Below, piece after piece: positions 1 through 64,000 of a stretch of DNA of 64,000 nt (its first letter is position 1; every line of letters begins with the position of its first letter). The translations under genes and the position numbers were made by a program. A model generated the notes under the pieces. The model ran no database searches and had not been told where the DNA came from. It saw nothing but the letters and a program-made list of their open reading frames with translations. The DNA comes from Candidatus Marithrix sp. (GTDB taxonomy: Bacteria > Pseudomonadota > Gammaproteobacteria > Beggiatoales > Beggiatoaceae): assembly GCA_016744775.1 (NCBI GenBank), contig JADGDS010000001.1, forward strand, positions 99,628 through 163,627, read 5' to 3'.

Positions 1-1
1 A

Positions 2-316
2 TCTATACCTAAGACATTAGAAAAAGATGAGTTAATAAAAGATGCTTTTAATGTCGCTGAGTTTTTAGCTTTGAGTAAAGATGAACAATTTGCTTATCAG
101 TTAGATTTGAAGGCAAAATTGGATTATAAAAATGTAGTTGATTATGCTAAAGAAGAGGCAGAAAAAAAGGGAATGGAAAAAGGCTTTGAACAAGGCATTA
201 AACAACGAAACCTAGAAATTGCAAAAAGTTTGTTAGATATTTTGGATGTTGAAATCATTGCTTTGAAAACTGGTTTAAGTGTCACAGAGGTTCAAAGATT
301 AAAGGATAATAAATAA
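2..316 (+). CDS. C-terminal part of an Rpn-family (PD-(D/E)XK) nuclease/putative transposase, partial
   Basis: The reading frame is open from the left edge of the window to a TAA at 314-316, so this is the 3' end of a longer gene. A TTG at 71 could be taken as a start but is probably internal. The visible 100 or so residues are charged and helical, with a Lys/Glu-rich stretch (AKEEAEKKGMEKGFEQGIKQ) followed by a short helix-turn-helix-like end (ALKTGLSVTEVQRLK). This tail is typical of Rpn recombination-promoting nucleases, also called PD-(D/E)XK nuclease family transposases, which are near 300 residues. The catalytic domain lies outside the window, so activity cannot be judged. The family call rests on the tail only. 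Confidence 0.6.
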   Translation, partial: SIPKTLEKDELIKDAFNVAEFLALSKDEQFAYQLDLKAKLDYKNVVDYAKEEAEKKGMEKGFEQGIKQRNLEIAKSLLDILDVEIIALKTGLSVTEVQRLKDNK

Positions 317-347
317 ACCTGACAGGTTTTAAAAACCTGTCAGGTTT
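315..347. terminator. Perfect inverted repeat in a convergent gap, possible bidirectional terminator
   Basis: Two 15-base arms, AAACCTGACAGGTTT at 315-329 and its reverse complement at 333-347, are separated by 3 bases. They lie between the end of the Rpn-like gene (+) and the end of dacB (-). There is no strong T-run. The CAGGTTT core recurs at 25881-25903 and at about 60583-60600, so it may be a dispersed repeat also used as a terminator. Confidence 0.5.
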
Positions 348-364
348 GACTATAAAATAAAAAC

Positions 365-1810
365 CTATCTTTGAGCAGTATTTAAATAATTACGACCATA
401 GCGATGAATGCTATTCACAATCTTATCTTCAATCTTATCTGCTTTCCAACCACCACATCGGTTGTTATTTAAAAATATTGCATATCCAAATACCTTGCCT
501 GCTGGAGTAGCTACATAACCTGCTAAGGTGCTTACTCCTCTTAAAGTTCCAGTTTTTGCTCTAACTTTTCCCTTGGCAGGTGATTTTTTTAAGCGGCTAG
601 ATAATACTCCATAAGCTCCCATTACACGTAATACTGACATAAAATCTGGACCAATATCAAAACGAGAATACATTCTAGTCAATAAATCTGTTATTGCACG
701 AGTTGTCATCCTATTTTTACGTGATAAACCAGAACCATCAGCTAATGTTACTCCTCGCAAATCGACACGACTTAGAGTTAAAAATTGTCTAGTTAATCTT
801 AGTGCTTCTGCATGAGTTCCCGGTGTACCATAGCGTACAGCAGCAATAGTTTTGAGAACTTGTTCTGCTGTTAAATTATTAGAAAAAGTATTTAACTCTT
901 TTAAAATCAAAGATAAGGGTGGTGATAAATGTGTATAAATTACCTTGCCTGCAACAGGTCTATAGACAACTTTGGTTGTCCCTTTAATTCTGATTCCGGC
1001 TTTTTTCAATAAATAATTAAAAGTTTCACTTGCATAGCGCATTGGTTCTAACACATTTAGACGAATAAGTTTTTCTCTACTTTTAATAGGTAACTTACCT
1101 CTAAGTTGCATGTTTATATAACCTGAAGCATTTTCGCTTTTTTTTATGGAAACTGTATTACGCCCACGTTTAATAGTTTGAGCGGTATTAGATAAACGCA
1201 TATAAGGAACAGAAGGTTCTACCCAAGCATTAACTTTATCTCCTGCATAAGCTCCCGGTTGAACATGTACTGCAATACTATTAAAATTTAAGGATAAAGC
1301 ACCGATTTTTGCATCATAAGCCCAATCACTTCGGTTCACTTCCCATGCCGGTGCCCGATTATAACTATCAAAAAAATGCAGATCAATAAGCAAATCTCCT
1401 GTTACTTCATAAATACCACTGGCTTTCAGTTGTGTTGCTATTTTCCATAAATCTTTAGTTGATAAGAAGGGATCACCTCCTCCACGTATTACTAAATGTC
1501 CATTTATGGTGCCTTTACTTTTTTTTCCAGTATGTAAAATACTTGTTTTAAAACGATATTCAGGGCTTAAATAATGTAAAGCTGAGGCAGTGGTAACTAA
1601 TTTCATTACTGATGCTGGCAATAATGATTTTAAACTATTGTAATCATAAACTATATGTCCGCTTGGCATTTCAACAACTCTGACAGATGTTTGATTGCTA
1701 TCTAAACAAGCATTTTTTAATGCTCCATCAATATTTTTATTTAGTATATTTTCTGAATAAGCATAAGCACTTATACACATTAATAATAATATATTTATAT
1801 ATTTATACAT
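365..1810 (-). CDS. dacB: D-alanyl-D-alanine carboxypeptidase/endopeptidase, PBP4 family
   Basis: A periplasmic low-molecular-weight penicillin-binding protein (peptidase S13) that trims or cleaves peptidoglycan stem peptides. Its 481 residues match the family length. An N-terminal signal peptide (MYKYINILLLMCISAYAYS) is followed by the catalytic SxxK motif SVMK at residues 67-70, the SxN motif in NTFSNNLTAEQ, and the KTG motif in AKTGTLRGVSTLAGY. The start ATG at 1808-1810 gives the complete signal peptide. The gene lies 36 bases downstream of the RND permease gene on the same strand and may be read through from it, with a short CCCCC/GGGGG hairpin between them. All three active-site motifs are present, so an active enzyme is expected. 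Confidence 0.93.
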   Translation of the reverse strand: MYKYINILLLMCISAYAYSENILNKNIDGALKNACLDSNQTSVRVVEMPSGHIVYDYNSLKSLLPASVMKLVTTASALHYLSPEYRFKTSILHTGKKSKGTINGHLVIRGGGDPFLSTKDLWKIATQLKASGIYEVTGDLLIDLHFFDSYNRAPAWEVNRSDWAYDAKIGALSLNFNSIAVHVQPGAYAGDKVNAWVEPSVPYMRLSNTAQTIKRGRNTVSIKKSENASGYINMQLRGKLPIKSREKLIRLNVLEPMRYASETFNYLLKKAGIRIKGTTKVVYRPVAGKVIYTHLSPPLSLILKELNTFSNNLTAEQVLKTIAAVRYGTPGTHAEALRLTRQFLTLSRVDLRGVTLADGSGLSRKNRMTTRAITDLLTRMYSRFDIGPDFMSVLRVMGAYGVLSSRLKKSPAKGKVRAKTGTLRGVSTLAGYVATPAGKVFGYAIFLNNNRCGGWKADKIEDKIVNSIHRYGRNYLNTAQR

Positions 1811-1822
1811 AAAAACCTCATT

Positions 1823-1837
1823 CCCCCTAAAAGGGGG
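1823..1837. repeat. Small C5/G5 hairpin between the RND gene and dacB
   Basis: CCCCCTAAAAGGGGG forms a 5-bp stem in the 35-base gap. A similar hairpin occurs at 48437-48450, so it is a dispersed repeat. It could attenuate read-through from the pump gene into dacB. Confidence 0.4.
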
Positions 1838-1845
1838 ATATTAAT

Positions 1846-4800
1846 TTAAGTTTTCTGATCGTGATCAGATTTATCTTGTTGATATTGACTAACTAAATCA
1901 GTTTTTAATTCCACACTACGTCTGTCTGTAGTATTTCGTTTTGAACGTCTTGAAGTTGTTGTTACAACGTCTTCTTCTTCACTTTCAGTTGAAGGCGGTG
2001 TTGGATCTGCTGCTGGTGGAGCCGCCGCTGGCGGCGGAGGTGGTGATTTTTTATTAGAAAATCCGCTGAATATTAAAATAAATATCGCACGAATCCCGTA
2101 AAAAATCATCTTGAATATTCCTAATATTTTTTGGAATGGCGTAAGAATAAACAGAAAAACTGACATAACTGCCATCCAAAGGCGTAACCATAATGGTAAA
2201 CCGGCATTAGGATTCATTGGTTCTATTGGAGGTGCATCATTACCTGCTGCACTGGCTCCAACTAATCTATCTGGTCCAATACTAATACAGCCTAAAGGAA
2301 TAACTATCAAAGTTAATACAGTTGAAACTAATACTCCAAATAATAAAGATATAGCCATACCTTGGAAAATAGGATCTAAAATAATAACACTAGAACCTCC
2401 AACTAAAGCAAAAGCTGTAATCATAATTGGACGAGTACGAGTTTTACAGGCTAATATCACAGCATCTTGTATAGATGAACCTAAATGTATTTGAGCAATA
2501 GAATAATCTACCAACAAAATTGAGTTACGTACAATAATACCTGCTAAAGCAATCCAACCAATCATTGATGTAGCTGTAAATTCAGCATCTAATAACCAAT
2601 GACCCGGAATTATACCTAATAAAGTTAGAGGAATAGGTGCCATAATAATAGCTGGAACAATAAAATTACCAAACAACCAAACCACTAATATATAAATTAA
2701 CACCATTGCTACCGCAAATGCAATACCCATATCACGGAAAGTTTCATAAGTAACAGTCCATTCACCAGTCCATTCAAAACCTGATTTACCAATTTCTGGT
2801 GGTCCAAGATAGCGATCACATAAAGACATTACATAAAGATCGGTACAATTTGCTGAATCTACTAAATTGACACCGTCAGGTGTTTTATAATCCTTTAACA
2901 TTCTCTCAACATCAAACATGCCATAAATAGTAGAACTTTCACTATAGCTATGAGTTTGTTTGTTAAAGATACCTACCGGTTCACCTACCACATATTCAAC
3001 TGGACGTAAATCTTTCTGGAAAATAATAGGATCTTGCCAGTCTTGTTCAAAACTGCCAAGTTCTGCTAAAGGTATAGTGGTGCCTTTTTGTGAAGGTATA
3101 GGTAAATCATACAAACGGCTTAATTGCGCTCTATCTACTAAAGGTACTTGAATCACAATATAAGTTGGCTCCAGCATAGTACCTTGTTTTATATCACCTA
3201 ATTTAAAACCACCTAATGCCATAGATAAGTTATTGTTGATCGTATCAACAGAAATACCGCGTTCTACTGCCTTAGCTGTATCAACCTTAAACCTCCATAT
3301 CTTATGTGGTTTCGCAATTAAATTATCAACATCATCTAAAATTTCTGATTTTTCAAAAACCTGAGTCAAATGTTTAGCCACGGCTTTACGAGTTTCATCA
3401 TCTGGACCATAAACTTCAGCTACTACAGGCTGTAATACAGGTGGTCCGGGTGGCATTTCTACAATTGTTAGATGAGCTTGACTATTAAGTTCTTTAAGCA
3501 ATTTTTTTAATGCTAAACGTGCTTCAACAGCAACTTTATGACTTGGTCTCTGATTTTTTACTAATTGTACATGAATATCTGCTTGCCAAGGTTTATTACG
3601 TAAATAATAATGACGAACCATTCCATTGAAATCAAATGGTTGTGAAGTACCTACATAAGTTTGTAAAGCTATTACTTCAGGAAAATTTTCTTGATCACGT
3701 AATTTTTGAGCTAATTGATATGTCAAATTAGCTGTTACTGGTAAAGGAGTACCTTCTGGCATATCAATAAAAACATTAAATTCAGGTTTTTTATCTAAAG
3801 GTAACATTTTTACTTCAACAGCTTTAAAATAAAACATTGAACAAGCAGCAACAAATAAAAATATCAATCCAAATAAAAATCCTAAACCCAGAATTCTACT
3901 ACTAAATAAAGGTGGTAAAATGGTACGGAATATTTTTTCCCACATTTCACTAGATTTATGTTCCTTATGTTCAGCTTTTTGAAGTACTGCCATTGATGGC
4001 TTGAGACGCATTGCTAACCAAGGAGTAAAAGCAAAAGCAGCAAATAAAGAAAATATCATTGCTACTGAACCTAAAACTGGAATTGGCATCATATATGGTC
4101 CCATCATGCCAGATACAAAACCCATAGGTAATAAAGCTGCAACTACAGTAAAGGTAGCTAAAATCGTAGGATTACCAACTTCGCGCACTGCATCTACGGC
4201 AGTAGCAGTATCGGTTTCACTTTGAAGCAGCCATCGCCGATAAATATTTTCCATCACCACAATAGCATCATCAACTAAAATACCTATAGAAAAAATTAAG
4301 GCAAATAAACTAACTCTATCAATTGACATACCTAATAGCCATGCTGCAAATACTGTTACTAAAATAACTACAGGAATAACTAAAGTTACAACTAGAGCTG
4401 GTCTCCAACCCAAGCTAAATAACACAAGTATTGTTACGGCACCAGTCGCAATAAATAATTTTTTAATTAAACTATTAACTTTCTCATCAGCACTTTCACC
4501 ATAGTTACGAGTAACTTCTACATGAACATTGTCATAAATAACATTACCTTTAAGTGCTTCTACTCGATCTAAGATAGCATTAGCAACAGCCACTCCATTA
4601 GTTAAAACTTTTTTAGAAATAGCAATAGTTACCGCAGATGCTCCATTAACATCTATATTCTTATGATAAGCTGGACCGGAATAATAATTAACCATTTGAT
4701 AAGCTTCTTTTTCTGGACCCTGTGTCACTTCCGCTACATCACGTACATATACAGGAGATCCTTGATAACTACCTACCACTAATTGTGCTACTTCCGTAGC

Positions 4801-5541
4801 ATTAGTTAAAAATTTACCTGTATAAACAGACATATACTGATTATTAGATTCTACTTGTCCAGCAGATTTTTCACTATTAGCTGTTTGTATGGTTTGGGCT
4901 ACTTGTCCAATACTAATGCCGTAACCTGATAAACGTTCAGGTTTAACTTCAATTAGAACTTGCTCTGAGCGTCCACCTACGACAAAACTTTGCCCAGTAT
5001 TAGGAATACCTTTAAGATTTTGCATCACATCTAGTGCTAGCGTCCGTAATGCACCATCATCTACATCTTCAGACCACAATGTTAGTGTTACAACTGGCAC
5101 ATCATCAATACCCTTGGGTTTAACTAATGGTTGTTTGACTCCGGGGGGTATTTTATCCATATTGGATTGCAATTTATCATAGACTTTAAACACAGAATTT
5201 TCTAGTTCTTGACCTACTTTAAACTGCACAGTTACCATGCCCTGCCCGCGTTCAGCAACAGCATATACATGTTTAACACCGGGAATTTCACTCATAATCC
5301 GTTGTAGCGGATCAAGTGCCATTGTTGATACTTGTAGTGAAGATGCTCCGGGATATTGAACAAATATATCCACCATTGGAACAGATATTTGCGGATCTTC
5401 TTGACGAGGTGTTAAAATTAAACCCATAATTCCCATAAATAACATTGCAAAAAACAATAAGGGAGAAATAGGTGAATGAATAAAAGCTTTAGCGGTTTTA
5501 CCAGCTAAACCTAATGATTTATCTGTTGATTCTTCACTCAT
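1846..5541 (-). CDS. Efflux RND transporter permease subunit (AcrB/HAE1-like) with a long proline-rich C-terminal tail
   Basis: Inner-membrane proton-driven pump subunit that works with a periplasmic adaptor and an outer-membrane channel. Residue 1 starts a cytoplasmic leader, then TM1 (ISPLLFFAMLFMGIMGLIL), the porter domain, and TM4 carrying the proton-relay aspartates in SIGILVDDAIVVMENI. The second half repeats this plan. At 1231 residues it exceeds the usual 1030-1050. The excess is mainly at the C-terminus, where extra hydrophobic segments are followed by a low-complexity tail (PPPPPAAAPPAADPTPP, then acidic and basic stretches). The start codon overlaps the adaptor stop by one base (TAATG at 5539-5543), so translation is coupled. 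No TolC-like channel is in the window. The substrate cannot be read from sequence. Confidence 0.9.
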   Translation of the reverse strand: MSEESTDKSLGLAGKTAKAFIHSPISPLLFFAMLFMGIMGLILTPRQEDPQISVPMVDIFVQYPGASSLQVSTMALDPLQRIMSEIPGVKHVYAVAERGQGMVTVQFKVGQELENSVFKVYDKLQSNMDKIPPGVKQPLVKPKGIDDVPVVTLTLWSEDVDDGALRTLALDVMQNLKGIPNTGQSFVVGGRSEQVLIEVKPERLSGYGISIGQVAQTIQTANSEKSAGQVESNNQYMSVYTGKFLTNATEVAQLVVGSYQGSPVYVRDVAEVTQGPEKEAYQMVNYYSGPAYHKNIDVNGASAVTIAISKKVLTNGVAVANAILDRVEALKGNVIYDNVHVEVTRNYGESADEKVNSLIKKLFIATGAVTILVLFSLGWRPALVVTLVIPVVILVTVFAAWLLGMSIDRVSLFALIFSIGILVDDAIVVMENIYRRWLLQSETDTATAVDAVREVGNPTILATFTVVAALLPMGFVSGMMGPYMMPIPVLGSVAMIFSLFAAFAFTPWLAMRLKPSMAVLQKAEHKEHKSSEMWEKIFRTILPPLFSSRILGLGFLFGLIFLFVAACSMFYFKAVEVKMLPLDKKPEFNVFIDMPEGTPLPVTANLTYQLAQKLRDQENFPEVIALQTYVGTSQPFDFNGMVRHYYLRNKPWQADIHVQLVKNQRPSHKVAVEARLALKKLLKELNSQAHLTIVEMPPGPPVLQPVVAEVYGPDDETRKAVAKHLTQVFEKSEILDDVDNLIAKPHKIWRFKVDTAKAVERGISVDTINNNLSMALGGFKLGDIKQGTMLEPTYIVIQVPLVDRAQLSRLYDLPIPSQKGTTIPLAELGSFEQDWQDPIIFQKDLRPVEYVVGEPVGIFNKQTHSYSESSTIYGMFDVERMLKDYKTPDGVNLVDSANCTDLYVMSLCDRYLGPPEIGKSGFEWTGEWTVTYETFRDMGIAFAVAMVLIYILVVWLFGNFIVPAIIMAPIPLTLLGIIPGHWLLDAEFTATSMIGWIALAGIIVRNSILLVDYSIAQIHLGSSIQDAVILACKTRTRPIMITAFALVGGSSVIILDPIFQGMAISLLFGVLVSTVLTLIVIPLGCISIGPDRLVGASAAGNDAPPIEPMNPNAGLPLWLRLWMAVMSVFLFILTPFQKILGIFKMIFYGIRAIFILIFSGFSNKKSPPPPPAAAPPAADPTPPSTESEEEDVVTTTSRRSKRNTTDRRSVELKTDLVSQYQQDKSDHDQKT

Positions 5542-6680
5542 TAACGGCTACCACAATTCAATATAATTTGATCACCAGCATTTAAGCCACTTAAGACCGT
5601 AACAAAATCACCCAGAGATTGATCAAGATCATTGATAATCTTAGGATTGATTTTTTGACCAAGTCTGATTAAACGCATTGCTGATTTATTATTTCTTTTT
5701 AAAACACAAACTCCGGGCAAACTACCCCGTTTTTTTACTGCTTTCATCGGTATTAATAATACTTTTTGTTTACCAAAACTGAGCTCTGGTATATCAACCT
5801 TAGCATATTGACCGGGAGCTACATATTGACTATCAGTATCTATAGATATATCTAGCTTGACTTTAATAGTATGGCGTTGTTTATTAGCAGTAGGAAAAAT
5901 TTGTGCTACTGTTGCAACAATACGCTTATCTAATACATCTAATGATGCAGAAAGTCGTTGTCCGACTTTTAAACCTCGAATTAAACGAGCTGGTATATTT
6001 AATTCAATTTGTAAATTAGAAATATCAGCAAATTGTAATAAAGGCTTGCCGGGTTGTACGGTATCACCAACTTCTATCCATTTTTGAGTTATAACACCAT
6101 CAAAAGGCGTAATGCTTTTTGCATCTTGCAATTTATCATCTATTTGTTCAATTTGAGCTTTAGCTTGTAATAAGGTATTACGTGCTTGTTCAATTTGCAC
6201 ACTGTAAGTATTAAGTTGAGCCTGACGATCAATTCCTTGATTACTTTGACCGATAAAACTACTTAGCGGCTTGCTAAAAACTTGATCAAATATATTTGGC
6301 AGACCCATACCACCGGGGGCTTTGCTAGGTGAATCTGGAGACAATAATTCACGCGAATATTGCATACCTGCATTACGTAAAGTAGCGTTTGCACTTCTCC
6401 AAGCGGCAATGGCAGCACGTCGTTTTGCTAACAATTCTGTATCATCTAAAATCACTAAAACAGTTTGAGCATCAAATTCATCACCTTCTTTACCAGCAAG
6501 CATTTCTACTCGCCCGGGTAATTGGGCTGTAAAAGTGACTTCTTTTTTTGCTACTACAGTTCCACTTAAGGTTACTGAGGAAGTCATATTATGAGCGCGT
6601 ACTTGATAATAAGTTTCTGCCGCTACATTAATATTGATTCCAATAAATATTAATCCTGATATTAAAATATTTTTATACAT
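5541..6680 (-). CDS. RND efflux periplasmic adaptor subunit (membrane fusion protein)
   Basis: Bridges the RND permease to an outer-membrane channel. A signal peptide (MYKNILISGLIFIGININVAA) is followed by the lipoyl/barrel-sandwich half-motif (VTFTAQLPGRVEMLAGKEGDEFDA), a long helical hairpin rich in Gln and Ala, the second lipoyl half (DAKSITPFDGVITQKWIEVG), a beta-barrel and a membrane-proximal domain. Length 379 is normal. It is the first gene of a two-gene operon with the pump and overlaps it by one base. There is no lipobox, so it is periplasmic rather than a lipoprotein. Transcription probably starts in the 76-base gap that also holds the terminator of the upstream SCP2-like gene. Confidence 0.9.
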   Translation of the reverse strand: MYKNILISGLIFIGININVAAETYYQVRAHNMTSSVTLSGTVVAKKEVTFTAQLPGRVEMLAGKEGDEFDAQTVLVILDDTELLAKRRAAIAAWRSANATLRNAGMQYSRELLSPDSPSKAPGGMGLPNIFDQVFSKPLSSFIGQSNQGIDRQAQLNTYSVQIEQARNTLLQAKAQIEQIDDKLQDAKSITPFDGVITQKWIEVGDTVQPGKPLLQFADISNLQIELNIPARLIRGLKVGQRLSASLDVLDKRIVATVAQIFPTANKQRHTIKVKLDISIDTDSQYVAPGQYAKVDIPELSFGKQKVLLIPMKAVKKRGSLPGVCVLKRNNKSAMRLIRLGQKINPKIINDLDQSLGDFVTVLSGLNAGDQIILNCGSR

Positions 6681-6698
6681 AAATTTAATCCTATGAAA

Positions 6699-6724
6699 AA
6701 AGGCTTGTTATATAACAAGCCTTT
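6699..6724 (-). terminator. Rho-independent terminator of the SCP2-like genes
   Basis: A perfect 26-base palindrome (AAAGGCTTGTTA/TAACAAGCCTTT plus central TA) is followed on the minus strand by a run of T residues. It lies directly after the SCP2-like gene ending at 6757 and before the adaptor start at 6680. Confidence 0.8.
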
Positions 6725-6756
6725 AAAAAAATTATCACATAGTCATGATGTAATTT

Positions 6757-7227
6757 TTATTTAATTTGTCCCATGACAGTAAAGCTTTTAAGAAAAGGAC
6801 CCATCATGCTTGGGTTTTTCATCATAGCTGAATAATTACCTACTTGAAATTTTAAACCACCCAACCAAGCTGGTTTAAATAAATCAAGTTTACTAGGACC
6901 ATTTTCAGCCGCTAACCATTTGTCCCATGTTTCTTTAGGAGCGCGTAAATCCCAATTGAGTTCTTCATCATTATAGGCACCAGCACTGGTTACAATACCT
7001 TTTTCAACCTTTATAACACCTAATGGTTTATCATCACCTTTAAACCCATAAGCAATGGTGGAATTAAAATCAATCTTGGCAAGAGTTTCAGTTATTTCTG
7101 AATTCTTATTCCAAGCATCTTTAAAGCTATTCATCCATTCTGCTGAAAATAAATCAGCAGCTTGGCTTAAACTCATTGAAAATAATAAACCAGTAAATGC
7201 AGTAATTTTAACTAATTGTTTTAACAT
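6757..7227 (-). CDS. Exported SCP2 sterol-binding-like protein
   Basis: 156 residues with a clear signal peptide (MLKQLVKITAFTGLLFSMSLSQAA). The mature part contains motifs of the SCP2 fold: GVIKVEKGIVTSAGAY, ELNWDLRAPKETWDKW, and LKFQVGNYSAMMKNP. SCP2-type proteins bind lipids in a hydrophobic tunnel, so a periplasmic lipid- or hydrophobe-binding role is inferred. It is a paralogue of the next gene upstream (7259-7660), sharing roughly half of its residues by eye, but only this copy is exported. A strong terminator follows. The 31-base gap between the two genes suggests one transcript. The ligand is unknown. Confidence 0.7.
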   Translation of the reverse strand: MLKQLVKITAFTGLLFSMSLSQAADLFSAEWMNSFKDAWNKNSEITETLAKIDFNSTIAYGFKGDDKPLGVIKVEKGIVTSAGAYNDEELNWDLRAPKETWDKWLAAENGPSKLDLFKPAWLGGLKFQVGNYSAMMKNPSMMGPFLKSFTVMGQIK

Positions 7228-7258
7228 AATAATTTTCCTATTTTTTGTTTAAATGTAA

Positions 7259-7660
7259 TTAAGCTGTAACACGTCCCATAACTGTAAAGGTTTTGATAAA
7301 TGGACCCGCCATACGTGGGTCTTTTACCATTGCTTTATAGTCACCACTTTTGAATTTTAACTTACCACCAACATAAGCTAGGCCTAAACTAGTGATACCA
7401 AGACCCTTGGTCATCCATTTATCCCAATTATCTTGAGAAGCACGTAAATCCCAATTTAATTCTTCGCCATTATAAGCACCAGCAGATGTCACTTTACCAT
7501 TTTCAACTACTACAACACCTCTTGCTTGATCTTCATCAAGCAAACCATAGCCAATATTAGAACTGAAGTTGATTTTAGACAAAGCATCAGCTAAATCTGG
7601 TTCTTTATTCCATTCTTCCATGAAACTTTTCATCCAAGCGTCTGAAAAAAATTCAGCCAT
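7259..7660 (-). CDS. Cytoplasmic SCP2 sterol-binding-like protein
   Basis: 133 residues without a signal peptide, starting directly at the domain (MAEFFSDAWMKSFMEEWNKEP). It shows the same order of motifs as its exported neighbour: GVVVVENGKVTSAGAY, ELNWDLRASQDNWDKW, LKFKSGDYKAMVKDP and the closing FIKTFTVMGRV. SCP2 domains of this length occur alone in many proteobacteria and bind lipids or acyl chains. The tandem arrangement looks like a duplication in which one copy gained an export signal or the other lost it. Upstream lies a 113-base divergent region shared with the AAA+ gene at 7774. Confidence 0.7.
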   Translation of the reverse strand: MAEFFSDAWMKSFMEEWNKEPDLADALSKINFSSNIGYGLLDEDQARGVVVVENGKVTSAGAYNGEELNWDLRASQDNWDKWMTKGLGITSLGLAYVGGKLKFKSGDYKAMVKDPRMAGPFIKTFTVMGRVTA

Positions 7661-7773
7661 TATTATTACTCCTGATTATGTAAATGTAAAATTTTAAAGC
7701 TTATAGTTTATCAAAACTGTTATTATTTAAGCTGGTTTATTTTACCTTATAACTAAGTTAGGAACATAGTATT

Positions 7774-9558
7774 ATGAGTTTTATCACTATTGGTAACGCT
7801 TTAGGTTGTACCATAAACTCTCATCGTAGTGATTGGGATGGTAGCATTTGTAAAAATGCTGAAACATGGAATTGTTCTGCCAAACAACAATTTCGTACTG
7901 ATTATTGTCAGCAAGGTGATCCACGTTGTTACCATATTCATATCTTTGAACAAGAAAACCCTTATTGTTTAATTGATGATTTAGGCATCGGTTGGCTTTT
8001 AGACCCATATCCAGAAGCCTTAAATAATCAAATTCTACTGTTTTGGGGTAAACGGTTTCAAGAACCACGCGGTATTAGTGATATAAATACTAGACCTAAA
8101 GATTATGTTTTCGGTGCTTATCGTGTCCGCAGTGTATCCCCACAAAAAATAAATGAATTTAAAACATTGTGGAAAATAGAACCTTATCCTGACGGATGGA
8201 CACGTTTTCAACAGCCTTATACATTAACAGTATATTATAAAAGTATAATAGGTGGGGTTTATCTTAAAGAAGTCAATCGTGTAGCAGTAGAAAATATGTT
8301 TGAAAAGGCTGCTGAACAGGCACGTAGCCCTCATCCTAATTGGGCAAATACTGAAGATGCTGAACGTTTTGCACATTTTCATGCGAATTTACATAATTGG
8401 TTTGAAGTTGCACGAAATAATGTAGAATTATTACAACAACAAAATATTACACGTTCGGTGAGTTATCGAAGCACCCCGTCAGCTAATATCAACAAAAGTC
8501 CTTTTGATGGTCTGAAAAATTTAGACATTAAAAAAACTCCGCCATTACCAATTAAAACTCAAGCAAGTACAAAAAATGCTACAGCAATTTATCCATTAAT
8601 AGAAAAAGAAAGTATTAAAGAAAAAATTAAAAAAAATTATAGTAAAGAAAATTTATATGCCTTAATGGCGGTTTCACTGACAAAAAATATTCTTATTATT
8701 ACTGGACATCCCGGTGTAGGTAAAAGTAGTTTAGCAATTGATTTAATAGATGATTCAGAACGTCAATTAATAGTTCCGGTTGGTTCTACTTGGCGTGGGC
8801 GCGAAGATTTATTAGGTTATTTAAATCCAATTAGTAATGAGTTTGAAGCTACTGAGTTTACTCGTTTTTTAATCAAAGCTGAGTCTGCTTGGCGTAAAAA
8901 CGATAAACGTACTTATATGGTTATTTTTGAAGAATTTAATTTAAGTCAACCTGAATATTGGTTTGCCGATATATTGGTACGATCACAGTATTCTGATGAT
9001 GCTGAACAAGCACGTATGATTGAGTTAGGTGGTAAAAGTATTCGAGGAATTACGACTAATGGCAGTAAAATATTTATTTCACCTGCACTACGTTTTATAG
9101 CAACAATAAATAATGATCATACAACTTTGTCATTATCGCCTCGTGTTTTAGATCGCGCTTCAATTATAGAACTTAATTTGGAGCCAAGGGCTACTTTAGA
9201 GCGTGCTAAATTATTAGAATTAGAGGAACAGCAAATTATGTCAATTGAAGAACTTGATCTTTTATTAAAATATAAGAATGCTATGTTTTCATTGCGTGCC
9301 GCTGAATCTTTAAAACGTTGTTTAGAAAATTTAGATTTATTAAATATGAATAGTGCATGGGATGCTTTAGATATAGTTTTATTACAACAGGTTTTGACTA
9401 AGGTAAAATTAATGGTTGGCGATCCTGCAAATGATAGTTTAATGCAGGGATTAGAAGATTGGAGTGAAAATTATGGTAAATATCTACGTAAATGCGCTAG
9501 TCTTATAAATAGTTGGGCTGAAGCATTAAAAGATGGACGAGATGTAATACAAGCATAA
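7774..9558 (+). CDS. AAA+ ATPase of the McrB/dynein-related type with an unrecognised Cys/His-rich N-terminal domain
   Basis: 594 residues in two parts. Residues 1 to about 225 form a domain I do not recognise. It has Cys at 12, 27, 34, 45, 52 and 65 with nearby His 17, 54 and 56, suggesting a metal site, followed by a compact region (LLFWGKRFQEPRGISD, YVFGAYRVRSVSP). A low-complexity linker follows. From about 290 there is an AAA_5-class ATPase: Walker A GHPGVGKSS at 311-319, Walker B MVIFEEFNL, and a sensor region FIATINNDHTTLSLSPRVLDRA. McrB, the GTP-dependent restriction motor, belongs to this clan, but no McrC partner is adjacent. The gene stands alone between divergent SCP2 genes and a strong terminator. 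Defence or protein-remodelling roles are both possible. Confidence 0.7.
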   Translation: MSFITIGNALGCTINSHRSDWDGSICKNAETWNCSAKQQFRTDYCQQGDPRCYHIHIFEQENPYCLIDDLGIGWLLDPYPEALNNQILLFWGKRFQEPRGISDINTRPKDYVFGAYRVRSVSPQKINEFKTLWKIEPYPDGWTRFQQPYTLTVYYKSIIGGVYLKEVNRVAVENMFEKAAEQARSPHPNWANTEDAERFAHFHANLHNWFEVARNNVELLQQQNITRSVSYRSTPSANINKSPFDGLKNLDIKKTPPLPIKTQASTKNATAIYPLIEKESIKEKIKKNYSKENLYALMAVSLTKNILIITGHPGVGKSSLAIDLIDDSERQLIVPVGSTWRGREDLLGYLNPISNEFEATEFTRFLIKAESAWRKNDKRTYMVIFEEFNLSQPEYWFADILVRSQYSDDAEQARMIELGGKSIRGITTNGSKIFISPALRFIATINNDHTTLSLSPRVLDRASIIELNLEPRATLERAKLLELEEQQIMSIEELDLLLKYKNAMFSLRAAESLKRCLENLDLLNMNSAWDALDIVLLQQVLTKVKLMVGDPANDSLMQGLEDWSENYGKYLRKCASLINSWAEALKDGRDVIQA

Positions 9559-9572
9559 ATCATATAATTTTA

Positions 9573-9601
9573 AAAAAGCTACTTGTCATAAGTAGCTTTT
9601 T
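9573..9601 (+). terminator. Rho-independent terminator after the AAA+ gene
   Basis: A 12-bp stem (AAAAAGCTACTT, loop GTCAT, AAGTAGCTTTTT) ends in a T-run. It is nested inside a larger inverted repeat: CATATAATTTT at about 9561 pairs with AAAATTATATG at about 9627, and a second hairpin of TTTCTAATAGAA type lies at about 9599-9629. Confidence 0.8.
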
Positions 9602-9634
9602 CTAATAGAATAATATTTCTATTAGAAAAATTAT

Positions 9635-10192
9635 ATGATATATAATATGGGTTTATATAAATTTAAAATATTAGTAATAACTATAATAATATTATTACAA
9701 TCCTCATTAAGCTACGCAAAACAACCTACCATACGTGAATACCAAATAAAAGCGGTTTATTTATACAATTTTACTTATTTTGTAAGATGGCCTTCAACCG
9801 CCTTTAAAAGTCCAATTTCTCCCTTCAATATTTGTGTTTTAGGTAAAGATCCATTTCGTGGTTTGCTGAAATTAGCTGTGAAAAATGAAAAAGTTGATGA
9901 ACATTCTGTTGAAGTACAAGTTCATAGTTCTGTTAAAAGCACAAGTTCTTGTCACATAATTTTTATAAGCCGCTCTGAAGTAACAAATCTAAGCAAAATA
10001 TTAAAATTTCTAAAACAACGTGCCATTCTGACTGTGAGTGATATTAAAAATTTTGCTCGTGATGGTGGCATGATTCAATTTGTCAATCAAGGTAAACATA
10101 TAAGATTTTATATGAATCGTCGTGCTGCAATAAAAGCGAATGTAAGAATTAGTGCAAATTTATTGTATATAGCCAGAAAACTTTTTCAATAG
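9635..10192 (+). CDS. YfiR-family periplasmic protein (DUF4154)
   Basis: A 185-residue exported protein. After a hydrophobic signal segment (FKILVITIIILLQSSLSYA) comes the family opening IREYQIKAVYLYNFTYFVRWP, then FNICVLGKDPF, CHIIFISRSE, LTVSDIKNFARDGGMIQFV and the closing RRAAIKANVRISANLLYIAR. YfiR is known as the periplasmic repressor of the diguanylate cyclase YfiN. Stand-alone homologues often sit beside TonB-dependent receptors and signalling proteins, as here. The start may be the ATG at 9635 or at 9647; both give a complete signal. The receptor gene begins a few dozen bases downstream on the same strand, so they probably form an operon. No GGDEF partner is in the window. Confidence 0.85.
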   Translation: MIYNMGLYKFKILVITIIILLQSSLSYAKQPTIREYQIKAVYLYNFTYFVRWPSTAFKSPISPFNICVLGKDPFRGLLKLAVKNEKVDEHSVEVQVHSSVKSTSSCHIIFISRSEVTNLSKILKFLKQRAILTVSDIKNFARDGGMIQFVNQGKHIRFYMNRRAAIKANVRISANLLYIARKLFQ

Positions 10193-10259
10193 CCTATATT
10201 TTGCATCTATTATGAATAATATAACTAATTTTAATGAAAAATGTAAAATGAGGCACAAT

Positions 10260-12431
10260 ATGTATATAAAACTATTTATTATCTTAATAAATTTAACAAT
10301 CATAAGTTTTCCAAGCTATGCAGAAGATGAAACGACGGAAGAAGATCGTAAAGCGATAGAATATTTAAAAGGTTTAAAACTAGAAGAATTACCTGATATA
10401 GAAATTACACTAGATCATGTTTTTAATATATTTGATGGGCTAATAAAAGCAAAAAAAGTAACAATTGCTACCGGTCAAGAACAAACAACAGATCGCGCCC
10501 CTTCAGTTACTAGCGTGATAACAGCACAAGACATTGAAGCAACCGGAGCAACTGATTTAGATGAAGTATTGAAAATGGTACCCGGGCTGCATGTAGCAAG
10601 AGATCGTGTTTATGCTCCTATTTACACTATTAGAGGGATGTATTCAAATTTTAACCCACAAGTTTTAATGTTAGTTAATGGTATTCCTATTAATAGATTG
10701 TATCTAGGTAATAGTGGATGGGTATCGGGAGGTATGCCGGTGGCGGCGATTGCTCGTATAGAAGTTATCCGGGGTCCGGGTTCTGCTGTTTTTGGAGCTA
10801 ATGCCTTTGCTGGAGTGATTAATATAATTACTAAAACTAAAAAAGATATTGATGGCACTGAAATTGGTACGCGGATAGGCAGCTTTAATACTCAGGATGC
10901 TTACATATTACATGGTGGAACTTGGGCAGGTTTTGATATTGCGTCTTCTTTAGAATACCGCACTACTGATGGACAAAATGAAATTATTGATATAGATGCT
11001 CAAAGCAATTTTGATAAAAAATTTGGTACCAGTGCTTCTCTTGCGCCGGGAGGCGTAAATATGCAAAGACGTAATCTTGATGCACGAATAGATATTTCTA
11101 AAGACAATTGGCAATTCCGTAGTGGTTATCAAGGACGACGTGACATTGGAACTGGTGCTGGGAGCGGAGAAGCATTAGATCCTATTGGTAATTTTACTGA
11201 TGATCGTTTTAACGCAGATCTTACTTATCATAATAGTACATTTACCGAGAATTGGGATGTTACTGCACAAATAAGTTACTACCAAACTAGGTATAATACT
11301 AATAATCAAACTCTTTTTCCACCCAGTTCTTTTGGTGGTATTTATCCAAATGGAATGATGATTGATACATCAATTTCTGAAACTAACAACCGACTGAATT
11401 TATCAGGATTTTATACCGGTTTTAAGAAACATACTATTCGTTTAGGTACTGGCTATCATTATGGTGATATGTATAAAGTTAAACATTATACTAATACCAA
11501 TCCAACAACAGGACTTCCCATTCAAAGTCTAATGGATATTAGCGATACATCATATAGTTTTATTCCAGAAGGTTCTCGTAAGAATGTTCATGTTTTCTTA
11601 CAGGATGTTTGGAATTTTGCTCCAAATTGGGAATGGACTACTGGATTAAGGTATGATCATTATTCTGATTTTAAATCAACTCTAAATCCACGTTTAGCAA
11701 TAAGTTGGCAACCTTTTTCTGAGTTTACTACTAAACTGATGTATGCTAGTGCGTTTCGTGCCCCCACTTTTTCAGAGTTATATATTACTAGCAATCCTAC
11801 ACACATGGGTAATTTTAATCTGGATCCTGAAACTATTGATACTTGGGAATTGGCATTTAACTATCGTGTCAGAAATAATCTGCATCTAGCAACAAATTTA
11901 TTTAGTTATAAATGGTCAGATGGCATTCGCTATGTACCCGGTGCATCAGAAGGTATTTTAATCGCAAAAAATGTTGGTATTCAAAAAGCTTATGGTTTAG
12001 AATTTGAAGCGCGTTGGAAAATGACAAAAAAATCTAGCTTATTGGCGAATTATGCTTTTGTTAAAGCTAACGATGAAAATAATAATCATGATGCTGGTAA
12101 TTATCCCCAACATTCCGCTTATGTACGCACTGATTGGCTACTAATGCCTAACTTGTTTTTTGATACCCAAATCAATTGGGTTTCGGAAAGACAAAGAAGT
12201 TTTGGTGATCCAAGATCTGCTGTTGACGATTACACCACTGTAGATTTTACCTTACGCCGCAAAGATATTAAAAAAGGACATTGGAATTTTGCAGTCAGTG
12301 TCAGAAACCTATTTGATGTTGATGCCCGTGAACCTAGTCAGGGACCAGATTCCAATGGGGTTATTAACATTCCATATGATTTACCTTTGGCCGGGCGACA
12401 TTATTGGTTAGAATTGCGTTATCATTTTTAG
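10260..12431 (+). CDS. TonB-dependent outer-membrane receptor
   Basis: The frame is open from an ATG at 10212, but the ATG at 10260 gives a clean signal peptide (MYIKLFIILINLTIISFPSYA), so I prefer it. The plug domain is seen in RAPSVTSVITAQDIEATGA, LKMVPGLHVARD, IEVIRGPGSAVFGANAFAGV and NIITKTKK. The rest is a beta-barrel ending in an aromatic C-terminus (YWLELRYHF) as needed for barrel assembly. It imports a siderophore, vitamin or other large ligand with TonB energy; the ligand is not evident. It follows the YfiR-like gene. Its last 68 bases overlap the 3' end of the convergent NRPS gene. Confidence 0.9.
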   Translation: MYIKLFIILINLTIISFPSYAEDETTEEDRKAIEYLKGLKLEELPDIEITLDHVFNIFDGLIKAKKVTIATGQEQTTDRAPSVTSVITAQDIEATGATDLDEVLKMVPGLHVARDRVYAPIYTIRGMYSNFNPQVLMLVNGIPINRLYLGNSGWVSGGMPVAAIARIEVIRGPGSAVFGANAFAGVINIITKTKKDIDGTEIGTRIGSFNTQDAYILHGGTWAGFDIASSLEYRTTDGQNEIIDIDAQSNFDKKFGTSASLAPGGVNMQRRNLDARIDISKDNWQFRSGYQGRRDIGTGAGSGEALDPIGNFTDDRFNADLTYHNSTFTENWDVTAQISYYQTRYNTNNQTLFPPSSFGGIYPNGMMIDTSISETNNRLNLSGFYTGFKKHTIRLGTGYHYGDMYKVKHYTNTNPTTGLPIQSLMDISDTSYSFIPEGSRKNVHVFLQDVWNFAPNWEWTTGLRYDHYSDFKSTLNPRLAISWQPFSEFTTKLMYASAFRAPTFSELYITSNPTHMGNFNLDPETIDTWELAFNYRVRNNLHLATNLFSYKWSDGIRYVPGASEGILIAKNVGIQKAYGLEFEARWKMTKKSSLLANYAFVKANDENNNHDAGNYPQHSAYVRTDWLLMPNLFFDTQINWVSERQRSFGDPRSAVDDYTTVDFTLRRKDIKKGHWNFAVSVRNLFDVDAREPSQGPDSNGVINIPYDLPLAGRHYWLELRYHF

Positions 12432-15400
12432 ATGGTGGCTCTATGAAGCCTATTCTAATTAAATAGGACAAATATGTATCAATTAATTGTTCATTCATTG
12501 GTGGACAATTAATTGAGCTATTTGCTAATCCATTTAATGTGTTTTGACAATCAACATCTGGTGTATTTTGATACCATTCCATTCTAGTAATATTTCCATT
12601 TATTTTTTCAGTTAATAGTGGTAATAAAGGGAATAAAGGATTTTGAGGATTTTTTACACTATTATTAATAATAATATCTGTCCATTGTTTATATGGAAGT
12701 TTATTTAATTTATAACCATATAAGGATATTAATTGAAAAAAATCAATTAAACTAATATTTTTAGAAGTTAAAGGTACGATATGAAAAGCTTTACCTAAAG
12801 ATTCTTTCTGTTGTGATAAATGGATAATTGCTTGACTAGCATAATCAACTGGAATTAATTCATCTTTTTTATTAATTAAATTCGGAAAACTATTACTGTG
12901 TATACACCATTTAATTAACCTAAATATATATTGGTTTGTATAAGCATGTCCAGTTTTACTATGACCTAAAATATTACCAGTTCTGAAAATTGTCACTGGT
13001 ATTCCTCTTGATTTAGCAGTCCATACTAGTTTTTCTGCTACCCATTTACTTTGTACATAACCAACATCAGCAGAAATAAAGTCTTTACTATTATTAATAT
13101 CGTCATATTCCGTGATCACCTTTGGTCGATTTGAACATCCTAGAATACTCATCACTGCAATAGTGGATATATAATGCACAGGTTTTAATTTTTTGCCACA
13201 ACATGCTAATCTTAATACTTCTTGAGTACCTAAAACATTTGCTGATTTTACTATGGAATATGGTTTAGCAAAATTAACTTCAGCACCTGAATGATAAATC
13301 ATATCAATTTGATCGGCTAACTTTTCAAATTGTGGAACAGATAATCCTAGGAATGCTTGTTCTAAATCACCACATATAGCTATTATTCTGTTGCTAACAT
13401 TTGGGTTCCATAAAGCATATTTTTCAAGATTTTTCCGCAATTTTTTGATACCATTGTGTTCATTAGAAGCACGAACAAGACAATATATTTTTGCATCAGT
13501 TTTTTGAAGTAATTCATCAAGTAAATAAGCACCTAGAAACCCTGTTGCTCCAGTTATAAAAATATAATGAGGATTTATCAAAGAACTTTTTAAAAAATTT
13601 TTTCTTGGATAAATATTTTTATCAAGTACTGCTTCTCCATTGAAATCAATAGATTTTTTTAAAACTGAATTACCATTTTTTTGCACAGCATCAACTGTAA
13701 TTGTTAGTTCTGCTATAGTAGGACTTTCAAAAATACATGTTAGAGGTATTTCTACGAATACAGTATTTTTCAATTCAGTCAAAACCTGAACGGCTCTTAG
13801 AGAACTTCCTCCTAAATCAAAAAAATTATCATAAATTCCTACTTGATCCACTTTCAGAAATTTAGCCCATATTCTAGCAAGATGTGCTTCTATAGGATTA
13901 CGCGGTGCTACAAATCTTTCTTTTAATTTAGGACGAATACCTTCAGGTGTAGGTAATTTTTTATGATCTATTTTGCCATTAGGAGTTAATGGTAATGTGT
14001 CCAGTAATATAAAAGCTGATGGTAGCATGTAGTTTGGTAGTTTTTTGATTATAAAAGAGCGTAATTCATCGGTAGATGGTACATGTTGTTTATTAGTAGT
14101 AATATAAGCTATTAATCGTTTATTACCCATATATTCTTCGGTTGTAACGATGACTTCTTTGATTGCTGAATGTTGATTGATTATAGCTTCAATTTCTCCT
14201 AATTCAATACGGAAACCGCTAATTTTAACCTGATTATCAATACGTTCTAAGAATTCCAACTGACCATCAGATAAATATCTGACGAAATCACCGCTTTTAT
14301 ATAACCGATCATTGTTTTTTTTAGTAAATGGATTGGATATGAATTTTTCAGTAGTGAATTTAGGATTCTTAATATAGCCACGTGCAAGACCAATACCACC
14401 AATATATAATTCACCCGGAACGCCTAATGGGACTTGTTGTAAATTATGATCTAATACATATGTTTGTATATTAGCTATTGGTTTTCCAATAGCTGGCTTA
14501 TTACTGCTGTCTGTACATTTCGCTATTGTGGCACATATAGTTGTTTCTGTAGGACCATACGCATTAAATACATTATATTTGGGTATCAAGTTTGCCACTA
14601 ATTTAGCAGAACAGGCTTCTCCTGCAATGATAATTGTTCGTAAAGTTGTTAATTGATTAATAGATAAAGTAGCCAATACAGATGGTGGAAATGTTATAGT
14701 ATTGATATTATAATCATTTATTATCTTTATTAAAGATGGACCCGGTAATAATGCTTTTCGTTTTGCTAAATATAGAGTAGAACCTGATATGAAGGTCATA
14801 AATATTTCTGATATAGAAGCATCAAAGCTAAAAGAAGCAAATTGGAGTATTCTACTTTTATGATGTATATCAAAACTATAAATTTGTGCCTTAGCTAAAT
14901 TACACAATCCTCGGTGTTCAATCATAACCCCTTTGGGTTTTCCAGTCGAACCAGATGTATAAATAATATAAACCAAGTTTTCTGGTCTGGTATTATTTAC
15001 TGGATTTTCTGTACTTTCTTGCGCGATTTTTTCCCAATGACTATCTAAGTTTATTTGTGATTCTGTTAGTAATTTGTTTTCTAAATGTTGTTGGGTCAAT
15101 AATATTTGTACTTTGGCATCTTCTAACATGAAGTTTAAACGTTCTTGTGGATAAGTTGGATCCAAAGGTACATAGGCTCCACCAGCTTTGAGGATGCCTA
15201 ATATTCCTATTATCATTTCTAATGAACGTTCTACGCAAATACCTACTAATGTTTCTGGTTTTACGCCTAGTTTTCTTAGATAGTGTGCTAGTTGGTTGGC
15301 GCGTTGATTTAGTTGTTGGTAAGTTAGTTGTTGGTCTTCAAAAACAAGGGCTATTGCTTCTGGTGTATGTTCAACTTGTTGTTCAAATAGTTGATGGATA

Positions 15401-18400
15401 CATTGTTTGTCTGGTAAAACTTGTGAGGTGTTATTCCATTCTCTGAATTGTTGTTGTTCTGCTTCTGTTAATAGAGTTAAGTGTGAGATAGATTGTTGAG
15501 GATTCGCTATTATGCTTTCTAATAGAGTCTGATAATGACCTATCATACGGATAATACGTGATTGATCAAATAGATCGGTGTTGTATTCAATGCGACCAAT
15601 AATACCTTCTGGTCTTTCATCTAATTCTACAGTTAAGTCAAATTTTGAAGTAGCTGTATGAATATCAAGTTGACTTGGAGTCCAACCAGATTCAAGATTC
15701 AAGATTGTAGGTTCCATAATAAAGGATACTTGAAATAGTGGATTGGTTCCTAAATTACGGTCTGTTTGTAATTCATTCACTACTTTTTCAAATGCTAAAT
15801 CTTCATGAGCGTAAGCTTCTAAAGTTACTTCTCGTACCCGTTTTAGTAGTTGTTGAAAACTTGGTTGTTTTGATAGATCAGTACGTAAAACTAGGGTGTT
15901 CAGAAAAAATCCAAAAATTTGTTCTAATTCAGGTTTATTACGACCAGCGGTTACTGTTCCTACCGGAATATCTTCTTGCCCAGTATAACGATATAATAGC
16001 ACATTAAATGCTGCGAATAGGGTCATAAATAAGCTTACGCCCTCTTTTTGACTGAGTTCTTTTAAGGATTCAGTTAGTTGTTTAGATAATGCTAAACATT
16101 GTCTCGCGCCATTATAGCTTTGTTGTGCTGTTTTTGGATGATCTGTAGGTAGTTGTAGGCTTGGTAAATCTGCTAGTTGTTGTTTCCAATATTTTAGTTG
16201 ATCTTCTAAATCTGATTGTTGTCGTTGCCAAATTGCATAGTCTGCGTATTGAAGATGAGGTGTTTCCAGTTGAGGAATTGCGCCCTTAGAAAAAGCTTTG
16301 TAAATCTGTTCTAATTCTGGTAAGAAGATGTTATATATAGAAATACCATCTAAAATAATATGATGCCAAGTTAGAAATAAGCGATAGTCTTGATCATCTA
16401 ATTTAATTAGAGTGGCACGAAATAATGGACCAGTTAGCAAATCAAATGCTTTGATTGCTTCTTTGGTGGCAATTTTTAAACTTTCAGTTTCTCGTTCATT
16501 TGCTGGCAAGTTAGTCAAATCTATTAGCGGCAATGTGAATGAAATGGATGGAGAAATAATCTGAACTGGTTTGCCTTCTACTATTTTAAATGTGGTTCGG
16601 AAGGCTTCGTGACGTTGTATAATTTCTTTGATGCTTTGTTCTAAAATAGCAGCATTAATAGATCCTCCGAGATGAATGGTAGTTGGCTCATTATAGACTG
16701 GCATCGATTCAGGTATCAGTTGCTGAACTAGCCATAATTGTTGTTGAGCAAAGGATAATGGAATATCATTGTTTCGTAGTGCTGGTTTGATATTGTTTTG
16801 TGAATCCTGTTTAGGATTAGTTTCTATCTGCTTAGATAATTCTGCAATTGTGGAAGTTTCAAATAAACAATATAAGGGTAAGTTAATTTGTAATTCATTA
16901 TTGATCCGAGAAATAATACGAGTTGCTAATAATGAATTTCCACCTAATGCTAAAAAGTTGTCATGAATACCAATGACTTTTTGTGGTAGGAATTCAGACC
17001 AAATTTGTATGATTTTTTCTTGAATTAAAGAATAAGTTTGAAATGATTCAGCGGCGGGTAGTGCTTGACGATCAATTTTTCCATTTGCTGTAAGCGGTAA
17101 ACTATCAAGTATCACAAAATGTGATGGTATCATGTAGTTTGGTAATGATTTTCCCAAAAAGTCGCGTAGATGTTCAACTATAGTGTTTTGTAAGGCATTC
17201 AATAAACCTTTTTTTTCTAATAAAAATTTTATGCTATGATTTATTGTATTTTGTTGATTTGGTGTTAAGTCAAATTCAATTCCTGCTCGTTGTTTGTAAA
17301 TCCATGCAATTTTGCCTTTTAGCCATAAGTCATTATCTGTTTCCGGCAACCATAGTTGTAGGTGAAGTTGTTGACCGATTTTGTAATCATCTGGCATTCC
17401 TAATAAGTCAACTCCACAAGGGGATATTTCTTCTGTTGTTAATTCTATTTGATGTTGATTATCAAATTCTACTATACACGCACTGTGCATAGGTACTCGT
17501 TCTAAAGCTGCTTGATATACAATATAAGCAACTAGTTGTTTATCATTAAGTTTATCTTTTTGAGCAACAACTACTGTATTTTCTATACCGGGATGTTTTT
17601 GTAATTTTGCTTCAATTTCTTCTAGTTCTATACGAAAACCACGAATTTTAACTTGATGATCAATTCTGCCTAAAAATTCTAGTTTGCCATCTGAACGATA
17701 ACGCGCTAAGTCACCAGTTTTGTATAATCTTCCATTTGGAGTATTAATAAATTTTTCGCTGGTAAGTTCAGGACGATTGAGATAAGCTCTTGCTAAGCCA
17801 ACACTGCCTATATAAAGTTCTCCCGCAACACCAATTTCCACCTGTTGCATTTGCTTGTCTAAGACATAAATTTGGGTATTAGCTATAGGAGTACCAATGG
17901 GAGGGCTATGATTATTATTGGTGCATTTTTCTATAGTGGCACATACTGTTGCTTCTGTTGGTCCATAAGCATTGTAAAAGTTACGACCGGGTGCCCAACG
18001 GGTTATAAGTTCGCTAGAACAACTTTCTCCAGCTACGATAATAGTTTGTAGCTTAATTAAATTTTCTTCTACTGGTAAAGATGCTAGTACAGATGGTGGT
18101 AAGGTAACAGTAGTAATTTCTTGTGTACGCAGAAATTTTATTAAAGGAGTACCGGGTAGTAATGTATTTCGTGTTCCCAAATAGAGGTTAGCACCTGCTA
18201 TTAGTGCCATAAAAATCTCTGATGTTGAAGCATCAAAACTAATAGAAGCAAATTGGAGTACACGATCATCAGCTTTTATATTAAATGCTTTAATTTGTGC
18301 AGTAGCTAAATTACATAAGCCACGGTGTTCAAGTAGTACGCCTTTTGGTTCACCAGTTGATCCTGATGTATATATGCAATATGCTAAGTTGTCTGGCTTG

Positions 18401-18873
18401 GTTTTGTTAATTGGGTTTTCAGTAGTTTCTTGAGATATGTTGTGCCAATCTTTATCTATTGATACTATTTTAGCTTTATTTTGTGGTAGGATAGTGGATA
18501 ATTGATCTTGGGTTACTATTACTGATATTTGAGAATCTTTTAGCATAAATGCTAAACGTTCTTTTGGATAAGATGGATCTAAAGGTAGATAAGCTCCACC
18601 AGCTTTGAGAATGCCTAGTAAGCCTACTATCATTTCTATTGAACGTTCAATAGAAATTCCTACTAATATTTCTCGTCTTATGCCTAATTTTCTGAGATAA
18701 TGGGCGAGTTGGTTGGCTTGATTGTTCAGTTGTCGATAAGTAAGTTGTTTATCTTCAAAAACAATTGCAATTGCCTCTGGAGTGCGTTCTACTTGTTGTT
18801 CAAACAGTTGGTGAATGCACACACTATCTGGATAAGGTGTATAAGTATTATTCCATTCAACTGGTGGTATCAT
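12364..18873 (-). CDS. Two-module non-ribosomal peptide synthetase with terminal reductase (A-T-C-A-T-R) and a PilZ-like insert in A1
   Basis: 2169 residues. A1 (about 1-605) has A3 YTSGSTGEPKG, A7 LYKTGDLARY and A10 NGKIDR, with a PilZ-like insert at about 455-560 between A8 and A10. T1 carries GGNSL at 644-648. The C domain has active HHIILDG at 837-843. A2 runs from about 1150 to 1640. T2 carries LGGSSL near 1690. The NAD(P)-binding thioester reductase begins at about 1768 (ITGATGFLGAYLL) with YVQSK. Aligned by hand to GrsA, the specificity residues read DASTIAAVCK (A1) and DASTIAAICK (A2), close to Phe/Tyr codes. This is the layout of aureusimine synthetase AusA, which releases dipeptide aldehydes that cyclise to pyrazinones, so an aromatic dipeptide aldehyde is inferred. 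No phosphopantetheinyl transferase is nearby. Confidence 0.93.
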   Translation of the reverse strand: MIPPVEWNNTYTPYPDSVCIHQLFEQQVERTPEAIAIVFEDKQLTYRQLNNQANQLAHYLRKLGIRREILVGISIERSIEMIVGLLGILKAGGAYLPLDPSYPKERLAFMLKDSQISVIVTQDQLSTILPQNKAKIVSIDKDWHNISQETTENPINKTKPDNLAYCIYTSGSTGEPKGVLLEHRGLCNLATAQIKAFNIKADDRVLQFASISFDASTSEIFMALIAGANLYLGTRNTLLPGTPLIKFLRTQEITTVTLPPSVLASLPVEENLIKLQTIIVAGESCSSELITRWAPGRNFYNAYGPTEATVCATIEKCTNNNHSPPIGTPIANTQIYVLDKQMQQVEIGVAGELYIGSVGLARAYLNRPELTSEKFINTPNGRLYKTGDLARYRSDGKLEFLGRIDHQVKIRGFRIELEEIEAKLQKHPGIENTVVVAQKDKLNDKQLVAYIVYQAALERVPMHSACIVEFDNQHQIELTTEEISPCGVDLLGMPDDYKIGQQLHLQLWLPETDNDLWLKGKIAWIYKQRAGIEFDLTPNQQNTINHSIKFLLEKKGLLNALQNTIVEHLRDFLGKSLPNYMIPSHFVILDSLPLTANGKIDRQALPAAESFQTYSLIQEKIIQIWSEFLPQKVIGIHDNFLALGGNSLLATRIISRINNELQINLPLYCLFETSTIAELSKQIETNPKQDSQNNIKPALRNNDIPLSFAQQQLWLVQQLIPESMPVYNEPTTIHLGGSINAAILEQSIKEIIQRHEAFRTTFKIVEGKPVQIISPSISFTLPLIDLTNLPANERETESLKIATKEAIKAFDLLTGPLFRATLIKLDDQDYRLFLTWHHIILDGISIYNIFLPELEQIYKAFSKGAIPQLETPHLQYADYAIWQRQQSDLEDQLKYWKQQLADLPSLQLPTDHPKTAQQSYNGARQCLALSKQLTESLKELSQKEGVSLFMTLFAAFNVLLYRYTGQEDIPVGTVTAGRNKPELEQIFGFFLNTLVLRTDLSKQPSFQQLLKRVREVTLEAYAHEDLAFEKVVNELQTDRNLGTNPLFQVSFIMEPTILNLESGWTPSQLDIHTATSKFDLTVELDERPEGIIGRIEYNTDLFDQSRIIRMIGHYQTLLESIIANPQQSISHLTLLTEAEQQQFREWNNTSQVLPDKQCIHQLFEQQVEHTPEAIALVFEDQQLTYQQLNQRANQLAHYLRKLGVKPETLVGICVERSLEMIIGILGILKAGGAYVPLDPTYPQERLNFMLEDAKVQILLTQQHLENKLLTESQINLDSHWEKIAQESTENPVNNTRPENLVYIIYTSGSTGKPKGVMIEHRGLCNLAKAQIYSFDIHHKSRILQFASFSFDASISEIFMTFISGSTLYLAKRKALLPGPSLIKIINDYNINTITFPPSVLATLSINQLTTLRTIIIAGEACSAKLVANLIPKYNVFNAYGPTETTICATIAKCTDSSNKPAIGKPIANIQTYVLDHNLQQVPLGVPGELYIGGIGLARGYIKNPKFTTEKFISNPFTKKNNDRLYKSGDFVRYLSDGQLEFLERIDNQVKISGFRIELGEIEAIINQHSAIKEVIVTTEEYMGNKRLIAYITTNKQHVPSTDELRSFIIKKLPNYMLPSAFILLDTLPLTPNGKIDHKKLPTPEGIRPKLKERFVAPRNPIEAHLARIWAKFLKVDQVGIYDNFFDLGGSSLRAVQVLTELKNTVFVEIPLTCIFESPTIAELTITVDAVQKNGNSVLKKSIDFNGEAVLDKNIYPRKNFLKSSLINPHYIFITGATGFLGAYLLDELLQKTDAKIYCLVRASNEHNGIKKLRKNLEKYALWNPNVSNRIIAICGDLEQAFLGLSVPQFEKLADQIDMIYHSGAEVNFAKPYSIVKSANVLGTQEVLRLACCGKKLKPVHYISTIAVMSILGCSNRPKVITEYDDINNSKDFISADVGYVQSKWVAEKLVWTAKSRGIPVTIFRTGNILGHSKTGHAYTNQYIFRLIKWCIHSNSFPNLINKKDELIPVDYASQAIIHLSQQKESLGKAFHIVPLTSKNISLIDFFQLISLYGYKLNKLPYKQWTDIIINNSVKNPQNPLFPLLPLLTEKINGNITRMEWYQNTPDVDCQNTLNGLANSSINCPPMNEQLIDTYLSYLIRIGFIEPPSKNDNAILTNNVARPKVNHMEC
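17194..17511 (-). other. PilZ-like domain inserted in NRPS adenylation domain A1
   Basis: Residues of about 455-560 interrupt the C-terminal subdomain of A1; A2 lacks any equivalent. The segment contains RVPMHSACIVEF, EEISPCGVDLLGMP, a strand pair (IGQQLHLQLWLP) and LKGKIAWIYKQRAGIEF, following the PilZ order. The c-di-GMP motifs RxxxR and (D/N)xSxxG are degenerate here: RVPMH and EISPCG. The fold assignment is by pattern, and nucleotide binding is uncertain. Confidence 0.6.
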
Positions 18874-18948
18874 AATTTATGATCCTCTTTAATTTTAATG
18901 TCTGTTATTTATATAGCTCGTAAGATTTTTATTATTTTTGTAAGCTAA

Positions 18949-20167
<1,219 letters not shown>

Positions 20168-20180
20168 GGATTATAAATTC

Positions 20181-22907
20181 ATGAACAAAAAGACCTCATT
20201 CAGACAGCTGGTTACAGAACACAATAACTGGCATTCACAGAAAATTGAATTGGTATTGGAGAAGCTAGAGATTAGTTATAAGGGCTTGTCTATGGAAGAA
20301 GCGCGTCACCGACTTTCTGAGTATGGACCAAACCGTCTGCCAGAAGTGAAGCCGCGCGGACCATTCCTGCGTTTTTTTTCTCAGTTTCATAATGTATTGA
20401 TTTATGTACTACTAGTCGCTTGCGCGATTACCACAATGTTGGGTCACTGGTTAGATGCTAGTGTAATCTTCGGTGTGGTTGTTGTCAACGCTATAATTGG
20501 CTTCGTGCAGGAAGGCAAGGCAGAGAATGCTTTAAAAGCAATACGTCAAATGTTGTCGCCGCAAGCGATGGTGCTGCGGCAGGGCAGGCGTACCACTGTG
20601 CCAGCCAGTGATCTAGTGAATGGTGATGTAGTGCTGTTGCAATCGGGGGATAAGGTGCCTGCCGATCTGCGTCTGTTTCATGTTAAGAATCTACAAATTC
20701 AGGAATCGGTATTGACGGGTGAGTCAGTGGCAGTGGAAAAAGGAATTGAACCAGTGAAACTAGATAGTGCGCTTGGTGATCGCTACTGTATGGCTTATTC
20801 AGGTACTTTAGTCACATCTGGACAAGGAATGGGTGTGGTGGTAGAAACTGGCGTTGGTACTGAAATAGGCCGTATTAGTTCCCTTGTAGCGGGGGTGGAA
20901 AAACTAACTACTCCACTTCTGCGCCAGATGTCTCAATTCGGTAACTGGCTGACAGTAGCCATTATCGGCATTTCAATAGCCACTTTTGCATTCGGTGTGC
21001 TGGTCAGGGATTACATGGCTGTCAATATGTTTCTAGCGGCTGTGGGTCTAGCAGTGGCTGCAATCCCTGAAGGATTGCCGGCAATTATGACTATTACTCT
21101 AGCTATCGGTGTACAGCGCATGGCCGCTAGAAATGCTATTATCAGGCGTTTATTTGCTGTCGAAACTTTGGGTTCAGTAAGTGTCATTTGTACAGATAAA
21201 ACTGGTACTCTGACTTACAATGAAATGACCGTGCGTAGCATTACCACTACTAGTGGTCAATTCAATCTAAGTGGCTCCGGCTATGATCCGCATGGTGGAA
21301 TATCATTGGGGAAAAAGGATATTTTTGCGGAAGAATATCCTCTATTGCTGGATGTGATCCGAGCAATAGTACTGTGTAATGATGCCAGCTTGAATCAAGA
21401 TAATGGTAATTGGCAAGTGCATGGTGATCCTATGGAGGGTGCTCTTTTGATTGCTGGTCTTAAGGCAGGCTTAGATATGGAAGCTGAAATCAAAACTTAT
21501 CCGCGTACTGATATTATTCCCTTTGAGTCTGAACACCGTTTCATGGCTACCCTGCACCACAATCATATAGGTGATGCCTTCATTTTTCTTAAAGGGGCAC
21601 CAGAGCGAGTTTTGGATATATGCACTTTGCAGCGCACAGCTAACGGAGATCAACCACTTGACCGTGCTTGGTGGGAGACACATATTGAGGAACAGGCAGC
21701 GCAAGGCCAACGAATGTTAGCAGTGGCTTTCAAATCTGCTCCCAGTCATCAGATGGAACTTGACTTCAGTGATGTTGAGAATGATTTGATTTTATTTGGC
21801 CTGTTAGGTCTGATAGATCCGCCTCGGGTAGAGGCAATTGCAGCGGTTCGTCAATGCCAAGCGGCTGGTGTTCGCGTAAAAATGATCACAGGCGATCATG
21901 CTGCCACAGCTCGTGCCATCGCTGGACAATTGCAACTCAGTAATGTTAATGATGTTTTGACTGGCCACGACTTAGAACAAATGAGAGAAGAGGAACTGCG
22001 CCAACGGGTATTGAATGTGGATGTATATGCCCGTGTTAGTCCTGACCACAAATTGTTACTGGTCCAGCAACTACAGGAACATTGCCTAGTAACTGCCATG
22101 ACCGGTGATGGAGTAAATGATGCGCCAGCTTTGAAACGTGCAGATGTGGGCATTGCTATGGGCTATAAAGGCACTGAGGTGGCCAAGGAAGCATCTGAAA
22201 TCGTGCTGATAGATGACAATTTTGTATCCATTGCCCATGCCATAGAAGAAGGGCGTACAGTCTATGACAACATCAAGAAAGCTCTGATGTTCATTCTGCC
22301 CACCAATGGTGGACAAGCTCTTACTATCATAGCTGCTATAATTTTCGGCTTTCAACAATTGCCACTAACAGCAGTACAAATACTCTGGGTGAACATGATT
22401 ACAGCAGTAACATTAGCACTAGCACTAGCCTTCGAACCACCAGAAGCGATGGTAATGCAACGACAACCGCGAAACCCTCAACAACCGATGCTGACAATGC
22501 TATTCCTGTGGAGAATAGCTTTTGTATCCATAATATTAGTCAGTGGCACCTTCGGTTTATTTCTGTGGCAAATAGAACAAGGCGCCACTATAGAATATGC
22601 ACGCACAGTCGCAGTGAATACACTGGTAATGTTTGAAATATTTTACATATTCAATTCCCGCTACCTGACAGCTCCAGTACTTAACCGCGCAGGTTTATTA
22701 GGAAACCGATACATACTGCTGGCAATTGCCATATTAATAATATTTCAACTTGGCTTTACCTACTTAGAACCGATGCAAACCTTGTTTGGTACTGCTGCGA
22801 TCAAGCCTGCTGTTTGGGGATATATAGTTTTGGTTGCCTCATCAGTATTGCTACTAGTTGAATTGGAAAAGACTGTTATCCGGCGCATGACTATTAAAGA
22901 TAACTAG
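20181..22907 (+). CDS. Cation-transporting P-type ATPase (P2 type)
   Basis: A 908-residue inner-membrane ATP-driven cation pump. An N-terminal cation-ATPase domain ([20 protein letters not shown]) is followed by the actuator TGES loop ([11 protein letters not shown]), the phosphorylation site [11 protein letters not shown], the TGDH segment ([10 protein letters not shown]) and the hinge [14 protein letters not shown]4 has PEGLP as in Ca2+ and Na+/K+ pumps. TM6 reads [16 protein letters not shown], lacking the Asp of SERCA, so ion specificity is unclear. An AGGA ribosome site precedes the ATG at 20181. By eye the gene is richer in G+C (many CTG, GCC and GGC codons) than everything around it, suggesting acquisition from elsewhere. 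Confidence 0.93.
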
Positions 22908-22916
22908 TAGTAGTAG

Positions 22917-22942
22917 GTTGGGTTAGCGAAGCGTAATCCAAC
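22917..22942. repeat. Palindromic dispersed repeat (GTTGGGTTA type)
   Basis: GTTGGGTTAGCG and CGTAATCCAAC form a near-perfect hairpin in the gap between the ATPase and radC. A related sequence forms the arms of the element at 29644-29728. It may also end transcription of the ATPase gene. Confidence 0.55.
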
Positions 22943-23022
22943 AGAATATTGGCTTAGAAAAAAATTTTTTTATCAAGTTTCTTTTTAGCTTCTACAATCG
23001 CACAAACAGGAGCAGTTCCAAA

Positions 23023-23061
23023 TGATAAACGCTGAAAATTATTACGACAACTTACATTAAG
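23023..23061 (+). pseudogene. Remnant duplicate of the hemB 3' end
   Basis: ATGATAAACGCTGAAAAT is identical over 18 bases to the hemB tail near 19963 (encoding MINAEN). In the same frame it continues YYDNLH then stop, comparable with the hemB terminus ADYDKL minus an internal stretch. It lies after the ATPase gene and overlaps the end of radC. Confidence 0.5.
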
Positions 23062-23759
23062 CCTTTTTCAGCAAGTGATACGCAGTATCCATCTCCAATT
23101 ACAAAGTGGTCTAGTATTCTTACGTCTATTAATTTTAGGGTTTCTATTAGGCGGTGAGTGATTGCAATGTCGGCTTGGCTGGGTTCGGCAACGCCTGATG
23201 GGTGGTTGTGGGCTAGGATTATTGCGGCTGCATTTAGTTGTAAGGCTCGTTTTACTACTTCGCGTGGATATACGCTGGCTGCATCTATGGTGCCATAAAA
23301 TAATTCTTGGAATTTTATTACACGATTTTTATTGTCTAAAAATAGGCAGCCAAAAACTTCGTAGCTGCGCCCACTTAGTTCTGACATTAGGTAGTTGCGT
23401 GTGTCGTCGGGATTGGTTATGGCATCGCCGCGTTCTAAGCATTCTTTTAGGTAGCGGCGACTTATTTCTACACAGGCTCGAAGTTGTACATATTTGGCAT
23501 CGCCTAAGCCTTTGGCTTCACAAAAGTGATCGCGATCTGCGGCTAATAGGCTACGTAAGTCTCCAAAGTGATCTAGTAAGTCTTTGGCTAAGTCTAAGGC
23601 ACTTTTACCTTGTACTCCTGTGCGTAAGAATATTGCTAATAATTCGACGTTGGTTAATATTTCTGCGCCGCGTTTTAGTAGTTTTTCGCGAGGGCGATCT
23701 TCTAGCGGCATGTCTGTGATCTTCATTGTCGCTTTTTTTGGTTTGTCGTCGTTGTCTGA
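23052..23759 (-). CDS. radC: RadC family JAB/MPN-domain protein
   Basis: About 235 residues from the preferred start ([20 protein letters not shown]). An in-frame ATG at 23795 would add 12 residues. It has a helix-hairpin-helix-like N-terminal part ([20 protein letters not shown]) and the JAMM metal motif [14 protein letters not shown] in the C-terminal domain. Named for DNA repair, its true role is unsettled; the JAMM domain suggests metal-dependent hydrolysis. It is convergent with the ATPase gene and divergent from the vWA gene at 23845, which starts 85 bases away. The stop falls right after a terminal Met and overlaps a hemB-tail remnant on the other strand. Confidence 0.92.
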
Positions 23760-23844
23760 CATTATTTTTCTTAATTTATTATTGATAAACCACATCAGTT
23801 TATCTTACAATGATAATTCATTTCAATTAAATCTGGAGTAAAAT

Positions 23845-25863
23845 ATGAGGTGGATTTATCTTCCTTTTTTAACTATTAGCATAATTTCGTCATCAGCGAT
23901 TGCTGTTGAAGATGATATTTTTTGTGGTAAGCCTGATAAAGTTTGTCGTCAAAAAGGCACTTTTTTGCCTTTACGCGCATTACCTAGACCATTCTCAAAT
24001 CTTTATAATAGCCCTAATAATACAAATATATTATTTTCAAATGTAAAAGCATTTTACCCACTCTATGTATTTGATAGAAAAAATGTTGATTATTCAAATC
24101 CTGCCAATCCAACTGGATGGTATAAAGTTGGTGCAAGTGTTCATGATCCATTAGCTTGGATGCAGGCTAAGGATTTAATGGAATGGAAACAGGCTCTAGT
24201 TGTATCTTATACCCATCCCGGCATCGGTGAAAATCGTCGTAATCCTGTGTTGATGTATGATAATCTTAATGATCTTAAGAAGTTAATAGAATCATCTAAT
24301 TTAGCAGCTCAAGCAAAAAATGCTTATCAAGGTTTAGAAAAAACACCGATTGAAGTACCTCAAGGTGTTATTAGTATGGAAACAAAGCGTTTTGTTGATA
24401 TTGAAACTAAAAAAGGTTTTTATATACTTCCGGTTCTGAAATATAAACAATTAGATATTTTTGATGATGCAACTCGTTATTTACAAATAGCGGCTGCTAT
24501 TCCTCGTGAAAGAGCAGAAACTGCTGATACATTGAAAAATCAAGAATATGTTACACAAGCAACAGAAAGTGAAACCATTGTTGGAACACAAGCACAGAGT
24601 CTTGGTGTAGATATTAAGTTTGTAATGGATATTACTGGCAGTATGTCTCCTTATCTGAAGGCAACTAAGGAAGCTATTAAAAAACTTGCAACTCAAGTAG
24701 TTGCTAAAATTGATACTAGCGTGAATTTTGGCTTAATTGGTTACAATGACAATACAACAAATTTTATACCTAAGCTATCTGATGCCGATTACTTTGTGAA
24801 AATTATTTCAACTATTGAAGCATCAGGTGGTGGTGATTATCAAGAGGAAGTTTTTGCTGGTGTTAAGCAAGCAATTGAGTCTCATTGGAATGAAAACACT
24901 ATTAAAGTAATTGTTATTATAGGTGATGCGAGTTCACATAAAAAAGGGCATCCTAAAAATCTTACAAATATGAATGCCGAAGAATTAAACCAATTAGCAA
25001 GCGCGAATAAAATTGCTGTTATGGCAGTTCATTTAAAAGCTAAGGGAGCCAAAAAAGATCATCCTATTGCTAAACAACAATTTACTGCTTTAGCTAAAGC
25101 TAATCAATTAGATAATTATATACCTTTGGATGCAAATAATGTTGAGGCTTTTGAGGCAACAATAAAAAGTTTATCTGAACAATTATCTTTAGTAGTTGCA
25201 GATGTTAGATCAGCCAAAGCGGAAGATAAAATTGATGCAATTGAGGCTACTGTTGAGCCAATATTAGTAGATGAAACTATTACAACAGTAGATAAAGCTG
25301 AAAAAGTAGCCGCTGGTTTTGCTAAAAATATTGCCGCTACTGCTTTAGTTGAATATCTTGGTAGTGCCGCTAAACCACCTAGAGATGTAACTGTATGGGT
25401 TTTAGATCGAGATATGATTGATCCAACTAAACGTTCTCTTGATGTACGGCTTTTGATTAAAAAATCCCAACTAAATGATTTAATTACTGCTTTAGAACAA
25501 ATTTTAATGGCGATTAAACGTTCAGAACTAACAGCTATGCAATTTTTTGATGCACTACAAGGGGTTGTAACCAGCGCGGGTAAAGGTGAAACAATAAGTT
25601 TCAAAAAAGCTAAAAAGCTAAAAGCGGCAGGATTATTACCATCTTGGATAGCTAGCTTACCTTATAAAAGTGAGATTTTAGAAATGGATAATGACAGCTT
25701 TGAAGCACTGTCACCAGATGAAAGAGGAGCATTAGAAGATAGCATAGATGCAAAATTACAATTATATAGAGAAATAAATGAGTCAGACTTATGGATCAGC
25801 TTAGATGATAGACATCGTAGTGATGAACATGTTTATCCTTTAAGTTTGGATTTATTGCCTTAA
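23845..25863 (+). CDS. Exported von Willebrand factor A domain protein, similar in layout to the periplasmic part of PpkA
   Basis: 672 residues with a signal peptide (MRWIYLPFLTISIISSSAIA). Residues of about 40-150 look like an SH3-like segment: YPLYVFDRK, GWYKVGASVHDPLAWMQAKD and LMEWKQALVVSYT. A vWA domain starts near 256 (DIKFVMDITGSM, the MIDAS motif; later GDASSHKKGH). The C-terminal 200 residues are helical and unassigned. The order SH3-like then vWA recalls the periplasmic region of the type VI secretion kinase PpkA, but no kinase domain or membrane anchor is present. A metal-dependent periplasmic binding or sensing role is inferred. It stands alone, convergent with the DUF4143 ATPase gene. 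Confidence 0.75.
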   Translation: MRWIYLPFLTISIISSSAIAVEDDIFCGKPDKVCRQKGTFLPLRALPRPFSNLYNSPNNTNILFSNVKAFYPLYVFDRKNVDYSNPANPTGWYKVGASVHDPLAWMQAKDLMEWKQALVVSYTHPGIGENRRNPVLMYDNLNDLKKLIESSNLAAQAKNAYQGLEKTPIEVPQGVISMETKRFVDIETKKGFYILPVLKYKQLDIFDDATRYLQIAAAIPRERAETADTLKNQEYVTQATESETIVGTQAQSLGVDIKFVMDITGSMSPYLKATKEAIKKLATQVVAKIDTSVNFGLIGYNDNTTNFIPKLSDADYFVKIISTIEASGGGDYQEEVFAGVKQAIESHWNENTIKVIVIIGDASSHKKGHPKNLTNMNAEELNQLASANKIAVMAVHLKAKGAKKDHPIAKQQFTALAKANQLDNYIPLDANNVEAFEATIKSLSEQLSLVVADVRSAKAEDKIDAIEATVEPILVDETITTVDKAEKVAAGFAKNIAATALVEYLGSAAKPPRDVTVWVLDRDMIDPTKRSLDVRLLIKKSQLNDLITALEQILMAIKRSELTAMQFFDALQGVVTSAGKGETISFKKAKKLKAAGLLPSWIASLPYKSEILEMDNDSFEALSPDERGALEDSIDAKLQLYREINESDLWISLDDRHRSDEHVYPLSLDLLP

Positions 25864-25880
25864 AATTTAGCCTAAAGATT

Positions 25881-25903
25881 AGTCAGGTTTCCAAAACCTG
25901 ACT
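25881..25903. terminator. Inverted repeat in a convergent gap
   Basis: AGTCAGGTTT at 25881-25890 pairs with AAACCTGACT at 25894-25903. It lies 17 bases after the vWA gene stop and 4 bases before the stop of the opposing ATPase gene. It shares the CAGGTTT core with the repeat at 315-347. It probably serves as a bidirectional terminator. Confidence 0.55.
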
Positions 25904-25906
25904 GCT

Positions 25907-27181
25907 CTATTCCAACAACCATTTCCATAATGGTTTAATAAAAATTGTTTGCCCTTCAATATTTAACGTTTGTTCTTCATCTTGAGTAATCAAAATAGCT
26001 TCGTTATATTTGAAATATTTCATCGCTTCTTGTAATGCTGTAATTTCTCTGCTTTTGGTTTTAGCATCACTTATATCATAACTAATATTAATTAGTTGTG
26101 GTTTATCTAATTTGCAATAAAAATCAACTTCTTGCTGCTGTTTAAAATAATATATTTCTCTAGTTTTACGTCTTAAATGTAGAAAGGCGAGATTTTCATA
26201 TAATTTGCTGTAATCTGCTGATATGGATGTATCAAATAATGCCTTAAAACCAGTATCTATTGCATATATTTTACGCGGATGGCGTTGTTCTTCGCGTACA
26301 GAGTTTCTAAAAATTGGTATCACAAATAAAGCATAAGCATCTTCTAAATATGTCAAATAGTTATAAATACTATCTTTACTAATTTTATAGCCAAGAGATT
26401 TATATTCATTATATAGTTTATTAAAACTTACTAAAGTGCTGATATTAGAAAATGTATATTTGACTAAATGTTTTAAAAACGCTCTATTTTTAATGTTATA
26501 ACGATCAATCAAATCTCTATAAATTATTAAGTCCAAATAATCATGTAGTATTTTTTTTTGTATATCAGTTTTTTCGTCAAATGTTTCAAAAAAACCTCCT
26601 TGTCGTAAATAGCTGGCAAAAGTATTTTTGATTAAACTTAAACTTTTAGATGAATAGAAATTGATTTCTACATTTTTATAAGCTAAATATTCTTTAAATG
26701 AGAAAGGAAATATTTCAAAACTCAAAGTTCTGCCACGCAAACTGGTAGCAATTTCTTGACTAAGTAACTTAGATGAGGAGCCAGTAACAAAAATTTGTAA
26801 ATTTAAAGTATCATAAATCCTGCGTACAAATCTTTCCCATTCAGGAACATTCTGAACTTCATCTAAAAACAGATAAACTTTTTGTTCTCTGTTGTGAGGA
26901 TAAAGTTCAAAATAAGCTTCTATTAAATCATCCAGATCTTGTAATTTTAAGCCATAAAGTCTATCGTCTTCAAAATTAATATACAATATATTATGCGGTT
27001 CAACTTGTTTACATAATTGTTCTATCAGTCCATATAGTAAAAACGTTTTGCCGCTTCTTCTAACGCCTATTAATGAAATTATTTTACGACTATTTAGTGG
27101 AATATTATATTCACGTTTAATAATATGTTTAGGAGTTGACTGGTGAAAATCGGTGATTAAACGTTTAAATAGTGCTTTCAT
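25907..27181 (-). CDS. ATP-binding protein, AAA_14 plus DUF4143
   Basis: 424 residues. Walker A is GVRRSGKTFLLY, Walker B is KVYLFLDEVQNVPEWE, and sensor 1 lies in LQIFVTGSSSKLLS. The C-terminal DUF4143 part includes a PD-(D/E)XK-like strand pattern in YYFKQQQEVDFYCKL. The family is widespread and mobile with no settled function. It is divergent from a nuclease-ParA gene, with a pair of mirrored 24-base sequences in between. A decayed copy of its last 10 codons is found at 29411-29441. A second, more distant ATPase of this kind is at 51801. Confidence 0.85.
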   Translation of the reverse strand: MKALFKRLITDFHQSTPKHIIKREYNIPLNSRKIISLIGVRRSGKTFLLYGLIEQLCKQVEPHNILYINFEDDRLYGLKLQDLDDLIEAYFELYPHNREQKVYLFLDEVQNVPEWERFVRRIYDTLNLQIFVTGSSSKLLSQEIATSLRGRTLSFEIFPFSFKEYLAYKNVEINFYSSKSLSLIKNTFASYLRQGGFFETFDEKTDIQKKILHDYLDLIIYRDLIDRYNIKNRAFLKHLVKYTFSNISTLVSFNKLYNEYKSLGYKISKDSIYNYLTYLEDAYALFVIPIFRNSVREEQRHPRKIYAIDTGFKALFDTSISADYSKLYENLAFLHLRRKTREIYYFKQQQEVDFYCKLDKPQLINISYDISDAKTKSREITALQEAMKYFKYNEAILITQDEEQTLNIEGQTIFIKPLWKWLLE

Positions 27182-27183
27182 TT

Positions 27184-27241
27184 TTTATCCTTGTTAAGAA
27201 GGATAAATATATAGGATTTTATCCTTCTTAACAAGGATAAA
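27184..27241. promoter_or_regulatory. Mirrored pair of 24-base near-palindromes in a divergent promoter region, probable operator
   Basis: TTTATCCTTGTTAAGAAGGATAAA at 27184-27207 (quoted as arms TTTATCCTT and AAGGATAAA) is followed, after 10 bases, by its exact reverse complement at 27218-27241. Each unit is itself an imperfect palindrome. The pair begins 3 bases upstream of the ATPase start and ends 46 bases before the nuclease-ParA start, a position suited to control of both genes. Confidence 0.6.
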
Positions 27242-27286
27242 CAAAAAAATATTGTTTATTTGAATTGATATGCTATTATTAATAAT

Positions 27287-28657
27287 ATGACCACAAAATA
27301 TGAAGATAAATTTATTTTTGATCCAGACTTTTGTCATAATGAAAGAGAAGTTGAAAGCAAACTGATTATCAGTTATCTATTACCTGCCCTAGGTTATTCT
27401 ACTAACGAATGGCGACAAGAGGTAAAATTTAACCGCTTTCGTTTAGATTTTTTAGCGGAGTCTAGTGACAACGAAAAAGGTGTTGTTATAGAAGCCAAGC
27501 ATCCCGATCAAAATTTAAACGATCATTTGGTGCAACTAACAAACTATATGATAGATTTAGATTTGACTTATGGGCTTTTAACTAATGGCAAAGAAATTAG
27601 GATTTATAAACAAGCCGGCAATAGTATAGATTTGATTTTTAATGAATTTGCTTATGGCATTGAAAATAAAATTGATGATATTAGAGCATTGATAGGTAGA
27701 GAAACACTTGCCAATAGTTCAAACACAAATGTAAAAATGAAAATTACTAATGTAATTAAGGCATTTATAAACAAAGATTCAAACAAAGATGATGTAAATA
27801 TGAAAATTATTGCTATTTATCATAACAAAGGTGGCGTAGGTAAAACGACAACCGTAGTCAACCTAGCTGCCACTTTTAGTAAAGCTGGAAAAAAAGTCTT
27901 GATTATTGACTTGGATAGTCAGGCTAACACCACTTTTGCAACCGGATTAGTCAATTTCGGAGATGAAGACAAAGATAATTTGAAAGATAATTATATTTAT
28001 CATTTGTTGAAGTCAAGAAAAGCATTTTCTATTTCAGATGTGGCAAGAAGTTCTAACTTTTGTAGCCACCCAATTGATGTGATACCTTCTCATATTATGT
28101 TGATGAAACATGAGAAAGAACTCAATGAATATAAATACGTTCAGGGTATTCTGGTTAAAAAATTGCAAGAGGTTAAAGATCAATATGATATTGTTCTGAT
28201 AGATACACCTCCTTCCTTAAATTTATACGCAGGGCTGGCATTGATAACGGCAGATTATTTGCTCATTCCCTCTGATTTAAAAGCATTTTCCAATGAAGGT
28301 TTAAATAATGTCCGTGAATTTATTGAAGAAAATAATGAATTTAGAGAAATGACTAATCGCCCTGCTATTGAAGTTTTGGGTGTTTTACCTACCAAAATAT
28401 CGACAAATGCCAAATTTATCCAAGGCACTTTGCAAAAACGTATAGCGTCAATTAAGCAACGTTATAATTTTGAGGTTATGAACAGTATCATTTTTGAAAG
28501 AGAAGATATAGCCAAGTGTACGGAACAAACCTTAGAATTAGGTGATCAAGAAGTAGCCGCTCCCAGATCAATAGTTGATTTTAAATCAAATTCTAAGTCA
28601 GCGAATGAGTTTCAAAGCTTGGCTGAAGAAATTATGCAAAAAATTGGATTATCTTAA
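27287..28657 (+). CDS. Fusion of a type I restriction HsdR-N-like nuclease domain with a ParA/Soj-type ATPase
   Basis: 456 residues. Residues 1 to about 130 match the HsdR N-terminal (PD-(D/E)XK) pattern: a leading Glu helix (NEREVESKLIISYLLPALGY), RLDFLAE with Asp 54, VVIEAKHP with Glu 69 and Lys 71, then LLTNGKEIRIYKQ. After a linker comes a ParA ATPase from about 172: deviant Walker A HNKGGVGKTT near 180-188, IDLDSQANTT, and VLIDTPPSL. ParA proteins position DNA or complexes; HsdR-N domains cleave or recognise DNA. The stop overlaps the start of a ParB-like gene by one base (TAATG), so they form a translationally coupled pair. Catalytic residues are present in both domains. The combined function is unknown. 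Confidence 0.8.
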   Translation: MTTKYEDKFIFDPDFCHNEREVESKLIISYLLPALGYSTNEWRQEVKFNRFRLDFLAESSDNEKGVVIEAKHPDQNLNDHLVQLTNYMIDLDLTYGLLTNGKEIRIYKQAGNSIDLIFNEFAYGIENKIDDIRALIGRETLANSSNTNVKMKITNVIKAFINKDSNKDDVNMKIIAIYHNKGGVGKTTTVVNLAATFSKAGKKVLIIDLDSQANTTFATGLVNFGDEDKDNLKDNYIYHLLKSRKAFSISDVARSSNFCSHPIDVIPSHIMLMKHEKELNEYKYVQGILVKKLQEVKDQYDIVLIDTPPSLNLYAGLALITADYLLIPSDLKAFSNEGLNNVREFIEENNEFREMTNRPAIEVLGVLPTKISTNAKFIQGTLQKRIASIKQRYNFEVMNSIIFEREDIAKCTEQTLELGDQEVAAPRSIVDFKSNSKSANEFQSLAEEIMQKIGLS

Positions 28658-29373
28658 TGAAAAAAATATCACACGCTATTGTGTTAGTTGAAGACATTCA
28701 ATCATCATTGCCTCGTAGCAAATTTTCAGAGACTGATTTGGATGAAGCAGCTAAGTTATTATTAAAAATAGAAGGTGTCATCACACCACCAATTTTATTA
28801 CAAAGTGGGCTAGATTCCTATAAAGTTATTGAGGGACATTTTGAATATTATGCGGCTCTAAGAGCGGAAGAAATAGATCCTTTAAAAGGTGAAACTATCA
28901 ACGCTTATCTTGTTGAAGATGAAAAAGATCTTTCGGTTTATAAAAAACAAATAGAAGTTTTTAGGCAAGGAAAAGCTTTGCCGCCTACGGATAATCATTC
29001 CAGTGATATGAGCAGTATTGAAGCGCGTCTTGCAGCTATAGAAGATATGTTGCATAAAATTATAAGCGAACAACAAATAAAAACATTACAGCCTATTTCT
29101 CCGCCGGTACAAACGCCAACTATAATAGCCTCTAATCAAGCAGAAGATAAATTATTAAAAGAGATCAATACATTAGATCTTGTTAAACTGAATTATAAAT
29201 TGGAACAGATAAAAGCAAGTAAAAAGGTTCGAGAAAATATTCTGAAGGCAAGACAAAATCCATCCTTTCAGCCTTTTCAATCGCATCATGAACTAATTAA
29301 ACGGATTGCAGGTTTAGGTGAAAAAAGCTTTAATACACTGTTAGATAACTATAATAATTTGGCAAATTTATAG
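28657..29373 (+). CDS. ParB-like N-terminal domain protein, partner of the nuclease-ParA fusion
   Basis: 238 residues. The first 90 resemble a ParB/Srx nuclease-like fold: VITPPILLQSGLDSYKVIEGHFEYYAALRAEE, where GHFEYYAA takes the place of the usual G-x-R-R-x-x-A motif. This is followed by a helical region (SSIEARLAAIEDMLHKIISEQ) that may form a coiled coil, and a C-terminal helix-hairpin-helix-like segment (IKRIAGLGEKSFNTLLDNY). The canonical ParB helix-turn-helix is not seen. Coupled by a one-base overlap to the upstream gene, it is the likely DNA- or partner-binding component of that system. The ParB assignment is by pattern only. Confidence 0.6.
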   Translation: MKKISHAIVLVEDIQSSLPRSKFSETDLDEAAKLLLKIEGVITPPILLQSGLDSYKVIEGHFEYYAALRAEEIDPLKGETINAYLVEDEKDLSVYKKQIEVFRQGKALPPTDNHSSDMSSIEARLAAIEDMLHKIISEQQIKTLQPISPPVQTPTIIASNQAEDKLLKEINTLDLVKLNYKLEQIKASKKVRENILKARQNPSFQPFQSHHELIKRIAGLGEKSFNTLLDNYNNLANL

Positions 29374-29410
29374 TTTGCACGCGCCATACGCTGGCGCGTT
29401 GTGAATGGCT

Positions 29411-29441
29411 TAGTTCTCCAACAATCATTTCCACAATGGTT
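29411..29441 (-). pseudogene. Remnant of a DUF4143 ATPase 3' end
   Basis: About 30 bases match 25908-25938 with two changes. On the minus strand they would encode IKPLWK, a stop, then LLE, versus IKPLWKWLLE in the intact gene at 25907. The Trp codon has become TGA, so this is a dead copy of the last ten codons. Confidence 0.6.
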
Positions 29442-29455
29442 TAATATTTTTTTTT

Positions 29456-29512
29456 CTCGTTCCCACGCTGGAGCGTCAATGGCAGTGACGCTGGAGCGTG
29501 GGAACGAGAAAA
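29456..29512. repeat. Inverted repeat of the CTCGTTCCCACGCT family
   Basis: Arms TTCTCGTTCCCACGCTGGAGCG (ends about 29477) and its near reverse complement ending in GGGAACGAGAA enclose a short loop. The same core forms the arms of the larger element at 62475-62620. Confidence 0.7.
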
Positions 29513-29607
29513 TTTGTCTTCTGATTTTAACATAGCTGATTTGTCTAATAAAGATTGGCGTAATTCTGAGATACGAAGTGTTTTGATAATTGGTTTAATT
29601 ATTAATT

Positions 29608-29742
29608 CATGTTACGCATAGATCTTCTATCCGTGATATATTCTGTAGGTTGGGCTGACGAAAGGAAGCCCAACGAATCATGGAATAATGATGTTGTGTT
29701 GGGCTTCCTTTCGTCAGCCCAACCTACAATGCGTAACATCAG
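29608..29742. mobile_element. MITE-like palindromic element
   Basis: Outer ends ATGTTACGCAT (about 29609-29619) and ATGCGTAACATCAG (29729-29742) are inverted. Inside, perfect 31-base arms (TGTAGGTTGGGCTGACGAAA at 29644 onward, reverse complement ending at 29728) flank a 23-base loop. It has no coding capacity. The outer ends match those of the element at 62461-62635, which has a different core. Confidence 0.65.
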
Positions 29743-29802
29743 TTATTAAACTAATATTAGCAGCATGTAATTGATACGAAGATTGATAATAAAATCCAGC
29801 CC

Positions 29803-31341
29803 CTATTTTAATATTTTATCAGAAGTCATGCTAAACGCTGCCACTGTTAGTGCTTTCTTCAGACTAACCTTGTTACCTATATCATCGGTTACAGTTAAGG
29901 TGATGCTATAGGTTCCAAGTTTATTGAAACTGAATTTGGCTGTGCTATCTGTAGCCGTTTGTCCATCAGATGTTGACCAGTTGTAAGTTTTAATTTTACC
30001 ATCTCTACCAATTGAGTCGCTTGCGTCTAAACTAATAGTTAGTGGCAGATTGGCATTCTCTGGAGTCATGGTAAAATTTGCCTCTGGTTTGCCATCATAT
30101 TCCCAATCCGCCCACAAGTCATTCGCTTTTGCAAATGGATCAATACTACATTTACCGGATCTACAAGTTCTTACTTCAAAATGTAAATGAGGACCGCTGC
30201 TATGTCCGCTATTACCTGATTTTCCTAATAATTTACCTTTTTTTACTCTTTGTTTTTTTGAGACGTTGACACTATTCAGATGTCCATAATATGTTATATA
30301 GCCATTACTATGAGATAATCTAACATATTTGCCAAATCCTCGACGAGGGTTTGAACTTTGCCAACCTGCATGTTCAACTATTCCATCCGCTGAGGCATAT
30401 ACATCCGTTCCCATAGGAACTACATAGTCAATTCCTCTATGCCTATTATAACAAAGATATTTATTTTTCTTAGTTACCCCTAGATATTTCACTCCCGGAA
30501 GATTTATGGCTTTTCCTCTCGAAGTTTTGTAACATGTGCTATTCTTAGCCCTTTTACCATAAATTTTCTTTCCTATAGTGCCATCAAATGCTATAATATT
30601 TGGACCTCTACTATGGTCAAAAACTGATGATATTCCTATATTTTTATGTGTGCCATTTAGTGGAAAATGTAAAAAATTAGTGGCACTGAGTGTGGTTGTT
30701 GTTGCATTATCGCTTGGAGGATTTTTTCTTAAGCGATTTAATACTTTATATAGCTTTTTCTTTGTCTTTTGTCCAACAATTCCATCTGCAATTAAGCCAT
30801 AATATCTTTGAAAGTGTTTTACTGCATTTTTGGTTTTAGAACCCAATTTGCCATCTTCTTTCAGCTTTTCTTTGAAATTCAGTTTGTTATCATTATTTAC
30901 TATAATTTGAATATATCTAATACCGGTATTAGTAGTTGTAATATTTCCATAACTTGTAAAATAACCATCAGATATAATTGATAAGCTTGTATTCTCATTA
31001 GACTTTGGTAATTCAGATTTTTCGGAAGGAATTTGCCTCATAGTAATTACATACTTCTCATTTTCAGCAAAAAAATTGGCACTATTCCATGATTTTTCCA
31101 ATATATCTTTAACTATAAATTGACTAGGATTAGTATTAGGTACTAATAGCATATCTACAAAATAAGATTCTAATAAATCGCCTTGGTTATTAAGATTATC
31201 TAAGCATGGTATATGCAAAATTTGTTTTTCTGGTAAATAAGTGGCTTGACAATTATTATAATCATCATTAGAAGCCATACTAATTATTGGAATTATTGCT
31301 AACAAATCTAATAATAATATTTTTGTAAAAAACTGCCTCAT
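29803..31341 (-). CDS. Exported M23 metallopeptidase with peptidoglycan-binding and PKD domains
   Basis: 512 residues. A signal peptide (MRQFFTKILLLDLLAIIPIISMA) is followed by a short N-terminal domain (CQATYLPEKQILHIPCLDN) also seen in the protein at 44304. A PG_binding_1 unit follows (GKLGSKTKNAVKHFQRYYGL). The LytM/M23 peptidase has HRGIDYVVPMGT and GPHLHFEVRT supplying the zinc ligands. A C-terminal PKD domain ends it (LDASDSIGRDGKIKTYNWST, YSITLTVTDD). It is expected to cleave peptide crosslinks in peptidoglycan, in the periplasm or on the surface. It is divergent from the DUF262 gene at 31539. All zinc-site residues are present. Confidence 0.9.
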   Translation of the reverse strand: MRQFFTKILLLDLLAIIPIISMASNDDYNNCQATYLPEKQILHIPCLDNLNNQGDLLESYFVDMLLVPNTNPSQFIVKDILEKSWNSANFFAENEKYVITMRQIPSEKSELPKSNENTSLSIISDGYFTSYGNITTTNTGIRYIQIIVNNDNKLNFKEKLKEDGKLGSKTKNAVKHFQRYYGLIADGIVGQKTKKKLYKVLNRLRKNPPSDNATTTTLSATNFLHFPLNGTHKNIGISSVFDHSRGPNIIAFDGTIGKKIYGKRAKNSTCYKTSRGKAINLPGVKYLGVTKKNKYLCYNRHRGIDYVVPMGTDVYASADGIVEHAGWQSSNPRRGFGKYVRLSHSNGYITYYGHLNSVNVSKKQRVKKGKLLGKSGNSGHSSGPHLHFEVRTCRSGKCSIDPFAKANDLWADWEYDGKPEANFTMTPENANLPLTISLDASDSIGRDGKIKTYNWSTSDGQTATDSTAKFSFNKLGTYSITLTVTDDIGNKVSLKKALTVAAFSMTSDKILK

Positions 31342-31538
31342 TTTTTTGATCCTAGATTTTGAGATTTTTTTTAGTAGATTTATGCAAAAATATAGCCTTA
31401 ATATGTATTAATATTTTAGGTGTTATCTAAAGCAAATGAAAATTATTAATTTAGATAAATATTTCACTATTGTTTGAAACTTTAAATGCCAGAGAAATCT
31501 ATATCACTGTTATGCGCGAATTTGATAGGAAGAATTAT

Positions 31539-33236
31539 ATGTTAAAAAATTTTTTAGACACCAAAACAATTTCATTTAATGAATTATTAGGCAATGGCAA
31601 AATATACAAAATTCCTGATTTTCAAAGAGATTATTCTTGGAGCGAACAACATTGGGAAGATTTATGGAATGATATTATTGAGCTAACTGAAACTGATATT
31701 CCCCATTATATGGGTAATATAGTTTTGCAGACTACAACAGATGATGATGTTTTTATAATTGTTGATGGGCAACAACGGATTACTACGTTATCTATTTTGG
31801 TGCTAGCAGTGATAGGATTTTTAAAACAATTGGTAGATCAACAAATCGAGATTGAAAATAATGAAACTAGAATTGAGATTTTTAGAAATCAATTTCTTGG
31901 TAAAAAAACCGCTTCATCATTATTTTATTCTAGTAAATTATCCTTAAATGAAAATAACGATAATTTTTATCAATCTCGTATTCTGCTATTAAAAGAACCG
32001 ATTAATTATAGAAAGTTAAGAGATTCTGAAAAATTATTATATGATGCCTATCAATATTTTTATAAAAAACTTAATCAAAAATTTAATCAAGATAATGGTG
32101 TAAAAATTAGTAGTTTTTTAGAATCTATTGTAGCCAAAAGATTGATATTTATTCAAATTACCGTTGATGATGATTTAAATGCTTATACAGTATTTGAAAC
32201 CTTAAATGCCAGAGGAGTTGAATTAACCACAACAGATTTATTAAAGAATTATCTATTTTCTTTAGCGGCTAAGGATTCCCAAGAATTAAATATTCTAAAA
32301 CAAAGATGGAAAACTATTATTGATACTGTTGGATTACAAAAGTTTCCGATTTTTTTATATTATTACCTAAATGCGCAATATTCCTTTCTAAGAAAGGAAC
32401 GACTATTTCAGGAAATAAAAAAACAAATAAGCAAATCTGAAAAAGTATTTGATTTATTAGAAGAATTAGAGAAAAAGGCTTATTTGTTTGCCGCGTTACA
32501 AACGCCGCATGATGAATTTTGGAATGATTATTCACAAAAAAATGAAATTGTAAAATCCTTAGAAGAGTTAAAATTATTCAAGGTTTCTCAACATATACCT
32601 CTTTTATTTTCAGTTTATGACAAACTAAGAAAATATTTTCCAACTATTCTGAAAATGTGCGTAATTATATCTTTTCGATATAATGTAATTGGAAAATTAA
32701 ATCCAAATAATATGGAAAAACTCTACAATGAGGCTGCTAATGGAGTTTTTAATGCAAAATTAACCACCGCAAAAGAAATTTTCCATGCAGTTAAAGACAT
32801 TTATATCAATGACGAAGAATTCAGCAATAATTTTAGCACTAAAATCATTTCAACCAAACAAAATAAAAAAATAGTTAAATACATTTTAACCAAAATAGAA
32901 AATCAGCTTAGTGAAAAAGACAATGATTTTAATGATGCTAATTTTACGATAGAACATATTTTGCCAGAAAATTTTGATGAAAATTGGAATCAACAATTTA
33001 ATTCAGATGCAGAAAATTTTGTATATCGTTTAGGCAATTATACTTTATTAGAAAGGAAAAAGAATAACCAATGCGCAAATAAGACATTTGCTGAAAAAAC
33101 TAATATCTACCAAAACAGCCAATATAAATTAACCAAAAATCACTTGCAATATGATGAATGGAATATAACAGCTCTAAATCAGTATCAAACACAATTAGCA
33201 AAATATGCTAAAACAATTTGGAAAATCACTGTATAA
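31539..33236 (+). CDS. DUF262/DUF1524 protein (GmrSD-like nuclease)
   Basis: Preferred start is the ATG at 31539 with an AGGA site at 31527; the frame extends upstream to a TTG at 31470. DUF262 is seen in KIYKIPDFQRDYSWSEQHWE and VDGQQRITTLSILVLA (the DGQQR nucleotide-binding motif), then FETLNARGVELTTTDLLKNY. The C-terminal DUF1524 HNH-type nuclease shows FTIEHILPENF and YRLGNYTLLERKKN with the following Asn-Lys stretch. GmrSD-type enzymes restrict modified phage DNA, so a defence role is likely. About 565 residues, complete. The upstream 23 codons contain a second copy of the FETLNAR motif, probably debris of another such gene. Confidence 0.87.
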   Translation: MLKNFLDTKTISFNELLGNGKIYKIPDFQRDYSWSEQHWEDLWNDIIELTETDIPHYMGNIVLQTTTDDDVFIIVDGQQRITTLSILVLAVIGFLKQLVDQQIEIENNETRIEIFRNQFLGKKTASSLFYSSKLSLNENNDNFYQSRILLLKEPINYRKLRDSEKLLYDAYQYFYKKLNQKFNQDNGVKISSFLESIVAKRLIFIQITVDDDLNAYTVFETLNARGVELTTTDLLKNYLFSLAAKDSQELNILKQRWKTIIDTVGLQKFPIFLYYYLNAQYSFLRKERLFQEIKKQISKSEKVFDLLEELEKKAYLFAALQTPHDEFWNDYSQKNEIVKSLEELKLFKVSQHIPLLFSVYDKLRKYFPTILKMCVIISFRYNVIGKLNPNNMEKLYNEAANGVFNAKLTTAKEIFHAVKDIYINDEEFSNNFSTKIISTKQNKKIVKYILTKIENQLSEKDNDFNDANFTIEHILPENFDENWNQQFNSDAENFVYRLGNYTLLERKKNNQCANKTFAEKTNIYQNSQYKLTKNHLQYDEWNITALNQYQTQLAKYAKTIWKITV

Positions 33237-33304
33237 AAAGATGCTTTGTTAATTGGCTTAATCATTATGTCTTCAGATGTAACATCAAATTAAGGTAATA
33301 CTCA

Positions 33305-33708
33305 ATGTTTAATTATTCACAATGGCTAATCCGCCTATTTTTCCAACCAAGTCTATGGCGCGATCATTTAGCCACTAATTTTAATTTATCTGAAGATTTT
33401 AGCATAGCTGATTTGTCTAATAAACAGTGGCGTAATTCTGAGATACAAACTGTTTTGATAATTGGCTTAATCATTGTGCCTTTGTTGTTGAGTATTGTAG
33501 TTGGATTAGTGGCTTTATTGTTGCTAGTCAGGTTGCGGTGGGATTTGCTTTGGTATCTGCTCCACTTAGTGGCTTAGTGCTTGGCTTGGCACAGGGTGAG
33601 ATGGGTGGTTTAGTTAGTATTTTAGGGGCTATTTTTGTTAGTAGTCTTGCTGGAACTTTAGCCGCTGTTTGGGCTGGTATTTTAACTAGTGGCGGAATGT
33701 ATAAATGA
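33305..33708 (+). pseudogene. Small membrane protein with a frameshift
   Basis: The first frame (33305 onward) encodes MFNYSQWLIRLFFQPSLWRD, then a segment with SEDFSIADLSNKQWRNSE and a hydrophobic stretch (VLIIGLIIVPLLLSIVVGLV), and runs out of sense after about 33530. Another frame takes over at about 33523 with SQVAVGFALVSAPLSGLVLG, AQGEMGGLVSILGAIFVSSL and SGGMYK, stopping at 33706-33708. A one-base indel near 33520-33530 explains both. The final stop overlaps the next start as ATGA, which supports the joined gene as the original. It is the first gene of the ABC-containing operon. I do not recognise the family. The frameshift could be real or an assembly error. Confidence 0.6.
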
Positions 33709-33908
33709 TCAATTCTGCAAAACAACAACGCGATTTATCTTTACCTGAATTGACAAAACAAGATTTAAAGCAAAATCCTATAATGCGTTTTTCAGAATGG
33801 TTAGAAGAAATTGAACAAGATTCATATACAATGCTATTAATGTTAGATGAATTTGTTGAACTTGAACAGGCTTTTGAAGAACAAAGATTAGAAAAAACTG
33901 CAGGTTGA
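33705..33908 (+). CDS. Small acidic hypothetical protein
   Basis: 67 residues, soluble, with a conserved-looking helical core (IMRFSEWLEEIEQDSYTMLL and DEFVELEQAFEEQRLEK). It starts at ATG 33705, overlapping the stop of the preceding frameshifted membrane gene by four bases (ATGA), so the two are translationally coupled. It is followed after 34 bases by the ABC permease. No function is recognised. Its position suggests a helper of the ABC module. Confidence 0.6.
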   Translation: MINSAKQQRDLSLPELTKQDLKQNPIMRFSEWLEEIEQDSYTMLLMLDEFVELEQAFEEQRLEKTAG

Positions 33909-33942
33909 ATTGATACGAAGATTAATAATAAAGTAGAAAAAT

Positions 33943-35733
33943 ATGACAACAACAAAAAAACCCAAAGGCTTAGTAGCTACTTTAGCCATTTTAGATTTAC
34001 GCCATGAATGGATTTTAACCTTGTGTATGGTTTTGGCAATTGCTGCTGTATTAGCACCTTTGCTAATTCTATTAGGTTTGAAATATGGCACTATTGAAAC
34101 TATGCGCGAGCGGTTAATTGAGGATCCTGTTAATCGTGAAATTAAACCTGCTCGCACTTTGCAATTAAGTTCAGCTTGGTTTGATGATTTTTCTAAGCGT
34201 GATGATGTAGCTTTTATTGTTCCTACTATTTTGCGTGGTTCTTCGATTGTACGTATTATTAAAAAAGATCATAAGTATGGAAATGCTGTTGATCTTGTGC
34301 CTACTGCGCCTAATGATCCTTTGATTTTGGAAAATGGTGCAATTGTGCCACAAGCTGGTGAGTGTGTTTTAAGTTATTCGGCTTCAGAGGAATTAGGAAT
34401 CAAAACTGGTGATGTTGTAACAGCGCGTATCACCAGAACACGGCGCGGTAGAAGAGAATATGTTGAAACGCCTTTAAAAGTTACAGCTATACTAAATCCA
34501 CGTGCTGATGGTTTACCACGTATTTATGCGCCGCTGCAATTTGTCACTGATGTTGAATTATATCGAGAAGGGCAAGCAGTGGCAGCACGTAATTGGTCAG
34601 GTTCTCAACCACGCCCTTTTTTAAGTTTTGATGGAGCATTTGTTATTCATCCAGCGCGTTTAAGTCGTATCAAAATGCGAATGTTGACTATTAATACTGG
34701 TTTGGCTCAAATAGAAGAAATCAATTCTGAGCAATTTCAACAAGCAATGGGATTTGCACTTCCTAGCACTTACAGTATTTATAAATTAATCGCCAAAGGC
34801 AATACTATACAAACCACTAATATCAAACGCCTAAAAAATAAATTACGTGGACAATCAGCAATAGTTCTGCCCTTTGTAGAAAATCTATCCTTAAAACTGA
34901 ATCAAGAAATTAAAATTATTGGCTTATCAATAACTGCGGCAGAGGCAAAACAACTTGATATTCCAGCTTTAAGGTGGGAAAAAAATTCTATTTTATTACC
35001 AGATAATATAAAATATACCAGCGGCAAAGCTAGTGCTTTGAATGGAAACATAGAATTTCCAATTACTAATGTAGGTAAATCATTTAGTAAATATGCAATA
35101 GTGCCAATTGAATTAATTGGAAGCTTAAAAACTGGAGAAAAGCGGAATATTATCTATGATGAAAAACAAAATAGCTTTTTACTAGCCAGAGCAGGCTATA
35201 GAGGATTTCGTCTCTATGCACGAAGTATTGATGACATTCCCGCACTTTATAGGCATTTTATTGAAAATAAAATTGAAGTCATAACAAAAGTTCAATCAAT
35301 TGAAAAAGTTAAAATATTAGATCGCGGTTTAACTCGTATATTTTGGTTAGTTGCGATTATTGGAATAATTGGCGGAATTGCTGCACTTATTGCAAGTTTA
35401 TATGCTGCTGTTGAAAGGAAAAAGCGTGATATTGGTATTTTAAGATTAATGGGCTTATCCAGAAGCGAGGTATTTAGATTTCCAATTTACCAAGGAATTA
35501 GCATCGCGATAATCAGCGTCATAGTTGCGATTATTGGATATGCAAGCCTATCTTATATAATAAATTTTGTATTTGCTGCCGATTTAAGATTAGGAGAAAA
35601 AATTTGCTTTCTACCTAATGAATATTTTATGATTGCTTTTATTGCTACTACTAGCGCAGCGGCGATGAGTTCATTACTAGCGGCTTGGAAAACTACTGAA
35701 ATTGAACCGGCGGAGGCAATTCGTGAAGAATAA
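33943..35733 (+). CDS. ABC transporter permease, FtsX/LolE-like (TagS-like)
   Basis: 596 residues with one N-terminal TM (WILTLCMVLAIAAVLAPLLI), a large periplasmic domain, then three C-terminal TMs within an FtsX-type domain: IFWLVAIIGIIGGIAALIAS, RKKRDIGILRLMGLSRSEVF and a final segment before WKTTEIEPAEAIREE. This is the MacB/LolCE class, which works mechanically on periplasmic partners rather than by classical transport. The matching ATPase lies at 39419, separated by an FGE-like gene, a PG-binding protein and an IS200/RAYT-like insertion. The set resembles TagTSRQ. The last 33 bases are repeated at 36768-36800. Confidence 0.85.
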   Translation: MTTTKKPKGLVATLAILDLRHEWILTLCMVLAIAAVLAPLLILLGLKYGTIETMRERLIEDPVNREIKPARTLQLSSAWFDDFSKRDDVAFIVPTILRGSSIVRIIKKDHKYGNAVDLVPTAPNDPLILENGAIVPQAGECVLSYSASEELGIKTGDVVTARITRTRRGRREYVETPLKVTAILNPRADGLPRIYAPLQFVTDVELYREGQAVAARNWSGSQPRPFLSFDGAFVIHPARLSRIKMRMLTINTGLAQIEEINSEQFQQAMGFALPSTYSIYKLIAKGNTIQTTNIKRLKNKLRGQSAIVLPFVENLSLKLNQEIKIIGLSITAAEAKQLDIPALRWEKNSILLPDNIKYTSGKASALNGNIEFPITNVGKSFSKYAIVPIELIGSLKTGEKRNIIYDEKQNSFLLARAGYRGFRLYARSIDDIPALYRHFIENKIEVITKVQSIEKVKILDRGLTRIFWLVAIIGIIGGIAALIASLYAAVERKKRDIGILRLMGLSRSEVFRFPIYQGISIAIISVIVAIIGYASLSYIINFVFAADLRLGEKICFLPNEYFMIAFIATTSAAAMSSLLAAWKTTEIEPAEAIREE

Positions 35734-35748
35734 GATATAATATTGATA

Positions 35749-35940
35749 AACACCGCCTAGGAATAAATTATTCCGCTGCGCTCCATTACTTCGTTTCCAA
35801 GGCTCAAAGCTTAAGTCTGCTAAAGCAGACTAACAGAATAAAAGAGCTAACTGGAATAGTCACCTTTAGGTGACTTAAGCTTTGAGCCTAGGAAACGAAG
35901 TAATGGAGCGCAGCGGAATAATTTATCCCTAGGCGGTGTT
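35749..35940. repeat. Long inverted repeat upstream of the IS200/RAYT-like transposase
   Basis: The left arm at about 35749-35817 (AACACCGCCTAGGAATAAAT, then TTCCGCTGCGCTCC and GGCTCAAAGCTTAAGTC) is the reverse complement of about 35872-35940. Between them are small hairpins: AGTCTGCTAAAGCAGACT (35814-35831) and CACCTTTAGGTG (35861-35872). Parts recur at 36480-36540 and 36654-36720. The structure fits REP/BIME-type substrates of an adjacent Y1 transposase. Confidence 0.75.
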
Positions 35941-35971
35941 GGGTTTATGGCAGTGACTATAAATTAAGATT

Positions 35972-36439
35972 TTGAATAAGGAGACATTTATGGCATTATG
36001 GCGGCTTTATTACCATTTAATCTGGGCAACCAAAAATCGTTTACCATTAATTACAAGTGATATTGAACCAAAAATTTATAATTACATGATAGGTAAAGCA
36101 GATTCTATCAATTGTATTATTCATGCCATTGGAGGCATTGAAAATCATATACATATAGTAGTTTCTATTCCGCCTAAGTTATCTATTATGGCTTTTGTAC
36201 AAAATCTAAAAGGTAGTAGTTCATATCATATTAACCATAAAATAAAAAATAATCACACAATATTTGCATGGCAACGTGGTTATGGTGTATTTTCATTAGG
36301 CGAGAATAAGTTAGAACTAGCCATTAATTATGTCATGAATCAAAAACAACATCATAGTGAAGGAACTTTAATAAGATTATTAGAAACAGATAGTGAAGAA
36401 GATGATGCGCCTAATAAATATTTACTAATCAATAAGTAA
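35972..36439 (+). mobile_element. IS200-like / REP-associated tyrosine (Y1, HUH) transposase
   Basis: 155 residues. It opens MALWRLYYHLIWATKNRLPL, as in the Y1_Tnp family, and carries the HUH metal-binding motif in GGIENHIHIVVSIPP. A conserved middle segment is FVQNLKGSSSYHIN, and the candidate catalytic Tyr lies in INYVMNQKQHH. The ATG at 35990 (MALWRL) has a GGAGA site at 35980 and is the likely start; an upstream TTG at 35972 would add six residues. The gene is flanked on both sides by long inverted repeats with hairpins, as expected for single-strand transposition substrates. It interrupts the ABC operon. The fold and key residues look intact. Confidence 0.85.
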
Positions 36440-36479
36440 CAAAAATAAAGCAGACGAACAGAATAAAAGAACAAAGTGG

Positions 36480-36720
36480 AATAGTCACCTTTAGGTGACT
36501 TAAGCTTTGAGACTAGGGATTTATCCCTAGGCGGTGTTTGGCTATGTCAAAATGTTTTTATTAAATATATAAGTCGCAGAACTAAGCCAAGCAAGGCTAA
36601 TAGCTCGGGAATGAACTAAATATGATATTGAATAAAAACATTTTGACAGGCTCAAACACCGCCTAGGAATAAATTCCAAGGCTCAAAGCTTAAGTCTGCT
36701 AAAGCAGACTAACAGAATAA
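36480..36720. repeat. Second inverted repeat cluster downstream of the transposase
   Basis: GACTTAAGCTTTGAG at about 36497 and CCTAGGCGGTGTTT pair with AAACACCGCCTAGG at about 36654 and CTCAAAGCTTAAGTC ending at 36695. Inside, TGTCAAAATGTTTTTATT (36545-36562) pairs with AATAAAAACATTTTGACA (36631-36648). The AGTCTGCTAAAGCAGACT hairpin recurs. These units are copies of those at 35749-35940. Confidence 0.75.
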
Positions 36721-36767
36721 AAGTAACATCAGTTAGTTAAATAAGTCCAAAATGAAAACAGAATATG

Positions 36768-36800
36768 AAAATTGAACCAACGGAGGCAATTCGTGAAGAA
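36768..36800 (+). repeat. Direct copy of the permease 3' end supplying the next gene's ribosome site
   Basis: AAATTGAACC, then CGGAGGCAATTCGTGAAGAA, matches 35698-35730 with two or three changes. The GGAGG here (36782-36786) is placed correctly for the GTG at 36793, so the coding end of the permease was reused as the translation signal of the FGE-like gene. Confidence 0.75.
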
Positions 36801-38775
36801 AAAAAATTTATGTATCATATTATTATTAATAAACTTTCCAGTATTAGCATCAGAAGATAAATGTACTACTAATTTAGATGTTTCATGTACTTACAATCCA
36901 AAACAAGATCTTGAAGATTTTATTTTACCTATGCCTCATCTCAAAGATATGGGCGAGATAAATATGGTGTTTCGTAAATTGAAAGTTTCTGGTTCAGAAT
37001 TTTGGGGTAATCCACAACGCTTAATTTCTATTGGTGAAAATGCTTCTAAATTTAAAAGTATGATTTCAGGAGCTTTTTATGATAGAGAACAGGAAAACTG
37101 GTTTTATTATCTTGGTAAATATGAAGTTAGCATTGCTCAATACATTACTGTAATGGGCTTGAAGCATTTTTATGAAAAATGTGGTAATAAAAAGCAAATT
37201 ACAAAAATTAAAACCGTTATTGGTAAAGGCTTAATTCGAGAATTAGCTAAACCAATGGCATGGATTACATGGTGGGATTATCAAGAATTTATTCGTCAAT
37301 ATAATTTATGGTGTTATAGCAATACAGAGTGTCTGGATAAATTGCCTAGAATTTCAAAAACTAACTGGAAACATGAAATTAATAAAGACATAGATCCACC
37401 GGGTTTTTTTAGATTACCTACTGAATTAGAATGGGAATATGCTGCTAGAGGTGGATATGAGGCTGGTTTAGAATTTGAAAATCCTCTACCTTTTGTTGCA
37501 GAGAAAATAAAAAAATATGCTTGGGCTAAACCTCATAGTAAAAATGGAGCTACTAGAATTGGGCGTTGGCAAGATAGTTATGGGTTTTATGATCTATTTG
37601 GTAATGTACAAGAATTAACTAATTCTTTATTTGTAGCTGAAATTATTCAAGGAAAAGTTGGTGGTTTGACAACCCGAGGTGGCAGTTTTCAAGATCAAGC
37701 TAAAACACTAAATTCTGCTTTTAGAAGAGAGATTGAACTTTATAAAGCCAAAGAAGATAGTGAAGGCAAAATCACTGAAATCACAGAATCACTTTCTCCA
37801 ACAACTGGAATTCGTCTAGCTATTGGAACATTATTCAGCCCATCACCTCGTTTCAGTGAACAAATTGAAGCAGAATATAAAACATATACGAAAACATTTC
37901 GTGAACAAACAGCGGCTGGAAAATCTATTGCTGAAACAAGTGAAAAAGGAGGTGGGATTTGGGAAAATATGTTTAAAAGATTTAATTTAGAACTTAAAAA
38001 ATCAGAATTAAAAGCCGTAGCTGCAATTGAAGAGTTAAAAGAAAGAGCTAAAAACAGAAATACTACACTAAGTAACAAATTAAAAGTTGAACAAATGCAA
38101 AATCAGGAGTTAAATGCAAAAAATGAAAAACTAGAAAGAATAATAACAAAAACAAATATTCAAAGCAAAAAGGATAAAATAAAAATTGCTGAGCTTGAAG
38201 CAAAGTTAATAAAATTCACAGAACCTTCAAACCCAATGTTAATTATGACTGCTGCCAGTGTTCTATTACGCAAAAATCTAAGTTCAAGAAAGAAAATAGC
38301 CAGATTAATCATTGGTACAATTATCACTAAATTAGATCATTCCACTGACGAAAAATGGTATCAAATTCAAACACCAGATGGTAAAATAGGTTGGGTAGCT
38401 GCTAAATATACCATGCCAGTATATTTAAAATATAAAGAACAAGCATATATTAAAGTAGCAAAACGAAAATTAAATCATAAAACAGCCAGTTTTGGTGATT
38501 TTGTTGAATTATTTAATTTCTTAAAAGACATAATACCTACAATAACAAACAGAGAAAATAAAGCTGAATTGCAATTATCATATTTACTTGTTTTACAAAA
38601 AAGCTTAGATAAATTATCGCGTAATAAAAAAAACTGGCTTAAAAAACAAAAAGATAAGATTATATATGATAAATCATCTGCTAAATGGTTAGTTAAAAGA
38701 AAATTGTTTCAACAATTGCATGATAAATATAGTGATTTAGCTATTGCAGATAGAATTATGCGAGCCGCACCTTGA
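36793..38775 (+). CDS. Exported formylglycine-generating-enzyme-like (SUMF1) protein with coiled coil and SH3-like domain (TagR-like)
   Basis: The GTG at 36793 with GGAGG upstream gives a signal peptide (VKKKNLCIILLLINFPVLAS). The FGE-sulfatase domain follows: YYLGKYEVSIAQYITVMGL, FFRLPTELEWEYAARGG, YGFYDLFGNVQELTN, TRGGSFQDQ and TGIRLAIG. After this comes a coiled coil at roughly 400-480 and an SH3b-like unit (LIMTAASVLLRKNLSSRKKI, WYQIQTPDGKIGWVAAKY). Many such proteins are non-catalytic binding modules, and TagR in type VI secretion signalling is one. The active-site cysteines of true FGE are not apparent. It lies between the permease and the ATPase of an ABC system. A structural or sensing role in the periplasm is inferred. 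Confidence 0.8.
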   Translation: MKKKNLCIILLLINFPVLASEDKCTTNLDVSCTYNPKQDLEDFILPMPHLKDMGEINMVFRKLKVSGSEFWGNPQRLISIGENASKFKSMISGAFYDREQENWFYYLGKYEVSIAQYITVMGLKHFYEKCGNKKQITKIKTVIGKGLIRELAKPMAWITWWDYQEFIRQYNLWCYSNTECLDKLPRISKTNWKHEINKDIDPPGFFRLPTELEWEYAARGGYEAGLEFENPLPFVAEKIKKYAWAKPHSKNGATRIGRWQDSYGFYDLFGNVQELTNSLFVAEIIQGKVGGLTTRGGSFQDQAKTLNSAFRREIELYKAKEDSEGKITEITESLSPTTGIRLAIGTLFSPSPRFSEQIEAEYKTYTKTFREQTAAGKSIAETSEKGGGIWENMFKRFNLELKKSELKAVAAIEELKERAKNRNTTLSNKLKVEQMQNQELNAKNEKLERIITKTNIQSKKDKIKIAELEAKLIKFTEPSNPMLIMTAASVLLRKNLSSRKKIARLIIGTIITKLDHSTDEKWYQIQTPDGKIGWVAAKYTMPVYLKYKEQAYIKVAKRKLNHKTASFGDFVELFNFLKDIIPTITNRENKAELQLSYLLVLQKSLDKLSRNKKNWLKKQKDKIIYDKSSAKWLVKRKLFQQLHDKYSDLAIADRIMRAAP

Positions 38776-38784
38776 GGAATGAAT

Positions 38785-39414
38785 ATGTTCAAAATGATAT
38801 TTATAATCAGCCTATTATTAAGTAATATAACTTGTTCAAAAATAAATAAACCATTGCCTCAATTGCCTACTAAGATAACAACATACCAAGCAGCAGGTAT
38901 ATATAAAGTAGCAGCTTCTTTAGCTGAGCTAGGTTATTTTAGCTATTCTCTCAGACAAGCCGATATTGAATCAGTAACAGCCGCTGTAAAATTATTTCAA
39001 CAAGATATTAAAGTTAAACCTACTGGTTTATTAGATGATATTACTTGGGAAAAATTACAAAAAGTTAAATTAAGTAAAAATAGACGAGTAGTATTTGTAA
39101 TCGACAAAATTGAATGTAAAAGTTCTCATGAAGCATTTGTTTTATTTTATCAAGGAGAATTAGAAAAAGCTGATAAAGTTAATATAAATAAACGCTATGC
39201 CTTATGGTATGATACGAAAGCTAAAGGAATTAATAGAAAAGATTGGTGGTGTATTCCAAAAAAACGTTTTTGTTCCTCAGAGATTAATTTTACTGATTGG
39301 CGCGGCAAATTAAAACCCGGTGATATATTTCAAACTAAACTGATTACAAGAAGTCGTTCAAACTTAGAATCCTTAGTAGCTACTACTTTCAAAGATTCAT
39401 GTAACAAGGATTAA
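38785..39414 (+). CDS. Exported peptidoglycan-binding-domain protein, possible lipoprotein
   Basis: An ATG at 38779 is too close to the GAGGA site at 38773; the ATG at 38785 has better spacing. The signal segment MFKMIFIISLLLSNITCSK ends in a weak lipobox (NITC, with Thr before Cys). A PG_binding_1 unit follows: AASLAELGYFSYSLRQADIE, AAVKLFQQDIKVKPTGLLDD and TWEKLQK. The C-terminal 110 residues, with several Cys and Trp (WWCIPKKRFCSSEINFTDWR), are unassigned. Three bases separate it from the FGE-like gene and four from the ABC ATPase. Its position matches that of the lipoprotein TagQ in TagTSRQ, but I see no direct sequence evidence for homology. Confidence 0.75.
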   Translation: MFKMIFIISLLLSNITCSKINKPLPQLPTKITTYQAAGIYKVAASLAELGYFSYSLRQADIESVTAAVKLFQQDIKVKPTGLLDDITWEKLQKVKLSKNRRVVFVIDKIECKSSHEAFVLFYQGELEKADKVNINKRYALWYDTKAKGINRKDWWCIPKKRFCSSEINFTDWRGKLKPGDIFQTKLITRSRSNLESLVATTFKDSCNKD

Positions 39415-39418
39415 AGCT

Positions 39419-40135
39419 ATGATCTTAGAAATGAAAAATGTCATCAAGCGTCGTCAACAAGGAGGCGTTACTTTTGAACTACAAATACCAGAAATAGGTT
39501 TATTAAAAGGGCAATTTGTAGCTATAGTTGGTAATAGCGGTTGTGGCAAAAGCACATTATTAGATATGTTAGCCTTAGTATCTCGCCCAAATAGTTGTGA
39601 AAGTTTCAAATCCAATAATTTTGATATTAATCAATTATGGCAACAAGACAAGGAACAAACACTTGCCGCTATACGTTGCGAAAAATTAGGTTATGTACTC
39701 CAAACTGGAGGCTTATTAGCATTTCTAACAGTCTGGCAAAACATAGAATTACCATTAAAATTAAATGGTTTAAATGATACTAGCTATATCAAAAAATTGG
39801 CACAACGTCTTGAAATAGATGGCTTATTAAATAAGAAACCACAGTTTTTATCAGGCGGGCAACGACAAAGAGTAGCGGTATTACGCGCTTTAAGTCATCG
39901 CCCAGCTATAATTTTAGCAGACGAACCAACAGCGGCAGTAGATGAGGAACGTGCAAAAGCGATTGTTCAAGATTTCTATGAGCTAGCAAAAGAAACTGGA
40001 ACAACCATAGTTATGGTAACTCATAACAAAGATTTGGTAATGCCATTGGCGGATAAAATTTATAGTTTTAAAGTGGAAGATGTGTCTAAAAATTTGATTA
40101 GTTCTACTTGTTATGAGAATAAAATAGTGGCGTAA
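39419..40135 (+). CDS. ABC transporter ATP-binding protein, LolD/MacB-like (TagT-like)
   Basis: 238 residues. Walker A is GNSGCGKSTLLD, the signature is LSGGQRQRVAVLRAL, Walker B is IILADEPTAAVDEE, and the H-loop is IVMVTHNKD. This size and the pairing with an FtsX-type permease are typical of mechanotransmission ABC systems. It is the last gene of the operon that begins at 33305. The only partner permease nearby is at 33943. It is distinct from FtsE, although ftsX lies 6.5 kb downstream: the signature and linker regions do not look FtsE-like. Confidence 0.92.
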   Translation: MILEMKNVIKRRQQGGVTFELQIPEIGLLKGQFVAIVGNSGCGKSTLLDMLALVSRPNSCESFKSNNFDINQLWQQDKEQTLAAIRCEKLGYVLQTGGLLAFLTVWQNIELPLKLNGLNDTSYIKKLAQRLEIDGLLNKKPQFLSGGQRQRVAVLRALSHRPAIILADEPTAAVDEERAKAIVQDFYELAKETGTTIVMVTHNKDLVMPLADKIYSFKVEDVSKNLISSTCYENKIVA

Positions 40136-40187
40136 TAATTGTAAAAGATGCTAGTACTAACTAGCTAAGGATATAAATCATAAATCT

Positions 40188-42347
40188 ATGAAAAAATTAA
40201 TTTTAATCTTCACTTTATTAACTATAGCATTAATCTGGAAAACTAGCCTTGATCTAAGATCGCCGCCTAATAGTTTGTCTATTACTAATTCTAGCATTAA
40301 AAAAGTTCAAGTTTTGGATCGTTATGCTACGCCGCTAACTATCACTTATCAAAATGATTGGAATATTCATTATTATGTGCCTTTACATGATATACCTGAA
40401 TTATTGCCAAAGCTTTTTCTTTTGGCTGAGGATAAACGCTTTTTTGAACATGGTGGTTCTGATTGGATAGCGCGATTCTACGCTATGTGGCAAAATATTC
40501 AGGCATTACGAGTTGTACGAGGTGCTAGTACTATTAGTGAACAAACTGTACGTATTTTATATCCACGTAAACGTACTTTTTGGTCACATTGGTTGGAAGG
40601 GATTGAAGCTACCAGACTAGAAAAACGTGTCTCTAAAGCGGATATTTTGGAATTTTATTTAAATCAAGTACCTTACGCCAGTCAAAGGCGAGGAGTATTA
40701 CAAGCAGCGCGTTATTATTTTGATCGCGATTTAGATACCCTGAGCTTAAAAGAAATGATGGCTTTAGCAGTTTTGATTCGTGCCCCTAGCCGCTTAGATT
40801 TACGCAAAGGTGTTATTAAAATTGAAGCTCCTATTGCTCGTTTAGCCAAGTTAGCTTTAAAAGCAAATGTGATTACTGAAGTTGATTATGAAGCTATTTT
40901 GAAAACGCCGCTACAAATACGAGCTTCTCATTTGCCGATTGAAGCTACTCATTTTGTCAATTATGTTTCACAAACCAATCAGGCATTAGAGCAAAGTTCA
41001 GGGCGTTTACATACAACTTTGGATGGTAACATTCAACAAAAAGTGCAAACAATCCTTGATCAACGGGTGCAGGATTTAAAGCATAAAAAGCTTCATAACG
41101 GTGCGGTGTTAGTTGTAGATAATAAGACACGTGAAATTTTAGCATGGGTTAATGCTGGCAAATTTTCTTCCAATCAAATTGACGCTGTTACTACACCACG
41201 TCAACCCGGTTCGACGTTGAAACCATTTTTATATGCTTTGGCATTAAAAAATTCTTGGACAGCCGCATCTTTAATTGATGATAGTCCATTATCTCAAGCA
41301 GTTGGTACTGGTTTACATACTTTTCGTAATTATAGTCGTCATCATTATGGTCCAATTCGTATGCGTGATGCGCTTGGTAATTCTTTGAATATTCCAGCAA
41401 TTCGCGCGATTAAATTTCTTGGAGTTGCGAACTTTTTGCAAACTTTACATGGTTTAGGTTTTACTAGTTTAACTGCTCATTATGATTATTATGGTGAAGG
41501 TTTGGCTTTGGGTAACGGAGCTGTAACTTTGTTTGAATTAGTGCAAGCATATACTAGTTTAGCTAATCAAGGTAGTTTTTCTGCTTTAAAAGTATTAGCA
41601 AATACTCGAACTTCTAAAACTAGACATGTATTTAGCCCAGAAATAACTTCGATAATTGCAGATATTTTATCTGATTCAGATGCTCGCCGTTTAGAATTTG
41701 GTTTAAGTGCTTTATTACGCTTACCGGTTCAAACTGCTGTGAAAACAGGTACTTCTAATGATTATCGAGACGCTTGGGCGGTTGGTTTTAATTCTAATTA
41801 TACAGTAGGCGTATGGTTAGGTAATTTAGATCAACAACCGATGTTGCAAGTTTCTGGATCATCGGGTTCAGCTTTGGTTTTACGAGCTGTATTTAATGAA
41901 TTAAATCGTTATAATGAAACACGAGCATTATATTTAAGTCCAAAATTAGTTCAAATGCAGATTTGTCGTAAAACTGGACAAATTGCCACTGGAAATTGTC
42001 CAAGTCGTATGGAATGGTTTATGCCGGGCACAGAACCAGCGGCAGTAATTGAAGATAAATCCATAAAAAAGATATATTTAACTCAACCAAGCCCGGGCTT
42101 ACAAATAGCAATGGATCCGCGAATACCTGATGAAAATGAAGCATTTGCCTTACGTTTATCTGAGATTCCATTAAAAGCTAGAAAGATAGAATGGTTAATG
42201 GATGGTAAAGTGATAGCTACAAGCTCAGCTAAACAAGGGCAATTCTTATGGAACTTAGAACTGGGAACACATGTGGCTCAAGCTAAGATTTGGAATGACT
42301 CTGATGCGCCATTGACTACTGCTAGTGTTCGGTTTTATGTTAAATGA
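40188..42347 (+). CDS. pbpC: Penicillin-binding protein 1C
   Basis: 719 residues: N-terminal TM (KLILIFTLLTIALIW), GT51 glycosyltransferase with AEDKRFFEHGGSDW and RGASTISEQTVR, and transpeptidase with SxxK in PGSTLKPF and KTGT in AVKTGTSNDYRDAW. The C-terminal BiPBP_C domain ends DAPLTTASVRFYVK. It polymerises and crosslinks peptidoglycan in the periplasm. In many genomes pbpC follows an alpha-2-macroglobulin gene; here the upstream gene is the ABC ATPase. Its last 45 bases recur at 45815-45859, bounding the AbiE-containing segment. Confidence 0.95.
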   Translation: MKKLILIFTLLTIALIWKTSLDLRSPPNSLSITNSSIKKVQVLDRYATPLTITYQNDWNIHYYVPLHDIPELLPKLFLLAEDKRFFEHGGSDWIARFYAMWQNIQALRVVRGASTISEQTVRILYPRKRTFWSHWLEGIEATRLEKRVSKADILEFYLNQVPYASQRRGVLQAARYYFDRDLDTLSLKEMMALAVLIRAPSRLDLRKGVIKIEAPIARLAKLALKANVITEVDYEAILKTPLQIRASHLPIEATHFVNYVSQTNQALEQSSGRLHTTLDGNIQQKVQTILDQRVQDLKHKKLHNGAVLVVDNKTREILAWVNAGKFSSNQIDAVTTPRQPGSTLKPFLYALALKNSWTAASLIDDSPLSQAVGTGLHTFRNYSRHHYGPIRMRDALGNSLNIPAIRAIKFLGVANFLQTLHGLGFTSLTAHYDYYGEGLALGNGAVTLFELVQAYTSLANQGSFSALKVLANTRTSKTRHVFSPEITSIIADILSDSDARRLEFGLSALLRLPVQTAVKTGTSNDYRDAWAVGFNSNYTVGVWLGNLDQQPMLQVSGSSGSALVLRAVFNELNRYNETRALYLSPKLVQMQICRKTGQIATGNCPSRMEWFMPGTEPAAVIEDKSIKKIYLTQPSPGLQIAMDPRIPDENEAFALRLSEIPLKARKIEWLMDGKVIATSSAKQGQFLWNLELGTHVAQAKIWNDSDAPLTTASVRFYVK

Positions 42348-42502
42348 ATTATTAATTATGAAAATAGAATTTGATTCTTGAATTCGGTTTCTACTTCTTC
42401 TTTTGTCCATTGAGAAAATGGTTTCATAATCAGACAATATTTGTAATATTTGTGTATAATCACAGCAAAATAGTTTATTTTACCATTAAATAGTCAAACT
42501 GA

Positions 42503-43297
42503 ATGCGACAAAATAGCAGCAAAATAAACCAGCTCATCAAAATATGGCCCCAAAAAACCATCGCTGTTCAGTCATGGTTAAGTCAAATGGGTTTTGAACG
42601 TCAACTGGTGGCGGCTTATGAAAAAACAACTTGGCTCAATCGTATTGGGCGAGGTGCTTTTGTGCGAGCGGACGATCAAAACATTGATTGGACAGGCGGG
42701 CTTTATGCGCTCCAAAAATTAAAGACTCTTCCTATTCATGCTGGTGGCAAAACCGCTCTTGCCCTGCACGGCTATGCTCATTTTTTACCATTAGGCAACG
42801 GTGCGCCAGTCACTCTTTTTGGAGTTCCTAATGTTAAACTCCCAGCTTGGTTTCTTCAATACGATTGGGGCGTATTGATACGCTATTTTACCACTAAATT
42901 ATTTTCTCAAGACAGTGTTTTGGGATTAACTACAAAAGAACTATTAACTTACAGCATCACACTTTCGTCTCCAGAAAGAGCTATATTGGAACTTCTTTAT
43001 TTGATTCCTCAAACCGAATCTTTTGAAGAAGCTAAACTTTTGATGGAAGGCTTGACAACACTTCGCCCTGATTTAGTGCAATCACTCTTAAAAGTTTGTG
43101 ATTCAGTCAAAGTTAAGCGACTATTTATGCTACTTGCAGAAAGCTGCGATCACGCTTGGCTTGATCAATTAGATTTATCGCAGGTTAATTTTGGGAAGGG
43201 TAAACGTGTGATTGGTGAAGGCGGACATTTTAATTCAAAATATCAAATTTCGGTTCCTGATAGGCAGGCAATATATGAAAGCGAGTCATTTTTTTAA
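42503..43297 (+). CDS. abiEi: AbiEi-type antitoxin/transcriptional regulator of a type IV toxin-antitoxin system
   Basis: 264 residues. A winged-helix-like N-terminus (TIAVQSWLSQMGFERQLVAA) is followed by GRGAFVRADDQNIDWTGGLY and GKTALALHGYAHFLPLG, as in AbiEi proteins. AbiEi is known to repress its own operon and counter AbiEii without direct binding. The ATG at 42503 is used. The toxin gene overlaps its 3' end by 23 bases, so the pair is coupled. A 155-base gap separates it from pbpC. It lies in a segment bounded by copies of the pbpC tail, consistent with acquisition as a unit. Confidence 0.88.
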   Translation: MRQNSSKINQLIKIWPQKTIAVQSWLSQMGFERQLVAAYEKTTWLNRIGRGAFVRADDQNIDWTGGLYALQKLKTLPIHAGGKTALALHGYAHFLPLGNGAPVTLFGVPNVKLPAWFLQYDWGVLIRYFTTKLFSQDSVLGLTTKELLTYSITLSSPERAILELLYLIPQTESFEEAKLLMEGLTTLRPDLVQSLLKVCDSVKVKRLFMLLAESCDHAWLDQLDLSQVNFGKGKRVIGEGGHFNSKYQISVPDRQAIYESESFF

Positions 43298-44189
43298 ATC
43301 AGCAGAATTGGTGCTAGGTGTTCTTCCTCATGTTGCCAAAGAATTAGATTTTGCGCTCAAAGGTGGCAGTGCGATCAATTTGTTTGTGCAAGATTTGCCA
43401 AGGCTATCGGTGGATATTGATCTTACTTATTTGCCAATTAAACCACGTAATGATTCTTTGACTCATATTGGGGCGGCACTTGGGCGGATTGCTGAGTCTA
43501 TTAAACGTGCTATGCCCGGTGTCAAGATTCAGGAAACTAAATATGAGTCAAGATATGTGGTCAAACTTTTTATTGATTATCAAGAAATACGGATAAAAAT
43601 TGAGCCAAATATTGTTATTCGAGGAACGGTATTCCCTTCTGAAGTACGTGAATTAGTCCCTCATGCCAAAACGCTTTTTGAACTTGGAGCAAGAATTCAA
43701 ACACTTTCAGTAGCTGATATTTATGGCGGTAAATTGTGCGCTGCGCTTGATCGTCAACATCCGAGAGACATTTTTGATGTTAAGGTTTTAATGGAAAATG
43801 AGGGTATAACAGATGATATTCGCCGGGCTTTTGTGATTTATCTGGTTGGGCATCCTCGCCCAATGAGTGAGTTGCTTGATCCAAAATTGCAGGATATTCG
43901 TGGGGCTTATAATGGAGAGTTTCGGGGTTTGAGTAGAATCGAGGTTTCTTTTGAAGAATTGGTGACGGTTCGGGAAGAGTTAATTGCTTTGTTGAATCGG
44001 GCGTTGAATGATGAAGAACGTCAGTTTTTGTTGTCAATTAAGTTGGGTGAGCCTCGGTGGGAATTGATGGGGATTGATGGAATAGAGAACTTGCCGGCTA
44101 TTCGGTGGAAATTGTTGAATGTTGAAAAAATGGGTAAGAAAAAGCATTTGGAGGCGGTAGGGAAGTTGAAGGCTGTGTTGGGGTTGTAG
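43275..44189 (+). CDS. abiEii: AbiEii-type nucleotidyltransferase toxin
   Basis: Preferred start ATG 43275 (MKASHFFKSAELVLGVLPHV), inside the abiEi end; the frame itself is open from 43212. The nucleotidyltransferase signature GSx10DxD is present: GGSAINLF followed by LSVDIDLTYLP. A second conserved segment is ADIYGGKLCAALDRQHPRDIFDV. AbiEii toxins modify tRNA or other substrates by NTP transfer and cause growth arrest as anti-phage defence. About 304 residues, complete, with catalytic residues intact, so a functional TA pair is expected. Confidence 0.9.
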   Translation: MKASHFFKSAELVLGVLPHVAKELDFALKGGSAINLFVQDLPRLSVDIDLTYLPIKPRNDSLTHIGAALGRIAESIKRAMPGVKIQETKYESRYVVKLFIDYQEIRIKIEPNIVIRGTVFPSEVRELVPHAKTLFELGARIQTLSVADIYGGKLCAALDRQHPRDIFDVKVLMENEGITDDIRRAFVIYLVGHPRPMSELLDPKLQDIRGAYNGEFRGLSRIEVSFEELVTVREELIALLNRALNDEERQFLLSIKLGEPRWELMGIDGIENLPAIRWKLLNVEKMGKKKHLEAVGKLKAVLGL

Positions 44190-44303
44190 TTAAGTAAGTT
44201 GGAGATCATGGCAAAGTGTCACAAGTGGCAAAGCACGCACGTTGTTATTAATTTTACTCTGACCCCAACAATTATTCTTACTGTGTTTCCAACTGCTCTA
44301 TCA

Positions 44304-45077
44304 TTAACGAGGCTTAATACTACTCATATCTACATCAAAGCTCATTTTTCCGGCTTGTTGTTGCATTTGAATATCATAAACGTTTGTGCCACCAAGCGCA
44401 TTAGACACTGAGAGACAAGGAATATGGATTTTGCCTTCAACTGTATAGGTAGCCATGCAATCACCATTGGCTGGAGTTGTTGTGCCGCTAGGAGCAGGAA
44501 CATCCGATCCACCTTTTATTTTTAGGCTATGCACTATATAATGCTCATTAATATTTATGATCCTCAAATTAGTGTATGTAAGACCTTGTTTATCTTTATC
44601 TACAGTAATTTTTTGGACAAAAACATCATTAACGTAAACTTTGGCTATGCCAGCCTTAACGACAAACCTTGCGCTGTTTTTGGCATTCTCTTGCCACACA
44701 GATACTTTTTTTAGTGAATCTTCAATCCAAGTATAAGCATCTCCGTTCATACCAAATTTGAATTGCATTTCATCAGCAATTAAAAACATAGTCCAACCCT
44801 TTGCGCGCCAGTAACCATGAATTTCAAAGGTAATTTCAAATGAGTCACTTGGTAAGTTCACCGGAAAATTCATCCGTCCGGATGTTCCTTTTGCAGCCTT
44901 TAACCACTTTTCACCAGTTTTTTCGTCTTGGACAACAACCATATTCTCACCATAAGGCACTCGCGTGCCTTCAGCATAAGTTGCCAAATTAAGTAAATCA
45001 GTTTCTGCACTGGCTAGAGTCTGTCCAAATACAAACACCAAGGAACACAACAACTGTATAGCTGTTTTTATTAACAT
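44304..45077 (-). CDS. Exported hypothetical protein with jelly-roll-like and C-terminal Cys-pair domains
   Basis: An ATG at 45089 is possible, but the GGAG within it serves the ATG at 45077, so I choose the latter. The signal peptide is MLIKTAIQLLCSLVFVFGQT. The middle 150 residues (SFEITFEIHGYWRAKGWTMF, KAGIAKVYVNDVFVQKITVD, YTNLRIININEHYIVHSLKI) look like a beta-sandwich of the LamG/concanavalin type. The last 55 residues carry CMATYTVEGKIHIPCLSV and VYDIQMQQ, a unit also found at the N-terminus of the M23 protein at 29803. Function unknown; a surface or matrix-binding protein is plausible. It lies in the segment bounded by pbpC tail copies and is divergent from the XRE regulator. Confidence 0.7.
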   Translation of the reverse strand: MLIKTAIQLLCSLVFVFGQTLASAETDLLNLATYAEGTRVPYGENMVVVQDEKTGEKWLKAAKGTSGRMNFPVNLPSDSFEITFEIHGYWRAKGWTMFLIADEMQFKFGMNGDAYTWIEDSLKKVSVWQENAKNSARFVVKAGIAKVYVNDVFVQKITVDKDKQGLTYTNLRIININEHYIVHSLKIKGGSDVPAPSGTTTPANGDCMATYTVEGKIHIPCLSVSNALGGTNVYDIQMQQQAGKMSFDVDMSSIKPR

Positions 45078-45185
45078 ATCGTTCTCCATTATGATAAAAT
45101 AATTTTAATTTATTATTCTAACAAACAAGTTTATTACTGAGCCACCAAGTAATACTGGTGATTCCACCAAGTGAGAATGTGTATG

Positions 45186-45584
45186 ATGAAAGTACATGAA
45201 AAAATTCGATCTATGCGGTTGTCAAAAGGTTTATCGCAAGAAGATATGGCTGATAAATTATATATGTCTGTCAATGGCTATGCGAATATTGAGCGAGGCG
45301 AAACCGATGTGCCAGTGTCTCGGCTTGAAAAAATTGCTGCGGCTTTTGAAATTGAATTATTGGAATTGTTTAGCTTTGGTGAAAAAAATGTTTTTTATTT
45401 GGTAGCAGCAGCAGCTAATAATTATAATAGTTTTAACAATTGTGAAAATAATTTACAATCCACTGATTCTTCACATGAAAAAAATGAACTTGAACATGAA
45501 TTAGAAAAAGCGCGTCTGCTATTGCAACAAAAAGATAAAGAAATTGCCTATTTAAAGGAAATTAATAATCTTATGAAAAATTAA
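45186..45584 (+). CDS. XRE-family helix-turn-helix regulator with coiled-coil tail
   Basis: About 132 residues from the ATG at 45186 (MKVHEKIRSMRLSKGLSQED); GTG 45171 and ATG 45177/45183 are alternatives. The HTH_3 domain is clear: GLSQEDMADKLYMSVNGYAN then IERGETDVPVSRLEKIAAAF. The C-terminal 45 residues (EKNELEHELEKARLLLQQKD) form a predicted coiled coil, which may mediate oligomerisation. No partner toxin is adjacent. It is divergent from the exported protein gene and may regulate it. Confidence 0.85.
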   Translation: MKVHEKIRSMRLSKGLSQEDMADKLYMSVNGYANIERGETDVPVSRLEKIAAAFEIELLELFSFGEKNVFYLVAAAANNYNSFNNCENNLQSTDSSHEKNELEHELEKARLLLQQKDKEIAYLKEINNLMKN

Positions 45585-45610
45585 AAGATTATTAATATAT
45601 ATTTCAAGGT

Positions 45611-45684
45611 AAATTCGTTTATTCCGTTAATTCGTTGTACTTAACAAAAAAATAGTACAACGAATTAACGGAATAAACGGATTT
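45611..45684. repeat. Inverted repeat of the TTCGTTTATTCCGTTAATTC family
   Basis: Arms at 45611-45641 and 45654-45684 (AAATTCGTTTATTCCGTTAA and its reverse complement) lie right after the XRE gene. Related copies are at about 50573-50653 and 58317-58397. It may act as a terminator, but its dispersal suggests a mobile repeat. Confidence 0.75.
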
Positions 45685-45859
45685 AACGGCTATTACGAAT
45701 CGCCAAGCTAAGAATTTTCTTGATTTGCATAATGCGAGATCACCAGAAGCAAGAGCGCGTTTACAACGTAAATGTTTAGTAGATAAAAATTACTCAATCA
45801 AAGACAAAAATTTTGATGTGCCATTAACAACTGCTAGTGTTCGGTTTTATGTTAAATGA
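45685..45859 (+). pseudogene. Gene debris ending in a copy of the pbpC 3' end
   Basis: An in-frame stretch without a start reads NRQAKNFLDLHNARSPEARA, then RLQRKCLVDKN, and runs into DVPLTTASVRFYVK and a TGA at 45857-45859. The final 45 bases (45815-45859) match the pbpC terminus at 42303-42347 with about three changes and a 30-base identical core. The upstream part is not recognised. Together with the repeat at 45611 it fills the 314 bases between the XRE gene and the MazF module; no intact gene is seen. Confidence 0.6.
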
Positions 45860-45898
45860 TATAATAAATGATGATAACTGATAAAATGGATATCAAAT

Positions 45899-46267
45899 AT
45901 GAAAGCATTAGCAATTAAACAGTTCAATAAAAATCCTGAACAGTTAAGTCAAAGCTTAGAACAAGATGAATTTTTATTAATAACGCAACAAGAACAGCCC
46001 TTGGGTATGATAATACCCTTTTCATCTAACTTGATAGATCCAAGTTTGGCTCACTGCTTGATTGATTATATTACAAGACACGAGAACCAATCACCATCAT
46101 TACTAATACCAGATGTGTTTAAATTATTGCTTAATTTAGAACAACAACGTTTGGATGGAAATGCAGCAGTTACTGAATTAGAAAAAGCCTATCGTGATGC
46201 TGCTCAAGAATTTGATACTCATTGGGAAATAACCGCTTCGGACGGACTAACTAATGAAACGTGGTGA
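45899..46267 (+). CDS. Putative antitoxin of a MazF/PemK toxin-antitoxin pair
   Basis: 122 residues. The N-terminus (MKALAIKQFNKNPEQLSQSL, then EQDEFLLITQQEQPLGMIIP) resembles the Phd/YefM-like fold that blocks and represses TA operons. The C-terminal tail (AVTELEKAYRDAAQEFDTHW) would be the toxin-neutralising part. It overlaps the toxin gene by 14 bases, typical of TA operons. Phd-type antitoxins are usually shorter, so the family call is tentative, but the position makes the role likely. Confidence 0.7.
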   Translation: MKALAIKQFNKNPEQLSQSLEQDEFLLITQQEQPLGMIIPFSSNLIDPSLAHCLIDYITRHENQSPSLLIPDVFKLLLNLEQQRLDGNAAVTELEKAYRDAAQEFDTHWEITASDGLTNETW

Positions 46268-46592
46268 AATATATTACGCCGATTTAAATCCAAGTATAGG
46301 AGATGAAATAAAAAATATTCGACCAGTGCTTATAGTAAGTAATAATATTAATAATAAAATGGGTAATACAGTGACAGTATTACCCATAACGAAAAATGTT
46401 GCTCGTGTCTATCCATTTGAAATATTCCTTCCAAAACAAAAAACTGGACTAGTTCACGATTCCAAAGCACAAGCACATCAAGTACGAACTATCTCAAAAC
46501 AACAAATTAATAGTGGTGTTAAAGGTCGGGTAGATGTATCTACCATGCAAGTTGTAGAGAGAGCATTGCAATTGCATTTAGATTTAAGGTGA
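46254..46592 (+). CDS. MazF/PemK-family endoribonuclease toxin
   Basis: 112 residues: MKRGEIYYADLNPSIGDEIK, NIRPVLIVSNN, TVTVLPITKN and AQAHQVRTISKQQI match the MazF fold, including the conserved RPVLIV strand and the Arg-Thr active-site region. MazF cleaves mRNA or tRNA at short sites and stalls growth until neutralised. It is full length, unlike the stub at 20021. The pair lies between the pbpC-tail copy and ftsX, where ftsE would be expected. Confidence 0.9.
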   Translation: MKRGEIYYADLNPSIGDEIKNIRPVLIVSNNINNKMGNTVTVLPITKNVARVYPFEIFLPKQKTGLVHDSKAQAHQVRTISKQQINSGVKGRVDVSTMQVVERALQLHLDLR

Positions 46593-46657
46593 AGCAATAA
46601 TTCAAAGCTTCGCTTTGAACTCCAAAATGTCTTAATATCAAAATAAAAAAAAATATT

Positions 46658-47572
46658 ATGGAAATAAATGCTTGGCTAGCTCATAATTTTGCAGTCTTGG
46701 TTTCTAGTTATAGGCAAATTATTCATACTCCTTTGTCTAGTGTAATGACTACTACTGTTATTGGAATCGCGCTGGCTTTACCCGCTGGTTTGTATGTATT
46801 ATTAGATAATGTACAAAATATTAGTGGTGAATGGGGTGGTGTTGCACAAATTTCTTTGTTTCTTAAGCAGGATGTTAATGAGAGGCAAGTTCATAATTTA
46901 GCTGATAAATTATTGAATAATAGTGAGATTGCTAGTGTGCAAGTTATTATGCCTGATGAGGCTTTGGCTGAATATAAGAAATTATCAGGCTTTGGTGAGG
47001 CTTTAACCGCTCTTGAAACTAATCCTTTACCAGTTGTATTAGTGATTCAAGCTACTAATAATGATACTACTACCACTGAAAATTTATTAGAATATTTAAG
47101 TAAATTACCTCAAGTAGATATTGCTCAATTCGATATGTTGTGGTTAAAGCGGCTATTTGCTATAGTCAAAATAGTGCAACGTGGAGTGTTGTTATTAGCA
47201 ATTTTACTTTGTTTAGCAGTTTTGTTAGTAATAGGCAATACTATTCGCTTAGCTATTGATAATCGTCATGATGAAATAGAAATCATCAAGTTAGTTGGCG
47301 GCACTGATGCTTTTATTCGTCGCCCTTTTTTATATACTGGTTTTTGGTATGGTTTATTAGGAAGCTTAATTGCATGGTTATTAATTCAATTGTCTTTTTG
47401 GTTATTACAATCTCCAGTTCAACAATTAACTGCTTTATATTATAGTGATTTTGAAATGATCACTTTAAGTTTCTCTTCAAGCCTAACATTAATGATTAGC
47501 GGCTCTAGTTTAGGCTTTTTAGGGGCTTGGTTAGCAGTTGGAAAACATTTAAAACAAATACAACCACATTAA
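46658..47572 (+). CDS. ftsX: Cell division protein FtsX
   Basis: 304 residues: N-terminal cytoplasmic part, TM1 ([20 protein letters not shown]), a periplasmic domain ([54 protein letters not shown]) and three C-terminal TMs around [20 protein letters not shown]. FtsX with FtsE transmits ATP hydrolysis to peptidoglycan hydrolase activators at the septum. It is usually encoded directly after ftsE with overlap, but here the upstream neighbour is a MazF module and no ftsE is in the window. folD follows after 4 bases. Confidence 0.93.
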
Positions 47573-47576
47573 TAAT

Positions 47577-48416
47577 ATGACAGCAAAAATATTAGATGGT
47601 AAAGCAATCGCAGCACAACAACGTCAACTTGTTAAAGCGCAAATTGAGAAGCTTGAACGCGCACCGGGTTTAGCAGTTATACGTGTTGGTGATAATCCGG
47701 CTTCAGAGGTTTATGTACGTAATAAACGCAATGCTTGTGCTGAAGTTGGTATTAATTCACAAGCTTTTGAATTGCCAGCAAATACGTCTGAAGATGATTT
47801 ATTAGAATTGCTTGATAAATTAAATAATGATGATGATATGGATGGCATTTTAGTGCAATTACCCTTGCCGGATCATATAAATAGTGATTTGGTCTTAGAA
47901 CGTATTTTGCCAGAAAAAGATATTGATGGTTTTCATCCTTATAATATTGGACGTTTGGCTTTGCGTATGCCGCTATTACGTTCATGTACGCCTAAAGGTA
48001 TAATGACTTTATTGGCACATACCGGTATTGATTTAACTGGTTTAGATGCTGTTATTATTGGACAATCCAATATAGTTGGTCGCCCAATGGCATTAGAATT
48101 ATTAGCGGCTCGTTGCACAATCACAGTTTGTCATAGCCGTACTCGCAACTTACAAGAAAAAATTAGTAATGCTGATATTGTAGTTGCCGCTGTAGGTAAA
48201 CCTAATTTTGTTAAAGGTGAATGGATAAAACCGGGCGCAATTGTGATTGATGTAGGAATTAATAGACTAGAAAATGGAAAATTAGTTGGTGACGTAGAAT
48301 TTGAAGCAGCTTGCCAACGCGCAAGTTGGATAACCCCGGTTCCCGGCGGAGTTGGTCCAATGACTGTGGCAACTTTATTGGAAAATACTTTACAGGCAGC
48401 TCTGTTTTCAAATTAA
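47577..48416 (+). CDS. folD: Bifunctional methylenetetrahydrofolate dehydrogenase/cyclohydrolase
   Basis: 279 residues. It interconverts methylene-, methenyl- and formyl-tetrahydrofolate in one-carbon metabolism. Signatures: [14 protein letters not shown] with the catalytic Lys, [27 protein letters not shown], the NADP-binding [15 protein letters not shown] and [18 protein letters not shown]. Length is normal. It starts 4 bases after ftsX and probably shares its transcript. A C5/G5 hairpin follows at 48437. Confidence 0.97.
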
Positions 48417-48436
48417 TGCTAATTTTAAGCCCCCCA

Positions 48437-48450
48437 GCCCCCTAAAGGGG
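48437..48450. repeat. C5/G5 hairpin after folD
   Basis: CCCCCTAAAGGGGG forms a 5-bp stem in the 121-base gap after folD. The same type of hairpin is at 1823-1837. It may help terminate the ftsX-folD transcript, though no T-run follows. Confidence 0.4.
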
Positions 48451-48537
48451 GAGCCGCTCGATGGTTAAAAAACTATATTATTGAATAATATCAAACATAC
48501 TGTGATAGTATAATATTTTTATCAACTATAACAGTCT

Positions 48538-50568
48538 ATGGAAAATATTAACGCGCTCATTAATGAAACTAGTCCCTATTTATTACAACATGCCAATAAT
48601 CCAGTAAATTGGTATCCTTGGGGCGAAGAAGCTCTGAATCTAGCTAAACAACTAGATAAACCCATCTTATTATCTATTGGTTATTCAGCTTGTCATTGGT
48701 GTCATGTGATGGCGCATGAATCTTTTGAGAATGATAAAACCGCTGCTTTAATGAATGATTTATTTATCAATATTAAAGTTGATCGTGAGGAACGCCCAGA
48801 TTTAGATAAAATCTATCAAATGGCGCATCATTTACTTACTCAACGTCATGGCGGTTGGCCATTGACCATGTTTTTGACTCCTTATGATCAAATTCCATTC
48901 TTTGGCGGTACTTATTTTCCACCTGAACCACGTTATGGTATGCCGGCTTTTCCAGACTTATTGCAAAAAATAGCGGGTTTTTATAAGCAAAATAAAACTA
49001 AAATTACAGAACAAAACAGTTCCCTTGCTCAAGCTTTACAGCCTAAATCTTATTATGATATTGAAACTAATATCAATTCTAAGCCATTAAATGCCGCTCG
49101 TGATGAATTAGCTCAGCAATTTGATCAACATATGGGTGGTTTTGGCGGCTCACCTAAGTTTCCTCATTTGACTAATATTGAACGTTTATTACGTCATTAT
49201 GTGAAGACTAATGATGATACTGATGGTTTAAATATGGCATTGAAAAGCCTGAAAAAAATGGCTTTGGGCGGTATTTATGATCATCTAGGTGGAGGATTTT
49301 GTCGTTATTCTGTAGATGATTTATGGATGATTCCTCATTTTGAAAAAATGTTGTATGACAATGGACCATTTTTGACTATTTACAGTCAAGCTTGGCAATT
49401 AGATAATCAAAGCTTATTTAAGCGCGTAGTATTAGAAACTGCCGCTTGGGTAATGCGCGAAATGCAATCACCAGAAGGTGGATTTTATTCAACATTAGAT
49501 GCTGATTCTGAAGGTGAAGAAGGTAAATTCTATATTTGGAACCCAAAACAAGTAGAAGAATTATTGGCTGATGATTATCCAATGTTTGCCTATCATTTTG
49601 GCTTAGACAAAAAAGCTAATTTTGAAGGCAATTGGCATTTACATGTTTATCATGAGCGTCAGGAATTGACTAACAAATATGGTTTAACTATAGAACAAGT
49701 TGATTCTAGTTTAGAAACAGCGCGTGAAATTTTATTCGATGAACGTAAAAAGCGTATTCACCCCGGGCGTGATGAAAAAATATTAACCTCATGGAATGCC
49801 TTAATGATAAAAGGCATGGTAACAGCAGGGCGAATATTTGAACAAAGCGATTATATTACAGCGGCAGAAAAATCCCTGAAATTTATTAAAGAAAAATTAT
49901 GGGTAAATGGACGCTTATTAGCAACATATAAAGATGGCAAAGCCCATTTAAATGCCTATTTAGATGATTATGCTTTTTTATTAGACGCTGTTTTAAATTT
50001 ATTACAAGCGCGATGGAATGATGAAGATATGAAATTTGCCATATCATTAGCAGAAGTATTATTAGAAGAATTTGCTGATGATAGTCAAGGTGGTTTTTAT
50101 TTCACTGGCAATCAACATGAAACCTTAATTAGCCGTTCAAAATCATTTGGAGATGAAGCAATACCTAGTGGCAATGCAGTAGCGGCTGTAGCTTTAGGGC
50201 ATTTAGGGCATTTATTAGGAGAAACTCGTTATTTGCAAGCGGCAGAAAAAACCATAAAAGCAGCTTGGTCATACCTAATTCAAATGGCTTCACCTCATTC
50301 AACAATGTTATTAGCAGTAGAAGATTATTTATTTCCGCCAGAAATAATCATTTTACGGGGAGAAACTGAAAGCTTAAAAACATGGCAAGCAGCCTGTCAA
50401 AAAGACTATGCGCCACAACGCCTATGCTTTGCAATTCCAAATGATGCACAAGATTTACCTGCTAGTTTAGCTGAGAAAAAGCCAAGGGAAATAGTGGCTT
50501 ATATTTGTAAGGGCTATCAATGTAGTGCGCCTATTACTCGTTTTGAGGAATTGGTTGCTAGTATTTAA
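48538..50568 (+). CDS. DUF255 thioredoxin-domain protein (YyaL/SSP411-like)
   Basis: 676 residues. The N-terminal thioredoxin-like DUF255 domain has [18 protein letters not shown] and a CxxC in [17 protein letters not shown]. The remainder is an (alpha/alpha)6 glycosidase/epimerase-like barrel ([51 protein letters not shown]). The family is conserved from bacteria to humans (spermatogenesis-associated protein 20) with no firm function. It starts at ATG 48538. Its last 110 codons have two decayed copies downstream, at 50838-51040 and about 51667-51712. Confidence 0.92.
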
Positions 50569-50572
50569 TGTT

Positions 50573-50653
50573 AAATTCGTTTATTCCGTAAATTAGTTGT
50601 ACTATTGATTTTATATATATGAAGTACAACGAATTGACGGAATAAACGGATTT
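50573..50653. repeat. Inverted repeat of the TTCGTTTATTCCGT family
   Basis: Arms of about 31 bases (50573-50603, 50623-50653) with a 19-base loop. This copy is less perfect than those at 45611 and 58317. It lies directly after the DUF255 gene stop. Confidence 0.7.
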
Positions 50654-50791
50654 TATTTTATCTATTCGTTGTTGGATTTCCTGTGAAGTAAGTTTATCTA
50701 AATAAATATCCTTATTTGGTATGGAAATGGTTAGATAATTACGGTTACGAATTGCACTAAAACTAGCAAATTGTTGTTTTTTTTCAAACAA
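50654..50791 (-). CDS. Possible small reading frame, doubtful
   Basis: A TTG-started frame reads MFEKKQQFASFSAIRNRNYL, then TISIPNKDIYLDKLTSQEIQ, and continues into the adjacent repeat, so its end is not biological. It has no ribosome site that I can see and no recognised family. It may be debris of an uncharacterised small gene between the DUF255 gene and its broken copy. Confidence 0.2.
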
Positions 50792-50837
50792 ATATTATTT
50801 ATTTGATTAAACATAATCAAAGAATTATACAGCAATT

Positions 50838-51040
50838 AAGTGCAAGCGGCAGAAAAACCCATAAAAGCAGCCTGTCAAAAAGACTATGCACCACAACGCC
50901 TATGCTTTGCAATTCCAAATGATGCACAAGATTTACCTGCTAGTTTAGCTGAGAAAAAACCTAGGGAAATAGTGGCTTATATTTGTAAGGGCTATCAATG
51001 TAGTGCGCCTATTACTAGTTTTGAGGATTTGCTGGCTAAT
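50838..51040 (+). pseudogene. Internally deleted copy of the DUF255 gene 3' end
   Basis: The sequence reproduces 50232-50268 (CAAGCGGCAGAAAAA, AAAGCAGC), then jumps to the equivalent of 50395 (CTGTCAAAAAGACTATG) and continues almost identically to the stop region ([20 protein letters not shown]). The missing 125 or so bases lie between two GCAGC repeats, pointing to deletion by slippage or recombination. The C-terminal stop is lost and the frame runs to 51073. It is not a functional gene. Confidence 0.8.
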
Positions 51041-51075
51041 ATTATAAAATATGTTTTTAACTTTTTGGTATAAAA

Positions 51076-51291
51076 ATGCAACTCACAATAGATTTACCTA
51101 ATCTTTGGGCTAGTGAAAAAAAAACTGCTGAGTTAATTAACAGAATTGAGCAAATTTTTCTCAAGGAAAATGTATCTTTTGAAATTAAAACAGCATTACC
51201 CACAGAAGCTGATTCATGGGATATGCTTGATATTGAAGAAATTTCAGTTGATACTGATATTAAAGATTTTGCTCAAAATCATGATCATTGA
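51076..51291 (+). CDS. Small acidic protein, putative antitoxin of a VapBC-like pair
   Basis: 71 residues: MQLTIDLPNLWASEKKTAEL, then INRIEQIFLKENVSFEIKTA and an acidic end. It overlaps by four bases the start of a truncated PIN-domain frame, which is how such antitoxins are arranged. No known antitoxin family is clearly recognised. If the toxin is dead, this gene may persist as a relic or anti-addiction factor. Confidence 0.5.
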   Translation: MQLTIDLPNLWASEKKTAELINRIEQIFLKENVSFEIKTALPTEADSWDMLDIEEISVDTDIKDFAQNHDH

Positions 51292-51482
51292 ATTACATTG
51301 AAATAGATGATGTGATTTTCAAAAAAGGATTTCAATTGTATAAAAAAATGGAAGATAAAGGATGGGGATTGGTTGATTGCACCAGTATAGTTTTGGCAAA
51401 AGAGATGGGAATTAATGAAATATTTACGACTGATCATCATTTTGAACAAGCTGGATTTACCATTTTATTAAAGCCAATGTAG
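51288..51482 (+). pseudogene. VapC-like PIN-domain toxin, N-terminus missing
   Basis: 64 codons match the C-terminal half of PIN toxins: QLYKKMEDKGWGLVDCTSIV, AKEMGINEIFTTDHHFEQAG and FTILL. These carry the second acidic cluster (the Asp of VDCTS, TTDHHFEQAGF). The N-terminal strand with the first catalytic Asp is absent, and only about 10 unrelated residues precede the helix. PIN toxins are near 130 residues, so about half is lost. It is therefore probably inactive. Confidence 0.7.
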
Positions 51483-51530
51483 GTTGTATAATCAAAGCAT
51501 CATACACTGATTAGGTTTTATCTCATAATA

Positions 51531-51610
51531 ACTACAGGGATTGCATATAATCAGGGATAATATAGACATAGATATTACTATTATCCTTGCTTATATGCAA
51601 TCCCTGTAGT
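51531..51610. repeat. Perfect 20-base inverted repeat
   Basis: ACTACAGGGATTGCATATAA at 51531-51550 is mirrored at 51591-51610; the inner parts (AGGGATAATA / TATTATCCTT) also pair loosely. It occupies the 318-base gap between the PIN remnant and the second DUF4143-like ATPase. The gap also holds a DUF255-tail scrap near 51667 and no gene. Confidence 0.75.
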
Positions 51611-51666
51611 TTTTAAATACCAATGTAGGGTGTAGTCGCACTGGTAGGTTATCACCGACTCTACAA

Positions 51667-51712
51667 GTAGAAATAATCATTTTACGAGGACAAAATTTAC
51701 CTGCTAGTTTAT
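51667..51712 (+). pseudogene. Second scrap of the DUF255 gene tail
   Basis: GAAATAATCATTTTACGAGG matches 50340-50359 and is followed at once by AAAATTTACCTGCTAGTTTA, matching about 50450-50472. The intervening 90 or so bases are missing. It is a shorter, more decayed copy than the one at 50838. Confidence 0.65.
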
Positions 51713-51772
51713 AACTAAAACCTCATACACTGAAACATGCTATGTATCACAATACATAAAATTATGTATAAT

Positions 51773-51792
51773 CTTTGTAGTCCACTACAAAG
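51773..51792. promoter_or_regulatory. Hairpin just upstream of the second DUF4143-like ATPase
   Basis: CTTTGTAG and CTACAAAG flank TCCA (20 bases, near-perfect palindrome), ending 8 bases before the ATG at 51801. The position overlaps the expected ribosome site, so it could be an operator or translational control element, comparable with the mirrored repeats before the 25907 ATPase gene. Confidence 0.4.
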
Positions 51793-51800
51793 ATATACAT

Positions 51801-52982
51801 ATGGAAATTTTTGATAAATTATTTTTTTATTCAATTACTTTTTATAATTCTCCAAAACCTGATTATCAACGCGCTATCCTTCAGCAAATTGATTTTTCAC
51901 AAAAAATGATTGCCTTGATAGGTGCTAAAGGTGTTGGAAAAACCACGCTTTTACATCAATATATGGCTGATTTGAATTTGAGCTTAAAAGAAGTTCTATA
52001 TATTTCTCTGGATCATCCTATTATTAATGGTCATAAATTGCTTGATATTGCAGAAGTTTTTTATCAACGCGGTGGCAAAATATTATTAGTTGATGAAATT
52101 CATTATCAAGCCGATTTTGAACGAGATTTAAAAACTATTTATGATTTTTTTGATCTGAAAGTGGTTTTTTCAGGTTCTTCAGCTATTGCTTTAGATAAAG
52201 CAGATTTATCAAGGCGAGCTGTTATCTATAGAGTGCCGATATTGTCTTTTCGTGAATTTTTAGAATTAAAATGTCAGCAATCTTTTCAATCCTATGTCAT
52301 AACAGATATTTTAGAGAACCATTTTGAAATAGCGGCTGGTATTTTACCCCATATTAAACCACTGCAATATTTTGCAGATTATTTGCGTTATGGTGCTTAT
52401 CCATTCTTTATTGAGGGAAAAGGAGTGTTTATTCTCAAACTCAATGAGGCTATTAATAAAGTAATTGAAACAGACTTGCCTTTGATTCATCATATAGACA
52501 CCAAAAACATTACAATATTAAAAAAACTATTGGTAAAACTATGCGAATCACCGCCCGGTGAGGTGAATATGAGTTCTTTATCAAGAGATACCGGTATTAA
52601 CATTAGAACACTTTATCATTATATTCATGCCCTAGATGCGGGTGAATTGATTCGTATTATTGGCGCAAAAACAAAAGCTAGCATGAACAAACCTGACAAG
52701 ATTCTGCTAAACAATCCAAATTTATTTCAAGCACTGTGCCTATCTTCTAATAAGGGAACACTGAGAGAATCATTTTTTACTTCTATGCTGGCAAAGCATC
52801 GCATGAATTATGCGAAATCGGGGGATTATTTAATTGATGATAAGTATTTATTTGAAATAGGTGGTAAAAATAAAGACTTTTCTCAAATAAAAAATATACC
52901 AAACAGCTATTTAGTCATAGATGATATTGAACTAGGTGGTGAGAGAAAAATACCTTTATGGTTGTTAGGTTTTTTATATTAA
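51801..52982 (+). CDS. ATP-binding protein, AAA_14/DUF4143-like
   Basis: 393 residues. Walker A is GAKGVGKTTLLHQ, Walker B is KILLVDEIHYQADFERD, and sensor 1 lies in LKVVFSGSSAIALDKADLSR. The C-terminal part includes a helix-turn-helix-like stretch (MSSLSRDTGINIRTLYHYIH) and a PD-(D/E)XK-like end (GDYLIDDKYLFEIGGKNKDF). It shares the plan of the protein at 25907 but the two are only distantly similar. Function unknown; genes of this family are mobile. It stands where rpmH-rnpA usually precede yidD. Confidence 0.83.
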   Translation: MEIFDKLFFYSITFYNSPKPDYQRAILQQIDFSQKMIALIGAKGVGKTTLLHQYMADLNLSLKEVLYISLDHPIINGHKLLDIAEVFYQRGGKILLVDEIHYQADFERDLKTIYDFFDLKVVFSGSSAIALDKADLSRRAVIYRVPILSFREFLELKCQQSFQSYVITDILENHFEIAAGILPHIKPLQYFADYLRYGAYPFFIEGKGVFILKLNEAINKVIETDLPLIHHIDTKNITILKKLLVKLCESPPGEVNMSSLSRDTGINIRTLYHYIHALDAGELIRIIGAKTKASMNKPDKILLNNPNLFQALCLSSNKGTLRESFFTSMLAKHRMNYAKSGDYLIDDKYLFEIGGKNKDFSQIKNIPNSYLVIDDIELGGERKIPLWLLGFLY

Positions 52983-53018
52983 GTCGGTGTAAAAGAGCTT
53001 TTCGGTAGATATTCTGTC

Positions 53019-53046
53019 TTGATAATTGACATTATGTCACTATAAA
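53019..53046 (+). promoter_or_regulatory. Candidate sigma-70 promoter for yidD-yidC
   Basis: TTGATA (53019-53024), a 16-base spacer and TATAAA (53041-53046) lie about 40 bases upstream of the yidD start. A promoter here would be needed because the usual rpmH-rnpA upstream genes are absent. Confidence 0.45.
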
Positions 53047-53084
53047 ATGCTAAGTTTAATTAAATCAGGAATTATAATTAAATT

Positions 53085-53321
53085 TTGTCAAAAATATTAA
53101 TATTATTAATACGAGCTTATCAATTATTCATTAGCCCTTGGCTTGGTCAACATTGTAGATTTTATCCAAGTTGCTCTGAATATGCATTAATTGCAATCAA
53201 AACACATGGTGTTTTATATGGTCTTGTGTTAAGCATTAAACGAATATTGCGATGTAATCCGTGGCACGCAGGCGGATTAGATCCTGTACCTAAATCAAAT
53301 AATAAACATAAACATGGATAA
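53085..53321 (+). CDS. yidD: Membrane protein insertion efficiency factor YidD
   Basis: 78 residues from a TTG start ([20 protein letters not shown]). The family signature is complete: [20 protein letters not shown], then [20 protein letters not shown] and HAGGLDPVP. YidD aids YidC-dependent insertion at the inner membrane. It overlaps yidC by 8 bases, as is usual. The gene is normally preceded by rpmH and rnpA, which are not in the window. Confidence 0.95.
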
Positions 53322-54993
53322 TTTTAGACTTATTTTGATCATCGGTTTAGCGATGGTATCACTGATGATCTACCAAGCTTGGGAACAAGATTATGGAGCA
53401 ACAGTTAGCAGCAGTAAACCAAATTCCACGCTCTTAGATTCGGCTGGAACAGAAACAACAGTAGGAAACTCATCATTAGATATTGAATTACCTCAGACAC
53501 CGAACTCAGTAAAAATGAGTTCAGTCGATTTACCAAATGCACAACAAAAAATATTAACCAGTGATTCACGTATCTATGTAGAAACTGATACTTTAAAAGT
53601 TGAGATTGATACTAAAGGTGGTGATGTCAGAACAGTAAATTTAGTTAAATATCCAGTTGATGTTAATAAACCAGAAAATCCTTTTCGTTTGATGAATGAT
53701 GAATTACCTAACTTATTTGTCGCACAATCAGGTTTATTACCAAAAGAGAATGCCCCTACTCATCAAACTATTTATACTAGTACACAAAAAAATTATCGCC
53801 TTGATGATGGTTCCAAGAAATTAGAAGTCATATTAAAATGGCAAAATGATCAAGGTATTGAAGTTAATAAAATTTATACCTTTAAACGCGATAGTTATGT
53901 TATTAACGTAGATTATGTGGTTAAAAACAACAGTGATAAAGCTTGGCAAGGACGTTTATATGGGCAATTTCAACGTAGCCCTGCTGATTTAGGCGGATCA
54001 CGTTTTCTTTACACCTATACTGGCGGCGCGATTTCTACTCCCGATCAACTTTATGAAAAAATTTCTTTTGATGACATCAAAGATGGTAGCTTTACTAAAG
54101 AAAATCGTGAAGGCTGGGCAAATGGTTGGGCAGCGATGTTACAACATTACTTTGTTAGTGCATGGATACCTGAACGTGACACTGTCTATAATTACTATAC
54201 CAAAGTATTACCAACCGGTAATCGCCATGTTTTAGGCTTATATGGACCACAACAAACTGTTGCAGCTCATGAACAACATACATTTAAAATCCAATTCTAC
54301 ACAGGACCCAAGGAACAAAATAAACTAGCAGAATTAGCACCGGGCTTAGAATTAACTGTTGATTATGGTTTCTTATGGTTTATAGCCCAACCTTTATTTT
54401 GGTTATTAGACCATATACATGATTTAGTTGGTAATTGGGGCTGGGCAATTATCCTTTTAACCATACTAATTAAATTAGCATTTTTCCATTTATCAGCGAC
54501 TAGTTACAAATCAATGGCAAATATGCGTCGTTTACAACCACGTTTGGTGTCACTGAAGGAACGTTATGCTGATGATAAAACGCGCTTAAATCAGGCGATG
54601 ATGGATTTATATAAAAAGGAAAAAATAAATCCATTAGGAGGATGTTTACCAATATTAGTACAAATACCAGTATTTATTGCTCTTTATTGGGTATTATTAG
54701 AAAGTGTTGAATTACGTCAAGCACCATTTATATTATGGTTAAACAACTTATCAGAGCCGGATCCATTTTTTGTACTACCTATAGTAATGGGAGCAACGAT
54801 GTTAATACAACATCATCTAAATCCAGCTCCAGTTGATCCGATTCAACAAAAAGTAATGTTAATGTTACCAATTGTATTTACAGTATTTTTTGCATTTTTC
54901 CCAGCGGGATTAGTGTTATATTGGACAGTTAATAATATTTTATCTATTAGTCAACAATGGGTAATTACTAAAAAGATTGCTGGTAATACTTAA
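53314..54993 (+). CDS. yidC: Membrane protein insertase YidC
   Basis: 559 residues, Gram-negative type: TM1 ([20 protein letters not shown]), a long periplasmic beta-sandwich domain to about 340, then five TMs including [19 protein letters not shown], the C1 loop [20 protein letters not shown] and [20 protein letters not shown]. It inserts and folds inner-membrane proteins alone or with Sec. Overlap with yidD shows coupling. mnmE, the usual next gene, is replaced by a convergent caspase block. A hairpin at 55000-55025 marks the end. Confidence 0.97.
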
Positions 54994-54999
54994 TTTTTT

Positions 55000-55025
55000 A
55001 GGGGCAACCACAAGGGATTGCCCCT
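55000..55025. terminator. Hairpin in the convergent gap after yidC
   Basis: AGGGGCAA and TTGCCCCT flank a 10-base loop. It follows yidC by 6 bases and overlaps the last codon of the opposing caspase gene, so it may terminate both. Confidence 0.5.
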
Positions 55026-55809
55026 ACTTACACCCAGATCTATAAATAACTCTTGTAACTTCTTTCTTCGTAAGTTGATAAATTTTTCTTAGACTAGAAT
55101 ATGGGTATTTGCTCAGATATTTAACAAATATAGATGTAAATAAACCTCCATCACGTAATTCCCAAGCCATTTGATCTTCTTTAGCCGCTGCATATAAAAT
55201 TCCTTTTATACGTTTCGATTTTCTTGTCACCTTGCATACTTTATGTTTTTGCTTAGTGCTTTTTAAAAATTTTGACTTTGTATGTTGGCAAGTTCCTCTC
55301 AGTAAGCCGCTTGCAAAACAGGTATCAATCACAGTTAGAATTTTCTTGGTTTTTAACTTATTTACTAAATAAACAAAAGCATCATCACTTAAAAATTCAA
55401 TCCCTTTGCCTGAATAATGAACAGTCACAAAAGCTTCGTCATAACAGTCTCTTTCGTCGCCGCTATGATCAACTAATTTGGCTCCATGCCCTGAAAAGTA
55501 TATAAATACTTGATCTTGTTGATGTGCTAATTTTGCTAATTTTTGTAAAAGATATTTAAATTCCCATCGTTTAACGTTCTTAAGCACACAAATATTAGGT
55601 GATGGAATACCAAAACGTTTTTTTATGCCTTTAGCAAAGGATTGTGCATCAAAATTACTCATTTTCAAGCCTTTAGTATTGGCTCCCATTGCTAACACAA
55701 AAGATGTAGGTATTTTAGTAGGCTTTATGGTTTTCCAACAATTTACCGCTGACGCACTGAGATTGTTGGTTTGGAATATTAGTATTATTACTAAAAAATA
55801 TTTTTTCAT
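55024..55809 (-). CDS. Exported caspase-family (C14) peptidase
   Basis: 261 residues with a signal peptide (MKKYFLVIILIFQTNNLSAS). The p20-like domain shows FVLAMGANTKGLKMSNFDAQ, the His of the dyad in YFSGHGAK (H108) and the Cys in VIDTCFASG (C164). Both catalytic residues are present, so proteolytic activity is plausible, probably with Arg/Lys or Asp preference that cannot be told here. It is the last of three overlapping genes (4-base overlap with the OmpA-like gene). The C-terminal part is short and basic. Secretion to the periplasm is expected. Confidence 0.85.
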   Translation of the reverse strand: MKKYFLVIILIFQTNNLSASAVNCWKTIKPTKIPTSFVLAMGANTKGLKMSNFDAQSFAKGIKKRFGIPSPNICVLKNVKRWEFKYLLQKLAKLAHQQDQVFIYFSGHGAKLVDHSGDERDCYDEAFVTVHYSGKGIEFLSDDAFVYLVNKLKTKKILTVIDTCFASGLLRGTCQHTKSKFLKSTKQKHKVCKVTRKSKRIKGILYAAAKEDQMAWELRDGGLFTSIFVKYLSKYPYSSLRKIYQLTKKEVTRVIYRSGCK

Positions 55810-56690
55810 AAATATAATTCTACTCGCCTATTAAGCGCGTTAATTTGTTCAGGTGTATATATTGTAGCATGAGCTAATTGCAGTGGTTGTCTTTTTCCTT
55901 TACATTTTATATTGATATTTGCTGTTACGCCAAGTTGTTGTAAATATTTTTGTACTGTTAAGGCGCGTTGTTTTGAAATTTTATCATTAATAGCATGATT
56001 ACCCTTAGTATCAGTATGTCCAATTAAGGTGAGTTTTGTTATATTTTGTTGTTTAATATAATTAGCTAATTGTTGAACTAATTTTTTAGCTTCATTATCA
56101 AGCGTGGTTTTACCAAAAGTAAACTGTATAGGTATCTTTTCTGGTGTCACACCACGTATTTTTCCAAAAATAGTTTGACTGCCTGTGGTTAAAACTTGTG
56201 TTTCATAGGCTAATTTTAACAATTTTCTAATAGAAGATGCTGCTGGTGCTTGTGGTGTTGCTTGTTTATCTCTAATTAAATCAATAGCCTGATTATAGAA
56301 TCTAGCCGCTAATTGCCATTGATGACGATAAACGGCAATATCCCCATAGACTGCCTGAGTTCCCCAAGTCGTTATAGGGGCACGTTTTAACCATGTTTTA
56401 GCTGTTTTTATTCGTTTTTGCTGAGTTAATTCATCTGCTCGTGCAGCGGCAATTTGCGCCATACTGCGTTTGACATTATCTATATAAAAGATTGAACAAT
56501 CAGCTTGTCTATTTAATTTATATAATAATGTTTCTAAGTTATCTAAGTCAGATTGTTTAATTGCTTGTTGCACTGAAGATTGGTAGTCAGTGCAACTGCT
56601 AGATATTTTAACAGAACGTGTTAGTTTTTCTTTTTTAATTGTCGTACAACTACTAGTAAGAACCAGTATTATTATAAGTATATTTTTCAT
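55806..56690 (-). CDS. OmpA-family lipoprotein
   Basis: 294 residues. The lipobox LTSSC follows a short signal (MKNILIIILVLTSSC). The central 130 residues are helical, possibly TPR-like (AQIAAARADELTQQKRIKTA). The C-terminal OmpA-like domain shows PIQFTFGKTTLDNEAKKLVQ, LTLIGHTDTKGNHAIN, SKQRALTVQKYLQQLGV and NRRVELYL, the peptidoglycan-binding pattern. It would anchor at the outer membrane and hold the wall. It is the middle gene of the caspase trio and overlaps both neighbours (1 and 4 bases). Confidence 0.9.
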   Translation of the reverse strand: MKNILIIILVLTSSCTTIKKEKLTRSVKISSSCTDYQSSVQQAIKQSDLDNLETLLYKLNRQADCSIFYIDNVKRSMAQIAAARADELTQQKRIKTAKTWLKRAPITTWGTQAVYGDIAVYRHQWQLAARFYNQAIDLIRDKQATPQAPAASSIRKLLKLAYETQVLTTGSQTIFGKIRGVTPEKIPIQFTFGKTTLDNEAKKLVQQLANYIKQQNITKLTLIGHTDTKGNHAINDKISKQRALTVQKYLQQLGVTANINIKCKGKRQPLQLAHATIYTPEQINALNRRVELYL

Positions 56691-58270
56691 TATTTATTAC
56701 CACTAAAAAACGCATATTGCCCAACTTGACAAGTATTACCGCTTAAATATTGGCTTATTTGCTTTGGAGTTGGAAGATTTGGTTGAACCTCAATTAATAA
56801 TTTATGCAAATTAGTTACCGCTTGTTTGCATAATATCGCAACTAAATTATCCCCTCCAAAAGGAGAAGCTATTTGCATAGCTGGCATATGATAAGGAAAA
56901 TCTTTAATTAATAATGGATCATTATAATTAGCTAATGGATACATTAATTGTAATTCTCCATTTCCAGCAAGATTAAAGATAGTTAGTGCATCTAAACCTT
57001 CTCTAAGATCACCCGGGGCAATAGTAAAATGTAATACTTCTCCTTGTTGATGTAATTCATCGCCTTCACGCAAACGAATATCTATTGGTTTATATTTTTT
57101 ATTAAACCATGATTCTAAAAATTTTAGCAAACGCGCTTTATCTATTAAAGCTTGCCAATTATTGTGTTTGTTTGAAAACTGGGTGATTTGATCACCTGTA
57201 TAGTTAAAGACTTTTATTTGCTTATTGTCTTGTTGAAATAACAAATCAAAGTCGGAACCAGCTTTAACTGAACGAAAATTATTTAAATTACTAGGTATGT
57301 TAGTATTTTCAGTTTTAATTTTAATAGAAATTGCAGTTGGAGAAGGTGGTAATGGTTCAGGTGCTGATGCAAGCACCTGAGTATCATCTGCACGCGGTAA
57401 TAATTTGGGTTTTTGTAGGTTATTGGTTTTTTGACTGACTTTTTTTCTTAAAAAATGATGAAGCTCACTACGGCTTAAACGGTGATCAAAGTTATAATCT
57501 GCATATCCGAGTAATGCTTGAGCAAAATACCAACTTAATGCACCATGTTGTTTAGCTTCAAATGTAACTTCGCTGACTTTTAATATTTCTTCATCAACTG
57601 CCATAATATGAGTTACATGTTTCAAAGTTTGATGTTCATCACCTTGTATAGGTGTAGGAATATTGGTTTTAATTGTCCAATTACCAGCAGTACGCATTTT
57701 TCCTAAAGTTGATCGTTTTGCACCACGCACCATGCCTCTGGAATGACAAGCATCTATAACAACTACAATCTTATAATCACTAGCTTTTTGAAATAAACTA
57801 TAGAGTTCATCATCAGTAATAAAACCTTGTTTGCCATTAAAATCATGAAAAATAATAGCTTCATCTTGCCCATCTAGTTCATCTAAAGGTAATGTATCTG
57901 AATTGAGTTGAATTCCATGCCCAGAAAAAGTCAAAATTATTATGTCACCTTTATTGGCTTTTTTTAACATATTTTCCCAAGCGCGATCAAAACCGACACG
58001 AGTGGCTTGTTGATCCAATAAAACTTGTGTGTTTACATTAGCTTGTTTAAAAGCATTTTGTAATATATGAGCATCATTTACAGCACCATCTAATTGCCAA
58101 TCACTTTTTAAAAAAGGATATTTATTAATGCCTATTACTAATGCGTGCTGAGATGGTAATTCAACAATCTTTGGTGGTTTTGTTCTTGGAACAAGTTCTG
58201 GTGAGGTACAAGCTTGGAATCCACCAGATAATAATAAAACTATATATAATAGATGCTTATATTTGTTCAT
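56690..58270 (-). CDS. Caspase-family lipoprotein with C-terminal DUF4384
   Basis: About 526 residues from the ATG at 58270, which gives MNKYKHLLYIVLLLSGGFQAC with a lipobox; an in-frame ATG lies at 58285. The caspase domain shows HALVIGINKYPFLKS, LTFSGHGIQL (H123 counting from the upstream ATG) and VVVIDACHSRGM (C180). The second half carries DUF4384 (EGDELHQQGEVLHFTIAPGD, LTIFNLAGNGELQLMYPLAN), a domain often fused to bacterial caspases or kinases. It is the first gene of the trio with OmpA and the second caspase. Catalytic residues are intact. Confidence 0.88.
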   Translation of the reverse strand: MNKYKHLLYIVLLLSGGFQACTSPELVPRTKPPKIVELPSQHALVIGINKYPFLKSDWQLDGAVNDAHILQNAFKQANVNTQVLLDQQATRVGFDRAWENMLKKANKGDIIILTFSGHGIQLNSDTLPLDELDGQDEAIIFHDFNGKQGFITDDELYSLFQKASDYKIVVVIDACHSRGMVRGAKRSTLGKMRTAGNWTIKTNIPTPIQGDEHQTLKHVTHIMAVDEEILKVSEVTFEAKQHGALSWYFAQALLGYADYNFDHRLSRSELHHFLRKKVSQKTNNLQKPKLLPRADDTQVLASAPEPLPPSPTAISIKIKTENTNIPSNLNNFRSVKAGSDFDLLFQQDNKQIKVFNYTGDQITQFSNKHNNWQALIDKARLLKFLESWFNKKYKPIDIRLREGDELHQQGEVLHFTIAPGDLREGLDALTIFNLAGNGELQLMYPLANYNDPLLIKDFPYHMPAMQIASPFGGDNLVAILCKQAVTNLHKLLIEVQPNLPTPKQISQYLSGNTCQVGQYAFFSGNK

Positions 58271-58316
58271 AGTGGTGAAATTCATTTTTTTTGGATCCGT
58301 TTATTGCTGAATAGCT

Positions 58317-58397
58317 AGTACAACGAATTAACGGAATAAACGAATTTTATTGTAATCAAACGACAATAATTCGTTTATTCCGTTAATTCGTTGTACT
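58317..58397. repeat. Inverted repeat of the TTCGTTTATTCCGTTAATTC family
   Basis: Arms at 58317-58352 and 58363-58397 (AGTACAACGAATTAACGGAA and its reverse complement) are nearly perfect. It lies between the TonB receptor gene and the caspase trio, both on the minus strand, and could limit read-through. Confidence 0.75.
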
Positions 58398-58412
58398 TAA
58401 TATGAAAAACCC

Positions 58413-60572
58413 CTACCAATTACCCTTATACCCAACAGTAAGCATAAACCATCTTCCCGCTTGCGGATATGGATGAGTTACACTTCCGCCTTGGTAATAG
58501 TCTTCGTCAAGTAAATTATACACTCGCGCATCTAGGAAGAAATCTTTCCATAACTTATTCCAACGAAAACCAGTGTTAAATAATACTACATCATCAACTT
58601 CATTATTTGGTTCATAAAAGCTGGTGCCGTTAGAAAATTGAATGTTTATTGGTGATAATTGCTCACCAATGTATCTGGCTGTTAGGTTCAACCATAAGTC
58701 TTGAGAAACAGTTTCATTGGTAAAATTAAATAATTTAAAAGGATTGACATTTAAAACTAAATTAGCTGTAAAATTGGGCACATTCCAAATTTGATCATCT
58801 GATACGCCATAGTATTCTGCGCCATCTGCTACTTGGTAAGTTAGATTAAATGCAAGATTGTAAGAATTTTGATTATAACTAGTTTCATTTTCAATTCCCC
58901 ATTGGTTCAAAAAACCATAATTTTGAATTGTGTTTTGTCCATCTTCCGGTTGATTATTTCTCACAATAACATTAGAAAATTTATTATAAAAAATGTTAAA
59001 ACTACTAGTAATTTTCCCTTGTGCCAATTTGAAGGTGGGTGTAAGTTGATAGGATTCCATATATTCAGGTTTTAGTGCTAGCTGATTGTTGGGATTAGGA
59101 TAATAATTGTAGTATTGATATACATAAGGCGCATCCACAAAAGCTTTTGCATAAGAAATTTTTAAATTAAACTTATCATACGGTTTCCATATTAATGCTA
59201 ATCTAGGTGACATTGCATCAATACTTTCTCCTTTATGACGATCCTTTTTATCAAAACGCACACCAAAATTACCCAATAAAGTATCAGTAAAATTATGTTT
59301 TATTTGAGTAAATAGCGAATTTATTCGTTCTGTTCCGGGATCAAGTACATTCTTTTGTCTATTATCCATAAATTGTAACCATTCACCAGCTTGACCATAT
59401 ATGGCATTACTATCATAGAGTTCCATGGTATTAATTTGAGTTCCTATCATCCATCTACCAGCACCAAAAAAATTATAAGGTTTACTTAATTGGGCAATAA
59501 ATCCATAGCCTCTATCATAGGCTGTTAAGAAAATAGCATTTTTTTGAATTTGATTACCAACATACATCTCATTATATTCATATTCATCATAATAAACTTG
59601 AAATTGTAATTTCAAATTATTATCAAATTCATTAACATAATCCATACCTAAATGTGAAAATGTAGCAGCTTGACCGGGACCCACTCCATTTAATTTCCGA
59701 TAATCAGAATAGTTATAAGATTCTCCACCACCAGATAATGAAGCACCAAAGTCTGACATCAGGGAAAAAGGACTGATATATCTAGCACGTCTTTGGCTAG
59801 CCAATAGTGTGAAATCACCAAATTCATAAGTTAGTCCAATATCATAGGAACCGGGATCCTTAACTCCATCCAAGATGGCATAAGAATCTTTTGGTTCTCT
59901 GGAATAATCTTCATTAGCAGGCACATTAGCAATTTCACCTTCATTTGTATAAAAACTACCCCATAATAAAAGATCACTTTTTCCATTATCAAATTCATTA
60001 CCAAAAAGAAAGCTTAATTTTCTTTGCCCATAGTTACCTACACCTACACTCACTTCTGTACCATTTATATCAGTGCCTTTTTTGGTTATTAGGTTAATTA
60101 CTGCTGTTAAAGCTACATTGCCGTACAAAGATGAACCGGGCGCACGTAATACTTCTATACATGCAAGTTTATCCAAACTAATACTAAAATCTGGATTAGC
60201 ATTTGAATAAGCCTGTGAATTTAGACGATGACCATTTAATAAAATTAATATTTTTTGTTGAGAACTGCCATAAATGCCCCGTTGTGCAACATTCATATCA
60301 CTATGACTTTGCACATTAGTCATTCCGGGCACATAGGTAATTAGTACATCTTTAAGAGTTCTAGCACCAATGTTTGTCATCATATCACTGTTAATGACTG
60401 TTACTGGTGCTGGCACTTCACTTAATGGTTCAGCTTGGCCAGATGCTACTTCAACTTCTTGCAACCAGCCTAGTTCGTCATCATAAACTGAACCACAGGA
60501 ACCTGAAAAAGCATTCGATGAATAGATTGTTAATAGTGTAATAAAAATTGTATTAATTATTTTTGTTTGCAT
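58413..60572 (-). CDS. TonB-dependent outer-membrane receptor
   Basis: 719 residues. The signal peptide is MQTKIINTIFITLLTIYSSN. The plug shows EVPAPVTVINSDMMTNIGAR, VLITYVPGMTNVQ, IEVLRAPGSSLYGNVALTAV and INLITKKG. The barrel ends in an aromatic residue (FMLTVGYKGNW). The ligand is unknown; no TonB, ABC importer or siderophore gene is adjacent. It lies between caspase genes on the same strand, so it may share regulation with them. Its plug resembles that of the receptor at 10260, but they are distinct subfamilies. Confidence 0.9.
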   Translation of the reverse strand: MQTKIINTIFITLLTIYSSNAFSGSCGSVYDDELGWLQEVEVASGQAEPLSEVPAPVTVINSDMMTNIGARTLKDVLITYVPGMTNVQSHSDMNVAQRGIYGSSQQKILILLNGHRLNSQAYSNANPDFSISLDKLACIEVLRAPGSSLYGNVALTAVINLITKKGTDINGTEVSVGVGNYGQRKLSFLFGNEFDNGKSDLLLWGSFYTNEGEIANVPANEDYSREPKDSYAILDGVKDPGSYDIGLTYEFGDFTLLASQRRARYISPFSLMSDFGASLSGGGESYNYSDYRKLNGVGPGQAATFSHLGMDYVNEFDNNLKLQFQVYYDEYEYNEMYVGNQIQKNAIFLTAYDRGYGFIAQLSKPYNFFGAGRWMIGTQINTMELYDSNAIYGQAGEWLQFMDNRQKNVLDPGTERINSLFTQIKHNFTDTLLGNFGVRFDKKDRHKGESIDAMSPRLALIWKPYDKFNLKISYAKAFVDAPYVYQYYNYYPNPNNQLALKPEYMESYQLTPTFKLAQGKITSSFNIFYNKFSNVIVRNNQPEDGQNTIQNYGFLNQWGIENETSYNQNSYNLAFNLTYQVADGAEYYGVSDDQIWNVPNFTANLVLNVNPFKLFNFTNETVSQDLWLNLTARYIGEQLSPINIQFSNGTSFYEPNNEVDDVVLFNTGFRWNKLWKDFFLDARVYNLLDEDYYQGGSVTHPYPQAGRWFMLTVGYKGNW

Positions 60573-60608
60573 AATTTTTGTCTAAAAACCTGACAGGTCT
60601 GATAGACT

Positions 60609-62447
60609 TTACTTTTCTGAGAGTTTATTTTGAACTAGATTTGGATGATTAAATTTATTGTTATTATTTAATTTAGAACCACGTCCACGTAGCCAAATAG
60701 ATAATTTATCCCCACCCCTACTAGAAGCTACAAATATACCTGTATCAGGAATAACTGTCAGCCATTCTTGATCCTTAAAAACTACTAAACGGGCTATATT
60801 TTTCTTAGTTTTTATATTCCATAAAAATATTCCATCATTTCCAGCAGAAATAATTCGACTTGAATCTGAAGTGAATTTTACTGAATAAACATCATCTTCA
60901 TGTTTAAAACTATGTATTAGTCTGCCGCTATAAGCATTCCAAAGTTTTACCGTATTGTCGCGACTACCTGATACAATTTTGCTACCATCTGGAGACACAT
61001 CTACAGAAAACACCGAACCACTATGTCCCCAAAAGCGGCGTAACATTTTGCCGCTATTGACATTCCAAACTCGTAAAGTATTATCAGTATGTCCAGAAAC
61101 CACACGATTAGGATTAGGAAAAAAAGCTACTGACATAAAATAGGAAGAAGATCTAAAGCTACGTTGCAATTTACCAGTATCTAAATTCCATAAACGCATT
61201 GTTCTATCCCTATGACCAGATAAAGCAAAACTTCGTGAAATATCCATTGATAATACCCAATTGCCTCTCTTAAATCTACGTATCAATCTTGCATTGCGCC
61301 GATCCCAAAACTGCAATGTTTTGTCATAACTACCAGATAACACATAACGACCATCAGAAGAAAAATTCACAGAACTAACAAAACCATTATGACCTCTATA
61401 AGTATCTAATAATCTGCCAGTACTGACATTCCAAATTCGCACAGTTCTATCTCGACTGCCAGATATGGCGTATTGACTATTTGAAGAAAAAGCGACTGAA
61501 CTAATAATATCCGAATGACCAACAAAAGTTTTGACAAGTTTGCCGCTTTTAAGATTCCATAACCAAAGTTTTCTATCTTTTCCACCTGATAACAAATAGC
61601 GTCCATTTGGTGAAAATGCTACTGAACTTAGTTTGGTGATAGATGTTTTATCTATTTGTATTTTTTCAATTTTAGGAAATGACTTTTTATCCTTCTTTGG
61701 AAAAGAAATTTGAATTTTATTCAGCGGCAAATACAATGGTTTTCTTAAAGAAATTTGGCGATAAGGCCATTGATAACCATAAGCTCTTACTGCCTTATTG
61801 ACTTTATCAAATGTTGTTTTGATTCGTTGCCGTTTAGTTTTTTTAAGTTCTTTTAGCAAAAGTTTGACGTATAAACTATTGCGTTGATTGTTGGTTTTCC
61901 TTATGGTTTTATTTTTATAAGCACTATAAGCAATTAATGAATAACCAGTATTCCGAATACTAGCTAAGCCACCCCTACCTCCCGGATAAGGATTTTTACG
62001 ACTAGCATCTAATATAATTATATTACCTTCATTCTTCACATCTTTTAATCGCGCTAATAACTTATTAACCGCAAAAGCGTTTTGTCTTACATCTGTTTGA
62101 TCTATAATATTGTTATTATTTATAGGTATCAGATAATTTTCTTTTTTCCAACCAGACTCTACTTGTGTACCATGCCCACTAAAATAAAATAATCCAATAC
62201 CGCGTGATTTTTTCAAACAGTCTGTAAACTCAATGCTTGCTTGATTGATTTCTTGATTAGAAAGGTTGGTTTTCAGGATGATTTGAAATCCCAACTTTTT
62301 AAGAGCTTTAGCTAAATCAGTGGCATCATTGACAGACTGTGTCAGCCTGCCATTTTCATATTGACTATTACCAATCAATAAGGCACAATTAGCATAAGCT
62401 GTATCAAATAAAAATAATAAGAAAAATAAATAATAATGACGGTTCAT
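60609..62447 (-). CDS. Caspase-like domain fused to a seven-repeat WD40 propeller, catalytic Cys replaced by Ser
   Basis: 612 residues, with a signal peptide (MNRHYYLFFLLFLFDTAYA). The caspase-like domain has CALLIGNSQYENGRLTQSVN, FYFSGHGTQVESG (H92) and, at the Cys position, IIILDASRKNP (S149, codon AGT at 62001-62003). The paralogue at 62645 has DACRDNP. Residues of about 270-600 hold seven WD40 repeats ending in WLWNLKSGKL, VRIWNVSTGRL, LQFWDRRNARL, MRLWNLDTGKL, LRVWNVNSGKM, VKLWNAYSGRL and IFLWNIKTKK, enough for one propeller. WD40-caspase fusions are known in filamentous bacteria. This one may be a non-peptidase binding scaffold. Confidence 0.88.
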   Translation of the reverse strand: MNRHYYLFFLLFLFDTAYANCALLIGNSQYENGRLTQSVNDATDLAKALKKLGFQIILKTNLSNQEINQASIEFTDCLKKSRGIGLFYFSGHGTQVESGWKKENYLIPINNNNIIDQTDVRQNAFAVNKLLARLKDVKNEGNIIILDASRKNPYPGGRGGLASIRNTGYSLIAYSAYKNKTIRKTNNQRNSLYVKLLLKELKKTKRQRIKTTFDKVNKAVRAYGYQWPYRQISLRKPLYLPLNKIQISFPKKDKKSFPKIEKIQIDKTSITKLSSVAFSPNGRYLLSGGKDRKLWLWNLKSGKLVKTFVGHSDIISSVAFSSNSQYAISGSRDRTVRIWNVSTGRLLDTYRGHNGFVSSVNFSSDGRYVLSGSYDKTLQFWDRRNARLIRRFKRGNWVLSMDISRSFALSGHRDRTMRLWNLDTGKLQRSFRSSSYFMSVAFFPNPNRVVSGHTDNTLRVWNVNSGKMLRRFWGHSGSVFSVDVSPDGSKIVSGSRDNTVKLWNAYSGRLIHSFKHEDDVYSVKFTSDSSRIISAGNDGIFLWNIKTKKNIARLVVFKDQEWLTVIPDTGIFVASSRGGDKLSIWLRGRGSKLNNNNKFNHPNLVQNKLSEK

Positions 62448-62460
62448 AGTTATTTCCTAA

Positions 62461-62635
62461 CTGATGTTAAGCACTCTCGTTCCCACGCTCCAGCGTGGTA
62501 ACGCATGTACAGACGCTCCAGCGTCAAGTGTTTTTTTTCTTATACTGGATAATTAGATCCAGTAAAACTCGGCGCTGGAGCGCCGATACATGCGTTACCA
62601 CGCTGGAGCGTGGGAACGAGAATGCGTAACATCAG
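62461..62635. mobile_element. MITE-like palindromic element with CTCGTTCCCACGCT arms
   Basis: Outer ends CTGATGTTAAGCA (62461-62473) and AATGCGTAACATCAG (62621-62635) match the ends of the element at 29608-29742. Inner arms of about 34 bases (CTCGTTCCCACGCTCCAGCG from 62476; mirror ending at 62620) and a further hairpin (GACGCTCCAGCGTC) lie inside. It is non-coding and located between two caspase genes. Confidence 0.7.
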
Positions 62636-62644
62636 CTCCTAAAA

Positions 62645-63496
62645 TTAATTAGAATCACAACCATCAAGACAATATTCATCTTCTAATGTAGAAACATACC
62701 AAGGATGTTGCTGATTTTGACTTTCCTTAACAACTGGGTCATATACTTCCATAAATACTTGATCTATTGGTTTATTTTTATTTTCACGCATTTTCTTAAG
62801 CAAATATGTTGTGTATAAACCATTAGTTCCATCGCCATCATCAGCAGTTTCACCTTCATCAGCAGCAAAAGCAATAACAGCTCCACCACCCTTAGAAGAT
62901 GTTTCCATACGCTTTAAACCACGTTTTAAACTTTTTCCACTGCCTTCATATGGATTATCACGACAAGCGTCAGCAATAATAATATTGACACCACCAGAAT
63001 TAACTTTTTCCATTGGATCTTTAATTTCTGTTCTAATACTAAAGGCTTTATGTCTTAAATCATATTCTCGTTTAATATTTGCATTATTAATGGGAATTAT
63101 ATAATTTTCATCCCTATTTGATCTCGCACCATGCCCAGAAAAATAAAATAATGCTACTTTTTGATTATTAGACTGTGGTATGTTTCCAACGTCTTTACGA
63201 AAGTCTTCAATCAGCTTTTTCATGTTTTGCTGATTTAAATCGATTGCACGAGTAACATAAAAACCCATATCTACTAAAGTATTCGCCATATCAATAGCAT
63301 CATTAGTAGAATTATTTAATGCTTGATGAGCATATTGACTATTGCCTATTACCAAAGCTCTTTTTGAGCTATTCGGATCATTACCTAGTAATTTTACCTG
63401 TTCATAAGCATTGGTTATGTGATGATCATGAACTTTAGTCTCGTTACAGGCACTAATAAACAACACGGTAATTAAAAGTGGATAAATTTTTTGCAT
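62645..63496 (-). CDS. Caspase-family lipoprotein
   Basis: 283 residues. The lipobox ISAC follows MQKIYPLLITVLF. The caspase domain shows RALVIGNSQYAHQALNNSTN, FYFSGHGARSNRDENYIIPI (H122) and IIIADACRDNPYEG (C178), then GAVIAFAADEGETADDGDGT, NGLYTTYLLKKM and a C-terminal stretch (PWYVSTLEDEYCLDG). This is the common bacterial C14 layout with an intact dyad. It is first in the minus-strand caspase block, separated from the WD40 fusion by the MITE-like element. nadK lies upstream on the same strand, 82 bases away. Confidence 0.9.
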   Translation of the reverse strand: MQKIYPLLITVLFISACNETKVHDHHITNAYEQVKLLGNDPNSSKRALVIGNSQYAHQALNNSTNDAIDMANTLVDMGFYVTRAIDLNQQNMKKLIEDFRKDVGNIPQSNNQKVALFYFSGHGARSNRDENYIIPINNANIKREYDLRHKAFSIRTEIKDPMEKVNSGGVNIIIADACRDNPYEGSGKSLKRGLKRMETSSKGGGAVIAFAADEGETADDGDGTNGLYTTYLLKKMRENKNKPIDQVFMEVYDPVVKESQNQQHPWYVSTLEDEYCLDGCDSN

Positions 63497-63578
63497 AATG
63501 ACATTTCCGTTTAATACATAAATTGCTAATATATCATTTAGATGAATAAATTAGCAAAAATTTGAATTGGATTAATAA

Positions 63579-64000
63579 CTATCCCCAATTTAATTTAGCA
63601 CGTAAAGTAGCATAATGATCATAACCTTGCGGATGAATTAAACTTATATCTTGATGCTTTTCAATTACTATACGATCTCCCTGCTGTAATTCATGATATA
63701 AAATACCATCACAATTTAATTGCGCTAATTCTCTCTGCTGAGGATCAATAATAATTTCTATATCACTATTACCATCAACCACAAGTGGACGACTACTCAA
63801 TGTATGAGGACATATTGTTACTAATAACAAAGCATTTAAAGAAGGATGTATTAAAGGACCACCGGCTGATAAAGCGTAAGCCGTTGAACCTGTAGGAGTT
63901 GATACCACTAAACCATCAGCACGTTGCTTATTAACAAAATGTCCATCAATTGATGTATCAAATGTTAATAAATGTGGCATATTACCACGATGAATTACAA
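63579..64000 (-). CDS. nadK: NAD kinase, C-terminal part, runs off the window
   Basis: The frame is open to the right edge (the last codons before the edge read VIHRGN ahead of MPHLLTFD). It shows RADGLVVSTPTGSTAYALSA, GGPLIHPSLNALLLVTICPH, SSRPLVVDGN and LNCDG, the conserved NAD kinase signature, ending YATLRAKLNWG. NAD kinase phosphorylates NAD to NADP in the cytoplasm. About 140 of an expected 290 residues are visible; the N-terminal half, with the GGDG motif, is outside. A Met near 63980 is internal, not the start. Confidence 0.95.
   Translation of the reverse strand, partial: VIHRGNMPHLLTFDTSIDGHFVNKQRADGLVVSTPTGSTAYALSAGGPLIHPSLNALLLVTICPHTLSSRPLVVDGNSDIEIIIDPQQRELAQLNCDGILYHELQQGDRIVIEKHQDISLIHPQGYDHYATLRAKLNWG

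Follow-up and report, generated by a model that had tools for sequence, protein, structure and literature searches.

Interrupted adenylation (A) domains of nonribosomal peptide synthetases (NRPSs), such as those of KtzH, TioS, TioN and ColG, carry a foreign domain between motifs a8 and a9 while keeping their A motifs, and a review of these proteins names methyltransferase, oxidase and ketoreductase inserts and does not mention PilZ (PMC11355689). Because Pfam counts 221 PilZ architectures (PMC7288161), an automatic listing of a PilZ and A-domain combination may exist somewhere. In the literature searched, which left most subscription papers outside its reach, we found no description of PilZ within an NRPS adenylation domain, in line with the preliminary description, which knew of none. 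Here we analyse such an arrangement in a 64,000-nt stretch of a Candidatus Marithrix genome (the window; contig JADGDS010000001.1, positions 99,628 to 163,627), where an NRPS of 2169 aa shows the Pfam order AMP-binding, carrier, condensation, AMP-binding, carrier and thioester-reductase domain. The features of the gene, with window coordinates and the basis of each where recorded, are as follows.

12364..18873 (-), NRPS gene, 2169 aa, A1(PilZ)-T1-C-A2-T2-Red (open reading frame and Pfam)
17650..18816 (-), A1 core, residues about 20-408 (Pfam)
18340-18372 (-), A3 motif YTSGSTGEPKG of A1 (sequence)
17617..17649 (-), A8 motif KIRGFRIELEE of A1, residues 409-419 (sequence)
17170..17517 (-), insert (residues about 453-568), flanked by strand LVAYIV and helix LRDFL
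17233..17502 (-), PilZ domain, Pfam PF07238, residues 458-547 (profile and model of a relative)
17497..17499 (-), Arg459, second Arg of RxxxR, with Ala455 at the first-Arg position (superposition of a relative)
17413..17430 (-), EISPCG, residues 482-487, the (D/N)xSxxG motif, in which Glu replaces Asp
17053..17145 (-), A9 (LPNYMIP) and A10 (NGKIDRQALP) of A1, with catalytic Lys599 (sequence)
16831..17019 (-), T1 carrier domain, residues 619-681 (Pfam)
15448..16770 (-), condensation domain, residues 702-1142 (Pfam)
13972..15387 (-), A2, core 1163-1500 and C-terminal subdomain 1560-1634, insert-free (Pfam and A8-A10 spacing)
12826..13557 (-), terminal thioester reductase domain, residues 1773-2016 (profile matches)

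No Rfam family was found around the gene, and a promoter scan there gave matches not above chance expectation. Relative to the sister species (L163), the A1-T1-C half is 84-94% identical and the A2-T2-Red half 61-70% identical with higher dS, an uneven divergence that suggests recombination in the 3′ half of the gene.

The preliminary description had placed about 100 extra residues between A8 and A10 of A1 and none in A2, and the spacings bear this out, with 199 residues from A8 to A10 in A1 and 93 in A2; the stretch at 17194-17511 (-) corresponds to residues 455-560 of the NRPS. Joined to each other, the A1 flanks give 90 residues that align without a break to LgrA, GrsA and tyrocidine synthetase, and in those alignments a loop of 8 residues occupies the insertion point in ordinary A domains (LgrA, GrsA and others). 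Alignment of the joined flanks to the A-M-A structure of TioS (5wmm) stops at the identical residue, and in two cyanobacterial PilZ-bearing synthetases the A8-A10 spacing of the next module is 509 residues, with a much longer insert at the same point that is putatively the usual a8-a9 methyltransferase. Because its junction matches both 5wmm and these long-insert A domains, the A1 insert fills a site already known as a hot spot for A-domain interruption, where the PilZ barrel substitutes for the short a8-a9 loop of the C-terminal subdomain (A_sub). Motifs A3, A8, A9 and A10, with Lys599, are intact on both sides of it; by junction and motifs A1 is thus an interrupted adenylation domain, and its adenylation activity is predicted from the motifs. 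That the insert is an ordinary A-domain subdomain was rejected, since A2 and the reference A domains have a short loop there.

PilZ had been proposed for this insert from its order of strands, and both profiles and models uphold that proposal. In the whole NRPS, PF07238 scores 29.1 bits (E=1.3e-6; curated cut-off 22.5 bits), and the excised A1 segment scanned alone scores 35.1 bits (E=1.8e-8). PilZ is the sole Pfam match within the insert and no enzyme family was found there, which argues that it is not a catalytic tailoring domain; similarly, each of the 24 related segments scanned alone (24/24) matched PilZ and nothing else. A chance match was considered and rejected, as the sister species keeps the insert and some 49 distinct embedded copies exist. 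An AlphaFold2 model of the whole window A1 (13 sequences) is mediocre at pLDDT 69, too weak for positioning PilZ against the A core and not used for that, but its insert part reaches pLDDT mostly 75-91 and shows the PilZ strand order. The relative L088, a stand-alone protein of 203 residues that is 41% identical to the window segment, gave a model with pLDDT 89, in which residues 44-140 superpose on the PilZ domains of BcsA (Z 14.2), Alg44 (Z 13.1) and YcgR (Z 12.8), with MotI and MrkH also among the matching PilZ structures. The two ends of L088 jointly superpose on A_sub, with Z 13.3 for tyrocidine synthetase and Z 12.4 for the interrupted A domain of TioS, so that the model presents two folds in one small protein, PilZ within A_sub. 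Profile and model together identify the window insert as a PilZ domain inside A1.

Homologous NRPSs, in which a search for the same insert had been suggested, contain it repeatedly. Genome contigs were scanned with a six-sequence subset of the alignment. In the family of the window, large sulfur bacteria together with Ca. Parabeggiatoa, 17 of 43 genomes had a match. The NCBI taxonomy names this family Thiotrichaceae, and GTDB names it Beggiatoaceae. One of the 17 matches is a polyketide synthase (PKS) form, a PKS-like protein (L160:6391-9021 (-)) with a partial ketosynthase match and an acyltransferase, and with PilZ after the acyltransferase. The cyanobacterial class sample gave strong matches in 9 of 390 genomes, and cyanobacteria with an embedded PilZ are Argonema, Nostoc linckia, Dendronalium, Laspinema and Microcoleus. 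A tandem pair of PilZ domains occupies the same place in A_sub in three gammaproteobacterial genomes of other families (L054, L055 and L056); no further tandem form was found in the orders of two of these genomes, represented by one or two genomes each. Across the Pseudomonadota-wide sample, besides the two copies of the host, matches were weak, lay mainly in short frames and are improbable as NRPS inserts, and the plasmid collection gave no match. In total the embedded architecture comprises 49 distinct segments with A9 and A10 downstream, and the A10 Lys is present in 49/49.

Three PilZ-NRPSs (L159:5144-9778 (+), L019 and L089) read C-A(PilZ)-T followed by a C-terminal domain of roughly 400 residues that matches the PigE and SbnB families only weakly and may be an unusual release or reductase domain. 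Upstream of the second PilZ-NRPS of the L159 genome lie two adjoining 577-aa genes with identical starts (L159:1222-2952 and 3003-4733 (+)). The Argonema NRPS (L084:4967-11581 (+)) contains three PilZ segments, and one of its A_sub-PilZ units stands behind another without an A core of its own, a duplicated A_sub-PilZ module.

On the A-core tree, 8 changes are required to account for the PilZ label, 7 of them forced by well-supported branches, and the label clusters barely above shuffled labels; the insert-free core nearest to that of window A1 is A2 of the same protein. Scatter over unrelated cores implies that the insert does not go with one particular substrate, and suggests that PilZ-bearing A_sub units have joined many different A cores, or that the cores beneath them have been exchanged, as in known NRPS recombination. 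Sequences from cyanobacteria and sulfur bacteria intermingle in the PilZ tree (116 columns), a pattern that favours horizontal transfer. Such mobility would suit a folded spacer that is merely carried along in A_sub-T recombination and has no effect on activity, the more so as engineered A domains tolerate foreign a8-a9 inserts (PMC11355689). Yet the insert is 86% identical to that of the sister species with a dN/dS of about 0.27, compared with 86% and 0.25 for the A1 core, and is thus under purifying selection as strong as that on the enzyme core. Together with the conservation of the ligand-site columns and the retention of stand-alone genes that have lost the adenylation lysine, this makes a neutral passenger quite improbable.

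These stand-alone genes constitute the second architecture, in which six proteins of about 200 residues consist of A_sub and PilZ alone. They form one clade (support 100/99) nested among the embedded forms of the PilZ tree, and the A10 Lys is lost in 6/6, replaced by GQ or GE. In six genomes of the family, the genes (L152-L157, for example L154:7273-7863 (-)) lie behind rmlA-rmlC; rmlB is upstream in most and rmlD downstream in two, so that these are loci of dTDP-rhamnose genes, with a short additional gene intervening at some of them. The lost lysine and the rml operon setting imply that the module was retained without adenylation chemistry, and the stand-alone protein is possibly a regulator of rhamnose or exopolysaccharide synthesis that originated as a fragment of an NRPS. 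Surface polysaccharide is a setting in which PilZ regulators often act. A further stand-alone A_sub (L158:6737-7732 (-)) carries a pair of PilZ domains, of which the second has complete RxxxR and DxSxxG motifs, and adjoins ParA/MinD-like and ferredoxin-like genes.

The residues that contact the ligand in canonical PilZ domains are partly conserved and partly lost. Superposition of L088 starts one residue ahead of its conserved Arg and sets this Arg on R118 of YcgR and R21 of Alg44, each the second Arg of RxxxR; the register holds if the first aligned residues are free of gaps. In YcgR, the arginines of RxxxR are R114 and R118 (PMC7288161). Transferred to the window, the superposition makes Arg459 the second Arg (R2) and leaves Ala455 at the position of the first, so that the two motifs singled out by the preliminary description as degenerate fare differently: EISPCG is indeed (D/N)xSxxG with Glu for Asp, but RVPMH is not the counterpart of RxxxR. 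Among the 55 single-insert and stand-alone relatives, R2 is invariant (55/55) and the first Arg is found in none (0/55), its position usually being Leu; it is missing because an A_sub strand and linker replace the N-terminal, RR-containing loop of PilZ. The Asp of (D/N)xSxxG is present in 52/55, and the ExSxxG of the window and its sister species stands against DxSxxG in most relatives. Across the 55 sequences two PilZ columns are invariant, those of R2 and the motif Gly; by entropy Ser ranks sixth and Asp eighth. In two of the three tandem forms, copy 2 has complete motifs (RKDFR and DFSCGG in L055, RTNFR and DISRDG in L056); copy 2 of L054 is without complete motifs.

The preliminary description had offered a synthetase gated by, or derived from, second-messenger sensing, and these residues separate the two. 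Derivation is supported by homology and by the tandem relatives with intact RxxxR and DxSxxG. Direct gating, in which c-di-GMP on the embedded PilZ would switch window A1 on and off, could draw on the retention of R2, Ser and Gly among the most conserved columns, and on a host genome with 3 GGDEF proteins in which the only two PilZ domains found are both NRPS-embedded. Near the NRPS, moreover, lies a YfiR-like gene, whose broader family is known for its control of a diguanylate cyclase. This gene belongs, however, to the TOL_0243 family and sits beside a TonB-dependent receptor gene; the pair (window 9635-12431 (+)) is convergent with the NRPS and not co-transcribed with it, the 3′ ends overlapping by 68 bp in an order kept in the sister species (L163). 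The site itself also argues against gating, as motif tests find neither the RxxxR nor the (D/N)xSxxG of c-di-GMP-binding PilZ domains in the window protein. Both arginines matter where they have been tested: mutation of the first abolishes c-di-GMP binding in Tlp1, Cbp1 and DgrA, mutation of the second does so in YcgR (PMC6454048), and binding is abolished when both are mutated together (PMC11800159). With the first Arg gone and Glu in place of Asp, canonical c-di-GMP binding by the window protein is unlikely on sequence grounds, and we regard direct gating as a poor candidate. The conserved R2, Ser and Gly may have a structural role instead of binding a ligand.

Degenerate motifs would fit better with a PilZ domain that has no ligand and recruits a partner, whether membrane, pilus, polysaccharide machinery or another synthetase, in the manner of type IV pilus PilZ proteins. 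PilZ proteins without ligand binding can be adaptors (PMC7288161), and the stand-alone A_sub-PilZ proteins are encoded in operons for rhamnose, a cell-surface sugar. Unlike motif-less adaptors, though, this group still has R2, Asp, Ser and Gly among its most conserved columns, and docking by itself is a tentative explanation, on the unlikely side.

A_sub is the mobile part of the A domain, which turns as the domain passes from the adenylation to the thiolation state, and in YcgR-type PilZ domains the stretch with the first Arg of RxxxR clamps c-di-GMP. Because A_sub rotates during catalysis, a PilZ domain located on it could steer catalysis. In the embedded form, the linker from PilZ to A_sub takes the position of the stretch that holds the first Arg, so that the place of the switch loop would be the hinge itself. 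We infer that a ligand or partner on PilZ would alter the freedom of A_sub, favouring or hindering one state, and would thereby change the rate of amino-acid activation or loading, irrespective of the amino acid. Probably, c-di-GMP was the ligand of the ancestral or tandem form. The single-insert lineage, including the window, lacks the first Arg, which was probably lost at the fusion, and for the window protein a partner, or a ligand site that is altered or weak, is a likelier mode of action than canonical c-di-GMP binding. As a whole, the observations are best explained by a module, regulatory or docking, that is carried on the moving A_sub and derives from c-di-GMP sensing, a reading to which we assign a probability of roughly 0.6. 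A more ambitious version is plausible but unlikely: that of an NRPS family whose amino-acid activation is under direct c-di-GMP control through the A_sub-embedded PilZ, by a complete site in the tandem forms and an altered one in the single-insert forms, with the same cassette reused as a stand-alone protein in rhamnose or exopolysaccharide operons.

If a regulatory or docking module on A_sub is correct, NRPS assembly lines would be open to post-translational control by signals such as a second messenger, and the recurrence of the insert in large sulfur bacteria and mat-forming cyanobacteria hints at direct signal control of natural-product synthesis, although part of the signal-binding site is lost in the window copy. 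The PilZ-NRPSs offer a place to test control of peptide synthesis by c-di-GMP or a partner in mat-forming bacteria, and in the insert nature provides an example of a control module that can be inserted into engineered synthetases.

Compared with described systems, the junction of window A1 is the interruption point of TioS (5wmm) and of the long-insert A domains of Nostoc and Dendronalium. Interrupted A domains were previously known only with tailoring enzymes: the inserts of KtzH, TioS, TioN and ColG are methyltransferases, ketoreductases or oxidases, whereas the window insert is a non-catalytic, signal-sensing fold, placing a sensor-type domain at that point. Cellulose synthase BcsA and the alginate protein Alg44, which are among the best structural matches, likewise combine PilZ with a biosynthetic machine, but there PilZ is appended and has a full RxxxR, whereas in the window it is spliced within the catalytic domain and lacks the first Arg. 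Type IV pilus PilZ proteins (the FimX/PilB system) share an incomplete c-di-GMP motif with the window and give weak profile matches; they have lost the canonical ligand residues (PMC7288161), whereas in the window group R2, Ser and Gly are invariant or nearly so. Finally, a Leptospira YcgR with a GAF-like insert (PMC11800159) is likewise a domain-in-domain arrangement involving PilZ in which both folds are kept, but its PilZ domain receives the insert, whereas in window A1 PilZ is itself the inserted domain.
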